Below are positions 1 through 56,482 of a DNA stretch of 56,482 nt, in pieces (the stretch's first letter is position 1; each line of letters starts with the position of its first letter). This DNA comes from Acidobacteriota bacterium (GTDB lineage: Bacteria > Acidobacteriota > CAIWXX01), in NCBI GenBank assembly GCA_016191015.1, contig JACPPM010000184.1, positions 1 through 56,482 of the forward strand, given 5' to 3'. Made by a program: the position numbers and the translations under genes. Below the pieces are notes generated by a model. It was given only the letters and a program-made list of their open reading frames with translations. It searched no databases and was not told the origin of the DNA.

Positions 1-120
1 AATCCATGTGGGAGTACATACCATTTCACAGATTGACTCGCAGATGTCGCCGATTGCTTCGCGCCGACCCGAGAGTGAGGAGCAAGTTGCTCGTCGGTTG
101 AATGCTGGAAGAATCTGCGT

Positions 121-204
121 AATCTGCGCGGAAATCTGCGCCAACTGCGGTTTCGCACGGAACGGCCTCGCCCGCGTCGGCGCCTCCGCCTTGCCGCAGC
201 CCTG
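121..204 (+). repeat. 84-bp dispersed intergenic repeat, copy 1
   Basis: aatctgcgcggaaatctgcgcc...ttgccgcagccctg; reverse complement closely matches 4258-4341 and 18337-18420 over the same 84-bp length. Confidence 0.9.
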
Positions 205-374
205 ACCCCCACCCCTGTTCAATCCTCCCGGATCTACGGCCAACGCAGGCTCTCCGGGAGAGAGAGGGGCTCCAGAACACGGCATTGACACCGCGCATGG
301 CCGAGTCTAAATTTGAATCGGGCAGTGTCGACGTAGACCAACGAGCGAAACAGGAAGACGAAGGAGATCAGAGA

Positions 375-683
375 ATGGGACAGTACAAGAGGGCGCTTGG
401 CGTATCGGATCTGCAACCAGGGCACGCTGTAACTGTCGCGGTTGACGGAATCGAGGTGGCGGTTTTCAACGTCGATGGGAGATTCTATGCGTTGCAGAAC
501 GCGTGTCCGCACCGAGGCGGTCCGCTCGGCGATGGCGATCTTGAAGGCAGCATCGTGACCTGCCCATGGCACGGGTGGGAGTGGGACGTCACGAGCGGGT
601 CCGGCGCGGAAGATGCCAGCGTCAAGACGAAAGCGTATCAGGTGAAGGTGGAAGGGGACGAGGTGCTCGTTCTGGTCGAGTAG
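375..683 (+). CDS. Rieske (2Fe-2S) ferredoxin-like protein
   Basis: CPHRGGPLGDG...CPWHGWEWDV Rieske motifs; ATG at 375 after aaggagatcagaga. Confidence 0.9.
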   Translation: MGQYKRALGVSDLQPGHAVTVAVDGIEVAVFNVDGRFYALQNACPHRGGPLGDGDLEGSIVTCPWHGWEWDVTSGSGAEDASVKTKAYQVKVEGDEVLVLVE

Positions 684-719
684 AAGAGGTCCGATGGTGC
701 GGCCGCGAGGGATCTCCGG

Positions 720-1106
720 CTATCGGCCATCACCGCTTGTCCCGGCCGGCGCATCGCTGAGGGTCACGAGCGTCTTGCCGAGATCGACCAGCTCTCCTTC
801 GGCACAATGAACCGCATCGACCCTGCCGTCGTGAGGTGACGCCAACCGGTACTCCATCTTCATCGCCTCGAGAATGACGAGCACGTCACCCTCGCGCACG
901 TCCATCCCCGCCGCCGCCGGCACCCTCACGACTTTCCCCGTCATCGGCGCCCGTACTTCATCTTCACTCAATCCCCGCGCCGCATCCCTCCGCTCATGCG
1001 GCACAAACACAGTGCGTCCCCGCCAGCCGATCCATACCCCCGCCGCCGTGCGCTCGACCGCCACACGGCAGACCTTGCCCGCGATCTCCACCGTGGTCCA
1101 GCTCAT
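720..1106 (-). CDS. biotin carboxyl carrier (biotinyl) subunit of acyl-CoA carboxylase
   Basis: VLVILEAMKMEYRLASPHDGRV biotinylation motif; ATG overlaps the upstream stop (ATGA). Confidence 0.88.
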   Translation of the reverse strand: MSWTTVEIAGKVCRVAVERTAAGVWIGWRGRTVFVPHERRDAARGLSEDEVRAPMTGKVVRVPAAAGMDVREGDVLVILEAMKMEYRLASPHDGRVDAVHCAEGELVDLGKTLVTLSDAPAGTSGDGR

Positions 1107-2566
1107 GCGCCCATCCTGAATCCACCTAGCGCGTGCCAGGGCGAGTACTGGTCGCACAGCGCGCCGCCGGCTGTGCGCAGAACCGCAGGCGTATGAGCGG
1201 ACCGTGCGGCCAGCTGGAGCACCTCCGCGGGCACCGCGGCCGGCTCCCAGCTCCTCGATTCGATCGTGGTCGTGTGAGTCGCACCACTCCTGAGCTCCTC
1301 ACTCTCAAGCAATTGGATGATGAACGCCTGGCTGGTGTGCACGCCGAGGATGGTCGTTTCGCGGAGCGCGGTGACGAGTCGCCGGCGGGCCTGCTCGCGG
1401 TCCTGGCCCCAACAGATGATCTTGGCGAGGAGCGAGTCGTAGAATGGATGGACCTCGGATCCCTGCACAATACCGGAGTCGATTCTGGTCTGAGGGCGCG
1501 TGGGCCAGTCGAGCATCAGGATCTTGCCGGTTGACGGCAGAAACTGACTATAAGGATCTTCAGCATTCAGCCGTGCTTCGATCGCATGCCCACGCGGGTC
1601 CGGGGGGACCGGGAGGGCCCCACCGCTGGCGATCTCGATCTGGGAGCGCACCAGATCGAGCCCAGTCACAGCCTCCGTCACCGGATGTTCGACTTGCAGC
1701 CGCGTGTTCACTTCGAGGAAGTAGAAGGCGCCGTCCGGCCCCACGAGGAACTCGACGGTGCCCGCATTGGCGTAGCCCGTCGCCGCGGCGAGTTTCACCG
1801 CTGCCTCACAGAGCCTCGAGCGGGTGCGCGCATCGATCCCCGGCGACGGGGACTCCTCAATGACCTTCTGGTATCTTCGCTGAAGGCTGCACTCACGTTC
1901 CCCCAGCGCGACAGCTCCGACTCCGTCTCCGAGGATCTGGACCTCGACGTGGCGCGCGGGATGGATGTATTTTTCCACGAGGAGGCGGTCGTCGGAGAAC
2001 GCTGCATGCGCTTCGCGTCTCGCCCCTGCGAATGCCTCCTTGATCTCCTCCCGCGAGTGGACGCGGCGCATTCCCTTACCGCCCCCTCCGCCGGCGGCCT
2101 TGATCAGGACCGGGTATCCGACGCGGTCTGCGGCCGCAGCGGCGGCATCGGGAGAGTCGCATTGGCGCGCGCCCGGGACCACCGGTACCCCGATATCCTC
2201 GGCCGCCTTCCGCGCGGCCCGCTTGTCCCCGAGGGCCCGCATCGCTGCCGGAGATGGGCCAATGAAGACCAGACCGGCGTCCTCGCAGGCTGCTGCGAAC
2301 TGTGCGTTCTCGGCCAGGAACCCATAGCCGGGATGGACGGCCGATGCGCCCGCGCGCTGGCCGGCGGTGATGATCAGAGTCGCATCGAGGTAGCTGCGCG
2401 GCGCTCCGAGGCCCACCGCTTCATCTGCCATCCACACATGCGGGGCATCCCGATCGACGTCGGAATGTACCGCCAGCGATGCGATACCCATCTCGCGAAG
2501 GGTCCTGATGACGCGGCAGGCGATCTCGCCTCGATTCGCGACCAGGACCTTGCGAATAGCTCTCAT
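1103..2566 (-). CDS. acyl-CoA carboxylase, biotin carboxylase subunit
   Basis: MRAIRKVLVANRGEIACRVIRT, GGGGKGMR, EVNTRLQVEHPVTE motifs. Confidence 0.93.
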   Translation of the reverse strand: MRAIRKVLVANRGEIACRVIRTLREMGIASLAVHSDVDRDAPHVWMADEAVGLGAPRSYLDATLIITAGQRAGASAVHPGYGFLAENAQFAAACEDAGLVFIGPSPAAMRALGDKRAARKAAEDIGVPVVPGARQCDSPDAAAAAADRVGYPVLIKAAGGGGGKGMRRVHSREEIKEAFAGARREAHAAFSDDRLLVEKYIHPARHVEVQILGDGVGAVALGERECSLQRRYQKVIEESPSPGIDARTRSRLCEAAVKLAAATGYANAGTVEFLVGPDGAFYFLEVNTRLQVEHPVTEAVTGLDLVRSQIEIASGGALPVPPDPRGHAIEARLNAEDPYSQFLPSTGKILMLDWPTRPQTRIDSGIVQGSEVHPFYDSLLAKIICWGQDREQARRRLVTALRETTILGVHTSQAFIIQLLESEELRSGATHTTTIESRSWEPAAVPAEVLQLAARSAHTPAVLRTAGGALCDQYSPWHALGGFRMGA

Positions 2567-2574
2567 CGCCCGCG

Positions 2575-4182
2575 TTACATGCGAAACACAGGCGCGCTGC
2601 TGGGTTCGACCGGCGCGTTGAGGGCCGCTGAGAGCGCGAGTGCGACGATTGTTCGAGTCTCCGCCGGGTCGATGATTCCGTCGTCCCACAGGTGTGAGGT
2701 GCCGAAGTACGGGTCGCCCTCCCGTTCGTATTTCTCGAGAACGGGCTGAGCGATCTTCTGGGCCTCCTCGTGCGAGAGCGTCTTCCCATCTCGCGCAAGC
2801 TGTTCGCGCTTGACCTGCACGAGAACGCTGGCGGCCTGTTCGGCCCCCATCACTGAAATCCTCGCATTCGGCCACGTGAAGAGGAACCGGGGCCGGTAGC
2901 CGCGGCCGCACATCGCGTAGTTGCCCGCTCCGTGGGAAGCTCCGATGATCACCGTGATGCGCGGGACGGCCGCGGTTGCCACGGCCTGGACCATCTTGGC
3001 GCCGTCCTTTGCAATCCCGCCCTGCTCATACCGCCTCCCCACCATGAAGCCGGTGATGTTCTGGAGGAAGAGGAGGGGGATCTTACGCTGCGAACAGATC
3101 TGGACGAAGTGGGCGCCTTTCAGCGCGCTCTCGCTGAAAAGCACGCCGTTGTTCGCGACGATCCCCACTGGGTACCCCATCCAGCGGGCGAAGCCGCAGA
3201 CAAGCGTCGGGCCGTAATTCGCCTTGTACTCGTGGAAGCGGCTTCCGTCCACGAGGCGCGCGAGCAACTCGTGCACCTCATACGGATGCCGCGTATCAGT
3301 GGGCAGGATGCCGTAGATCTCCTCGGCCGGATATATCGGCTCCTCCGGCGGCACAAGGTCCAGCTCGACTCGCTTCACCGTGTTGAGGTTCTCCACAACG
3401 TTGCGGCAGATGTGGAGTGCCTCTTCTTCGCTCGAGGCCAGGTGATCGGTGACGCCGGAAATGCGCGAGTGCATTTCACCGCCGCCCAGATCCTCGGGCG
3501 TGACGTCCTCGCCGGTGGCCGCTTTCACAAGCGGCGGGCCGGCCAGGTAGATCGTTCCTGCGCCTTTGACGATGATGTTCTCGTCGGACATAGCCGGAAC
3601 GTAGGCGCCGCCGGCCGTGCACATACCGAGCACGACGGCGACCTGCGGGATGCCGAGCGACGACATGATCGCCTGGTTGTAAAAGATGCGGCCGAAGTGC
3701 TCCTTGTCGGGGAACACGTCGGCCTGCAGAGGCAGGAACACACCTCCCGAGTCGACGAGGTAGATCGTGGAGAGGCGATTGTCGAGCGCCACCTCCTGAG
3801 CCCGAATGTGCTTCTTGATCGTCTCGGGGAAGTACGTGCCGCCTTTCACCGTGGAGTCATTGGCCACGATCATGCACTCACGTCCGGCCACCATCCCGAC
3901 TCCTGTGACGATTCCCGCCGACGGGATCTCGTTCTTGTGGAGGTTCCAGGCGGCGAGCGCGGAGAGCTCGAGAAACGGCGTCTCAGGGTCGATCAGCTTC
4001 TCGATGCGTTCGCGCGCCAGCAGCTTCCCGCGCTTCCGTTGGGTCGCAACCGCCTCAGCCGATCCCCCACGCTGCACCTGCGCCAGCCGCTCGCGAAGCC
4101 TCTCCCTGAGCCTCTGGTGATGCTCGCTGGCCGCCTTGAACTCGGGTGAGCTCGTGCGAATGTGGCTACGCAGGATGTCCAT
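2575..4182 (-). CDS. acyl-CoA carboxylase carboxyltransferase subunit (methylcrotonyl-CoA carboxylase beta-like)
   Basis: Full-length carboxyltransferase: [46 protein letters not shown]. Confidence 0.92.
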
Positions 4183-4257
4183 CTATCCTCTCCAATACAA
4201 GATCGTCCATCTTATGCCGGAGAGCGGCGCGGCGACAAGGGCGGCGATCATGCCTGA

Positions 4258-4341
4258 CAGGGCTGCGGCAAAGTCGAGGCGCCGACTCGGGCGAGGCCGT
4301 TCCGTGCGAAACCGCAGATGGCGCAGGTTTCCGCGCAGATT
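4258..4341 (-). repeat. 84-bp dispersed intergenic repeat, copy 2
   Basis: cagggctgcggcaaagtcgaggcgccgactcggg... ; near-identical to 18337-18420. Confidence 0.92.
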
Positions 4342-4345
4342 TCCG

Positions 4346-4897
4346 TCAGGACTCGACCTGCGACGGATCGAGCTCGCGGGTCACGGTGTAGGACCAGAAG
4401 CCGATCATCCCTCCGGTCATGCTGATCCATTCATCCAGGTGCTCCTCGACATAGGTCGGGGTGCCGTCGAGGAGCTCGATGGTCGCGTCGGCGAACTGAA
4501 CGAGCTCGGTGACGTGCCACGACCACTCACGCTTTCCGAGGATGTCCCTGTTGTGGTATCTCCCCTCGCCCCCGCCCTTCGCAATCCGAGCCACGACGAT
4601 CCGGCTCGTGACGGACTCAGGATCTTCGATGATCGCACGGGCCATGGTGATGTCCTCGGCGCGAGTGAGGGGAAGCACGTACGAGTCGCCATGGGTTGGG
4701 CTCGATACGAGAAAGTAGGCTGCCTTGGGGATCAGGGTGTCGTTGCACCGAGCGGCGAAAAGGCTGAACCAGATAAGGCAAAAGACAAAGCCCTTTCGCG
4801 GACCCGCCTGCACCGCTCCCTTACGGTCGCGGCTCCATGAGGAAAGAGCAGGCGGGCGCGTGAGCATGCGGCCGGGCCAACTACACCCCACGCGCAT
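4346..4897 (-). CDS. BP74_N-like domain protein, function unknown
   Basis: TIELLDGTPTYVEEHLDEW...GFWSYTVTREL resembles the BP74 (calcium-dependent cell adhesion N-terminal) pattern; true start uncertain. Confidence 0.55.
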   Translation of the reverse strand: MRVGCSWPGRMLTRPPALSSWSRDRKGAVQAGPRKGFVFCLIWFSLFAARCNDTLIPKAAYFLVSSPTHGDSYVLPLTRAEDITMARAIIEDPESVTSRIVVARIAKGGGEGRYHNRDILGKREWSWHVTELVQFADATIELLDGTPTYVEEHLDEWISMTGGMIGFWSYTVTRELDPSQVES

Positions 4898-5522
4898 CAG
4901 GTCCCCAAATCAGTTTGTGCAACTGCACTTGCAGTCTGGCCTGGATTCCGCTCGCCAGCATCCAGCCGGCAAGCTGCTCGAGCGGCAGCGATCCCCAGAC
5001 CGGTGAGAAAATCAATCCGCATCGCCCGTCCAGCGCGTGGGAGCGGATCACGTCGAGGGCGAATTCGAAATCCGCTCGATCCTTCACGACGAACTTGATA
5101 TCGTCCGCGGCCTGGATGTGGCGGAAGTTTTCGAACAGATTCCCGGCGGCTTCGCCGCTGCCGGGACACTTCACGTCCAGGACCTTCACGACCGATGGCG
5201 GCACATCCCCGATCGGCAGCGCACCGCTGGTCTCGAGCAGGACCCGGTACCCGCTTTCCAGAAGGTTTCTGAGAAGATCGATGCAGCCCGGCTGCAGCAG
5301 GGGCTCACCCCCCGTGACCTCGACCAAGCTGCATCGATAGCGGGACAACTCGCCCATGATCTCCTCGATGCTCATCGCGCTTCCTTCGCCGAACGCGTAC
5401 TCGGTGTCACACCAGGTGCACCGAAGGTTGCACCCGGCCAGCCGCACGAAGGCGCAGGGGAATCCCATCCACCGGCTTTCACCCTGGATGCTGTAGAAGA
5501 TCTCGTTCACGTACAAGGTCAC
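4881..5522 (-). CDS. queE: 7-carboxy-7-deazaguanine synthase (radical SAM)
   Basis: VNEIFYSIQGESRWMGFPCAFVRLAGCNLRCTWCDTEYAFGEG. Confidence 0.9.
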   Translation of the reverse strand: MTLYVNEIFYSIQGESRWMGFPCAFVRLAGCNLRCTWCDTEYAFGEGSAMSIEEIMGELSRYRCSLVEVTGGEPLLQPGCIDLLRNLLESGYRVLLETSGALPIGDVPPSVVKVLDVKCPGSGEAAGNLFENFRHIQAADDIKFVVKDRADFEFALDVIRSHALDGRCGLIFSPVWGSLPLEQLAGWMLASGIQARLQVQLHKLIWGPDARGV

Positions 5523-5638
5523 CTCCCGATCATAAGGGATCGCGGGTGAAGTATGAAGGTGCGACGATACGTGTGCGTGGACCCGATGAACGTTCCTTGG
5601 TTAGTGTATGCTAACCGAGAGAGAGGAGCGGAGAGAGC

Positions 5639-6454
5639 GTGAGCCTCGTGGAGCGTTTTGAGCATGGAGGGGTCGAGGGGCTGCGAGTCGGCCGGTTCAC
5701 TTCCCGGATCAACACGACCTGCATCGTGTATCGAATCGGAAACACGGTCATCGATGCCGGACCGCCGAACCAGTGGCGGCTGGTCAGGCAATTCCTGTCT
5801 GAACGCCAAGTGGGGCGTCTCCTGATCACGCACCACCACGAGGACCACGGCGGCAATGGTGCGGCGATTCGCAGGGAATTCGGCGCGCGAGTGCTCGTCC
5901 ACCCCGCCGGGCGGCCGTTCCTGGCGCGCGGATTCGAAGTGCATCTCTATCGCCGGCTCGTCTGGGGTAAGCCGCCTTTATTCGAACCCGAAGACATGCC
6001 TGATGAGGTTCGCACGGAAGACGGCGTGCGGTTGAGGGCGATTCACACTCCCGGCCACGCCGAGGACCTCGCCTGCTACATCGAGCCGGACCGCGGATGG
6101 CTCTTCACCGGCGACCTCTTCATCGCCGCAAAACCCCGCTACCTGCGGAGTGATGAGGATCCCATTCGAGAGATCGAAAGCCTGCGCGTCGTTCTCACCC
6201 ACGATTTCGAAACCGTTTATTGCGCACATCGCGGCGTCGTCACCGATGGCCGCGCCGCCATTCAGGCCAAGCTGGACTACCTGATCTCACTCCGCGAACA
6301 GGTCCGGGACCTTCGCCGACAGGGGGTGCAGATCGGCGAGATCACCCGCAGACTGCTTGGTCCCGAAGACCTCCTCACCTGGGTCAGCCGAGGCCATTTC
6401 TCAAAGCGCAACCTGGTTGAAGCCATGGCCCGGAACGGCTCACACGTCGACTGA
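5639..6454 (+). CDS. MBL-fold metallo-hydrolase
   Basis: LLITHHHEDHGGNG; TPGHAEDLACYIEPDRGWLFTGDLF; GTG start. Confidence 0.88.
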   Translation: MSLVERFEHGGVEGLRVGRFTSRINTTCIVYRIGNTVIDAGPPNQWRLVRQFLSERQVGRLLITHHHEDHGGNGAAIRREFGARVLVHPAGRPFLARGFEVHLYRRLVWGKPPLFEPEDMPDEVRTEDGVRLRAIHTPGHAEDLACYIEPDRGWLFTGDLFIAAKPRYLRSDEDPIREIESLRVVLTHDFETVYCAHRGVVTDGRAAIQAKLDYLISLREQVRDLRRQGVQIGEITRRLLGPEDLLTWVSRGHFSKRNLVEAMARNGSHVD

Positions 6455-6518
6455 GATCGGCCGTCGCCCGCCGCACCTCGCCCGTGAAAACGAGGCAACG
6501 AGCCAATGGCTCAAAGTC

Positions 6519-8201
6519 TCAGTTTCTCCTACTCTTGATCGCGGTCAGTGCGCGTCTTGCGTCGTTGCGAACTTCCGCTGAAGGATCCTTACGGGAGAGA
6601 AGGTCGAGTGACTTCAGGTGTGAGGAGCTCCCTGACTGCGCGAGAACAAGGCAGGCGGCGCGACGGATGTCGGTCAAGGGACTCCCGAGAGCGGCCGCCA
6701 CGATCTTCAGAGAATCCGGAGAGTGAAGGCGTCCGAGCTGCTTGAGCGCTTCCGTCGAAAACGGCGGTCTGTCCAGCTTGGCGACGGCGCCGAGCGCCGC
6801 CGTGACGTCCGGCGAGCTGCTGAAGCTGCCGGCGACGGCAATGAGTGCGAGGGCCTCGTCGGGACTCTGTTCCAGCCCCGACTGCATCAACCCGCTCAGT
6901 TTCGTCAGCACGTAGCTTTCGGATTCAGCCCCACCGGCCTCACCCAGAGCGACGATCGCCGCCGGGTCTCCCTTCTCGGCTTCCTGGCGGACGACGGGAA
7001 GCGTCGTTGCATCCTTCGTGGCTGCAAGCGCGCGCAGAACGGCCTCCCGATAGCGGTTGTTCGTGGCGACGGCGAGCATCGCCTGAAGCTCAGCTGCGTA
7101 CCTCTTGTCGGGATGCCCCGCCAGCCAATCCAAAAGATAGGCGCGGCTTTCGATAGTTCGGCCGGTGTCCTCCAACAGAAACGCAGCCGAAGGCTGCAGG
7201 AGGATCGCGATGAGCGGGGCAATCCGATCGGGAGGAAAACGAAGTAGCGCGCGCAGGGCGTGGCCTCGCAGACGGTCGCGGGCGGGGACATCCGGTATCT
7301 CATTGCTAGTCGGGGGGAGAATCTGCTGAGCTGCCTGCAACGCCTCCTCCTGCTTGAGCAGCGACAGCGCCTCCAGCGCCAGACATCGCTGCGGCTCATC
7401 ACCGGTCTTCAGCAAGGCGGCCAGCGCCGGGACGCAGGTGACGTCGCCCGAACGGCCGATCACGCCGGCTATCCGGAGTCTGTCTTCGAAAGCGGGGACG
7501 AGATCCAGATTCGCGATAAGGCTTCCGGAGATTCGGGTCGATCGTGCGAGAAGGCCGGCCGATTCGATGGCCTGCTCGAACGCCGGCCGGTTGCGTTCCT
7601 GCACCAGGGCCTTCACGAAAAGCTCCTTGTGCTCAGTGAGCGATAACTTGCCGGCCAGATAAAAGCCCAGCTCTCGGTCGACCGCACGCAGGCCCGTCAG
7701 GAGACCCGGCAACATCCTGCTCACGCGCGCCCTGTCCTTGACGGCTTCCAACGCCGCCTCGACGATCCACAGCGCTCTCTCGCTGTTCTCCTTCTGCTTG
7801 CGCATGATGACATCGATCGAAGCGTCGTCACCTCGCCGCGCAAGCATGAGGCAGATCTCTTTCTGGAAAGACTCGTTGAAGCGCTCTACCGGTGTCCGCA
7901 AAAGCAATGCGAATTCTCCCAGCGCATCCACGGGATAGGCCGCCAGCAACCTTCCAGCGGCACTCAACCGGCGCGCCTGATCCGCACCCGTGTACATCTC
8001 TGATCGCAATTGCTCGAACGACTCGGCCGACATCGCCGCCGGGGCGGCCCCATGCCAAATCCAAAACGCCAGGACCGCGCAGGCGACTAGAACGTGACGC
8101 GCGGAGCGCGGAGCGTCGAGCGGCGAGCGCCCCGAGCGAAGCGAAGGGGCAAAGCACGACCGGCGTTTTCGGGAGGCAGTGAGGGTGTTGGCTGTGTTCA
8201 T
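6519..8201 (-). CDS. secreted/anchored HEAT-repeat protein
   Basis: N-terminal hydrophobic segment then repeated alpha-helical units (DVTCVPALAALLKTGDEPQRCLALEALSLL). Confidence 0.7.
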   Translation of the reverse strand: MNTANTLTASRKRRSCFAPSLRSGRSPLDAPRSARHVLVACAVLAFWIWHGAAPAAMSAESFEQLRSEMYTGADQARRLSAAGRLLAAYPVDALGEFALLLRTPVERFNESFQKEICLMLARRGDDASIDVIMRKQKENSERALWIVEAALEAVKDRARVSRMLPGLLTGLRAVDRELGFYLAGKLSLTEHKELFVKALVQERNRPAFEQAIESAGLLARSTRISGSLIANLDLVPAFEDRLRIAGVIGRSGDVTCVPALAALLKTGDEPQRCLALEALSLLKQEEALQAAQQILPPTSNEIPDVPARDRLRGHALRALLRFPPDRIAPLIAILLQPSAAFLLEDTGRTIESRAYLLDWLAGHPDKRYAAELQAMLAVATNNRYREAVLRALAATKDATTLPVVRQEAEKGDPAAIVALGEAGGAESESYVLTKLSGLMQSGLEQSPDEALALIAVAGSFSSSPDVTAALGAVAKLDRPPFSTEALKQLGRLHSPDSLKIVAAALGSPLTDIRRAACLVLAQSGSSSHLKSLDLLSRKDPSAEVRNDARRALTAIKSRRN

Positions 8202-8210
8202 CCGGTTCTA

Positions 8211-8246
8211 TTCCCTAGCCCCTAGCCCCCAGTCCCTAGCCCCTTC
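8211..8246. repeat. short-word tandem repeat (ccctagccc)
   Basis: ttccctagcccctagcccccagtccctagccccttcc. Confidence 0.75.
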
Positions 8247-8302
8247 CAAACCCTGGAACGTCAACTCCAACAAACCCTCCGTCAGTCAGGTCTGACGCGC
8301 GC

Positions 8303-8983
8303 TCACGACTGTGGCTGGAGGTGTTCCCAGACGAATCCCATAAGATCATCACCCACTGCAGCGCCTTTGACCCGAAACGAATAGACCTTGTCCATGCCCA
8401 GTTTCTTGGTGTCGTCCTCGTGCGTCCAGAACTTGACCACGGACGACCCCTCGCTCTCAGCCTTGCTCAGCTCGGTCCACTTGAGCCTTCGCGAGTCTTC
8501 CGGATCATCCGAAATGAATTCGACGCCGTCGGCGGTGACGGTGAGTTTCCCGTTGCAGCTCCCGACGAGGTGCTCATGGACGACCATGAGAACGTACGGC
8601 GGCCCCGCCGCGATTGTGGCGGCCGGCTGCCCGCTCTTGATCATGCCCTCGATGAAGCTCTCCGCCTCCTCGCTGATTCCAGCGCCCTTGATCGTGTATT
8701 TGTAGGCCCTGTCCATGCCGACCTTCTTGGGATCCTTTTCATACGTGAAGATCGTGATCTGCCCGGGGCCCGGTATCATCACGCTCTTGATGTCGGCGAA
8801 GGTCCAGTTGCGGCTGTCCTTGGGCTCCCCCGACACGAAACGGATACCGCGGTCGTAAACCCTGAACGCGCCCTGACAGCTCCCGATCACGTGAGCGTGG
8901 TCGGCCTGATAACTGTAGCGAGGCGTCTCATCGGCCCAGATCCCGGCTGCCGAGAAAACCAATGCAAAGAGAATATGTCTCAT
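8303..8983 (-). CDS. secreted protein with two copies of a ~95-aa domain
   Basis: HVIGSCQGAFRVYDRGIRFVSGEPKDSRNWTF...DPKKVGMDRAYKYTIKGA aligns with HLVGSCNGKLTVTADGVEFISDDPEDSRRLKW...DTKKLGMDKVYSFRVKGA; start MRHILFALVFSAAG. Confidence 0.75.
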   Translation of the reverse strand: MRHILFALVFSAAGIWADETPRYSYQADHAHVIGSCQGAFRVYDRGIRFVSGEPKDSRNWTFADIKSVMIPGPGQITIFTYEKDPKKVGMDRAYKYTIKGAGISEEAESFIEGMIKSGQPAATIAAGPPYVLMVVHEHLVGSCNGKLTVTADGVEFISDDPEDSRRLKWTELSKAESEGSSVVKFWTHEDDTKKLGMDKVYSFRVKGAAVGDDLMGFVWEHLQPQS

Positions 8984-9034
8984 GGGGTCACCCTCCTGAT
9001 CAGGGGAGATAGTAGGACAGTGTGGTCGGTGTTT

Positions 9035-9077
9035 ACAAATGCAAAATGCAAAATGCAAAAATGCAAAGTGCAAAATC
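9035..9077. repeat. short-word tandem repeat (aaaatgc)
   Basis: acaaatgcaaaatgcaaaatgcaaaaatgcaaagtgcaaaat. Confidence 0.8.
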
Positions 9078-9164
9078 AGGGAGAGAGGACTCGAGAGGGG
9101 GTGCGGCCAAGGGGATCGGGAGTTTTGCGGCAGGCTGGGCGCAAGACTATAATTCTCCAACACA

Positions 9165-10004
9165 ATGCAACAGGAAACGTACTGGAAGGCGGCGTCCCGG
9201 ATCCTGGGCGAACGCATCACGCGGTTCGTCCGGCTTTGCAGGAAGACGGCGTCGCGTGCGACGGAGGAGAACATCCATGACTTGAGGGTGAGCGCGCGGC
9301 GGCTGGCCGCGGCCCAGGCCGTCTTCGACCTGGAGGAGCTCGCCGATCTGAAGCGGGCCGCATCGCGGATCCGGCGCTCGATCGGCAAGATCCGCGATCT
9401 CGATGTGGCGATCGGCAACATCCGGCAGTTCGCTGAAGGTGTGGAGGATTCCGGAGAAATTGCCGGATGTGTGCGCCAGCTCTCATCGAACCGGCGGAGA
9501 ATTCTGAGAAAACTGCGTCCATCTCTTCGTTTGATGGTGCTCAAAGTTCCGCTCGTCGTGCCGCAGGGCGAGGAGCGTCCGTTCATGACCGAAGCGCGCG
9601 TGTACCTTCCCCCCTTGGTCGACGGCGCGCAGGGACTGGAGCTCGGGCTTCGGTCGCCGGAGAATTCCGGCCCGGTTCATAGGCTCCGGATCCGTATCAA
9701 GCGGCTCCGGTACCGCATCGAGCTCTTCGGGTCCGGACTCGACGACCGGAGCGAGCGATGGCTGGAGTCCTGCAAGCGGGTTCAGGACCGCCTGGGTGAC
9801 CTCCACGACCGCGACGTTCTGATCGGCATCCTCGAGAAGCGTTGGGAACAGCAGATCGGCCAGGGCCATGATGGCCGGGCGCTCAGCCGCCTTTTGGAAG
9901 ATGTCTGGAGGGACCGGCACCGGCGGAATGCAGAGATGCTCAGGACTCTCTCGCTTGGCTTTCTGGAAGAGATCCGGCAACGGGCCCTGGAGTTTCAGGT
10001 GTAG
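9165..10004 (+). CDS. CHAD domain protein
   Basis: [20 protein letters not shown]...[12 protein letters not shown]...[18 protein letters not shown]. Confidence 0.88.
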
Positions 10005-10020
10005 AGGTGCGGAGTCGACA

Positions 10021-11076
10021 ATGAGGATTCTCGTTACGGGGAGCAGCGGGCTGATTGGGTCCGAGGCCGTTCGACACTTCGACGCCCTCGGCCACATCAC
10101 CTACGGGATCGACAACAACATGCGCCGGGAGTTTTTCGGCCCCGGCGGAGACACAACCTGGAATCTCCGCGACCTGCTCGCGAATACGGCGCGCTTCGAA
10201 CACCACGATATTGACATCCGCGATCGCCAGGCGGTGCTTCGCTTCTATTCGTCGCACCGTATCGACGCCACGGTCCATTGCGCGGCTCAACCGTCACACG
10301 ATCTCGCTGCATCGATGCCGTTTGTCGATTTCGATGTCAATGCGATGGGCACAATGAATCTGCTCGAATCGGCGCGGCAGCACGCACGCGAGGCGCCGTT
10401 CGTGTTCATGAGCACCAACAAGGTGTACGGCGACGCACCCAATGAGATCCAGCTGGTTGAAATGCCCACGCGGTGGGAATACGCAGACGGGCGTGCCGGC
10501 ATCACCGAGGAGATGCGCATTGACAGCTCGAAGCACAGCCTGTTCGGCGCGTCCAAGGTGGCGGCCGACGTCATGGTGCAGGAGTACGGACGGTATTTCG
10601 GAATGGCCACGGTGTGTTTCCGCGGTGGATGCCTCACGGGGCCGGCCCACAGCGGCGTCGAGCTGCACGGGTTTCTTTCTTACCTGGTAAAGGTGGCCAT
10701 CGATGGGGCCGAGTACAGGATTTACGGGTACAAGGGCAAACAGGTGCGAGACAACATTCACAGCGCCGATGTGGTGAAGGCGTTCGAGCGGTTCATCGAC
10801 GCGCCGCGGCCGGCGGAGATTTACAACCTCGGTGGTGGCAGGGAGAACAGCATTTCGATGATCGAGGCGATCGAGGCGATCGAGGGGATGACTGGCACAC
10901 GGGTACGGACGACCTACGTGGACGCGAACCGGCAGGGGGACCACATCTGCTACATTAGCGATCTGGGCAAGCTCAGGGGCCACTATCCGGGCTGGTCGAT
11001 CACGCGGCCGCTGCGCGGTATCCTGGAGGAAATGGTCCGATCCGGGATTGACAGGCGGACGAGCGGGCGGACATGA
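10021..11076 (+). CDS. NAD-dependent epimerase, CDP-paratose 2-epimerase-like
   Basis: [54 protein letters not shown]. Confidence 0.82.
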
Positions 11077-12179
11077 AAATCCTCGTGACGGGAGGAGCAG
11101 GGTTCATCGGGTCGCACCTCGTCGATGCGCTCGTCGCCAAAGCCCATCAGGTCCGCATCCTGGACAATCTCACCCCTCAGGTGCATCGGAAAGGCGTGCC
11201 GGTCTGGCTCAACAGAAGCGCCGAGTTTGTTCAGGGGGACGTGCGCGACGCCGACGTGCTCGCCCGAGCCCTCATCGGAGTCGACGCCGTCGCGCACCTG
11301 GCGGCGGAAGTCGGCGTCGCACAGTCGAATTATGAGGTGCGGAGGTATGTCGAGGCCAATAGCGGCGGGACAGCGAATCTGCTCGACATCCTCATCAAGA
11401 CCGGCTTGCGTCCCGCTCTGGTCATCCCGGGGTCGATGATCTGCTACGGCGAAGGTCTCTATCGTCGGGCAGATGGCGCTCCGGTCAGACCGCCGATCAG
11501 AACGCGCGAGATGATCGATCGTTACGGATGGGAGCCGGTCTGCCCGGAAAGCCGAGCCGCGCTCGTGCCGGTTCCGACCCCCGAGCACGCGGTCCAGAAC
11601 ATAGGCTCGATCTATGCACTCACGAAATTCGACCAGGAGAAACTGGGTCTGAACCTCGGACGCCTGCACTCGATTCCCGTCACCGTCCTGCGCTTCTTCA
11701 ATGTTTACGGGCCGCGCCAGTCGCTCTCAAACCCCTACACCGGGGTGACGGCGATATTCATGGCCAGGATCAAAAACGCCAGGCCACCGGTTATCTACGA
11801 GGATGGTGGGCAGACGAGAGACTTCGTGTCGGTGCACGACGTCGTGAGGGCGATCATGGCCGCTCTCGTGGATCGGTCGGCGCCAGGCGAGTGTCTCAAC
11901 ATCGGGAGCGGCGTGCCGACCAAGATCGGCGAGCTCGCCCGCATGATGGCCGCCGCGTGCGGCTCGTCGATCGCTCCCGTCGTCACGGGCGAGTTTCGCG
12001 ATGGTGACATCCGGCACTGCTTCGCCGATACCACGCGGGCCTCCGCGGCCCTCGGCTTCCATCCCGCCGTGGAGATCGCACAGGGCCTCGACGAGCTCGT
12101 AGGGTGGGCCGAAACCGAAGAGGCGACGGACATGTATGAGCAGGCTGAGGCCGAGCTGCGGCGCGCCGGCATTCTCTGA
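11073..12179 (+). CDS. NAD-dependent epimerase/dehydratase
   Basis: [43 protein letters not shown]; 4-nt ATGA overlap with upstream gene. Confidence 0.88.
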
Positions 12180-12183
12180 GACG

Positions 12184-12924
12184 ATGAAGCTCTCGATCCT
12201 GATCCCGGCCCGCAACGAAGAGGGGGCGATCGAGTCGACGGTGAACCGGATCTACGAGACCCTGCGTACTGCGGGCATCGATCACGAGATTGTCGTCATC
12301 AACGATCACAGCACGGACCGAACCGGCGAGGTGCTACGGGACGCCGCATCGCGGATTCCTTCGCTGCGCCCGATCGACAACACAATGCAGCCGGGCTTCG
12401 GGCACGCCGTACGAGCGGGCCTCGATGTGTTTGCAGGCGACGTCGCGATCGTCGTCATGGGCGATGAGTCGGATGACCCCGCCGACATCATCGCGTACTA
12501 CCGCAAATTCACCGACGGGTATGAATGCGTGTTCGGCTCTCGTTTCATGAAGGGCTCCAAGATCCTCAACTACCCGACCCACAAGCTGATCATCAACCGC
12601 ATCGCGAACCGTTTCATCAAGCTCCTTTTCCGGATCCCGCTGAACGACACCACCAACGCCTTCAAAGGATACAAGCGGAACGTCGTCGAGGGCATACAGC
12701 CTCTGATCTCGCCTCACTTCAATCTCACCGTCGAGATGCCCCTGAAGGCGATCATCCGCGGCTATCGCTATGCGGTGATCCCCATCAGCTGGCACGGCCG
12801 TCTGTCTGGTATGTCGAAACTGAGGCTCCAGGAGATGGGAAGCCGATATCTTTTCATCGTCCTCTACCTGTGGCTCGAGAAAATGCTCTCGCGCGGCGAC
12901 TACCGGCGCAAAGACTCGGGATGA
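12184..12924 (+). CDS. glycosyltransferase family 2
   Basis: MKLSILIPARNEEGAIESTVNRIY...VINDHSTDRTGEVL. Confidence 0.9.
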   Translation: MKLSILIPARNEEGAIESTVNRIYETLRTAGIDHEIVVINDHSTDRTGEVLRDAASRIPSLRPIDNTMQPGFGHAVRAGLDVFAGDVAIVVMGDESDDPADIIAYYRKFTDGYECVFGSRFMKGSKILNYPTHKLIINRIANRFIKLLFRIPLNDTTNAFKGYKRNVVEGIQPLISPHFNLTVEMPLKAIIRGYRYAVIPISWHGRLSGMSKLRLQEMGSRYLFIVLYLWLEKMLSRGDYRRKDSG

Positions 12925-12960
12925 TCGACGCCGGGAGACCGCGGCGGCGCCCGCCTGCCC

Positions 12961-13449
12961 CTACTTCACTTCGATGGGCCGGCGTGACGTCCGCGGGGCT
13001 TCGACGTGCGGCCGCGCCTCGCCTCTGCGACAATCCTTGCAGACACCATAGATCTGAAGGCTGTGGCTCTCAGGCGCGAAGGCGATCGACGCTGCGGCGC
13101 GTTCCTGCAGCGACTCGATCTCCTGGCAGATAAACTCGAACGTCTGGCCGCACCGCGTGCAGACCATGTGATCGTGATGAGGGCGCCGGAGATGGTGTTC
13201 GTACCGCATTCGACCGTCCTTGAGGTCGACCTGTCGGGCGACCCCGCTGTCACAAAACAGCTTCAGCGCACGGTAGACGGTCGACCGGCCGATCTCAGGA
13301 TGCTCGCGGTGCACAAGGTCATACAGATCTTCGGCGCTGATGTGGGAGCTGGACCGGAGAAAATACTCGAGCACGACGTCGCGCTTTCGCGAACGCTTCC
13401 GGCGGCTGTCCTGCAAGTATCTGTCCAAAACCTTCCGTTCGGCCTTCAC
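12961..13449 (-). CDS. Fur-family transcriptional regulator
   Basis: HISAEDLYDLVHREHPEIGRSTVYRALKLF; HHDHMVCTRCGQTFEF; CKDC. Confidence 0.92.
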   Translation of the reverse strand: MKAERKVLDRYLQDSRRKRSRKRDVVLEYFLRSSSHISAEDLYDLVHREHPEIGRSTVYRALKLFCDSGVARQVDLKDGRMRYEHHLRRPHHDHMVCTRCGQTFEFICQEIESLQERAAASIAFAPESHSLQIYGVCKDCRRGEARPHVEAPRTSRRPIEVK

Positions 13450-13559
13450 ATATCCTCCAGACGCCGATTATATGCGAGAAAGACCGGTGGAGGTCCAGTG
13501 CCTGACTTGTCGCTGCGCCGACCGATGAAGTAAGCTGGTTCTGACTGCGGAGGGATGAG

Positions 13560-14537
13560 ATGCGGGCGCGAATGATTCCGTTGGGTGGCCTGTGGGTCGC
13601 CGCATTTCTATTCGTTGCCTCGGCTGGCACGCGGGTACAGGGGGACATGGATCCGATGCAATCAGGCACGGAGTCGAGCGCAGAATGGGACTCCACAGCG
13701 GATGGTGAATTCGGTGCCGCTGCCGCCGCGGGGTGCCCGAGCTGTGACAAGGGATATCAATCGCTGCCGTCCGACGGGAGGGTATGGGATATCGTGGCGT
13801 GGATGAAGCACGCGTACCCGGGAGCGGCGACGAGCCACCTCACGCAGGCTCGCGGCTTCGGAAACGAGGGTTTCCTGGATTTTCATCTGGTCGACGGCGG
13901 GAAACGGATTTTTTTCGCAAAGGCCGCTGAGCTCAAAACCCGCATCACACGAAGCCTCGAGCAGTTTCATTTCGACGATGAATGGGTCTACATCGATTTC
14001 GAGTGGACGGACGGGAGTGAGAGCGCACCGACGCCCTGGTATCGCGAGTTCACGAAGAGAGATCTGGGGCCGTACGTCGGCAAGTGGGCGCTGCGCGGCG
14101 CCAGAACAGGCGAGCCCTTCGAGATTCATTCGCGTTTTCGCAACTGTCCCGACACCGCGAGGCACAAGTTCGCCGCAACCAATACGATCCTCGGGCCGGT
14201 CCATGCTCCGTATACTCGCTGTATCATGGATGTCCGGAGTGGCGCGACCAAGCCGGTCAAGGCTTTGGTGCTGGAGTCGGTTTCGGGCAAGCCGGGCGGG
14301 CGACAATTTCGGGAGTGGTATTGGTACGGCAAGTCCGAGGACGGCACCGAGACGTATGGGCTCATTCGATGGGACTACTACGAGCGCAGCGGCCCGACCG
14401 AGCCTTGGAGGCTGATGAACGGTGGATGCCAGCTCAACAAGATCGTCGGAGGCGACGCGTGCATCCCCTGGGCCGTGATCAACGTCATCAACCAGACCCG
14501 CGGGTGCGTGACCCTCGGACCAGCCACATGCCCCTGA
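13560..14537 (+). CDS. secreted protein, unknown function
   Basis: N-terminal signal-like segment and long ORF; no family recognised. Confidence 0.6.
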   Translation: MRARMIPLGGLWVAAFLFVASAGTRVQGDMDPMQSGTESSAEWDSTADGEFGAAAAAGCPSCDKGYQSLPSDGRVWDIVAWMKHAYPGAATSHLTQARGFGNEGFLDFHLVDGGKRIFFAKAAELKTRITRSLEQFHFDDEWVYIDFEWTDGSESAPTPWYREFTKRDLGPYVGKWALRGARTGEPFEIHSRFRNCPDTARHKFAATNTILGPVHAPYTRCIMDVRSGATKPVKALVLESVSGKPGGRQFREWYWYGKSEDGTETYGLIRWDYYERSGPTEPWRLMNGGCQLNKIVGGDACIPWAVINVINQTRGCVTLGPATCP

Positions 14538-14567
14538 TCGCCGCCCGTCAGGCGGCCTGACCCCGCC

Positions 14568-15635
14568 GTGCCGCGTCAGTGCCAACGGTACGCTCGTGCG
14601 GCAGCGTTCGCCCTGTCGCTCCTCTGCCTCGGAGTCCCGGCCCGATACGCACGCAGTGACCCGGACAGCACCCTGCCCCCGGAAGGGCCTCGCGACGCTC
14701 TGGTCTGGTCAGCCGTTAACGACGGCATCCCGACCACGGCCTGGATCCGAGCCACGCCCAAGGGCTACGAAGTGCTCAGCACACGGGAGGCGCTCGTCCT
14801 CTCCGTGGGCGGAAACCTTTCGGTTGTTCACGTTCGCACAGCGAAGGCCCCGTTGTGCGACTGCGATAAGTGGCAGGAGGCGGGTTTCCTCGAAGGTCCA
14901 TGCCCTCCTGCAGGCGAGACCGGCTCCATCCAGACTCTCGTCGCAGAGAGCCTCCCTGCCGGTAAACCGGCCACGGTTTCACCCCGAACACCGGGTCCGG
15001 ATGAAAACGAGGCGACGGCATGGCAGTCGCTGGAAGATCAGGTGACGGTGCAGTCGTCGGTCGGGCCGTATCTCTTCGTCGTGCGATCGAGCTCGAGCAG
15101 CGAGTGCGGGGCGATCGACCGAACATGGCGATCATCGTTCCAGGTTTGGACCCTGGAGACCTCTCGGAACGTGGACATCCTGACTCCAGCCGAGCGTGGA
15201 GCGCTCAACGCCGCGGCTAGACCCGTGGCATTCTCGAGGATGGAAAAGGAAAGACTCCTGACAGATTCCGCCGCCGATCTCTCGATGTCTGCGATCCTCA
15301 CCCGTTACGATCCCAAAGCCGGGTTGATCGTGCAGTATCAGTTCACGGCGCCCGCCTGCTATGCCTGCTCTGACGAATGGGGATCCTATTCAGTCTCAGC
15401 ATTGGTGACGGCCGAGAAACTTCCCGATAGTTTGCGCCCCTACGCAGAATGGCCGGCATTCGTGCAGGCATACGCCAAGAGCCGCAAGGATCACACGGCT
15501 CGCGGCTGGACGATCGTCGGCGGAACGCCCGAAGAAATCGAACGAGTGCTGAGCCAGTTCAAACGGATCCCGGAGTCTGGCTCCTCAGAAATCCCAAAAT
15601 CCAAGGTCCAAAGTCCACGGTCCCCGAACAATTGA
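14568..15635 (+). CDS. secreted protein, unknown function
   Basis: GTG-start ORF with N-terminal hydrophobic segment, directly downstream of the previous secreted ORF. Confidence 0.55.
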   Translation: MPRQCQRYARAAAFALSLLCLGVPARYARSDPDSTLPPEGPRDALVWSAVNDGIPTTAWIRATPKGYEVLSTREALVLSVGGNLSVVHVRTAKAPLCDCDKWQEAGFLEGPCPPAGETGSIQTLVAESLPAGKPATVSPRTPGPDENEATAWQSLEDQVTVQSSVGPYLFVVRSSSSSECGAIDRTWRSSFQVWTLETSRNVDILTPAERGALNAAARPVAFSRMEKERLLTDSAADLSMSAILTRYDPKAGLIVQYQFTAPACYACSDEWGSYSVSALVTAEKLPDSLRPYAEWPAFVQAYAKSRKDHTARGWTIVGGTPEEIERVLSQFKRIPESGSSEIPKSKVQSPRSPNN

Positions 15636-15674
15636 CGACGGCACCGGGGGCGACCCTTGGTCGCTCGATCCTTG

Positions 15675-16472
15675 CTACTCTCCGCCCTCCCTGTTCAGAT
15701 TCTGGAGTGTGAAGCGGTCCGCTGGTTGTGGCTTGTCGAATGCGATGCCTTTGAGCAACACCGTGGTGCGGCTGCCCTTCCTCAGGTCGAGCATCTCCAT
15801 CTTGCGAGCCACCCAACGGCCGTCGATCTGCTGAATGTCGGAGAAAACGAGGCGCTTGGCGGGATCTTTCTCGCCTTTGCGAAACGCTTCCCCGCGCACC
15901 ATGAACAGGATGTCCTTCCTGATCGTGAGGATCCTCCTCTCATACGCAGATCTCTCTTTCGGTCTGGCTTCGATCACCAGGCAGGGCTGGCCATCGAGGG
16001 TGATGTCGGCCAGCTGCGCGACTTCGTATTTCGTGTGATCGAATTCCTCCATGTCCTCATAGCTGAAGTCGGTTCCGACAAACGATGATTCGCGATCCTG
16101 CGACGCGATGCGGCGCTCGCGCTTCATCGAAGGCAGGTACAGCCACTGGTCAGGCGTGCCGGCGGGGCGGCCGACCGAGAGAAACCCAACGCCCCGAACT
16201 TCGGGCGGATCCGTGAAGCGGATCAGCTGCTTCGCGTCCCCGGCGAACCCCACGCGAAAACTCCGCCACCCCTTCCTCCGCTCCTTGCCCTCCTTCGAAA
16301 CGACCACCAGATCACCCGTGTACTCCTGGGTTTTCGTTCTGTGGCGGCTCTCCATCTCTCCGAGGATCTTCCGTGCCTCGTCCGCCGCGCACACACCGGC
16401 GCACAACGCGAATACCAACATCACTACGCCGCGGAGTATCACCGGCTTCATCCCTGCCTCCAATTGATTCAT
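15675..16472 (-). CDS. outer membrane lipoprotein-sorting protein
   Basis: MESRHRTKTQEYTGDLVVVSKEGKERRKGWRSFRVG...GVGFLSVGRP...RRIASQDRESSFVGTDFSYEDME. Confidence 0.85.
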   Translation of the reverse strand: MNQLEAGMKPVILRGVVMLVFALCAGVCAADEARKILGEMESRHRTKTQEYTGDLVVVSKEGKERRKGWRSFRVGFAGDAKQLIRFTDPPEVRGVGFLSVGRPAGTPDQWLYLPSMKRERRIASQDRESSFVGTDFSYEDMEEFDHTKYEVAQLADITLDGQPCLVIEARPKERSAYERRILTIRKDILFMVRGEAFRKGEKDPAKRLVFSDIQQIDGRWVARKMEMLDLRKGSRTTVLLKGIAFDKPQPADRFTLQNLNREGGE

Positions 16473-17143
16473 CGACGTTCGTCTCCTTCAATCCTGCCGT
16501 CGCGGAGCCGAATCACGCGTTCGCACGCTGCCGCAGCCATCTGGTCGTGAGTGACCATCACGATCGTGGTCCGGCGACCGTTGTGAATCATCTTCAGCAG
16601 CGCAAGGATCTCGTCGCCGCGAGCCGAATCGAGGTTGCCGGTGGGTTCGTCGGCGAGGAGCAACCGCGGATCGGTGACGATGGCACGCGCGATGGCCACG
16701 CGTTGCCGCTCTCCCCCCGACAGCTCATCGGGCAAGTGCCCGGCCCGATCGGAAAGCCCGACGTCGGCCAGCACCCGTCCGACACGCCGATCGATCTCGC
16801 CACGGGCCACCTTGGCCAGGTGCAACGGCAGGGCCACGTTCTGCAATGCTGTGAGGGTCGGCATCAGGTGAAACGCCTGGAACACGTAAGAGACGTGTGA
16901 CCGGCGGAACAGAGACCGCCCTTCTTCGTTCTCCTTCGATAGATCCCTCCCGTCCACGAGCACCGAGCCGGACGTGGGAAGATCGAGACCACCCATCAGA
17001 TTCAGAAGCGTCGACTTCCCCGACCCCGATGGCCCCATGATCGCCGCCATCTCACCATCGCCGATCTCAAGGTTGATCCCTTGCAGAACTGTGAGTCTCG
17101 TCTTCCCGTCGAAAACCTTCGTTACCTCGGTCAGCGTCACCAT
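16469..17143 (-). CDS. ABC transporter ATP-binding protein (LolD/MacB type)
   Basis: Walker [42 protein letters not shown] overlap with downstream gene. Confidence 0.93.
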
Positions 17144-17160
17144 CGGCCACTCTCCGTCGA

Positions 17161-17280
17161 GTTTAAGGTTTAAAGTTTCAAGTTTAAGGTTACCGGACCG
17201 CGCTCGGCGTCAAAATCCACTTATTATCCCGATCCCCCCCTCCCGCGAACTTTAAACTTTGAACCTTAAACTTGAAACCT
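17161..17280. repeat. inverted pair of gtttaaagtttcaag-type short-word repeats
   Basis: 17161-17192 gtttaaggtttaaagtttcaagtttaaggtta; 17248-17280 aactttaaactttgaaccttaaacttgaaacct. Confidence 0.8.
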
Positions 17281-18278
17281 CATGGTAGCCTGGCAAACCA
17301 CTCCCGCAGGATCCCCTCGGCCGGCTTGCCGCGCGGCGTATAGTCTCGATCGTTGACTCCGCCTTCACCCCACCAATTGTAAAGGAACAGCCCTTTCAGA
17401 AACGGGACATTATCCCAGCTCTCGAAGAACGCCCGATAGCAGAGAGCCTGCTCATCCACATCTGCTGGATGATCGGTCGTGTAATCCCACGGGCTGCGGC
17501 TGCAACCATCGACCGACGGATAGCCGATCTCGGTGAAAAGGAGCGGCTTCTTGTACCGCTGCTGCCACTCGGCGTACTTCTCTTTGATCCGTTGCCAGTT
17601 GTAAAGCAGCTCCTGCTTGTTCGGACGATTCGACCGTGCCAGCTCGAAGTACCCGTTGGAACCCAGGTAGTCGAGCTTCTCGAGCCATGGTTCCTTCGAG
17701 AGCCGGTCCCAATTGGAAGAGTACGTGAGCTTGCCGCGGTACCGCTGGCGAACCCGGGAGATCAAATCCAGCCAGAGGTCGCGCTGTTTTTCGGATGTGA
17801 GCTGCTCGCAGCCAACCAGGAGCAGCTCGATGCCGCACCTCTCGGCGAGGTCGGCGTAGCCGAGCATGACGCGGCCGTACGAGTCGAACCAGCGCTGCCA
17901 GCTCGGGGGTTCGATCGTTCCACGCCATCTCCCGGGCCTCACGTCTACAATGTAAATGATCGGGAACAGAAACACGGACATCCCGCGAGCATGCGCGGCC
18001 GCCGCCACCCGCGCGATCGTGTCGTTGGACGGCGTGGCCGGCGATAGGTAGACGCCATCCGAGTAGATGTTGTCCTGATGGATACTGATGACCAGAGAGA
18101 TGTAGTTGGCGCCGAGCGCCTTGATCTGCTCGATCTCACGCTCGTACGCATAATTGCGGTCAGGTGAAAAGAGACCCAGGGCGACCCCCTTGATGAATGC
18201 GGGCTCTTCCGCGGCACTGACCCATCCTCCGATGAACTGCACGGCGAACGCCAACAGCAGTAACAACCGTCTGATCAC
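17280..18278 (-). CDS. secreted TIM-barrel glycoside hydrolase (GH113-like)
   Basis: KGVALGLFSPDRNYAYEREIEQIKALGANYISLVI...LLFTEIGYPSVDG...LKGLFLYNWWGEGG; GTG start before IRRLLLLLAFAVQFI. Confidence 0.7.
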   Translation of the reverse strand: MIRRLLLLLAFAVQFIGGWVSAAEEPAFIKGVALGLFSPDRNYAYEREIEQIKALGANYISLVISIHQDNIYSDGVYLSPATPSNDTIARVAAAAHARGMSVFLFPIIYIVDVRPGRWRGTIEPPSWQRWFDSYGRVMLGYADLAERCGIELLLVGCEQLTSEKQRDLWLDLISRVRQRYRGKLTYSSNWDRLSKEPWLEKLDYLGSNGYFELARSNRPNKQELLYNWQRIKEKYAEWQQRYKKPLLFTEIGYPSVDGCSRSPWDYTTDHPADVDEQALCYRAFFESWDNVPFLKGLFLYNWWGEGGVNDRDYTPRGKPAEGILREWFARLP

Positions 18279-18336
18279 AGCGCGGAAACTTACCACGAAT
18301 GAGCACGACGGACCAGACGGCGGGGGGGGGCGGCTG

Positions 18337-18420
18337 CAGGGCTGCGGCAAAGTCGAGGCGCCGACTCGGGCGAGGCCGTTCCGTGCGGAACCGCAGATGG
18401 CGCAGATTTCCGCGCAGATT
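18337..18420 (-). repeat. 84-bp dispersed intergenic repeat, copy 3
   Basis: cagggctgcggcaaagtcgaggcgccgactcgggcgagg...cgcgcagatt. Confidence 0.92.
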
Positions 18421-18694
18421 GACCCGCAATGACCCCTACGCAAACCCGCCTCATCAACACCTCCAACAGTACATTCAGTTTCGCAGGCGCGATGCTAGCA
18501 CGGCGTCTCGGGGATTCTACAATCTGTCGAACCTCGCATCGGGTCGAAAACGGCGTTCGGGACGGGGATAGGCCTCCTCGACGACCGATTCGGTCAAACG
18601 CGCCACGCATCTTCCGGATCCGCGACACCCGCCTGCGTGTGGTCGTGCCCCCGCAACCGGCCGAACCGGCGCTGATGTCGGGTCTTGTCGTTTT

Positions 18695-21600
18695 TCATTC
18701 CCCTGCTGCCCCGCCTTCGACCTTCGCGAAGCCGCAGCCGTTGGATTGATCGTTATTCGACCATGTAGCGGAATCCGAATCGATGACGAAGTAGGTGCCG
18801 GCCGGGATCACGACCCCCGGCGTCACCCTCCAATAGACATCGGGTGCGCCACCTTGCCCGCCGTAGGTCTTGACGGGCCATGGACCGTGGATCGTCCCGT
18901 CGGTACGTTTGAGCCCAATCGTCCCGCCGCGGGCTCCATGTCCGCTGTTCCAATGGTAGGTCTCGATTTGGGTGATCAGGTGCGGCCGACTCAGGCTGAA
19001 AGACAGGCTGCACCGCGCGTCGCCCCGCACGCCGCCGCCGTTGTAGTTGTCGGCGATTGAGGCCGACGTTCCTGCGGTCGAGGCCGGCTTCTCAACAACA
19101 GGGGGCTCCTTCCGCGACGTTTGCTCGGGCACGAAATCGTCGATCCACTGGTAGATATAGTACTGGTGCCAGGATTCCGAGCAGAGCTTGATCTGTATTC
19201 TCCCGGCCTCTTTCGAGCCCAAGGCGCCGAAGCCCGGGACGACGGCTTCGCCCGTCCCCACGCCTCCCGCCTTGCCATAGCCGGCTGCATAGTATTCGGT
19301 GAGGCGGATGAAACCCGGGCCCACCCCGCCGCACCCGACGGCGACATAGTCGATGTAGGCGGTCAGAGAGACGGCGATCCCCCGGGCCGTGCGGACGACC
19401 TTGGGCGTGAGTGTCGAGTCGATGTGGAGCTTTTCTCCGGGGACGAGGATCTCCGGCGGCGGAGTCCACTTGACCAGGACCGTCACGATACCATCCTCGC
19501 CGCACACGCTCCGCGTATTGACTGTGAGGTTCCCCTCGCCTCCAAGGACTTCGCTCGGGTAGCACTGGTGAGTGCTCGGGGTTTTCCCAAGTTTTCGTTC
19601 GACGAGGCGCCAGTAGCCCTTCTTTCCGGAACGAGGTGGCGTCCCACCTCCCGCACCGGATGTCACAACGGCAGGCGGCGCAGGAGGTTCAATCGTCGCC
19701 GGACGGATGGCCACGTCTCGGGATCGCATGTCCTGTGCATCGCTGATCGCCTTGTCCGCCCAGCGGAGGTCCTCGGGGAAGAGCTCCCGCTGCTTGAGGG
19801 TACTGAGCATCGCAATGGCGCTGTCCCACTGCCTTGCGGCGTAGAACGATGCGTACCGCTTCCGCGCATCGTCGACCGCCACCTGATAGAACATGAGCGC
19901 ACTCTCGTAGCGATTGATCACGCCTTGGGCCAAAGCGCTGACGGGCGGCGGAAGCTGGCCCTCATAGACCCGGATCTCATCGATCTTCTTCGATGCCGAC
20001 CAGACCAGGGTGCGATCGAGAAACGCCGCGGCCTCGGTGACGAGCCGCTGGACGGTCCGCCACCGCTCGGCGTATACCGGCGCGTTGCTGACGCCTCGCG
20101 CCGCTTCCATGTCGTGGACGCCGACCAGCGCGGGAATGCCAAACAACTCCCGCGCCGTGTCGAAATCGCGCCGCGCCTCAGCCTCCTTCGCCGCCTGCTT
20201 GGCCTTGGCGGCAAGCTCGTTGGCTATCACGATGGCGGCACGTTGATCGATCTTCGACAATTCCGTGACGACACTGGCCGCCTCGGCAGAGCTCCCCGCG
20301 GCGATCAGCCGCTCGGCCTCGCCGGTCTTCTCCTCGATCAGCGTCTTCATCTGGGCATCACGAATGTCGGCCGCGGAGATCGTCACGTCGAACCTGGCCG
20401 ACCCCCGACCCAATTCGAATCCGTATCTCGAATCCTCGACCTTGACCGTGACCTCGCACGAACCGGCGTCGCTCCGCGAGAAAGTCGCCTCGCTCCCGGC
20501 CCCTCCACCCACGATCGAGCATCCCGTCGGCATCCAGACGTACCGGAATGCAGTCCGCGGCTCGGGAGACACGCTGGCCAGCATCGCGACGTTTGCTCCG
20601 GCCGCGATCGCGCCCCCTGGGCCGAGGACTGACACCCTCACCTCGCGCGGCCTCGCCGTGATCGAAGCCGTCTTCGTTCCGATGTCCTCGCCGCTTCCTG
20701 CAATCCTTGCATCGACCGTGACACTCACGGCCCTCGCATCCGCCGGCACGAAAACGAGGTCGGCGGAATCCTGCGACTCGCTGACGGTTCGCCCGTTGGT
20801 GCCGAGCTGCCACCGAAAATCGACCGCTGTGCCGGCCCCGAGACCGGGGACCGAGGCGCGAGCGCGGACCTCGTCGCCGACATACGGGGAGGCGGGGCTG
20901 AATCCGATCTGGACCTCCGGCGCCGACACCGGGATCTCGAGGCGGTCGGATTCAGCGACCGTTCTCAGCGTGCCCGCGCGTTGCTCCAGGACGCTCACCC
21001 ACACCGCCGTCGTCCCGGGCTTCGTGAAGCGCACCGTTGTCGTGAGACTCGCGCTTTCTTGGGGCGTAAACGGGTGCTCCTCGAGCGGCTCCCAGCGCAA
21101 TGTGAAGCTTCCCGCGAGAGGCGCGCCTGCCCACATGACGCGGGCCTCGAGCTGCACGGGTCCGCCGATCGTCACGGCCGGCCCGGGTGGCGAGACGCGC
21201 GCGATCGACACCGTGGGCCTGATCACGTCGAATTCGGCCGTCACCGGCCCGAGGGTCACGGTGCTGAGACGGGCCGTGACCGCAACCATGTTCTTCCCCA
21301 GGGTCGTAGCGATGTAGGTTGCTGCGTTGCCCGTGCCGCTCGCGCCTGTCCACGCGAAGGTCGGCGTGCCGTCATCGGGGCGGAGGTTGTCGATCACGGC
21401 TTCGAGGGCTACCTCCTCGCCGGGCCGCAGCTTCCGCTTCTCGGGCGAGAGAACGAGCCTGAGACTCGGCGCCGCGGCGTCGGGTGGCCTCCCTTTGTAC
21501 GGAGTCCGGACGAAGTTGGGGACGGCGGAGATAGTGAGACCGGCGAGGATCCCTTTGCCCTCCGCTTCGATCGCCTTGGTCTGCGCTTCCACCCAGGCTC

Positions 21601-24352
21601 GCTCGCTGTTGTCGGAGAACCCCGACGCATTGGATCGGTACTCGCCCCTGATGACCGCGTGGCCTTTGATCACGTAGCCGGCGCCAGTGGCCATGGCCAC
21701 GCCATCACGGAAACCGGTCATGCAGTCGATGTGACCGTTGACGTACGCCGCATCGTAGACGGCAATGAAGCCTTTGAAATCGCCGAGCGAGAACGGCATC
21801 ACACGGCCGTTCTTGGCCATTCTCGTCTTGATCGCTGCCTCGATTTCCTCAGGGTATCTGAACCCTTCGCGTGAGTCCCAGTTGGCGTGGATCTCGCCGT
21901 ACGAGCTGGACGTGGATGCAGTGGCGGCGGGACTGCCGCACAGAGCGGGGATCTTCCAGGCCGGCCCTTTCTGAACCTTGAGTTTCAGATTCACGCCGGT
22001 CGCACCGGCGTCGCCTTCCCAGATATCCGTTGCCGTGCCGCTAAACCCGGCGGGCTTGACGAGAATGTCAGCAGAGACCCATGCGATCTCATTCCTCTGC
22101 GCGTCACGGACCGTGACAGAGACGCTCTTCATCAGCGCGGTGGGTTTGCCATTCGGGAAAAATTCCGCGCGTGGGAGGAACTGCATCTTCGCCGATGTAG
22201 TGGGGGTTTGCCCGGCGCCATTGCGGGGCTCCTCGGCTTTGTCCTGGATGACCTCGGCGCCTCCCCACGAGAAATACCTCGCCTGGGCCGCGACCGTGGG
22301 AGGCAGGTCAACCGAGACGGGGAAGATCTCGGTCACGACGACCTCCCCCTGGACTTTCAGCGTCGGCTTGCCAGCGACGGGTGGTGGCGCGGTCTGTTGA
22401 TCTCCTTCGACCGTGACGATCACTTCGTCGCTTCTCCCTACTCTCACAACCGTCGTGCCATCAGGGAAGTTCGACCATACCTCGGCGTGGACGTGGTGCT
22501 CCTCCGTTTTTCCAGCTGTCCCCGGCCACGAGTGGGAGAGCGTGGCGGCGAAGTTGTAGGCTTTGTCAGTGGCATCGCTCTTCAGCTGCGCGTCGTTACC
22601 GATCTGAGATCCGCTTTCGAAGAGGCGCACGGTCAGGGTCGTCCCGGCGTACCCGCGGTACTCTCCGACCAAGCGGTGAAAGGCTCGCGCCGAGACCGTC
22701 AGATCGACCTTTTGCGCGGGGTTGACCCTCGTCGTCTTGCCGGAAAGCCGCAACGGCACGAGGCCCTCGATGGGAGCCGTGCCCGCGAGCGTCGCCGGAT
22801 CTGTGATGAGATACCAGAGGGCGATCTGGTCGACGACGTGCTCGTCGACAACCGGCACAGGCGACCGAACATTGGCACGTTTGGCGAGGAAGAAGTTGCT
22901 GGCTGTTCGATCGGCCTCACCGTACTGTCCGGCGAACCCTCTCCAATCGGCGACAAAAGCCTTGAGGGTGTTGAGGGGCTGCTTCTCCGTATCGAAGCCT
23001 TCGGCACGGTAGAGCTCGATGAGAGCGCCGGCCACGACATCTTCGGTCCAGGAGCCCGGGTTACCCCGGTGGCGAGTCTGCTGGCACTCTGCCAGCAACC
23101 CGCGCGCCACGTTTCGGCGAACGTCTCCGTCCGTGTCCATCCAGTTTGCCCCGCTGCTGATCCGCAGGCCGCTGACACCGGCGAGCGCTCGGCCGAGGAG
23201 ATGGCTGCCGACGAAATGGCCCAACGCCTCCTCCCATCCCATCCACTCGCACGGGCAGAGCAGTCCAAAGGAGTGGCCCGTGGGGCAGGCCGTGCCGTCC
23301 GGTCGCGTGCCGCCGGACCGCCAGCCGGTCCGGTAGGCAGTCTCGTGCATCCACTCGTGCAGGAGAGTGTCGCCGTGGGTCGGTTCACGGATGTCGAATC
23401 TCGGGCCGAGGGCGATTCTCGTGGTCTCGTACCAGACATTCCTCCTCAGACGCTCCTGCCGCCACTGCGCGATCGTTTCGACGGGGTCGGTGAAGACATT
23501 GACCGCCGAGATGGTTCCTGCGTCGGGGATGCCCACGTACTGAAGGCTCTGTTCGAGCTCCCTCCGGATGGGCTCGAGCCACGGGAAGCTGTTGAAATCG
23601 AGGCGCACCTCTGTCGCACCACCCGCCTGTGAGAGGACGCGCTGGAGCACGCGTAAGGTCGTTTGAACGGGATTCCCATCCGTATCGGGCATCGTCACAT
23701 CCAAGGTACCCTCGACCTCCAAGGGCCGATCGGCGTCGAGGAAATGCTCGCCGAAGGCCAGGATCACGGTGGAGTGGCCCTGGGCGAACTGGTCCGGTCG
23801 AATGCGGCCCGCCGGCACCTCTCTGTTCGCAGGCGGCATGAAGCCTCGGCTGATCACCTCGGGAGCGGCATCCACCCAGTCCCGGCCGTCGTTGACCCTC
23901 GCGCGGACGAGTATCTCTCGAAACTCGACACTCCATGTGTTGCTGTAGTCTTTGTAGATCGGGGACAGTGGGTCGGCAAACCTCATTCCTTCCCGGTTGG
24001 ACGTGTGCCAGCCGACATTGGGATTGGCCGAATTGTCCACCACGAACCTGACGTACGGGAAGAATTGCACATCCACCAGGTTGTTGGGGACAGTGTAGGT
24101 CCCTCTGAAGAGATTCCCGGAACGGGTGAGGGTGAGGGCGCCTGTGCCCGGGGGGAGCGTGACAACGTGGCCGTCCATGCCCTTGCACTCGAAGTCAACG
24201 ATGGCTTGCTGGATGAAGCCAGGGCGCGGTTCCTGCGCGGTGATCTGGAAAGAGATGGTCCGGTCGGCATAGGCCGCCGCGGCGGAGAAGGCGGAGGCAA
24301 GTGTGGCGAGGAGGAAGATCAATGGATTGACCAAGGCCGAATTCGTCTTCAT
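18695..24352 (-). CDS. giant (1,885 aa) secreted multidomain protein with HEXXH zincin-like motif and Ig/PKD-like repeats
   Basis: Signal peptide MKTNSALVNPLIFLLATLASAFSAAAAYA; LLHEWMHETAYRTGW (HEWMH at 23345-23359) then WMGWEEALGHF; repeated beta-rich segments. Confidence 0.75.
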   Translation of the reverse strand: MKTNSALVNPLIFLLATLASAFSAAAAYADRTISFQITAQEPRPGFIQQAIVDFECKGMDGHVVTLPPGTGALTLTRSGNLFRGTYTVPNNLVDVQFFPYVRFVVDNSANPNVGWHTSNREGMRFADPLSPIYKDYSNTWSVEFREILVRARVNDGRDWVDAAPEVISRGFMPPANREVPAGRIRPDQFAQGHSTVILAFGEHFLDADRPLEVEGTLDVTMPDTDGNPVQTTLRVLQRVLSQAGGATEVRLDFNSFPWLEPIRRELEQSLQYVGIPDAGTISAVNVFTDPVETIAQWRQERLRRNVWYETTRIALGPRFDIREPTHGDTLLHEWMHETAYRTGWRSGGTRPDGTACPTGHSFGLLCPCEWMGWEEALGHFVGSHLLGRALAGVSGLRISSGANWMDTDGDVRRNVARGLLAECQQTRHRGNPGSWTEDVVAGALIELYRAEGFDTEKQPLNTLKAFVADWRGFAGQYGEADRTASNFFLAKRANVRSPVPVVDEHVVDQIALWYLITDPATLAGTAPIEGLVPLRLSGKTTRVNPAQKVDLTVSARAFHRLVGEYRGYAGTTLTVRLFESGSQIGNDAQLKSDATDKAYNFAATLSHSWPGTAGKTEEHHVHAEVWSNFPDGTTVVRVGRSDEVIVTVEGDQQTAPPPVAGKPTLKVQGEVVVTEIFPVSVDLPPTVAAQARYFSWGGAEVIQDKAEEPRNGAGQTPTTSAKMQFLPRAEFFPNGKPTALMKSVSVTVRDAQRNEIAWVSADILVKPAGFSGTATDIWEGDAGATGVNLKLKVQKGPAWKIPALCGSPAATASTSSSYGEIHANWDSREGFRYPEEIEAAIKTRMAKNGRVMPFSLGDFKGFIAVYDAAYVNGHIDCMTGFRDGVAMATGAGYVIKGHAVIRGEYRSNASGFSDNSERAWVEAQTKAIEAEGKGILAGLTISAVPNFVRTPYKGRPPDAAAPSLRLVLSPEKRKLRPGEEVALEAVIDNLRPDDGTPTFAWTGASGTGNAATYIATTLGKNMVAVTARLSTVTLGPVTAEFDVIRPTVSIARVSPPGPAVTIGGPVQLEARVMWAGAPLAGSFTLRWEPLEEHPFTPQESASLTTTVRFTKPGTTAVWVSVLEQRAGTLRTVAESDRLEIPVSAPEVQIGFSPASPYVGDEVRARASVPGLGAGTAVDFRWQLGTNGRTVSESQDSADLVFVPADARAVSVTVDARIAGSGEDIGTKTASITARPREVRVSVLGPGGAIAAGANVAMLASVSPEPRTAFRYVWMPTGCSIVGGGAGSEATFSRSDAGSCEVTVKVEDSRYGFELGRGSARFDVTISAADIRDAQMKTLIEEKTGEAERLIAAGSSAEAASVVTELSKIDQRAAIVIANELAAKAKQAAKEAEARRDFDTARELFGIPALVGVHDMEAARGVSNAPVYAERWRTVQRLVTEAAAFLDRTLVWSASKKIDEIRVYEGQLPPPVSALAQGVINRYESALMFYQVAVDDARKRYASFYAARQWDSAIAMLSTLKQRELFPEDLRWADKAISDAQDMRSRDVAIRPATIEPPAPPAVVTSGAGGGTPPRSGKKGYWRLVERKLGKTPSTHQCYPSEVLGGEGNLTVNTRSVCGEDGIVTVLVKWTPPPEILVPGEKLHIDSTLTPKVVRTARGIAVSLTAYIDYVAVGCGGVGPGFIRLTEYYAAGYGKAGGVGTGEAVVPGFGALGSKEAGRIQIKLCSESWHQYYIYQWIDDFVPEQTSRKEPPVVEKPASTAGTSASIADNYNGGGVRGDARCSLSFSLSRPHLITQIETYHWNSGHGARGGTIGLKRTDGTIHGPWPVKTYGGQGGAPDVYWRVTPGVVIPAGTYFVIDSDSATWSNNDQSNGCGFAKVEGGAAGE

Positions 24353-24795
24353 GTTGCCTCCATCACCCCCCCAGCGCGGTCAATCGGACGGGCTCCTGCC
24401 CGGCCATCATGGGCTGAGGAAGGCTGCTTTTGCGGACTGTCCAAGGGATGAGCATTGCTTGTGCGGCCGATCTGTCGGAATACTACCGATGTAGCAAAAC
24501 GAGAATGGCCGCTGCGCCGCGCCGCGGACCGTGAAGACGCGAGGAAGTATGGGATCGAGCTACGGACTTGTCAACTGACTCCATGGCTGTCTGAGATTCG
24601 GAGCTCGCAGCCGAACGATCGCGAATGGCGGCTCAGCTTGAATCCGCTCGCCTTCACTCGCGGCTCCGATCAAACCGGCGCCATCCGCGAGTCAATCCGT
24701 GGAACTGCAGTTTCCGGCACTTTGCCGTTGCCGTGCGGCCGACGTTTCCGCTTGCACCCGCTCGGGGTGCCACCGCCCTGGCCGCGCTTCGGCTC

Positions 24796-25152
24796 TCATT
24801 TTCGCAGTTTCAGTGAGGACGCGACCTCGGAGAGTTGTTTGTCGAGCGTCCAGACTGTGGAATGGGACAGCAAGGCGGAGGCGAGCAAGTGTACGTCTAT
24901 CCAGCCGATGCCGCAGCCCCACAATCGTCTGGATTCGAGGAGACCAAGGGCTTCCTGGTGTTCCGCGAGGCGTGCTTCTGGAAGCTCCCGCAGGAGGCGG
25001 AGAATCTCGGTCCGGTTTCTCAGAGTGCCACAGGCCAATTCCCCAATGATGAATGGGTGGGTAAGAACCTCGTCCTGCTGAAGCAGGACTGTGAGCTCGG
25101 CGTTTCCGTTTCGTAGATGATCGATCCAGACCGAGGTGTCCACCAGGATCAT
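24796..25152 (-). CDS. vapC: PIN-domain toxin
   Basis: MILVDTSVWIDHLRNGN...GWIDVHLLASALL...LWTLDKQL-type pattern. Confidence 0.88.
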   Translation of the reverse strand: MILVDTSVWIDHLRNGNAELTVLLQQDEVLTHPFIIGELACGTLRNRTEILRLLRELPEARLAEHQEALGLLESRRLWGCGIGWIDVHLLASALLSHSTVWTLDKQLSEVASSLKLRK

Positions 25153-25349
25153 GAAGTGTTGTCCCGCCGGCGTCTGGGGATGGGTCGGAGCTTTGGTTCG
25201 GTTGCTCCCAGCTCAGCCAACCGTCGGGCACTCTCCCTCGCGATAAGAGTCTCGAGGCCCATTCGAACCAGTGAGGTCTTCTCGGTTACGCCGGTGAGGC
25301 GAGCCGCTTTCTTGACGAGGTCTTCGTCTATATTTAGTGTTGTCCTCAT
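25149..25349 (-). CDS. vapB: VapB-type antitoxin
   Basis: MRTTLNIDEDLVKKAARLTGVTEKTSLVRMGLETLIARES; 4-nt ATGA overlap with vapC. Confidence 0.85.
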   Translation of the reverse strand: MRTTLNIDEDLVKKAARLTGVTEKTSLVRMGLETLIARESARRLAELGATEPKLRPIPRRRRDNTS

Positions 25350-25458
25350 ATGCATAATGATGCTCCATTTATGCAGCACGGTCAAGAGTCACGAGAAGTC
25401 AGCAATGCCGGACCAGAGTCGCCCGATAGACGCGTCAGCGATCGGCGCCGGGATCTGC

Positions 25459-25923
25459 CTACGAGCGCGGCGCTGGCGGCCCGCCGGCTCGAACACCCTG
25501 CATGATGAGATTATCGAGCTTGGTTCGCTGAGCCTCGTCGCAGATCGAGCGCAGCTGGGCGAGGTGACGGTAGACCAGCATGTCGATCTCGGATTGGAGG
25601 CGGCCGATGTCCTCGGACTTCCGTTGAAGGATCGACCCCTCCACATCCGGCTGCGTGAGCGACCCGAAAAATTCCAGCTTTTTCTGCCTCATCTGATCCA
25701 ACAGGGCCTGGCGTTCCCGGTGATGAATTTGGAGGAGCTTCTCGAACTCCCGCCTCTGGTCGCCAGTAAGTCGCAGCTCCCTGACAAGGAACTCGGGTCC
25801 AGGGCCCTCGCCTCCCGGCGGCAGTGGCCTGCCGCTCATGAGCAGGAGCGCGACCAGGACTATATTGGACGCAGCCAGGGCAATGATGATTCCCCAGGTC
25901 CAGTAGCGATGCATTGCTCTCAC
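25459..25923 (-). CDS. Spy/CpxP-like periplasmic (heavy-metal sensor type) protein
   Basis: RELRLTGDQRREFEKLLQIHHRERQALLDQMRQKKLEFF; N-terminal TM. Confidence 0.65.
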   Translation of the reverse strand: MRAMHRYWTWGIIIALAASNIVLVALLLMSGRPLPPGGEGPGPEFLVRELRLTGDQRREFEKLLQIHHRERQALLDQMRQKKLEFFGSLTQPDVEGSILQRKSEDIGRLQSEIDMLVYRHLAQLRSICDEAQRTKLDNLIMQGVRAGGPPAPRS

Positions 25924-26267
25924 TCCTCTCCCAGGAGATCGTAAACATTACGTGCCGCGGGATCAGTGCTGAGACTGTAGTAGGCCGCAAACTGATTCAG
26001 CCCGGACTCGGAGACGGCATCGGCGGGCGTGCGATACGCCAGAACAAGCGCCGCCGCATCAAGAAGGAGAACGAAGAAAACGAGCGGGAGTGCCCAGGCC
26101 GGTACCGGGCGGAATGCCCACAAGGTGGGTGCCACCGACTCCTGCTTCTGTCGCAAGCGGGATCGGACCCGCGTGAGAAAGTGTGGATCTGTCTGAACCG
26201 AGGCGATTTCGCGCGCGGTTTCCAAAACCTCGCCGACAAGTTTCTCGATTTCCCGATCGTTCTTCAT
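25920..26267 (-). CDS. single-TM protein, candidate anti-sigma factor
   Basis: cytoplasmic helix + TM (AWALPLVFFVLLLDAAALVLAY), immediately downstream of ECF sigma gene, ATGA overlap with next gene. Confidence 0.55.
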   Translation of the reverse strand: MKNDREIEKLVGEVLETAREIASVQTDPHFLTRVRSRLRQKQESVAPTLWAFRPVPAWALPLVFFVLLLDAAALVLAYRTPADAVSESGLNQFAAYYSLSTDPAARNVYDLLGEE

Positions 26268-26272
26268 ACCTA

Positions 26273-26854
26273 CTATCCTAGACGATTTTCGTCTCCAGAA
26301 CTTGCGCCCTTGAAATGCCGGCGAAGCCTCTCGCGGAGCTCCTTCCGGGCCCGGAAGATCAACGATTCGACCGCAGAAACGGTCGTCTGCAGAACCTCGG
26401 CGATCTCCTCATAACTCAGTCCATCCACATCGCACAGCGTGTAGGCGAGGCGCTGTTTTGCGGGCAGGCTGTCGATTGCGGCGAAGAGGAGCAGGGCCCG
26501 CTCCTTGTGCTCCAGGGCGATCCCGGGGTGATCGAACGTCGCCGAAGGCAGATCAAGGGCCCGGTCATTCTCGAAGAGGCTGACCAAGATTCCCGATCGC
26601 TTCTTGCGCTTCCGGGACTTGATGAGATCGAGGCATTTATGGACCGTGATCCGATAGATCCACGTCTCCAGCTTCGACTGTCCCTTGAACCCCTCGATCG
26701 ATCTCCAGACCTCGACGAACACATCCTGAGCCACCTCGTCCGCATCATAGGAGTTCCTCAGGAATGACAAGGCCACGCTGTACACCCGATCCTTCTGCTC
26801 GTTGACGAGGCGATCGAACTCTTCGTCCGTAAGGTGTGGTTGGCGGTCTTCCAT
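26273..26854 (-). CDS. ECF RNA polymerase sigma factor
   Basis: YSVALSFLRNSYDADEVAQDVFVEVWRSI; YRITVHKCLDLIKSRKRKK; LSYEEIAEVLQTTVSAVESLIFRARKELRERL. Confidence 0.92.
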   Translation of the reverse strand: MEDRQPHLTDEEFDRLVNEQKDRVYSVALSFLRNSYDADEVAQDVFVEVWRSIEGFKGQSKLETWIYRITVHKCLDLIKSRKRKKRSGILVSLFENDRALDLPSATFDHPGIALEHKERALLLFAAIDSLPAKQRLAYTLCDVDGLSYEEIAEVLQTTVSAVESLIFRARKELRERLRRHFKGASSGDENRLG

Positions 26855-26939
26855 CCTGAGCCTCTGTTCTTCGGTCGCCTCGTCACGTCCGCCGCGGTCA
26901 TCGGAACGCAGTGCGTTGCAGAACAAGAAGTATACGCCA

Positions 26940-28292
26940 CTAGGGTCGGGCGGCTACCATGCGCAACCTACGCCTCCGGCCGATCGCCTGCAGCAGATGC
27001 GACCATCCGAAGACGGCCATGGGGGCGAGCACGGTGACATAGCGATTGATGTCATGACGGATATCGGGGAGGCTATCGGCCACGGTCCTGTACGACCTCA
27101 TGGGGATCCCGCCGATTTCCGACAGCTCGCCACGGCCGGCATCCAAATACATCGCGGTGGGCTTGACAAGATAGAGGCTCAGGAGCAGAGCGCTCCCTAT
27201 GGCGAGGGCAACGGCCCAGCGTTCCCGCCGAAGACACAGGCTCACGAGACCGATCACGATCAGTGGCGACCAGAAGACGATCCCGGAGCGCGGGTGGATC
27301 AGATTCGCCAGAATGAACGTGGGGTCAAAAGCGATGCGGTTGATGTCACCCTTGAGGACGCCGAGGTGAAATGGCGTTCCGAACTGATGAGAGTTGTACA
27401 TGAGAAGCCCGGCCATCGCGACGCCGAAACCGGCGGCGAACTGCCAGGCGAGTTGGCGCTTGGGGCCCAGCACGATGGCCCCAAAGGCGACCATCGCCAG
27501 AAGCACGGTTTCGATTCGAGTGAGCACCAGGAGCCCGGAGCACAGGCCGGCCAGGGCACCGTTCCACCTGCCATCGTCAGTCCAGCATCTGTAATAGAGA
27601 TAGGAGAAGAGCGCGCTGTAGCCGAAGGCTGCCAGGGTGGCATACGTCGGAGTGCCAACAATATTGTGGATGAAGATGGGCGAGGTCACCACCAGGATCA
27701 GTGCGAGCGAAGTTCCGCCGATCGGGCTCCCGCATCGCCGTGCCGCCTTGTGGATGAAGACGATCCCCAGAACGAACATCGTGTAACTGGTCGAGATCAG
27801 CGCCAGGAGCAGGGTCCACTCAATCCAAGCGCCGGTCGCCGGCACGAAGAAGCTCTTGAAGGGGACGTTCGCCACCCGCAGGGGCGCCGGCGGCAACTGC
27901 ATCGCGTCGGGTCCGTCAGGAGGACCCTTCCGTCCATCACCCACATCCGGCCAGTGGATGCGTTGTGTTTGCACGAATGGTTTCACAGAGACCGCGATCG
28001 CTGAGTACGCGATCGCGGCGGTCAACGGGTATCCAGGCGACCGCTGCTCGACGAAATGCAGATTCGAAACCAGGGGTGGTGCCTGAGGCGAGACCAGCTT
28101 CTGCAGAATCGAGTAGTAGTCGACGCCATCGGTGACGAGGTTCGCGCGGGCCGAGCTCCAGACGATCCACGTGAGGCCGATCCCGATCAGGAGGCTGATC
28201 GTAACATCTGCAGCCCGGAGCTTGAAACGGCACAGTTCGATGTCCTCCCTCGACCCCGCCACATGTCCCCCTTTCCCCGCTGTTCGCGGCAC
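26940..28292 (-). CDS. polytopic membrane protein (glycosyltransferase-like)
   Basis: multiple hydrophobic helices; start not determined. Confidence 0.55.
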   Translation of the reverse strand: MPRTAGKGGHVAGSREDIELCRFKLRAADVTISLLIGIGLTWIVWSSARANLVTDGVDYYSILQKLVSPQAPPLVSNLHFVEQRSPGYPLTAAIAYSAIAVSVKPFVQTQRIHWPDVGDGRKGPPDGPDAMQLPPAPLRVANVPFKSFFVPATGAWIEWTLLLALISTSYTMFVLGIVFIHKAARRCGSPIGGTSLALILVVTSPIFIHNIVGTPTYATLAAFGYSALFSYLYYRCWTDDGRWNGALAGLCSGLLVLTRIETVLLAMVAFGAIVLGPKRQLAWQFAAGFGVAMAGLLMYNSHQFGTPFHLGVLKGDINRIAFDPTFILANLIHPRSGIVFWSPLIVIGLVSLCLRRERWAVALAIGSALLLSLYLVKPTAMYLDAGRGELSEIGGIPMRSYRTVADSLPDIRHDINRYVTVLAPMAVFGWSHLLQAIGRRRRLRMVAARP

Positions 28293-28622
28293 TCACTGTC
28301 TTAGACGTCGATTCGCGAAAAAACCTGCGCACGCCTGAAGCAGGCAGAACGGCTCCGCCGGGTGAGTGTCCAGGCCAGGAGCAAGAGGGTCACCTCGGAT
28401 CTGTAGACCGCTAGTTCGCTGCCCCTCCCCACAACAAGCGCCACATGCACATCCAGGCCCGTCATTCAAGCTCTTCCGGCTTTCACATTTTTGATTCTGC
28501 ATTCTCAATTCGTGAATCCGCGTGTTCCACGCGCCGATTCAGGGAGACGGTTTCCCATTGACATCGTCGGAGGGCGGACATATCGTATAATCGTCACATG
28601 GCGATCCGACGATGGAGGCAGG

Positions 28623-29030
28623 ATGCTCAAGCAACTCGAGCGAACCTTGAAGGCAACGTCCGATCGGACCCGTCTCCGTATCCTCAAGATGCTGCAGGCC
28701 GGCCCACTCTGCGTCTGCGAGGTCGTCGCAGTCCTCGGCCTGTCGCAATCGACCGTCAGCAAGCACCTGTCAATCCTGGCGAATGCGGGCCTGATCGAGG
28801 ACGACCGCAGAGGCCGGTGGACGCTCTATGCGCTGACGGCTTCCTGCGGCCGCGGAAGCTTGGGTAGGCTGCTTTCGGTGATCAATGATGGTCTCAAGGA
28901 CGATGTCATGATTCGGGCGGATGCAGTGCGACTGAAAAGCCCTCCGGTGCGAAGCCTGACGCGAGACTGTCCAGTGCCCCTCAACCGGAGATTCAGAACA
29001 AACCAAGGAGTGGCGAATGGGTTCTGCTGA
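28623..29030 (+). CDS. arsR: ArsR-family arsenic-responsive repressor
   Basis: MLKQLERTLKATSDRTRLRILKMLQAGPLCVCEVVAVLGLSQSTVSKHLSIL. Confidence 0.9.
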   Translation: MLKQLERTLKATSDRTRLRILKMLQAGPLCVCEVVAVLGLSQSTVSKHLSILANAGLIEDDRRGRWTLYALTASCGRGSLGRLLSVINDGLKDDVMIRADAVRLKSPPVRSLTRDCPVPLNRRFRTNQGVANGFC

Positions 29031-30084
29031 GGGCGTCAAGCGGCTCTCGGTTTTCGAGCGATACTTGACTCTGTGGGTGGCCGCCTGCATGGCGGTGGGG
29101 ATCGGTCTGGGAAAGCTTTTCCCGGAGTTGACGGATCTCCTCCGGCAGATGGAATTCGGCAGCGACAGCCAGATCAACGTGCCGGTCGCTCTCCTGATTT
29201 GGCTCATGATCTACCCCATGATGCTCAAGATCGATTTCTCGAGCATTCTGGACGTAGGAAAAAGACCCAGGGGAATCCTCGTCACCGTCTTTGTCAACTG
29301 GCTCGTCAAGCCCTTCTCGATGGCGCTTCTGGGGTGGGTCTTTTTCAAACACCTCTTCTTGCCCCTGATCGGACAACAGCTGGCCGATCAGTACATCGCA
29401 GGAGTCATCATTCTGGCAGCCGCGCCGTGCACGGCCATGGTCTTCGTCTGGTCCTATCTCACAAATGGTGACCCCGCCTACACACTTGTTCAGGTTTCCG
29501 TCAACGACCTCATCATGCTTGTGGCCTTCGCGCCGATTGTTACGCTTCTCGTGAGTGGCGCGAGCAACCTCACGGTACCGTTCATGGTACTCCTGTACAG
29601 CGTCATCGCGTTCATTGTCATTCCCCTCGTTCTCGGCAGCCTCAGCCGGTCAATCCTCATCCGGCTGAGAGGAGCGACCTGGTTTGAAACCAAGTACCTG
29701 CGCTTCTTTCATCCAGTGACTATCCTGGCGCTCCTCGCGACACTTGTTCTCATATTCGCATTTCAGGCCGACAATCTCACCGCGAAGTTCTTCCATGTCG
29801 TTCTGATCGCGATACCCATCCTCATTCAAGTCTATTTCAACTCGGGGTTGACTTACGGTCTGATGAGGCTCTTCCGGGTCCCGCACAACGTCGCCTCGCC
29901 CGGCGCCCTCATCGGAGCCAGCAACTTCTTCGAGCTGGCTGTGGCGACCGCCATTGCGCTGTACGGACCGGGCTCCGGTGCCGCGCTGGCGACAGTCGTC
30001 GGCGTCCTCGTGGAGGTCCCGGTCATGTTGTCGGTCTGCTCAGTGTGCAACCGGACCCGCGGCTGGTTTCCGGCCGAGGCCTGA
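29017..30084 (+). CDS. acr3: Acr3-type arsenite efflux permease
   Basis: LLIWLMIYPMMLKIDFSSI; LAAAPCTAMVFVWSYLTNGDPAYTLVQVSVNDLIML. Confidence 0.94.
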   Translation: MGSAEGVKRLSVFERYLTLWVAACMAVGIGLGKLFPELTDLLRQMEFGSDSQINVPVALLIWLMIYPMMLKIDFSSILDVGKRPRGILVTVFVNWLVKPFSMALLGWVFFKHLFLPLIGQQLADQYIAGVIILAAAPCTAMVFVWSYLTNGDPAYTLVQVSVNDLIMLVAFAPIVTLLVSGASNLTVPFMVLLYSVIAFIVIPLVLGSLSRSILIRLRGATWFETKYLRFFHPVTILALLATLVLIFAFQADNLTAKFFHVVLIAIPILIQVYFNSGLTYGLMRLFRVPHNVASPGALIGASNFFELAVATAIALYGPGSGAALATVVGVLVEVPVMLSVCSVCNRTRGWFPAEA

Positions 30085-30169
30085 CGTGGCCCATCACCTC
30101 GTCCACTATGAACCCTGTCCTGGTCGTACCACTGGCCATGCCGAAGAAGCCATGGAAAGGAGGTGCTTC

Positions 30170-30556
30170 ATGAAGAAGGTCGAATCGCTCGACCCCAGGC
30201 TCGTTGACGAATTCGTTGCACGCATCATGACTCTGCAAACGTGGAATGAGTGGGTCGAGGCGAATGACAAGTTTGAGCGCGACGGCACCCTGCAGGGTCT
30301 CCTGCAACGTCACGAACAGATTGCGAGCCGCTTCCGGGTGGCTCGGGCGGCGGGACGCGGTCTCTCGGGGGTGCTCACGAGCGAGCTGGTGCGCGTCGAG
30401 GAAAAGGTTCGTGGGAATGAGAACTTCCGGAGGCGTGAGGAATCCTTTGAAGTCCTTGCCCGCGTCATGCGACAGATCAATCAGATGCTTTCGCCGCGTC
30501 TCGGGCTCGATTTTGCCGCGCTCGCGGCGCCTCCCCGAGGCGGCTGCTGCGGATGA
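30170..30556 (+). CDS. YlbF/YmcA-like protein with C-terminal GGCCG
   Basis: helical YlbF-like pattern (LQGLLQRHEQIASRFRVARAAGR); strong SD aaaggagg at spacing 6; C-terminus PPRGGCCG. Confidence 0.65.
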   Translation: MKKVESLDPRLVDEFVARIMTLQTWNEWVEANDKFERDGTLQGLLQRHEQIASRFRVARAAGRGLSGVLTSELVRVEEKVRGNENFRRREESFEVLARVMRQINQMLSPRLGLDFAALAAPPRGGCCG

Positions 30557-30568
30557 ACGCAGGAAGCC

Positions 30569-31975
30569 ATGAGCATCGGAAGATCCGTGTCGGCAAATGA
30601 CGATGTCGCTTCTCAAGGCAGCACAGTTCGCATCGATGAGCTGGCCAGGTCCGTCACAGGCCCAGCCTTTCGCCCGACACCGAGGATGTGGCTCTACCTG
30701 GCAGCTGTTGTGGTTGTGTATGGCAGTGGTCTGCTTTACGCGCTGACCCACGGTCTGTCCGTAAGCTCCCTGTATCTTTACGGGCTCCTCCAGCCTCCCG
30801 GAGTCAGCGGCGATGAGGCGCGAATCGTGGAGATTGCCACCCCGCTTTCATGGAACATCCCGCAGGTGATCGGCTTTGTCTACCTCAAGAGTGCCGCGGT
30901 GCTGGTCGAGCTCTTCCAATACTGGGTGATCGGGATGCTGATCGCCGCCGCGCTCGTCGTACTTGTGCCGTGGGAGAAGGTCAAATCCAGGATGGGGTTC
31001 GGCGGATTTATGGCGAACTTGGTTGCGACCACGGCGGGAGCCATTATCCCGATCTGTTCGTGCGGGATCGTGCCGGTGCTGGCCGGAATGGTTGAAGCCG
31101 GCATTCCCTTGGGACCGACGATGGCTTTCCTCATCGCCGCGCCGATGCTCAACGTTCCCACCTTCTTCATGACGGCGGGAGTTCTCGGCTGGCCTCTCGC
31201 CATCGGCCGGGTGATCGCCACCTTTGTGATCGCCCTCACGGCCGGCCAGGTGCTTGTGCGATGGCAGCGCAGGCATCCGAACCCCAGGCACTTCCTGAAG
31301 ATCCACATCCCGCCGCGACTCTCGTCCGAGCTGCAGCAAGTCGCCTTCCGCTTCGGCATGCTGGCCGCGAACAGGACCACTGGAGTGAGATCTGAAGAGC
31401 TCGGAGACGGAGGTGAAGCAAAGCTGAACCTGCTTGAGGAGGCGGGACTGGTCGAGCGGATGCGGGACGGAACGTGGTCGCTGCTGGAAGCCCGGGCATC
31501 CGAGATCAAAGACGTCGGGGCATGCGCCGTGTTGCCGACTGGGGAAGCCCTGCATCTCAGCCTCGCCGGCAAGGCCTCCGAAACCGCCCGCACCGCAATG
31601 AGGTTGTTCATGCAGTTGAACGGCTACCTCCTTCTGGCCGTCTTCATTGCCGGCGTCATCAAGGTTCTTTTGCCGACCAATCTGATTACCGACTGGGTGG
31701 GCGGCAAGGCATTGAACAGCGTCATCGTGGCCGCCGCTGTCGCCGTGCTGGCCTACGTCTGCACCTACGTGGAGGTTCCAACCGCCTTGGCACTTATGAG
31801 CAAAGGGATGGGACCAGGCTCCACCCTGGCGTATCTCGTCGGCGGTCCAGGGCTATCGCTCCCGTCGATCGTGATGCTTTCAGGCATCTTCCGGCTGCGC
31901 GTGCTTGCGCTCTACGTGGGGATCTCCTTCGTGGGATGCGTGGTCGCTGGCTCCGTATTTAATCTCTTCTTCTAG
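30569..31975 (+). CDS. ArsP/YraQ-family permease
   Basis: GAIIPICSCGIVPVLAGMVEAGIPLGPTMAFLIAAPMLN; YVCTYVEVPTALALMSKGMGPGSTLAYLVGGPGLSLPS. Confidence 0.88.
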   Translation: MSIGRSVSANDDVASQGSTVRIDELARSVTGPAFRPTPRMWLYLAAVVVVYGSGLLYALTHGLSVSSLYLYGLLQPPGVSGDEARIVEIATPLSWNIPQVIGFVYLKSAAVLVELFQYWVIGMLIAAALVVLVPWEKVKSRMGFGGFMANLVATTAGAIIPICSCGIVPVLAGMVEAGIPLGPTMAFLIAAPMLNVPTFFMTAGVLGWPLAIGRVIATFVIALTAGQVLVRWQRRHPNPRHFLKIHIPPRLSSELQQVAFRFGMLAANRTTGVRSEELGDGGEAKLNLLEEAGLVERMRDGTWSLLEARASEIKDVGACAVLPTGEALHLSLAGKASETARTAMRLFMQLNGYLLLAVFIAGVIKVLLPTNLITDWVGGKALNSVIVAAAVAVLAYVCTYVEVPTALALMSKGMGPGSTLAYLVGGPGLSLPSIVMLSGIFRLRVLALYVGISFVGCVVAGSVFNLFF

Positions 31976-31984
31976 GAGGCGCCA

Positions 31985-32335
31985 ATGTCTGAACTAAAGC
32001 CAATCGTCAGGCTCTATTTTGCTCCTCTCTCGTATCCGTGTGGACCACAGTCGAGCTGCTGCGGAGCCGTTGGGCAGAGCGAGGAGGACGTTTCGAGTTG
32101 GAAGGTCTTGATCGAAAGCAAGCTCACCGGCGTGCAGGTAGATGCGATCGACGTGACCCGCCCACTGCGCCTCGGACGCGATGATGCCGTCCTTCGACTT
32201 CTGAGAACCTTCGGGCAGCAAGCCTTCCCGGTTTTCACGCTCAACGGCGAGGTCCTTTCTGTAGGACCACCGAACGTCGACGAGCTTCTCGCCATCATGA
32301 CGGGAAGGATCGGGACTTCATCCGTGGAGGCATGA
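31985..32335 (+). CDS. small thioredoxin-like protein with CGPQSSCC motif
   Basis: VRLYFAPLSYPCGPQSSCCGAVGQ; downstream FGQQAFPVFTLNGEVLSVG resembling a cis-Pro thioredoxin fold. Confidence 0.6.
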   Translation: MSELKPIVRLYFAPLSYPCGPQSSCCGAVGQSEEDVSSWKVLIESKLTGVQVDAIDVTRPLRLGRDDAVLRLLRTFGQQAFPVFTLNGEVLSVGPPNVDELLAIMTGRIGTSSVEA

Positions 32336-32336
32336 C

Positions 32337-32552
32337 ATGCCTATCTACGAGTATGTGTGTTTGGAGTGCGAGGAGCGCTTCGAAATCATGATGACGCTGA
32401 ATTAGCTCGAAGAGCAGTCCGAGATCATCTGCCCGAAGTGCGGGCACGGGAAGACAGCCAGGATGTTCTCCTCATTTGGCATCGGAGGGTCGTCGCGAGG
32501 GGAACAAGGATCTGGCACCCCACGCTGCGGCCCGCCCGGCTGTTGCGGGTGA
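32337..32552 (+). pseudogene. FmdB-family zinc-ribbon protein interrupted by in-frame TAG (32403-32405)
   Basis: MPIYEYVCLECEERFEIMMTLN*LEEQSEIICPKCGHGKTARMFSSFGIGGSSRGEQGSGTPRCGPPGCCG, same frame on both sides of TAG. Confidence 0.75.
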
Positions 32553-32593
32553 TGGGACAACGACTAATCAGCCTGGAATGCCGAGGGGCATGA

Positions 32594-32682
32594 GCGACGC
32601 AGCCTTGAATGTCGTGCGTATTCGCCAATCCTTTGCCGTGATTGGAGTTTCTCATGAACCGGAGAAGTTGGGTCATGTCTAG
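32594..32682 (+). pseudogene. CoA-binding (Rossmann) protein, N-terminal remnant
   Basis: VVRIRQSFAVIGVSHEPEKLGHV then stop; matches the start of CoA-binding-domain proteins only. Confidence 0.5.
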
Positions 32683-32736
32683 CATGCCCGGATCGTGATC
32701 GTGGCGACACATGTTCCCATTCGCGTGGGAGGTACT

Positions 32737-33174
32737 ATGGAACCGACAACCAAGAAAAGAATTCTCGTTCTCTGCACCGGCAACTCTTGCCGTTCTCAGA
32801 TGGCGGAAGGCTGGATACGGCATGATCTGGGCGGCTCGATGGAGGTATTTTCCGCAGGGCTGTCACCTTCTCGCGTCCATCCGATGGCGATCAGTGTGAT
32901 GGCCGAAGCCGGTATCGATCTTTCTGGCCACCGCAGCAAGTCGCTCACCGAATTTCATGGTCAGGCTTTCGACCTGGTCGTCACAGTCTGCGACTCGGCC
33001 CGCGAGGCCTGCCCGTTGTTTCCCGGCGCCAAGAAGCAGATTCACGAGTCCTTCTCTGATCCGGCGGTGTACGGTGCTACAGGCGAAGATGCGCTCGGCC
33101 ATTTCCGAGAGGTGAGAGACGAGATTCGGGCGCGTCTCATTGGCAGGATTCAAAGAGAGCTCCTCCTGGACTAA
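32737..33174 (+). CDS. arsC: thioredoxin-coupled arsenate reductase (LMW-PTP fold)
   Basis: RILVLCTGNSCRSQMAEGW...TVCDSAREACPLFPG; SD gggagg before ATG 32737. Confidence 0.93.
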   Translation: MEPTTKKRILVLCTGNSCRSQMAEGWIRHDLGGSMEVFSAGLSPSRVHPMAISVMAEAGIDLSGHRSKSLTEFHGQAFDLVVTVCDSAREACPLFPGAKKQIHESFSDPAVYGATGEDALGHFREVRDEIRARLIGRIQRELLLD

Positions 33175-33299
33175 ACTGCATCTCGACATCCCTCTGCACA
33201 CTGACGGCACCCCTGATTCGGTCAATCGTGCGAGAGCAGCTCAGAGGTGAGATACGTCGCTGGACGGCCAGCTTGGGGATCGGTGCACGGGACCGGGTC

Positions 33300-33480
33300 T
33301 TCACATCTTACATAGTCGTGACGGCCTGAACTGGGTTGTTGAGGATGTCCGCGTCTCAGGCGACGCGCGCGTGTGGAGCTCGAAGCGGCGACCTAACATG
33401 TCATGAGTCGCGGGGTTGCTCGGACGGGCGTGCCGATCGTGCATGCCTTCTGCCTCATGCCGAATCGTTATGTGCCGGCA
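33300..33480 (+). pseudogene. RAYT-type (IS200-like, REP-associated) transposase remnant with internal deletion
   Basis: Similar to 37124-37357: shared ttacatagtc leader, gagctcgaa..gcgacctaacatgtcatgagtcgcg, gatcgtgcatgccttctgcctcatgccg. Confidence 0.7.
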
Positions 33481-33515
33481 GCTTTTGGTAAAGGTCTGCA
33501 AGGGCGTCCCGGGCG

Positions 33516-33998
33516 GTGAGTCTGCGTCCAGCAGCGCCCGAATCAGGTCTGATCAGATCGAAATCGTCACACCACGGCCCGCCTGCCGCTCGGGTGTCTC
33601 GCCCAATGCTCGGAGTAGAAATAGATCGTCCGCGGGAATGGATCGGCCGTGCCCATCCGACGCTGAACGTTTCGCCAACCGATATGGATTCGATGCTCCA
33701 GGTCCTCGGAACAATGCGCTGCCCTTTGATCCGGGTTGAGCAAACGACGTTGGAGGCATTTGATCCGAAGCTGGAGCCGGGCACCGTTGTGATCTGTCTG
33801 GGTGATTGCTATGAGCCGAACGAAAGTCGCGGCGGAGTGAGGAAAGAAGCTCAACCTGGCGAGCTCGTCTACCGCGTGAGCACGTCATGGGATGGAACTG
33901 CCGCTCGCGGATACTTGCTCATTGTGAAGAGGCTCGGCCACCGCTGGGCGATAAGAGAAATCGCAGATGCCGGATGGGACGACGCGCTGAAGCCCTGA
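33516..33998 (+). CDS. hypothetical protein
   Basis: ORF only; start uncertain. Confidence 0.35.
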   Translation: MSLRPAAPESGLIRSKSSHHGPPAARVSRPMLGVEIDRPREWIGRAHPTLNVSPTDMDSMLQVLGTMRCPLIRVEQTTLEAFDPKLEPGTVVICLGDCYEPNESRGGVRKEAQPGELVYRVSTSWDGTAARGYLLIVKRLGHRWAIREIADAGWDDALKP

Positions 33999-34077
33999 GA
34001 ACGTCACCGCGGGCGGTTCCAAACTTCGTGAACAGCCCGTGACTGCCTACCGGAGCGAGGCCGCCTGACACGTCGTG

Positions 34078-35754
34078 TCACAGCACGTTTCGCCCATTCA
34101 AATAGCTGACGGTCGCGGTGAAGACAACAGGTTCAGGCTCACCATTGAGCAAGATCGGCCGAAATTTCAATCGTCGCATAGCCCCAAGGAATGCGTCATC
34201 CAGTTCCGGCCAGGGTGGCGCACATGCGAACCTCTGAATGAATCGAGCATCCACCACGTTTCCGTCGGCGTCCGTGCGGGCCTCGATGAGGAGTGAGCCT
34301 CTGCATCGACGAGGAGCTTTCGCCATGGTGATTTGAAGGTCAGGCCAGTTGGTCAGCTCTGGTGGCTCAACTTTGCCGGGGCGCTCGGCCAGGCGAATTT
34401 CGATCTCGACAATGCCGGAGAGATCGGGCCAGGTTTGTGGTGGCGAGGGTGTGCCGATTGATTGTTCGATACGCCACCCCAGGCGCCTGAGCGCATCCCC
34501 GGCGATCCAGCCAACCAGATACTGCGGCGGCCGGTGAGAGGCCTCGATGATTGCCTGGATGGCGACCGGGTCGTCCCGCGCCACGAGGCAGAGGCTCTCG
34601 ATCGCGGCGGACTTCACACTCTCCTCCTCCTCGCGGTTCCTGATCATCGCGATAAGGCGGTGTACCACACCTCCAGCTTCGGGACCGATCACGCCGAGAG
34701 ACCGGACAGCCGTCTCACGAACATTGGGGTTGGTGTCCTGGAGCGCATCTCGGAGCGCCGGGACCCCGGCCTGGCTCATTCTCCCGAGCGTGAACGCAGC
34801 AGCGATGCGATCCGTAATAGCCCCGCTCTCAAGCTCACGGGTCGCCCTCTGGAGAGCACGATCCATGTCCTCAGGAGCCGGGCCGATGCTCACCAGAGCC
34901 TGGATGGCCAGGAAATGCACATCCCAGTTGCTGTCCCTCACGGCCACCTTCAAGGCCGGTATCGCCATCTTAGCCGCTGGGCCAATTGTTGACAGAGCAC
35001 TGGCCGCAGATGCACGAATCGTCGGATCACCGCTCTGAAGAAACTGAACCAATTCACCGACCAGTCGCTCAGACTTGTTCCCAACCCGGGCGAGGGATGA
35101 GGCTGCTGCGGTGCGGACCGCCTCAGAAGGGTCTTTCAGTGCGTCGAGGAGGGCCGCCTCCACTCTTGTCGCGTACGTTCCAAACCACCAACTGGGACAG
35201 CCCAACTCCCTTGCGGCCGATTCCCGGGTCAGGCGGCACTCGCTTGAGAGCTCCCTGAGTCCTGAAGGGGTCCACCTTCGCAGGGACTCGGGCTCTGGGC
35301 CGAGACCACAGAATGGCGTCACGGCCAGCACGTAGAGGCTAAACAAGCCAACCAGAAAGGCCAGAAACGTCGGGAACAGAATGAAAACCGTGTACCCAGG
35401 CCGCCATATGTACATGCTCTCATCTCGCCTCGCGAAAGAGACAAAATGAGATGGTTTACGGTCCGGACGAAGAGCTATTCCTCCAGCCGCGCGGGAGCCA
35501 GGACTTCGCTCGAGCCACATCACGGATGCGTCTCCCTCCCTTCGCGCCCTGTACCGCGCATTCAGGAGATACCGCGAGATGCCGACGGCAGCCCAGCCGA
35601 AAATCCAAACGACAGGAACCAAGAAAGGACCCAGTCTCGAAATACACGGGGGGAACGGCAGCCAGTAGATCGCGTACAGGTAGAGGACAAGAAGCACGAT
35701 CGTGCAACCAACCAGAACGATTCCAGCTAGCCTCAGGCCTCTTGGAATCTTCAT
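34078..35754 (-). CDS. membrane-anchored HEAT-repeat protein with TonB-C-like C-terminus
   Basis: N-terminal TM helices; AIPALKVAVRDSNWDVHFLAIQALVSIG repeats; C-term GSLLIEARTDADGNVVDARFIQRF...MRRLKFRP. Confidence 0.7.
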   Translation of the reverse strand: MKIPRGLRLAGIVLVGCTIVLLVLYLYAIYWLPFPPCISRLGPFLVPVVWIFGWAAVGISRYLLNARYRARREGDASVMWLERSPGSRAAGGIALRPDRKPSHFVSFARRDESMYIWRPGYTVFILFPTFLAFLVGLFSLYVLAVTPFCGLGPEPESLRRWTPSGLRELSSECRLTRESAARELGCPSWWFGTYATRVEAALLDALKDPSEAVRTAAASSLARVGNKSERLVGELVQFLQSGDPTIRASAASALSTIGPAAKMAIPALKVAVRDSNWDVHFLAIQALVSIGPAPEDMDRALQRATRELESGAITDRIAAAFTLGRMSQAGVPALRDALQDTNPNVRETAVRSLGVIGPEAGGVVHRLIAMIRNREEEESVKSAAIESLCLVARDDPVAIQAIIEASHRPPQYLVGWIAGDALRRLGWRIEQSIGTPSPPQTWPDLSGIVEIEIRLAERPGKVEPPELTNWPDLQITMAKAPRRCRGSLLIEARTDADGNVVDARFIQRFACAPPWPELDDAFLGAMRRLKFRPILLNGEPEPVVFTATVSYLNGRNVL

Positions 35755-36182
35755 GATGGAATTCCAACGGTCGACGTTCATCCCTCTAGGCTCCGAATGT
35801 TGCGAAGGTCGTAACTAAGGCACGAATCCGCTCCAGGCTGAAACTGAGTCGATATACTACCCACAATTCTACTCCTGGAAGATCCGCGAAAACCACTCTG
35901 ATGACCCGGTGACCCTGTCCGAGGTGCTCGAGCACGCGTGGGACGGGACCTCAGGCAGCCAAAAGACTCGTAATAGTGCCGAGAAGACCACCGCGCCAGA
36001 TGCGAAGCGGCCTGGCATGGATCCCGGTCCTCGGCTGCCCGGTCCTTCGCCAGGAACTGACGCCCAGCGGAGGATCGCCCGCGATCGCCTGTCCGGCTAG
36101 ATTCGGGTCAAACGTCGTTGTCCCACGGATGGGGTCAGCTGATCGGAATCGGATTCAGTCCCACCATGCGGCCAAGACAGAC

Positions 36183-37025
36183 TCAGCGCCGAGCCTCGAT
36201 GCGGAGCGATGCGACCATGGCGCGCGCCGTGGGCAGATCCGCAGCGAATGCTTGTGCGCCATATGATGCCCGAGCGGCGGTTTCCGAGCTATCGGAAGTG
36301 ATGACGCGTACGCAGTAGTAGGTGTTACCCGCAGAACATTCGGCCTCGCCCTGTCCTTGGTTGTTTCGCCATTTCACAGATTCGGCAAGCACATTCAACT
36401 GTTGGCCGTTCGTCTCGGCCGACTTGCGCGCGCCAGAGACGATACCGTGAAGATAGTCGCGCAGACTGTTCTCGTCGGGGAATCTCCGAAGCGTTGCGAG
36501 CACCGCCAGGACCCTCCCCTCCTCGGCATTCTGAAATACCCAGATTGCGGTTTGCGGATCAGCATAGCTAACAGGCAACTCCTTATAGTTGATCCCTGGT
36601 GTCTCGATCGTCAGGCCGAAGCCCGGCTGGCTGAGCCGTCTGCCACCTTCGGCATCGACAAGAGTGAAGCCTCTCGCGACAGATTGTTTGAAGAGGGCGG
36701 TCGCCCGGCGCGAACCATCTTGATCGAGAAGGGCCCCGACCAAGAAGAGAATGACAACCCCACCTCCGACGCCCACGGCCAGGACTCTGTGCTTTGAAAG
36801 CCATAGCCAGGTCACGAGGAACACTACGGCGGCAACCTCAAAGCAGAATTCGCCGATGACTTCACCAAGCTTGAACGGATTGACCCGGGGTACCAACGCC
36901 GGGGCGGTCATCGCCGCGATCAGCCCAAGGAAGAGAGGGATTGCAGCAAGCATGAGTGCGCGTTTCCAAGGCCTCTTTGCAAGTGGGGCGGGGAGCGGAG
37001 GGGGAAGTGCCGGAGTTGGATGCAC
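36183..37025 (-). CDS. membrane-anchored hypothetical protein
   Basis: N-terminal TM helices, long ORF. Confidence 0.55.
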   Translation of the reverse strand: MHPTPALPPPLPAPLAKRPWKRALMLAAIPLFLGLIAAMTAPALVPRVNPFKLGEVIGEFCFEVAAVVFLVTWLWLSKHRVLAVGVGGGVVILFLVGALLDQDGSRRATALFKQSVARGFTLVDAEGGRRLSQPGFGLTIETPGINYKELPVSYADPQTAIWVFQNAEEGRVLAVLATLRRFPDENSLRDYLHGIVSGARKSAETNGQQLNVLAESVKWRNNQGQGEAECSAGNTYYCVRVITSDSSETAARASYGAQAFAADLPTARAMVASLRIEARR

Positions 37026-37174
37026 GCAGACAATCTAGGACGACACCATTCCAGCGTCAAGTTCCTGAGAAGTGCGCTCTCGGCGCGGGGATGTGCCACG
37101 CCGCGTGGGACATCCCCCAGTTCACATTTTACATAGTCTTGGCGGATAAACTGGATTGTTGAGAATGTCCGTGT

Positions 37175-37507
37175 ATGAGCCGTGCCACGCGCGTGGAGCT
37201 CGAGGGGGCGACCTATCATGTCATGAGTCGCGCGGTTGCTCGGATGGCGGTCTTCCCGGACGATGAGGATCGGCGGAGCTTCCTGGCCGGCGTCGGGCGC
37301 CTGGTCTCGGACGGCGCGCTGATCGTGCATGCCTTATGCCTCATGCCGGATCATTAGCATCTGCTCTGCCAGACCCCGAAGGGCGGTCTGGTGGCTCGGT
37401 GGATGGGGTATATCAACGGCGACCATGGTCGGCGATTCAACGTCCGTCACCGACGTCTTGGCGACGTGTGGCAGGGATGCTGGGGTCCGCAGCAACAAAC
37501 GAGCGGC
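37175..37507 (+). pseudogene. RAYT-type transposase, truncated with internal stop
   Basis: MSRATRVELEGATYHVMSRAVARMAVF...LIVHALCLMPDH*, after the stop the frame continues LLCQTPKGGLVRWMGYINGDHGRRFNVRHRRLGDVWQGCW. Confidence 0.85.
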
Positions 37508-37509
37508 CG

Positions 37510-38500
37510 TTACAGCGCTTCCTGCCTCCGTTGCTCTGCTAGTGCGATCTGGCGCTGCCCGAGCCACAGACTCAGCGCGCACCACCCGGCTGCCAGCGGC
37601 GCGGCGAGAAAGCAGATGCCGGTGAGGCCAAACCCGAGCCAGGTGAGCAGCGGATACGACCACGCGCCCGTCTGGTCTCCCGCGCGATAGACGAACGTAT
37701 CCATGAAGCTCTTCGTTTTGTACTTGTCTTCGCGCCGCAGGACGGTGAAGAGCACTTCCCTCGCCGGCCGCGAGAGCGCGCAATTCATCGCCCGGCGCCC
37801 TACCTGGAAACATGCGAGCAGCCACAGCCCGGGCATGATGCCGATCGCGAGAAAGCCAACGAGACTGATCGCCGGCAGCATCGCGAGGGTGAGGCCCACG
37901 CCGAGCCACTTCAGCACTCGCCCGGTAAAGAAAACCTGCACCACGATCGTGAGCACGTTCACCCAGATATCGAGGTGCGCGAAAAACGCCGTGCGTGCCG
38001 CCCGATCGGTGAATTCCCGCCCGGCGATATCCGCCTGCTGGAAATAAACAAGCGTCGCCGTGACTGTGTGCAGCAGCATGAACGCGCAAATGCCCAACAG
38101 ATACGGCGAGCTGATTGCGTGCGTGATGCCCGACCACAACCTGCCGCCGATCGGGCGCTCCGCGTTCCCTGTCTCATCGCGAAACGCGCTCGCGTGCTCC
38201 CCTTTGAATTCCGCCGGGAACAAGCGCACGCACCACGCGCCGCATTCGAGGAGCACGGCGGAAATGATGAACAGATTCGCGGTGCCGAGCCGGCGCACGA
38301 GGAATGCCGTCAGTGCCCGCCGACGATCGCGCCCAATGTGCCGCCGACAGCAATGAATCCGAACAGCCGCTTTGCCTGCTCGGTGTTGAAGATGTCAGTC
38401 ATGAAGCCCCAAAAGACGGTGACGACGAAGAGATTGAAGACGCTGACCCACAAGAAGAACGCCCGGCCGGTAGTGTGCGCATCAGCACGATAGCCCAGCC
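37510..38500 (-). pseudogene. MFS/nucleotide-transporter-like membrane protein, N-truncated and frameshifted
   Basis: FFLWVSVFNLFVVTVFWGFMTDIFNTEQAKRLFGFIAVGGTLGAIVGGH, frameshift ~38310, then RRLGTANLFIISAVLLE... Confidence 0.8.
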
Positions 38501-38589
38501 TGTGGGTTGACGCTCCTGAAAAGGTCTTTGGCGCAATCAACACTTTTCTCGACGGGGCGTGGCCCGAAGGGGCTGAGAAGGTCTGACGA

Positions 38590-38743
38590 ACGGGGCCTTG
38601 CAGGCGATCGAGGAGCTTGTCAAGAGCGAGAAGATCGAACGCCCGATGATCGATCGGGATACGGTGGAGCAGCTCTTCAGGGCGAAGCTCTTCGCGTTGC
38701 TTCCGGGGAACGGGCTCATCGGTCCCGAAGGCACGGCGGGCTA
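38590..38743 (+). pseudogene. IS91-family transposase internal fragment
   Basis: MIDRDTVEQLFRAKLFALLPGNGLIGPE matches VIHRDTVEKVFQAKVFALLLEKGLIGPE at 46810-46893. Confidence 0.75.
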
Positions 38744-39397
38744 GAGCTCGAAGAGGGACTCCTTGAGCCCCACGTCGACTTGGAGCCCCTTCCATTGTGT
38801 CTTGGACTGGGGATTGCCGGCGCGCAAGCGTAGCCATTCGACCGGGAACATAGTGCGGCTGTCGATGAGTACGAGCTCGCGTACGTTCTCATGATCGGCT
38901 TGGAGCCGATAAACGCCATCGGTCTCCGTGGCAGTAGCACTCGCGCCGGCCAGGATGGACTGGATGGATGCCAGCACGCCTCCGAAATGGCTCTCCGCGA
39001 ATGTGCTCCCGTCCTCATCTCGTAGCCGTTTGTCATCCGGCTCCATCGTAATCTTGAAGAAGCCGAGCAGTCCACCGGAGGTCGCCCGGACCTTTCCATC
39101 GCGCCGGAGGACGACGATGGCGCCTTTGTCCTTGCCTTCCGTTACTTCCAGCCGTATCAGTTGCGGTTTCTTGAAATAGTAGCTGTCGACTTCGACATTG
39201 CTTCGGCCGTTCCGATACTCCGTGTAGATGATCTGGCAGTGATAGTCATTCAAGGCTTCGTATCGTTGGCGCATCGCATCAACGAGTTGTTGGGGTCCGG
39301 GCACAGAGGATGCGCCTGCCGTTCCGTGCATCCATCCCCCCGCGACTCCGAGCGTGAGCGCGACAGCCGCAGCTATCCTCGAGTCCGTGAACCTCAT
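38741..39397 (-). CDS. LolA-like/DUF1571-type secreted protein
   Basis: signal peptide; MRQRYEALNDYHCQIIYTEYRNGRSNVEVDSYYFKKPQLIRLEV. Confidence 0.7.
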   Translation of the reverse strand: MRFTDSRIAAAVALTLGVAGGWMHGTAGASSVPGPQQLVDAMRQRYEALNDYHCQIIYTEYRNGRSNVEVDSYYFKKPQLIRLEVTEGKDKGAIVVLRRDGKVRATSGGLLGFFKITMEPDDKRLRDEDGSTFAESHFGGVLASIQSILAGASATATETDGVYRLQADHENVRELVLIDSRTMFPVEWLRLRAGNPQSKTQWKGLQVDVGLKESLFEL

Positions 39398-39434
39398 GTA
39401 TCCTCCCCTTCGCTATGAAACGGGCTCTCCCTGG

Positions 39435-41357
39435 TCAACTGCCTAGAATTGCCGATGGCAGGAGCCGAAGGCCGAGTTTCAAGGCTTCAGCAATCGGAGC
39501 CCTTGTGGTTTCGAATATCCGGCGGAGGCGCTCCGCGTCCGGATCTACAAACCGTTCTCCCAGAACGAGTCCAGCAACCAACCTCCCCGAGAACTGAGTC
39601 TGCGCGACACCGCCGCTTCCGTAGCCGATATTCAGTACGACGTTTGGTGCGTGTGCCGCCGGACGCACGATCGGAGCATCGGTGAACGTCTGATGATAGG
39701 GCCCTCCCCAAGCGGCATCGAGGCGGGTATCTGCAAGAAAGGGGAAGTAGCGGAGCATCTCGGCATGGAGCCTCTCGTAGACCTTTGGGGCACGATCGGC
39801 CTCTGTGCTCGCCTTCGACATGTACTTGTCACCGCCGCCGAAAAGCAGTCGATGCTCGTGAATTCGGGCGTAGCAGAACGAGGCCGCCGTATCCCCGATG
39901 AACCGTCCACCCATTCGAAGCTTTGCCAGGATGGCATCGTCCAGGGGCTCCGTCGCCAGAAGATACGTGTGCACAGGCATTGGAAAGGGGCGGCGGGGAC
40001 CAAACCGCAGCTGTGAGGTGTATGCATTTGTGGCCAAGACTACCTTTCGGGCGTGCAGACGCGCGCCATCTGCCGTGAGCAAATCCACACCTTCCCGGGT
40101 GGGCAAGACGCGCGCCACTCTGGTGTCCTCGTAGAGTCGGACGCCGCGTCGCAGCAGGATCTCACGCAGTCCACGCGCCAGCTTGAAAGGGTGGACCATG
40201 TGGCCCTCAACAAACATGAGACCACCTCTCGTTGGGTAGGCGATCGTGTCCCTCAGGTCGGCCGCCGATAGGGCGCGGCAATTGACGCCGGCAAGCCCAC
40301 ACGTTTCAGCGAGCCATCGCAGAAGGGCCCGCTGAAAGCTGCGGGGAGCGGTGACGATGATTGGCGCCGGGCGATAATCGCAGTCAATTCCTTCACTCTG
40401 GATCATCTCCCCCAGCTCTCGCGATTGCTCGTGAATGTAGCCGATCGCCCACCGGACGTCCTCTCTCCGACTCCGGTCGTCGAGGCGATCCAGGAGCCAG
40501 GTCATCGGAGGAATCGGTGAGACGCCGCCCCCGTTCCGTCCGCTAGCTCCAAACCCGACATGCTCGCTCTCAACCAGAGCGACCTCCAAGGACGAATCGG
40601 CCTCCTTCAGAGAGCGCGCAGCAGACAGGCCTGCGAAACCCCCGCCGACGACCGCCACGTCCACGCGCCCCGTGCCTTCCAGTCTAGGCGCACGATCGTG
40701 CGGCCGATCGAACCAGTAAGACGTCCGATATGGAAACCCATTCACCGTCTGCGAAATCGGACCAGCCCTGCGGATGTCGGATTCGACTTCGGTGCCCACC
40801 ATCTGATATCCCTCCTTTTTCATCTTCCGACCTTTCCATCGTGCACGGATGAGCCGGGTGCCGTAGACGACCAGAACGACGTAGCTCGCGGCGAGCGCGC
40901 CCCACATCAGGAGAGAGACAAGGGACCCGTAGCAGGGAGGCACAGCCGCCAACCCGACCGATCCTCCGGCCGTTATCACGACCGTCCAAAAGGCCGTGCC
41001 CACGCTTGTCCAAAACAGCAGCCACCAGGGTGGTGCGCCGAGAATGACGCCCACAGCAATCCCCTCGGCGCCTCCAATCAGAAGCGGAGAGAGAAGGCCC
41101 AGTCCGATTGCGCCATATCGATTCCAGATGCGATGCAGACGCGCCGGTCGTGTGCCGTCCCCGCCTTTCGAGCGGGCCAACCACGCCTTCGCCCGCTCTC
41201 CCAGAATCGACACCAACACGCCCGCGAGTATGCCTCCCACAGCAGCGGCAGCCCCGGTCACGAACGGGTGTAGTCGCATCGCCATTCCGGCAGGCACCGC
41301 CAGCCAGATGTCGAAGACCCCAAGCCAGAACACCGTCATCGTTTTCAGAAGATCCAT
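39435..41357 (-). CDS. fusion: small multidrug-export-type membrane domain + DAO-family FAD oxidoreductase
   Basis: N-term 4-5 TM helices (RYGAIGLGLLSPLLIGGAEGIAVGVILGAPPWWLLFW); C-term VDVAVVGGGFAGLSAARSLKEADSSLEVALVESEHVGFGASGRNGGG; one uninterrupted frame. Confidence 0.82.
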   Translation of the reverse strand: MDLLKTMTVFWLGVFDIWLAVPAGMAMRLHPFVTGAAAAVGGILAGVLVSILGERAKAWLARSKGGDGTRPARLHRIWNRYGAIGLGLLSPLLIGGAEGIAVGVILGAPPWWLLFWTSVGTAFWTVVITAGGSVGLAAVPPCYGSLVSLLMWGALAASYVVLVVYGTRLIRARWKGRKMKKEGYQMVGTEVESDIRRAGPISQTVNGFPYRTSYWFDRPHDRAPRLEGTGRVDVAVVGGGFAGLSAARSLKEADSSLEVALVESEHVGFGASGRNGGGVSPIPPMTWLLDRLDDRSRREDVRWAIGYIHEQSRELGEMIQSEGIDCDYRPAPIIVTAPRSFQRALLRWLAETCGLAGVNCRALSAADLRDTIAYPTRGGLMFVEGHMVHPFKLARGLREILLRRGVRLYEDTRVARVLPTREGVDLLTADGARLHARKVVLATNAYTSQLRFGPRRPFPMPVHTYLLATEPLDDAILAKLRMGGRFIGDTAASFCYARIHEHRLLFGGGDKYMSKASTEADRAPKVYERLHAEMLRYFPFLADTRLDAAWGGPYHQTFTDAPIVRPAAHAPNVVLNIGYGSGGVAQTQFSGRLVAGLVLGERFVDPDAERLRRIFETTRAPIAEALKLGLRLLPSAILGS

Positions 41358-41405
41358 CTGTCCGACTCCCTCTCGTCACACCGTATCCGCGTACAAGCTC
41401 GTCCA

Positions 41406-41423
41406 ATACTGACTAGTCGGTAT
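41406..41423. promoter_or_regulatory. putative TetR operator 1
   Basis: ATACTGAC-TA-GTCGGTAT, upstream of the fusion gene. Confidence 0.75.
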
Positions 41424-41452
41424 GTCACGTGGGCCACAACAGCCGAGCCGTG

Positions 41453-42106
41453 TCATCGCTTGACGGCCCGCCCCGCCTTCCGACCTCTCCGCCCGGCGTT
41501 CTTCCTGATACCGTCGAGGAAGCCGCGCGCGACATCCTTCGCCAGGCGCGGCAGGGGGATCGCTTCCGGGTCGATGATCCACTGGTACATGAGGCCATCG
41601 AGCAGGGCGGTCAGCATCGGCGTGGCCACAGAGCATCGATTAGCGTCGAGCTCGCCGTTCTCGATCCCCTCCCGCAGGAGACCCTCGATGAGCGCGCGCC
41701 CACGAGAATACCCTTCGTCTGCCATTGCCTCCATCTGCTTCCCAAGCTCCGGCCCGACCGGCAAGATATAGACCTTCATCAGGTTGCAAAATTCAGGGTG
41801 ATCGACGTAGTAGGTCAGAACCTCGACGATGAGAGTCTCGATCCGAGCAACGACCGTCTTGCCCTTTTCAGCGATGATCGACTCGACGCACTGCGTGAGA
41901 CTCTCCATCTCCCGTCGCGCGAGCGCCATGAAGAGGTGGCTCTTGCTGTCGAAGTACCAGTAGACAGCGCCCTTGCTGACATGGGCCGCGGCTGCAATGT
42001 CGTCGACGGTTGCGTCATGGTAGCCGTGCTTCGAGAACACATTCAGCGCGGCCTTCAGAATGAGATCACGAACCGCCGCCCGCTGCGTGCTCTTGCGTCG
42101 TTGCAT
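41453..42106 (-). CDS. TetR-family regulator
   Basis: ILKAALNVFSKHGYHDATVDDIAAAAHVSKGAVYWYFDSKSHLFMAL. Confidence 0.93.
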   Translation of the reverse strand: MQRRKSTQRAAVRDLILKAALNVFSKHGYHDATVDDIAAAAHVSKGAVYWYFDSKSHLFMALARREMESLTQCVESIIAEKGKTVVARIETLIVEVLTYYVDHPEFCNLMKVYILPVGPELGKQMEAMADEGYSRGRALIEGLLREGIENGELDANRCSVATPMLTALLDGLMYQWIIDPEAIPLPRLAKDVARGFLDGIRKNAGRRGRKAGRAVKR

Positions 42107-42124
42107 CGAGGTGCGACTCCTTCC

Positions 42125-42142
42125 ATACTGACCAGTCCGTAT
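42125..42142. promoter_or_regulatory. putative TetR operator 2
   Basis: ATACTGAC-CA-GTCCGTAT, just upstream of the TetR gene. Confidence 0.75.
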
Positions 42143-42429
42143 GCACTCTAATTGGCTTCGCGAGATCTGTCAAGTGATTCGGTGGAGTCGGGTGCGTAAC
42201 AGTGTGGGTCCACAACCGGGCCGGCGCTGTGATCGTGGCCAAGCCCCGCGAATCGCCGATGTCACGTATCGCAGTCCTTGTTCCTCGTGTCGCATCACTG
42301 CTCCCTCCTGCCTGAGAATACGGCGATGGCTCGTTAGAGTCGGTTTAGCGCGTGCAAAGTCATGCAAAGAGACGCAAAGACAGATGAGACGTGGGCCAAC
42401 TGGTAGTATCATCCGTGCCGAAGGGTTTC

Positions 42430-42921
42430 ATGACGCGGGTACTGCTGATCGATGACGATGTGGAGTTGAGCGCGATGCTGCGCGAGTACCTCCAGCAGGA
42501 GGGCTTCGAGGCGACGACGGTGCACGACGGCGAGGCGGGCGTTACGGAGGCGCTCTCGGGCCGGCACGCCATTGTGGTGCTGGACGTGATGCTGCCCCGC
42601 CTGAGCGGCGTCGAAGTGCTGCGCCGCATTCGCGCGCGGAGCCGTGTGCCGGCGCTCATGCTGACGGCCAAGGGAGATGACGTTGACCGCATCATGGGGC
42701 TCGAGCTGGGTGCCGATGATTACGTCCCCAAGCCGTGTACGCCGCGGGCGCTCGTGGCGCGCTCGCGGGCCATTCTGCGGCGCTCCGAGGGCGGCGACGC
42801 ATTGGGTCAGGAAGGACCGATCTCGGTGGGCCCACTGATGCTATGGCCGGAAAAGCGGCACGCGGAGTGGGACGGGCGCGCGATCGAGCCGACGAGCACG
42901 GAGTTCAACCTGCTGGAATGA
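42430..42921 (+). pseudogene. OmpR-type response regulator truncated inside the winged-helix domain
   Basis: MTRVLLIDDDVELSAMLREYLQQ...LGADDYVPKP...; ends EPTSTEFNLLE*, where the wHTH should continue. Confidence 0.8.
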
Positions 42922-42929
42922 TGGGGGCG

Positions 42930-43030
42930 CGTCGCTCCAGATCCACTTCCTGCCGCGCTTCTACCAGACGATGTGGTTCCACGTTCTCTGTCTGGGACTC
43001 GCGCTGCTTGGTTTCACCGGCTCGATCTCG
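42930..43030 (+). pseudogene. fragment of propeller-sensor transmembrane segment
   Basis: LQIHFLPRFYQTMWFHVLCLGLALLGFT, resembling the region after the Y_Y_Y domain. Confidence 0.5.
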
Positions 43031-43150
43031 CAGATCGCACGGATCATGGCCGCCGGCGACGGATCCTCGACACTGCACGGTCTCTTCTCGGTGAGCAGCT
43101 CATAGAGCAGAGCTCCGAGCGAGTACACGTCACTCGCGGTCGTCACTAAC
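43011..43150 (-). pseudogene. Ser/Thr protein kinase catalytic-domain fragment
   Basis: TASDVYSLGALLYELLTEKRPCSVEDPSPAAMIRAICEIEPVKPS. Confidence 0.7.
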
Positions 43151-43468
43151 ACCGCGAGGTCTTGCCGGCCTTGTTGCCGGCCACCAGGACGCTCTTGCCG
43201 TGGTTGTCGCGCACGTCGCGGAGCCCGAGCGGACCCCGACATGCCATCGCGCCGCCGCACCCCGTGCCTGTCAACCCACGTTTATGTGTCAACCGCTGGT
43301 GACGAGTGTTCGTTCAGGGTCAGCTCTCCCTGCGGGCATTGGTCTCCGCGCTGGGTAACGCGAGAAAGCGTCAACTGAGGTGGACAGCCGGTGTTTCGTC
43401 CTACCCCGTTTTCTCAAGGAGATCCCGGGTGAGGGAGATGGCACGCATCGTGCCCGTACTCCCAGCCC

Positions 43469-44041
43469 ATGGGAGTCTCGCGCGGGACCGCCGAACCCCG
43501 GGAGAAGATCTATCGTCCACGGTGCCCCGAGAAGAGCCCGTTTTACGCGGTACTCTTTCATCATTTCGAGCAGTTCAAGCGCGTGTACGATGAGCGATTC
43601 CAGGAGGAACACGGGCACTGGAGATCGGTCATCCAACGAGTCGTCGAGAAGTACCTCGGTTGTGGCATCCTGACCGGAGGCTTTTCTCGACTCAAATGTG
43701 ATTCCTGCAGAGAGGAGAAACTCCTGGCGTTCTCCTGCAAACGAAGAGGTTTCTGCCCCTCATGTTCCGCAAAGCGCGCGGTCCTCTGGAGTCAGTTCGG
43801 CCGCGACGAGGTCCTGCAGCCGGTGCCTCATATTCACGTTGCATTCTCGATCCCAAAAATGTTGAGAATCTTTTTCAAGTTTCACAGAGACCTTCTGCCC
43901 CGTCTGAGTCTCTGTGCGTGGGATGCGCTCAAGGCATACTTCGGGTCCCCACTCTCGGCTGATTCGATGCCTGCTGCTATCCTCTCGATCCAGACATCTG
44001 GACAGTTCTTGAATTTTCATTCCCACGTTCACGGACTCGTC
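43469..44041 (+). pseudogene. IS91-family transposase, N-terminal part
   Basis: LKCDSCREEKLLAFSCKRRGFCPSCSAKRA...FLNFHSHVHGLVT. Confidence 0.88.
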
Positions 44042-45679
44042 ACGCCGTGAACGCAAATCGAATTGGCTTGACACATTCTTTCCGTGGTGGGCTTCGGAGG
44101 TCTCTGGCGGATCTTTAGGAGATCTTGGCAGGGGGATCTTGAAGTAGAGGTGTACATGGGAACCATCCAGCACAGCTTCCTCCAGCACTGTCCGTGTCAG
44201 GAGTTGACGCTCATGGAAGTTCATCGTATTCAGTTTGGCCGCGATCTCGGTGGTGAAATTCTCGATCCTGGTAAGGATGTCTTTTCCTTCAAGGCAGGTC
44301 CGGCGTTCTTCTTGCAGCCCCCTTAAATCCCTCTCGATGCCGGCTAGCCTTTCGGACAGGCAGTGAGCGCGCTCCTCAAATTCCTCCTGGCGAACGAACC
44401 CCGCTTGGAATGCGTCCAAGAGTCGCCGTCTCTCGGCCTCGGCCTGACGCATCCTTTTCTCAGTCGCTTGGATCTGGCATGCGAGCAGATCTCCGTCCAA
44501 CGGTCTGGCTTCCTTTAGTTGTGTGTGCACCTTCAGGATCAGACGGGGATCGAGGAGATGTTGCCGGATCTCGTTCCAAACCAACTCGTCGAGTGGCTCA
44601 GCGCGAACGTGGCACGGACGACAGCGAGGAGCCCCAGAGAAGTCTGCCGACTTACCGCAACGATAGTAGTAGCGTCGAACCAGATCGGGTCGCTTCGCAT
44701 CGGACACGCAGGCGTACTTGCGACCGCACTTCGCACAACGCAGGAGTCTCCGAAGGAGCCATCGCTCTTTCTTTAGACGACGCGGACTAAACTGACGGTT
44801 GGGTCCATGACGCGATTGAGAGCGCTCGAACGTGGCGTGGTCGATGATGGGAGGGATTGCGAGGGAGATCCATTCAGCTTTGGGCCGAGTAAGGATATGG
44901 ATTCTTGGAGACCGTCCGCGCGATTCGGCGTTCTCCCCGATCACCGAGATGGTCTGCGTCCTATTGTAGTAAAGCGTGCCGAGGTAGGCTTCGCTGCGGA
45001 GGATCCGGTGGATGGTGGACTCTCCCCATGCTCTTCCTCCTTGCGAAGGCACCACCCCCGCCAAGGTAAGCCGTTTGGCGATCTGACGTATCGTGATGCC
45101 CTCGTCGGCATGCCAATGGAAAATCTCTCGGATCACCTCCGCCTTTTCTTGGTCGATGACGACATGGGGCGGGACCCCATCGCGGCGGGGCACGTGACGG
45201 TATCCCAAGGGGACACTCGTCCACCAGACCTCCCCTTGCCGTGCCCGATGGAGCTTCCCACGTCGATAACGCTCAGCGAGCTTGGCTCGCTCATACTCCG
45301 CCACGGCTCCCTGGATTTGTACCAGCAGGGAGGTGTGTGGGTCATCGGCTGGAGGCTGCTCCAAGAAAAGAACCTGAACTCCCAGGCGCTGGAACTCTTC
45401 GAGAATCAGGATCAGGTAGGCATACTTGCGGCTCAGGCGATCAGGTGACAGCACCAGGGCTGCATCGAAGCGGCCGGCCTCGGCGCCATCACGCAGACGA
45501 TCCAGTCCGCGGCGCTGAAGCGACGCCCCGCTGACGCCATCGTCCAGGCAGACGAACTCCTCGGCAATCTCATATCCCTGGCTGGCTGCATGCTTCCGAA
45601 GAGCTTCGATCTGGGAGGCAATAGTTCCGGCTCGCTCCTGCCTCTTGGTAGAAACCCGGGCATACAACGCGACTTTCAT
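43760..45679 (-). CDS. large serine recombinase (resolvase + recombinase + zinc ribbon)
   Basis: MKVALYARVSTKRQERAGTIASQIEALRKHA; DRLSRKYAYLILILEEF; LRCAKCGRKYACVS; last ~95 codons are antisense IS91 sequence. Confidence 0.9.
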   Translation of the reverse strand: MKVALYARVSTKRQERAGTIASQIEALRKHAASQGYEIAEEFVCLDDGVSGASLQRRGLDRLRDGAEAGRFDAALVLSPDRLSRKYAYLILILEEFQRLGVQVLFLEQPPADDPHTSLLVQIQGAVAEYERAKLAERYRRGKLHRARQGEVWWTSVPLGYRHVPRRDGVPPHVVIDQEKAEVIREIFHWHADEGITIRQIAKRLTLAGVVPSQGGRAWGESTIHRILRSEAYLGTLYYNRTQTISVIGENAESRGRSPRIHILTRPKAEWISLAIPPIIDHATFERSQSRHGPNRQFSPRRLKKERWLLRRLLRCAKCGRKYACVSDAKRPDLVRRYYYRCGKSADFSGAPRCRPCHVRAEPLDELVWNEIRQHLLDPRLILKVHTQLKEARPLDGDLLACQIQATEKRMRQAEAERRRLLDAFQAGFVRQEEFEERAHCLSERLAGIERDLRGLQEERRTCLEGKDILTRIENFTTEIAAKLNTMNFHERQLLTRTVLEEAVLDGSHVHLYFKIPLPRSPKDPPETSEAHHGKNVSSQFDLRSRRDESVNVGMKIQELSRCLDREDSSRHRISREWGPEVCLERIPRTETQTGQKVSVKLEKDSQHFWDRECNVNMRHRLQDLVAAELTPEDRALCGT

Positions 45680-46124
45680 GGCTGTCTCCTTCCGTGTCCT
45701 CGATCGGCCGCAGCGGCGGAGCCGACCTGTTTGATAATCGAAGAAAGACGTCGAGCAGAATCTTCTCGGCCTGATCATCTTTGCCACGCCAACGAGGACG
45801 AGGTGCCTGGTGAGCCTCGATGAAGTAGCCGTCAGCCGTGGCTGGCGTGAAGAGCCCCAGAAAGCCCATGCTCAGGAACCGGTCCCCAAGGTTGTCGGCG
45901 TACACCGCATCAGAGTCCTCTGCGATGAAGGCGCGACGTAAGTTTTCGTAGCGGTCCCGTGCACCATCCGGAGGAGGGTGAGAAGCTGGACGCAAAGATT
46001 CCGGATGAACATCCTCAGAAGTTTTTTTTTGATCGGAGCTCGGCGAGGAGTTTCTCGATTGTCCGTTTGTGGATCGAAATCCTAAACTTCGATTCGATCC
46101 GGGAAGCCAGAGCGGCGCCAGCAA
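45570..46124 (-). CDS. possible small cassette ORF between HTH gene and recombinase
   Basis: RYENLRRAFIAEDSDAVYADNLGDRFLSMGFLGLF; start codon unclear. Confidence 0.35.
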   Translation of the reverse strand: MLAPLWLPGSNRSLGFRSTNGQSRNSSPSSDQKKTSEDVHPESLRPASHPPPDGARDRYENLRRAFIAEDSDAVYADNLGDRFLSMGFLGLFTPATADGYFIEAHQAPRPRWRGKDDQAEKILLDVFLRLSNRSAPPLRPIEDTEGDSHESRVVCPGFYQEAGASRNYCLPDRSSSEACSQPGI

Positions 46125-46482
46125 TCTCGGGCTCTCGGTCGTACTCCCTCCGCGTGAAGCTCAGAATATCGCCCGACAATTTGGAGGGGCCTTTGGGCCC
46201 TGGTCTTTCCGGTAACAGCCCGCGACTCCCCTGACGGCTGAACTTTTCTAACAACGTGTAGAATGTCTGGCGGCTGAAACTGAAACGCCGACTCAATCCG
46301 ACGATATCTTCCCCATCGACGAGATGCGCCCGCAGCGCTTCGTAGCGCACCTGGAGCAGGTCGTGAGAGTCGAAGAATTCCGGCTGTTCAATGAACAACG
46401 GGTACCGAACCTGTTCCGGGTTCCGGTGCAGTAGACCAGCCTCTTCCAGATAACGCCTCTTTTGTCGTGTTGGTGTTTTCAT
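46015..46482 (-). CDS. helix-turn-helix (transposase-like) cassette protein
   Basis: RYEALRAHLVDGEDIVGLSRRFSFSRQTFYTLLEKFSRQGSRGLLPERPGPKGPSKL. Confidence 0.75.
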   Translation of the reverse strand: MKTPTRQKRRYLEEAGLLHRNPEQVRYPLFIEQPEFFDSHDLLQVRYEALRAHLVDGEDIVGLSRRFSFSRQTFYTLLEKFSRQGSRGLLPERPGPKGPSKLSGDILSFTRREYDREPEIAGAALASRIESKFRISIHKRTIEKLLAELRSKKNF

Positions 46483-46767
46483 AATTTGAAATCCTAACCG
46501 CACCCGTGTCACATGTCAACTCTACTATACCGCTCCAGACGCACCCATCTCCAGCATACCTGTGTATAGGCCTATATATGAAACTCATCCGTAAATGCGG
46601 CTTAATCACGCTGACACTGCGGCACAATCCACTAGACAACTGCCCCGATCTTCGCGTCTTCACAAAGCTCTGTGCTTCCTCGGAAAAAGGTCACCCAGGC
46701 TCCGTTGCGGCACCCGGATTTCGACGATCAGCCGCAAATGAGCATTTGCGATCATAGCGTGGTAGTC

Positions 46768-47556
46768 GCCGGCGGTTTCCGGGCGGATGGTTCATTCGAG
46801 CCTTGCCCCGTGATCCACCGGGATACCGTGGAGAAGGTCTTCCAGGCGAAGGTCTTCGCCCTGCTTCTGGAGAAGGGGCTCATCGGTCCCGAGCTCGTTA
46901 CCAAGATGAAATCTTGGCGCCACAGCGGTTTCAATATCTACCTCGGACCCGCCATCCAGAAGATCGAGGACGGAGTCCGGGTCGGCCTCTATATCGTGCG
47001 CGCCCCGGCCGCCTCTGGCCGTCTCACCGTCGGAGACGGCCCGACCCTCAAGTATCTCGCCAAGTCCTTTGTAGGGGGACAGGATCAGGGGCGACTATTC
47101 GAATCCCCTGGCGAGGTCTACGACGTGCTCGAGTGGATCGCCCGCCTCACCAGTCACATTCCCGACCAGGGTGCCCAGCTCATTCATTATTACGCCGCGT
47201 ACTCGAACGCCCATCGCGGGAAGCGTCGACGGCAGGCGGCAAGCGAAGGGTCGGGTACAGAAGGAGTGGCGGTCGCTCTTTCACCGGTTGAGGACGAAAG
47301 TGACTGGGTCAGACAGCGGAGGAGGTCGTGGGCAGCCTTGGTTCAGCTCGTCTACGAGGTAAATCCCCTCCTCTGCCGCTGCGGCGGGACGATGCGCATG
47401 ATGGCCATCATCTCGGCTTCCGAGCAGCCAGAGGTGGTCGATCGAATTCTCAAGTGTGTCGGCTATCGATTCGAGGTGCTCGAACTTCCAGCCCGACCGC
47501 CGCCACCACCGGAGCCAGAACCCTCCGAATCCACATCGGACTGCTCCTTCATGTAG
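46768..47556 (+). pseudogene. IS91-family transposase, C-terminal part
   Basis: VIHRDTVEKVFQAKVFALLLEKGLIGPELVTKMKSWRHSGFNIYLGPAI...IHYYAAYSNAHRGKRRR. Confidence 0.88.
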
Positions 47557-47649
47557 CTCCTGCCTGCCCCGGCGGACCCAACACAACGTTCGATCTCTGC
47601 CCACCGACCGCTGAATTGGCCAAGAACTTGACACCATGACGCCCGCGTC

Positions 47650-48873
47650 CTACATTTTCACCATGATCCTGGGGCGGAAGATGCGATCTCGGCACCCTTC
47701 CCCCTCTTCTCGCACCCCCGGGGGTGCGAGAAGAGGGAAAGGGTAGTCGTTGGAGCACTCCGCCGTGCGAGGAATCGCACTGCCTGGTGCCACTCGGAAA
47801 AGCAACTTCTTATAGCCTAGCCTTGTGAGCGTGATCCAGGCCCAGTGGCGACGCTGCGCGAAGAACCACGCCAGTACCGGGTAAACGACGCCGCAGACAA
47901 TCACGGCTGTGTCGCCGGATTCAAGCATGCTGCCCAGGACAATACCGCCGATGACCGACAGGATGCTGAAATAGTAGCCCCACCTGTACGGCCTCTTCCC
48001 TGGATGACGCCGCTGGAACCGACGATTGAGAGCGAGAGCGACGACAATTGGCACAATGGGCACGCCAACAAAGATGGCGATGAGCGCGAGAGCAGCGAGA
48101 TTGGGTCCGATCACTTTCACAGCGCTCGCGGCGGGGCTGGCACTGGCCCCTGAGGTTTCGCTGTCAGGCTCCAAAGTGATGACTACTTTTCCTCGAGCGT
48201 GGCCTTCTTCCAGATACCCGATCGCCGCCGGGGCCTCCCTCAACCTGTAACGCCTGTCGATGACCGGTGTCACCTTTCCGGCCTGGATGAGATCGCCCAG
48301 GATGGTCAGGTCCCACTTGTTCAGCTCCGCCAGCATCATGCCCATTTCCTGGCTCACAAACGGTGACAACAGCAGCGCTTTGATCGGACTGGCCAAAGGC
48401 CCGATCCACTGGGCGTCGCTTGGTCCTCCGCCTCCGATCCCGAGGTATTTCCCCTCGGGATTCAGGACGTGCCTGCATTCCAACAATGAACGGTTCCCGA
48501 CGTTGTCGAGGATCGCGTCGTATCGTTGCGCACCTCTTGTGAAATCCTCTTTGGTGTAATCAACGACGTGATCTGCGCCGATTGATCGGACCATCTCCAG
48601 GTTTCTCGTACTGCACACTCCGGTCACTTCCGCTCCGAACGACGTGGCGATCTGCACCGCGAACGTCCCCACGCCTCCCGACGCGCCGTTGATCAAGACC
48701 TTCTGCCCCGGCTGAATCTTCCCTTTGTCGCGAAGACCCTGCAATGCGGTGATTGCCGCAATTGGCACACAAGCCGCCTGCTCAAACGTCACGCCGGCGG
48801 GTTTCAGCACCACCGCTCGATCCTCGCGAACTATCACATACTCGGCCAGGGACCCGGTTCTCCCGCCGAACAC
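47650..48873 (-). CDS. zinc-type MDR oxidoreductase lacking the N-terminal GroES-like domain, with C-terminal TM extension
   Basis: GSLAEYVIVREDRAVVLKPAGVTFEQAACVPIAAITALQGL...GQKVLINGASGGVGTFAVQIA; then TM helices (LALIAIFVGVPIVPIVVALAL). Confidence 0.75.
   Translation of the reverse strand: MFGGRTGSLAEYVIVREDRAVVLKPAGVTFEQAACVPIAAITALQGLRDKGKIQPGQKVLINGASGGVGTFAVQIATSFGAEVTGVCSTRNLEMVRSIGADHVVDYTKEDFTRGAQRYDAILDNVGNRSLLECRHVLNPEGKYLGIGGGGPSDAQWIGPLASPIKALLLSPFVSQEMGMMLAELNKWDLTILGDLIQAGKVTPVIDRRYRLREAPAAIGYLEEGHARGKVVITLEPDSETSGASASPAASAVKVIGPNLAALALIAIFVGVPIVPIVVALALNRRFQRRHPGKRPYRWGYYFSILSVIGGIVLGSMLESGDTAVIVCGVVYPVLAWFFAQRRHWAWITLTRLGYKKLLFRVAPGSAIPRTAECSNDYPFPLLAPPGVREEGEGCRDRIFRPRIMVKM
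47702..47737. repeat. perfect 36-bp palindrome, zero loop
   Basis: ccctcttctcgcaccccc|gggggtgcgagaagaggg. Confidence 0.95.
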
Positions 48874-49043
48874 CTCATCACCGCGACTGGACAGAAGCTC
48901 TTTGCCGGCACGGACGCTTCGAGTGTCTTCGCGAGGGCGCTCGCGCAGGGCTTCGCGGTCTCAGGGATCAGTTCGGGAGATTTATCGCTCAGTCCCCGCC
49001 GAAAGCGAGAGACGTTTTCCGCCTTCAGCGGTGAGCTGATCGC

Positions 49044-49078
49044 ATACGGAAAGCGTATTCCGGATACGTAAATCGTAT
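49044..49078. promoter_or_regulatory. double-dyad leader element, copy 1
   Basis: ATACG-gaaag-CGTAT tccgg ATACG-taaat-CGTAT. Confidence 0.65.
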
Positions 49079-49275
49079 GCCCGCGGGCGACCTGCGAGAA
49101 ACAGGTGCTTGCAACGTCGCATCAGCGCGTCGAGATCCAGGAGTCTCTGACTGGCACGCGACGAGCAGAGGATTCTGGTTAGCTATAGATCATCGACCCG
49201 ATCTCAATCCCTACCGAGAGAACGCGGTCTGGTCCGGCGCGTCGACTTGTGAAAACCAACAAAGGGAGATCGCCC

Positions 49276-52200
49276 ATGCGGCCCGTCTCGATTCTTCTTC
49301 GACGGGCCGGACGCTGTCTGATCGCGACCACCCCGTGGCTCGTGTTCTCGCTCGCACCGCAGTCCATTGTCCTCGCTCTTGATCCCGACGTGCCAATCCG
49401 ATCCTACCTTCACAGGACCTGGCAGAAGGAGAACGGCCTACCTCATTTGACTGTATCCGCGATGGCGCAGACCAGAGACGGCTACCTGTGGCTGGGCACT
49501 CCAGGAGGGTTGATTCGTTTCGACGGCATGCGCTTTACGCTGTTCGAAAATTTCGCCGGCTTGGCGGAGAAAAGCGTCTGGACGCTGTTGGCGGACGAGG
49601 ATGGCGGGCTCTGGATTGGACTTAAGGTGGGCGGTCTCGTCTATCGCAGCAAGGAAGGCGCCTCAACGGCCTATACGGTCTCCAACGGCCTGGCAAGCAA
49701 CCGCATCCGGTGTTTGCACAAGGATCGACTCGGAACGTTATGGATCGGCACCGATGATGCCGGACTCGCTGCTTTCGCAGGCGGGCGCTTTTCCTCGTTC
49801 ACCGCCCGCGAAGGCCTCGGTGCGAAGCGCGTGCGGTGCCTTCGTGAGGACGAATCCGGCAACCTCTGGCTCGGCAGTGACGGGGGCGTCCTCTATTGCC
49901 GGTCAAAAGATGGGCGCTTCACGGCGTTTGAAGCGAGTGGCAAGCCCAGAGGATTGGCAGTCGAGTCCCTGGCCGAGAATTCCGATGGCGGGCTGTGGGT
50001 TGGGTTTCGTGGCGGCGGGGTGGCGCTTTTTCGCGACGGTCGCTGGTTCAGTCCGCCCAAGCCGCTCGAAGCCATTGCCGGAGAGACCGTGAGGGTCATC
50101 TTCAAAGACCACGATGGAAATCAGTGGTTCGCAACCGAAGCAGGGCTAGGGCGATTGACCGCCGGAAGATTTGAAATCTTCCGGCCGCGGGATGGTCTCT
50201 CAAACGACTGGGTACTTTCTTTGTTCGAGGACCGGCAAGGGACTCTGTGGGCCGGGACTCTCATTGGGCTCAACCAGTTTCTGAATACGGGGTTTTCAAG
50301 TATGACCACTGCTGACGGATCGCCGGATGCTGCGGTGATCTGCGTCCACGAGGGCCGAAAAGGCGACCTCTGGCTCGGTACAATGCGCGGGTTAGCTCGC
50401 GTCGCCCCGAACGGCAGAACCATCTTGGAGCCGTCGGGTGCCCACTTGCCGAAGGAATTTATCATCGCCGTCCGCGAGGACTCCCAAGGGGCCCTGTGGC
50501 TGGGGACCTGGGCCAGCGGGGTGACCCGGGTGAAAGACGGTGTCGTCCGGACATTCACCGTGGCCGATGGACTCGCGAGCGATCTGATACGCTGCCTGTC
50601 CGAAGACCGCGAGGGGTCACTCTGGATCGGGGCGACTGAGGGCGGATTAACCCGCCTCCGCGATGGCCACGCCGAGGTCTTCACTAATCCGAGCGGGTTA
50701 CGCTCCAACCTGGTCGGATCCGTCAGACAGTGTCGCGATGGCAGCCTTTGGGTGGCCACGTACGAAGCAGGGTTGAACCGGCTGTCGGCTGGTCGCTGGA
50801 GCAGTTTCGGACCGGCAGAGGGATTCCACGCGAAAAGACCGCAGGAATTGTACGAGGACAGTGAGGGCGACCTGTGGATCCCGACCGAAGGGGATGGCCT
50901 TTACCGGCTGAAGAACGGACGCTTCTCCGCAGCGAGCCAGCGCGAAGGACTCCCTGACAGCATTTTCGGCGTTCTCGAGGATACGGAAGGGCGCCTCTGG
51001 ATGGCCTCGGATCGCGGCGTCCTCAGCGCGCCCAAGCGCGACATTGAGTCAGTTCTTTCCGGCCGGCTCGGATCTGTGACGTGCACCACCTACGGTCCGG
51101 CCGATGGCATGTCGACCGCAGATGGCGTTGGCGGGGGAACCCCGCCCGTCTGGAAGACACGTGACGGCCGCCTGGTCATTCCGAACGTCCGCGGGGTGAC
51201 GATCATCGATCCCACCCGCGTGCGGAAGGAGCAGCCGCCGCGGATGGCCATCGAGGAAGTGACTGTGGACGGGGCATCTTTTGACGGGAGAGCGGCATCG
51301 CTCTTGCCGGCAGGAAGCGGGAGGCTGCAAATCCGCTATACGGCTGTCACCTTCGTCGACCCGGCGGCGGTGCGGTTCAAGTATCGTCTCGAAGGTTTCG
51401 ACAAGGATTGGGTCGATGCGGGTCCCAGGCGCGAGGCCACTTACACGAGCCTGCCGCCGAGGAACTTTTGTTTTCGTGTCGTCGCTTGCAACAAGGAGGG
51501 TGCGTGGAGCGCCACGAGCGCAGAGTGGAGATTCGGAGTCGAGCCATTCTTCTATCAGAGGCCCGTCTTCTATGCACTGTGTGTATTGGCGGCCGGCACA
51601 CTCGTCCTCGGTCTTCACCGTCTTCGGCTGCGGGAGCTCCTGACGCGCAATGCGGTCCTGCGCGAGCGCAGTCGAGTCGCGACGGAGATCCATGACACCC
51701 TCGCACAGGTTCTCACCGGACTCCGACTCCACTTGGCGAGAGTTGATGAGCTGGTGCCGGAGAACGCCGATGACGCGCGGTCGCACCTCGCTGTCGCGCG
51801 GGAGCTGGCACGGACGTGCTCCGAGGAAACCCGGCGAGCCGTCAACGCGCTTCGCCCCCGTGCCCTCGTAGCCGGTCCCTTTCCCGAGGCGCTGCGCAGC
51901 ATGGCGGAAACGCTTGCGAGCGCCGCCGGGATGGATGTCAGTCTGGAGGTCCGCGGGGAGCCCCATCTCCTCTCTGAAGCGGCAGAGCACGACCTGTGGC
52001 ACATCGCCCAGGAAGCCGTCACTAACGCGGTGCGGCACAGCCGCGGCCGCCACGTGAGGCTCTTCCTGGGCTATGAGCGTCATCTCGTGCGTCTCTGCGT
52101 TTCCGATGACGGTACGGGCATCCTGGCGCCGCCGACAGCCGACTCATCCGGCTCTCTCGGGCTCGCGGGGATGCTTCAACGCAGTCTGAAACGGCGCGTC

Positions 52201-52317
52201 CGAGTGAGGATAGAAACCCCGATCGGTGGAGGCACGAACGTTTACGCGGAGGTGCATCTTGATTGGATTGCCCGGTGGTTCTCGCGGCGCCCGCGAGTCA
52301 TGGCATGGGAGAAATGA
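49276..52317 (+). CDS. hybrid propeller sensor histidine kinase (NarL-type)
   Basis: repeated WIG/LWLG propeller units, Y_Y_Y-like domain, TM, RVATEIHDTLAQVLTGLRLHL, HIAQEAVTNAVRHS; SD aaaggga. Confidence 0.93.
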   Translation: MRPVSILLRRAGRCLIATTPWLVFSLAPQSIVLALDPDVPIRSYLHRTWQKENGLPHLTVSAMAQTRDGYLWLGTPGGLIRFDGMRFTLFENFAGLAEKSVWTLLADEDGGLWIGLKVGGLVYRSKEGASTAYTVSNGLASNRIRCLHKDRLGTLWIGTDDAGLAAFAGGRFSSFTAREGLGAKRVRCLREDESGNLWLGSDGGVLYCRSKDGRFTAFEASGKPRGLAVESLAENSDGGLWVGFRGGGVALFRDGRWFSPPKPLEAIAGETVRVIFKDHDGNQWFATEAGLGRLTAGRFEIFRPRDGLSNDWVLSLFEDRQGTLWAGTLIGLNQFLNTGFSSMTTADGSPDAAVICVHEGRKGDLWLGTMRGLARVAPNGRTILEPSGAHLPKEFIIAVREDSQGALWLGTWASGVTRVKDGVVRTFTVADGLASDLIRCLSEDREGSLWIGATEGGLTRLRDGHAEVFTNPSGLRSNLVGSVRQCRDGSLWVATYEAGLNRLSAGRWSSFGPAEGFHAKRPQELYEDSEGDLWIPTEGDGLYRLKNGRFSAASQREGLPDSIFGVLEDTEGRLWMASDRGVLSAPKRDIESVLSGRLGSVTCTTYGPADGMSTADGVGGGTPPVWKTRDGRLVIPNVRGVTIIDPTRVRKEQPPRMAIEEVTVDGASFDGRAASLLPAGSGRLQIRYTAVTFVDPAAVRFKYRLEGFDKDWVDAGPRREATYTSLPPRNFCFRVVACNKEGAWSATSAEWRFGVEPFFYQRPVFYALCVLAAGTLVLGLHRLRLRELLTRNAVLRERSRVATEIHDTLAQVLTGLRLHLARVDELVPENADDARSHLAVARELARTCSEETRRAVNALRPRALVAGPFPEALRSMAETLASAAGMDVSLEVRGEPHLLSEAAEHDLWHIAQEAVTNAVRHSRGRHVRLFLGYERHLVRLCVSDDGTGILAPPTADSSGSLGLAGMLQRSLKRRVRVRIETPIGGGTNVYAEVHLDWIARWFSRRPRVMAWEK

Positions 52318-52318
52318 G

Positions 52319-52951
52319 ATGAGCACAGCATCGGCCATTCGAGTCGTCATCGTTGATGATCACCCTGTCGTGCGACGCGGGCTCAGGGCCGTGCTGGGCG
52401 GACAGGCGGACGTGGCCGTTGTGGCCGAAGCGGGCAATGCGGCCGAGGCGGCCACGGTTCTCGCAAGGACGAGACCTGACGTGGTCCTCCTCGATCTGCG
52501 CCTTCCCGACGCCTCTGGGACCGAAGCGATAGCGATGGTCATGGCGGTACAGCCCGGTGCCCGCATTCTCGTCGTGTCGAGCTACAGCCGCCCCGGGGAT
52601 GTTCGCTCGGCTCTCGAAGCAGGCGCCTTGGGTTACACGGTCAAGGATGCTGCGGATGAGGACGTCGTCGGAGCCGTGCGGATGGTAGCCCGGGGAAGCG
52701 CCTTTGTCTCGCCTTCGGCAGCCGACGGATTGGCTCGAGAGCAGTACATCGAGAGATTCACTCCGCGCGAACAGGAGATCGTGGAGCTCATGGCCGAGGG
52801 CTGCACCAACGACCAGATCGCCGCCGTGCTCGGCCTGACCATCGGCACCACCAAGAACTACGTCCATGCCATCCTGTTGAAGCTCTGCGTGAATGACCGC
52901 ACCGCCGCCGTGGCCGCCGCTACACGCCTCGGGGTCCTGAAACCCCGTTAG
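52319..52951 (+). CDS. NarL/FixJ-family response regulator
   Basis: IRVVIVDDHPVVRRGL...LLDLRLPDASG...TPREQEIVELMAEGCTNDQIAAVLGLTIGTTKNYVHAIL. Confidence 0.95.
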   Translation: MSTASAIRVVIVDDHPVVRRGLRAVLGGQADVAVVAEAGNAAEAATVLARTRPDVVLLDLRLPDASGTEAIAMVMAVQPGARILVVSSYSRPGDVRSALEAGALGYTVKDAADEDVVGAVRMVARGSAFVSPSAADGLAREQYIERFTPREQEIVELMAEGCTNDQIAAVLGLTIGTTKNYVHAILLKLCVNDRTAAVAAATRLGVLKPR

Positions 52952-53047
52952 CGATCGTCAACGAAAGAGGAGCGGGGCTCAACTCCGGCCCCCTAGCCGA
53001 CCGCTTTCCCAAATCGGAGCCGCCTTGATCGTTCGACTCGCGAATTC
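52319..53047 (+). repeat. 729-bp direct repeat, copy 1
   Basis: Collinear without indels with 55754-56482; last 117 bp identical. Confidence 0.95.
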
Positions 53048-53485
53048 GCCCAATACGTATCTGGAGATACTTGTCGCACGATCGTCCCGCTCCGATATTG
53101 GTGGATGAGCGCCCGCGACGCCCACATGCCCACCCGGTAGAGGTTTCGACCTGCGCGCTTTCGTTTCTCACGGCCATGAAGGAGATGTTGGAATGGACGA
53201 CAGATGCACGAAACCATTCCGCCTCAGTAGGCTCGGCGTTATGGCGCCGGCTGTCGGCAGGCCCCCGTTACCTACTCCGACTTTGGCTGCTGCTTAAGGA
53301 GGTGTGCATCGGAGAGACAGATATCACCATCAACACGGCAGCGCTTCGGCGCTCAGCAAGCGTGACCCATTACGTTGTGCTCAACATCATGGCCCATTCC
53401 TGGTGAGCGCCGAAGGCACCGTCCGTTGGTCAACGAACACGCTAGAGCGTGAATGGAAACTTCGTCAATTCAAAGGAGGGGAATC

Positions 53486-54478
53486 ATGAAACCCGTCAGA
53501 CTGGTCTCGTTGATCCTGGGCGCCCTGGCCCTGGTCGGAATGCTCGTAATGGTTGCGGGCAAACCCGTGGTTGCATCTTCGCATCGCGGCCCGGTCCATC
53601 TACGTCCGAACGCCTCACCTCAACAGGTGGAGCGCTGGATCGGCTGGATGCGAGCCGATGGCATGACCGAGGATGAGATCGGACATGCCGTTACTGCTTA
53701 TCTCGACCATCAAGTGATGTTGAACGGTTACGGCTCGATCCCGGTAGTAAGGGGCGACAATTCACTCAAGACACTCTGGGAAGGCCACACTCAGAAGGAC
53801 GCCGACCTGTACATCGGCGAAGAGGTTTTCTCATCGATTATGGGCCAGATGAAACCGGGTTCGATGGATATCGCCGCAGGTGAGACTGAGCTCATATTCG
53901 TCACTTCCCATCTGGGCTACAACGATGGCAACGCAAACTGGGCAGAGGTCGGTGTGCAACGTAGTACGGGGTATATCAATGGTGGCAAGCCTTGGGAGTA
54001 CGATGTGTTTACCTATCTTGGCGGCTCCATGACATATTCGGACGGCACTTCCGGCGTCAAGCAGATCAAGGCTATTTCTGCCACTGAAGCAACTGCATAT
54101 TATCCTTACGTTATCAATATTACGACGTCGATGATCAACGGCAAATACATCGGTTACATGGGCTGGGGTGGGAAGATTGTCGCAAACATCCGCTCGTACC
54201 GGCGGACTTGTAATCCGGATGTAAAGATGGAAACTTTCACTGTTACGGGCGGTTACTCTACCCCCACGAGCACGCCAAGTATCTACGGGCAGATGTTTTT
54301 GAGGCGCTCCGATTTGATCCAGTGTAAGTCTTGGGGTACGAGTTACGGCGCTGAGACAGGCTATTCGAAGTTCTATTGTCCTCCGGCCTATGAGTCGTTC
54401 CATACCGGGAATTATCGATATACAGTGGAATTTTGGCTAAAAAGGGAGTATGTCGGCGGCGGCGGGTCGTGTTACTAG
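53486..54478 (+). CDS. secreted protein, unknown function
   Basis: MKPVRLVSLILGALALVGMLVMVAG signal; SD aaaggagggg; lower GC than surroundings. Confidence 0.75.
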   Translation: MKPVRLVSLILGALALVGMLVMVAGKPVVASSHRGPVHLRPNASPQQVERWIGWMRADGMTEDEIGHAVTAYLDHQVMLNGYGSIPVVRGDNSLKTLWEGHTQKDADLYIGEEVFSSIMGQMKPGSMDIAAGETELIFVTSHLGYNDGNANWAEVGVQRSTGYINGGKPWEYDVFTYLGGSMTYSDGTSGVKQIKAISATEATAYYPYVINITTSMINGKYIGYMGWGGKIVANIRSYRRTCNPDVKMETFTVTGGYSTPTSTPSIYGQMFLRRSDLIQCKSWGTSYGAETGYSKFYCPPAYESFHTGNYRYTVEFWLKREYVGGGGSCY

Positions 54479-54598
54479 GGAAACGCTAGTCCTTCGCTGA
54501 TTGCCTGGGCGCCGTCGCTGGCAGGCCACGCAGGCGAGTGAGCGTCGGCGCCCATCTATCGGGCGACCATGTCGGTCAATCGACCGAAATCAACCGTA

Positions 54599-54780
54599 CT
54601 ACCCCGAGGAGTCAGCCGCCTTGTAGATTCGCCCGTCCTTTATCACTAAGCGCACATCGCGCATGAGCGTGATGTCACTCGTCGGATCGCCCGGGACGGC
54701 GATGAGGTCGGTGAGCAGGCCGGCGCGGATCTGCCCGATCTTGTCGGACCATCGCAGGACTTTCGCAGCCCATAAGAAGC
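54599..54780 (-). pseudogene. amidohydrolase C-terminal fragment
   Basis: [47 protein letters not shown]. Confidence 0.75.
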
Positions 54781-54939
54781 CGTGTACGAAAAAACCCGCT
54801 AACGAAAATATCTCGGAGTTTTCCACAGGTCGTTTCCCCCCCGGACCCCCCGCTTCCTCCTCCTTCGATAATCCCGGAAAAATCTCCGGCTTTGTACATA
54901 CCGTCCAGTTTTCGTTGCTGTGCTAACGGGATCTGGTGT

Positions 54940-55330
54940 TGCCCGAGTCACAGACTGAGCGCACACCAGCCTGCAGCCAGCGGCGCGGCGAGAAAGCAGA
55001 TGCCGGTGAGCCGGAACCCGACCCACGTCGGCAGCGGATAGGACCACGCGCCCGTCTGTTCTCCCGCGCGATACACGAACGTGTCCATGACTGACGCCCG
55101 GGAAGGGAAATCTGCACCGCGATTGTGAGCACGGTCACCCAGATATCGATGTGTGCGAAGAACGCGGCGCGTACCGCCCGATCGGTGAATTCCCGCCCGG
55201 CGATATCCGCCTGCTGGAAGGAGACCAGCGTCGCCGTGACTGTGTGCAGCGCCATGAACGCGCGAATGCCCAACAGATACGGCGAGCTGATGGCGTGGTT
55301 GAGGATCATCCCGCAGTGGGCTGAGGACTC
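54940..55330 (-). pseudogene. second decayed copy of the MFS/nucleotide-transporter-like gene, internal deletion
   Basis: HAISSPYLLGIRAFMALHTVTATLVSFQQADIAGREFTDRAVRAAFFAHIDIWV and DTFVYRAGEQTGAWSYPLPTWVGFRLTGICFLAAPLAAG match 37510-38298. Confidence 0.85.
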
Positions 55331-55508
55331 GCCGGTCTGCCCAGCTCGACGCGAGGAGCTTGCCTGGCGCAACGGGCCGATCGAGAGCATTCACTCCGGG
55401 TGAGCGCAGAGGTACGTGGTCACGCACATGCGGATCACGCCATCAGAAGAGCGAGAGATCATGCGGATTGGGACTCGAAGTCCTCGCCTTCAACGCTGAG
55501 CGGATCGC

Positions 55509-55543
55509 ATGCGGAATCCGCATGCCGGATACGCATATCGTAT
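55509..55543. promoter_or_regulatory. double-dyad leader element, copy 2
   Basis: ATGCG-gaatc-CGCAT gccgg ATACG-catat-CGTAT. Confidence 0.65.
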
Positions 55544-55739
55544 GGCGTTGCGCGACCTGCATGAAGCAGGTGCTTCTAACCTCGTCCCGGCGTGTCGAGA
55601 TCCAGGGGCTCCGGATTGGCACGAGATGAGCACAGGATCCTGGTTAGCGATGGGTCACAGACTCGATCTCAACCCCTCGCGAGAGATCGCGGTCTGGTCC
55701 GGCTCGTCGCCTTGCGAATGCCAGCAAAGGGGGATCACC

Positions 55740-55757
55740 ATGGGGGAAGTGAAATGA
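55740..55757 (+). other. 5-codon remnant ORF of the deleted kinase (MGEVK*)
   Basis: aaagggggatcacc ATG GGG GAA GTG AAA TGA, overlapping the next ATG. Confidence 0.75.
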
Positions 55758-56386
55758 GCACAGCATCCGCCATCCGAGTCGTCATCGTCGATGATCACCC
55801 TGTCGTGGGACGTGGGCTGGGGGCCATGCTGGGCGGGCAGCCGGACGTGGCCGTTGTGGCCGAAGCGGGCAATGCGGCCGAGGCGGCGACGGTGATCGCA
55901 AGGACGAGACGTGACGTGGTCCTCCTCGATCTGCGCCTCCCCGACGCCTCCGGGACCGAAGCGATAGCGAAGGTCGTGGCGGTACAGCCCGGTGCCCGCA
56001 TTCTCGTCGTGTCGAGCTACAGCCGCCCCGGCGATGTTCGATCGGCTCTCGAAGTAGGCGCCTTGGGTTACGCGGTCAAGGATGCGGTGGACGAGGACGT
56101 CGTCGGAGCCGTGCGGACAGTAGCCCGGGGAAGCGCCTTTGTCTCGCCTTCGGCAGCCGACGGATTGGCTCGAGAGCAGTACATCGAGGGATTCACTCCG
56201 CGCGAGCAGGAGATCATGGAGATCATGGCCGAGGGCTGCACCAACGACCAGATCGCCGCCCTGCTCGGCCTGACCATCGGGACCACCAAGAACTACGTGC
56301 ACGCCATCCTGCTGAAGCTCTGCGTGAATGACCGCACAGCCGCCGTGGCCGCCGCCACACGCATCGGGGTCCTGAAACCCCGTTAG
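55754..56386 (+). CDS. NarL/FixJ-family response regulator, paralog of 52319-52951
   Basis: About 17 amino-acid differences from the first copy by eye; same length. Confidence 0.95.
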   Translation: MSTASAIRVVIVDDHPVVGRGLGAMLGGQPDVAVVAEAGNAAEAATVIARTRRDVVLLDLRLPDASGTEAIAKVVAVQPGARILVVSSYSRPGDVRSALEVGALGYAVKDAVDEDVVGAVRTVARGSAFVSPSAADGLAREQYIEGFTPREQEIMEIMAEGCTNDQIAALLGLTIGTTKNYVHAILLKLCVNDRTAAVAAATRIGVLKPR

Positions 56387-56482
56387 CGATCGTCAACGAA
56401 AGAGGAGCGGGGCTCAACTCCGGCCCCCTAGCCGACCGCTTTCCCAAATCGGAGCCGCCTTGATCGTTCGACTCGCGAATTC
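55754..56482 (+). repeat. 729-bp direct repeat, copy 2 (runs to window end)
   Basis: offset 3435 bp from copy 1. Confidence 0.95.

Follow-up and report, generated by a model that had tools for sequence, protein, structure and literature searches.

A DedA-like membrane protein and a DAO-type FAD oxidase share one open reading frame with an internal ribosome-binding site in an Acidobacteriota bacterium

In ClpB, one open reading frame (ORF) gives two isoforms by means of an internal in-frame start, and the shorter isoform is a working protein. The ORF described here resembles ClpB and other internal-start genes in having two starts, but in those genes the arrangement is conserved across species, whereas the present one was seen once. 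Enzymes of the DAO fold are also known at membranes, as shown by Proteus LAAD, a membrane-bound protein whose activity rises at membranes and which possibly donates electrons to cytochrome b (PMC5651824). The oxidase part of the present ORF shares with LAAD the DAO fold (matches to 5hxw and 5i39) and a possible location at the membrane. However, LAAD, which faces outwards, relies on one Tat-type helix at its N terminus and on an insertion, whereas the multi-helix DedA-like domain of the present protein would hold the enzyme inside. A case has been made for homology between the membrane protein families PF06695 and PF09335 (DedA/VTT) (PMC7818093).

A related arrangement is present in the same phylum, where a single ORF at locus L125 (G053:C71) combines an N-terminal VTT/DedA domain with a Pyr_redox FAD enzyme. 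Both proteins have a DedA-superfamily membrane domain N-terminal to an FAD enzyme, but the enzyme families differ, and the joint ATG of L125 is not preceded by a Shine-Dalgarno sequence (SD), whereas the joint studied here has a near-perfect SD and no added linker. DedA-type domains before FAD enzymes are already known in the phylum, and the present architecture is a variant thereof. In addition, at locus L124 (2068 to 4752; G008:C17) no stop separates a VTT/DedA gene from the TonB-dependent receptor gene that follows, giving a frame of 895 amino acids. This frame can hardly be taken for a functional fusion, and it shows that joints without a stop also arise for no purpose or through errors. 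Two Acidobacteriota families also have long frames (L126:1660-4506 and L127:1216-4017) in which an alpha/beta hydrolase and a VTT/DedA domain occur together with an additional C-terminal part; this type looks like a conserved multidomain DedA protein.

The window (the whole stretch of DNA that was analyzed, 56,482 nucleotides) contains, on its minus strand, an ORF of 640 codons without an internal stop, which starts at 41357 with an ATG behind an SD and ends with a TGA at 39435 (640 amino acids plus TGA; Table 1). The sequence-only reading, according to which no stop separates a membrane domain from an oxidoreductase, was therefore borne out, and its placement of an SD at 40810 to 40817, followed by a short spacer and an in-frame ATG at 40802, proved correct to the base. 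The joint reads AAG ATG AAA AAG GAG GGA TAT CAG ATG GTG, in which the spacer atatcag occupies positions 40809 to 40803 and the ATG at 40802 to 40800 is in frame with both halves. The codon-position composition remains gene-like across the joint.

Table 1. Features of the fused ORF and its neighbors in the window
Feature	Positions	Strand	Basis or remark
Stop-less fused ORF	39435..41357	-	Start preceded by gagagggagtcggacag
PF06695/DedA-like membrane domain, codons 1 to 185	40803..41357	-	Stand-alone homologues and transmembrane segments
Complete DAO-family FAD oxidoreductase, 455 amino acids	39435..40802	-	PF01266, AlphaFold, Foldseek
Internal SD, AAGGAGGG	40810..40817	-	7 nt before ATG
Internal in-frame ATG (Met186), native start of the oxidase	40800..40802	-	Equivalent residue starts separate homologue L003
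TetR-family regulator	41453..42106	-	PF00440, E value 3e-19; own SD ggaaggag before ATG at 42106
Downstream ORF with signal-peptide-like start	38741..39397	-	No Pfam family; own SD ggggagg

The internal SD is among the best in the whole window. On both strands, AAGGAGG lies 4 to 9 nt before an ATG at four sites only, and the site at the joint is the only one of these that is in frame within the fused ORF. When the codons of the fused ORF were shuffled, the same core arose before any in-frame ATG with P = 0.006, and the core with an in-frame ATG within 15 codons of the joint arose with P of about 0.0005, indicating that the site reflects more than chance. A strong SD, correct spacing, and an in-frame start thus coincide at a domain boundary, the combination by which a two-product gene would be recognized. 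The RNA around the SD was not more stable than shuffled sequences (z = +1.13), giving no indication of structured regulation at the joint, and a consensus scan of the minus strand near 40802 detected no internal promoter for the oxidase alone. A programmed frameshift at G AAA AAG, just before the SD, would be superfluous because no stop interrupts the zero frame, and we found no evidence for one.

The C-terminal part is a complete DAO-family enzyme. Residues 233 to 596 match PF01266 over model positions 1 to 352 of 353 (E value, 6.7e-56; 190.8 bits against a cutoff of 27.9), and the GxGxxG motif of the FAD-binding Rossmann fold is present (VVGGGFAGLSAA). The AlphaFold model of the oxidase has pLDDT values mostly between 80 and 98, and Foldseek matched it to glycine oxidase and the sarcosine oxidase beta subunit (4ysh_B, E value 2.9e-23; 1vrq_B, E value 4.5e-23). 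The protein therefore agrees with the DAO family (glycine oxidase ThiO, sarcosine oxidase, TIGR03329) in its full-length match, FAD motif, and fold, and it differs in being fused behind a membrane protein and in having about 31 to 34% identity to its nearest homologues. It did not reach the curated NCBIfam cutoffs of the named DAO equivalogs (ThiO, SoxB, AmaA, TIGR03329, and DadA); even the best of these, TIGR03329, scored 152.9 bits against 632.8, and the others shown were also far below their cutoffs. For this reason we did not assign the oxidase to any named equivalog. The putative substrate, judging from the family, is an amine or an amino acid.

The N-terminal domain (residues 1 to 185) aligns along nearly the whole 121-position PF06695 model, with a score of 17.5 bits that is below the gathering cutoff of 30.7. 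The label is nevertheless valid by homology, because four of five aligned relatives (42 to 46% identical over the alignment) pass the cutoff with 32.7 to 36.4 bits; the fifth scores 28.8, and three members also match VTT (PF09335). Over about residues 3 to 139, the identity to G033, G082, G137, G287, G357, and others is 44 to 47%, and five genomes of a single Acidobacteriota family encode a protein with 44 to 47% identity. The domain had been described from its sequence as a small export-type membrane domain; the membrane domain and, by homology, its PF06695 membership hold, whereas "export" is only the name of the Pfam family, from which multidrug export is taken as a putative function. Compared with typical PF06695 (Sm_multidrug_ex) and PF09335 (VTT) proteins, the present domain scores below the curated cutoff and is followed by an extra transmembrane helix and the DAO enzyme. 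PF06695 matches in three frames of 519 to 529 amino acids (L042 to L044) were set aside as chance matches, since their sequences read as NapH-like ferredoxin proteins.

The closest relatives of the membrane domain, in Aminicenantes-type Acidobacteriota, are stand-alone proteins of about 140 to 144 amino acids (42 to 47% identical) that end near residue 137 to 139 of the query. Residues 140 to 185 add one hydrophobic transmembrane helix (about 146 to 164) and a basic tail, RARWKGRKMKKEGYQ. The PF06695 members L034 and L036 of the phylum likewise carry one more hydrophobic helix at the C-terminal end, which is also basic, so that residues 140 to 185 are plausibly the natural C terminus of the membrane protein. 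The positive-inside rule would place the basic tail, and hence the oxidase, on the cytoplasmic side. The AlphaFold model has a confident DAO domain and a helical N-terminal domain, and its pLDDT falls below 50 at the joint (residues 173 to 209), which indicates two independent domains.

Separate genes are the rule for both halves. When 84,980 species genomes were scanned with a family alignment of the N-terminal domain, 11 loci were obtained, mostly in "Candidatus Aminicenantes" and other Acidobacteriota, and the phylum genomes gave 6 (including the weak L029); none of these 17 loci, some of which come from shared genomes, is fused to a DAO enzyme. The 29 nearest DAO homologues in the phylum (27 to 35% identical) all stand alone, and a membrane segment precedes the enzyme in none of them, including those in long open frames; the frames of 610 to 791 amino acids around some of them merely extend into stop-poor upstream sequence and are not fusions. 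Among the DAO homologues, L003 has an equally long N terminus, its own ATG lying 46 amino acids before the VDVA-GxGxxG motif, the same distance as Met186. As the relatives of each half are separate and L003 starts at the equivalent of Met186, the fusion joins the two genes, by these comparisons, exactly at their native boundaries (the end of the first and the start of the second) and without any inserted sequence.

An old fusion family was rejected, since scans of the 84,980-genome collection with the full-length query and with the N-terminal alignment detected no second fused member and searches of 396 phylum genomes with each half detected no fused homologue. The plasmid matches listed are confined to the DAO part, and 80% coverage of the query was reached nowhere. 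The class is represented by two genomes, and the other one has no membrane protein, oxidase, or close copies of the neighboring genes; since it lacks an orthologous locus, the change cannot be dated in time or direction. The comparison of orthologues proposed in the sequence-only reading thus gave uniformly separate, distant homologues of both halves and no orthologue in the other class genome.

The fused ORF, the TetR gene upstream, and the secreted-type ORF downstream form a close group on the same strand, and every one of them has an SD of its own. The gap between the TetR gene and the fused ORF is 95 nt, and the downstream ORF begins 37 nt past the oxidase stop. TetR is probably the first gene of the operon, and the only promoter-like site that the consensus scan found on the minus strand is upstream of it. 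Just downstream, a TLC-like gene (ATP/ADP carrier family; 37510 to 38453, minus strand) is broken by a frame change near 38313 to 38316 and lacks its N terminus in comparison with an intact paralogue of 915 amino acids (L056); because it is both frameshifted and truncated, we regard the neighborhood as decaying or rearranged. A second degraded TLC-like copy is located at 54913 to 55297 (87 to 90% identical). Elsewhere in the window, an IS91-type transposase looks split into a zinc-binding half (43469 to 44050, plus strand) and a Y2 half (46672 to 47556, plus strand), between which lies a serine recombinase (43760 to 45787, minus strand; PHROG integrase, E value 5e-97), and it is possible that a recombinase element inserted into an IS91 (43469 to 47556). 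Repeats comprise (i) a LuxR-type response regulator region at 52304 to 53047 that is duplicated at 55739 to 56482 (94% identity); (ii) the pair 49020 to 49274 and 55485 to 55739 (79%); and (iii) an 84-base element at 121 to 204, 4258 to 4341, and 18337 to 18420, 93 to 98% identical and present in both orientations.

We consider it somewhat probable that a stop codon was lost at a tight operon joint, that the start of the oxidase was retained, and that the locus gives both a fusion and a free oxidase. The ancestral operon would have carried, in order, genes for TetR, a DedA/PF06695-like membrane protein, a DAO-type FAD oxidase, and a secreted-type protein, and the stop between the second and third genes would have been lost while the SD and ATG of the oxidase were kept. 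Translation from 41357 would give the 640-amino-acid fusion, in which the oxidase is tethered at the cytoplasmic face of the membrane, and translation from 40802 would give a free oxidase of 455 amino acids. Ten of the 17 codons from the last transmembrane helix to Met186 are one substitution away from a stop, and the +1 frame contains a TGA at the joint itself; for these reasons, stop loss is the best account of the origin. We infer stop loss rather than an old fusion, and likewise the use of both starts and the membrane orientation. The sequence-only reading had offered a lost stop or a two-product locus as alternatives, and these are not mutually exclusive: the comparison favors the lost stop as the origin, all relatives being separate and the joint lying at native gene ends, and with the SD-ATG intact, both products are expected. 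The internal start could, however, be weakened by ribosomes that traverse the SD during elongation. It may be conjectured that tethering brings a benefit, such as the delivery of electrons to the respiratory chain.

The same joint could also have been produced by a base error in the assembly or by a private mutation of one strain, in which case the population would carry two ordinary, separate genes. We regard this as a rather unlikely alternative, though one with several points in its favor: the joint falls exactly at two native gene ends with the SD-ATG intact, one base change or indel would suffice given the TGA in the +1 frame, the genome is in 349 contigs, the neighboring TLC-like gene is frameshifted and truncated, and the stop-less VTT-TonB receptor joint of L124 has no obvious biological sense. 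However, the assembly has a completeness of 100% and a contamination of 0.31%, the frame is clean and gene-like on either side of the joint with no direct sign of error, and the TLC-like remnant, with its missing N terminus and second degraded copy, looks like real decay. A genuine, selected membrane-anchored oxidase that is made chiefly as the fusion, with the internal SD as a relic, would find precedents in L125 and in the membrane-bound DAO-fold enzyme of Proteus (PMC5651824), and the cytoplasmic location that the basic tail predicts would suit an FAD enzyme without a signal peptide. We consider this improbable, because L125 lacks an SD where the present joint has a near-perfect one and no linker and because neither the 396 phylum genomes nor the 84,980-genome scans gave another member. 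Very improbable, in our estimate, is a joint deliberately built for two products, in which anchored and free oxidase would be made from one transcript in a set ratio and the anchored form would pass electrons from the oxidation of amines or amino acids to the membrane or its product to the DedA-like domain.

If the missing stop is an assembly error or a private mutation, the locus is ordinary. If the sequence is right, stop loss with a retained start would make this locus a snapshot of the onset of gene fusion, in which the free enzyme need not be given up because the second gene retains its own ribosome-binding site, and DAO oxidases would be a new class of enzymes found behind DedA-type membrane domains.
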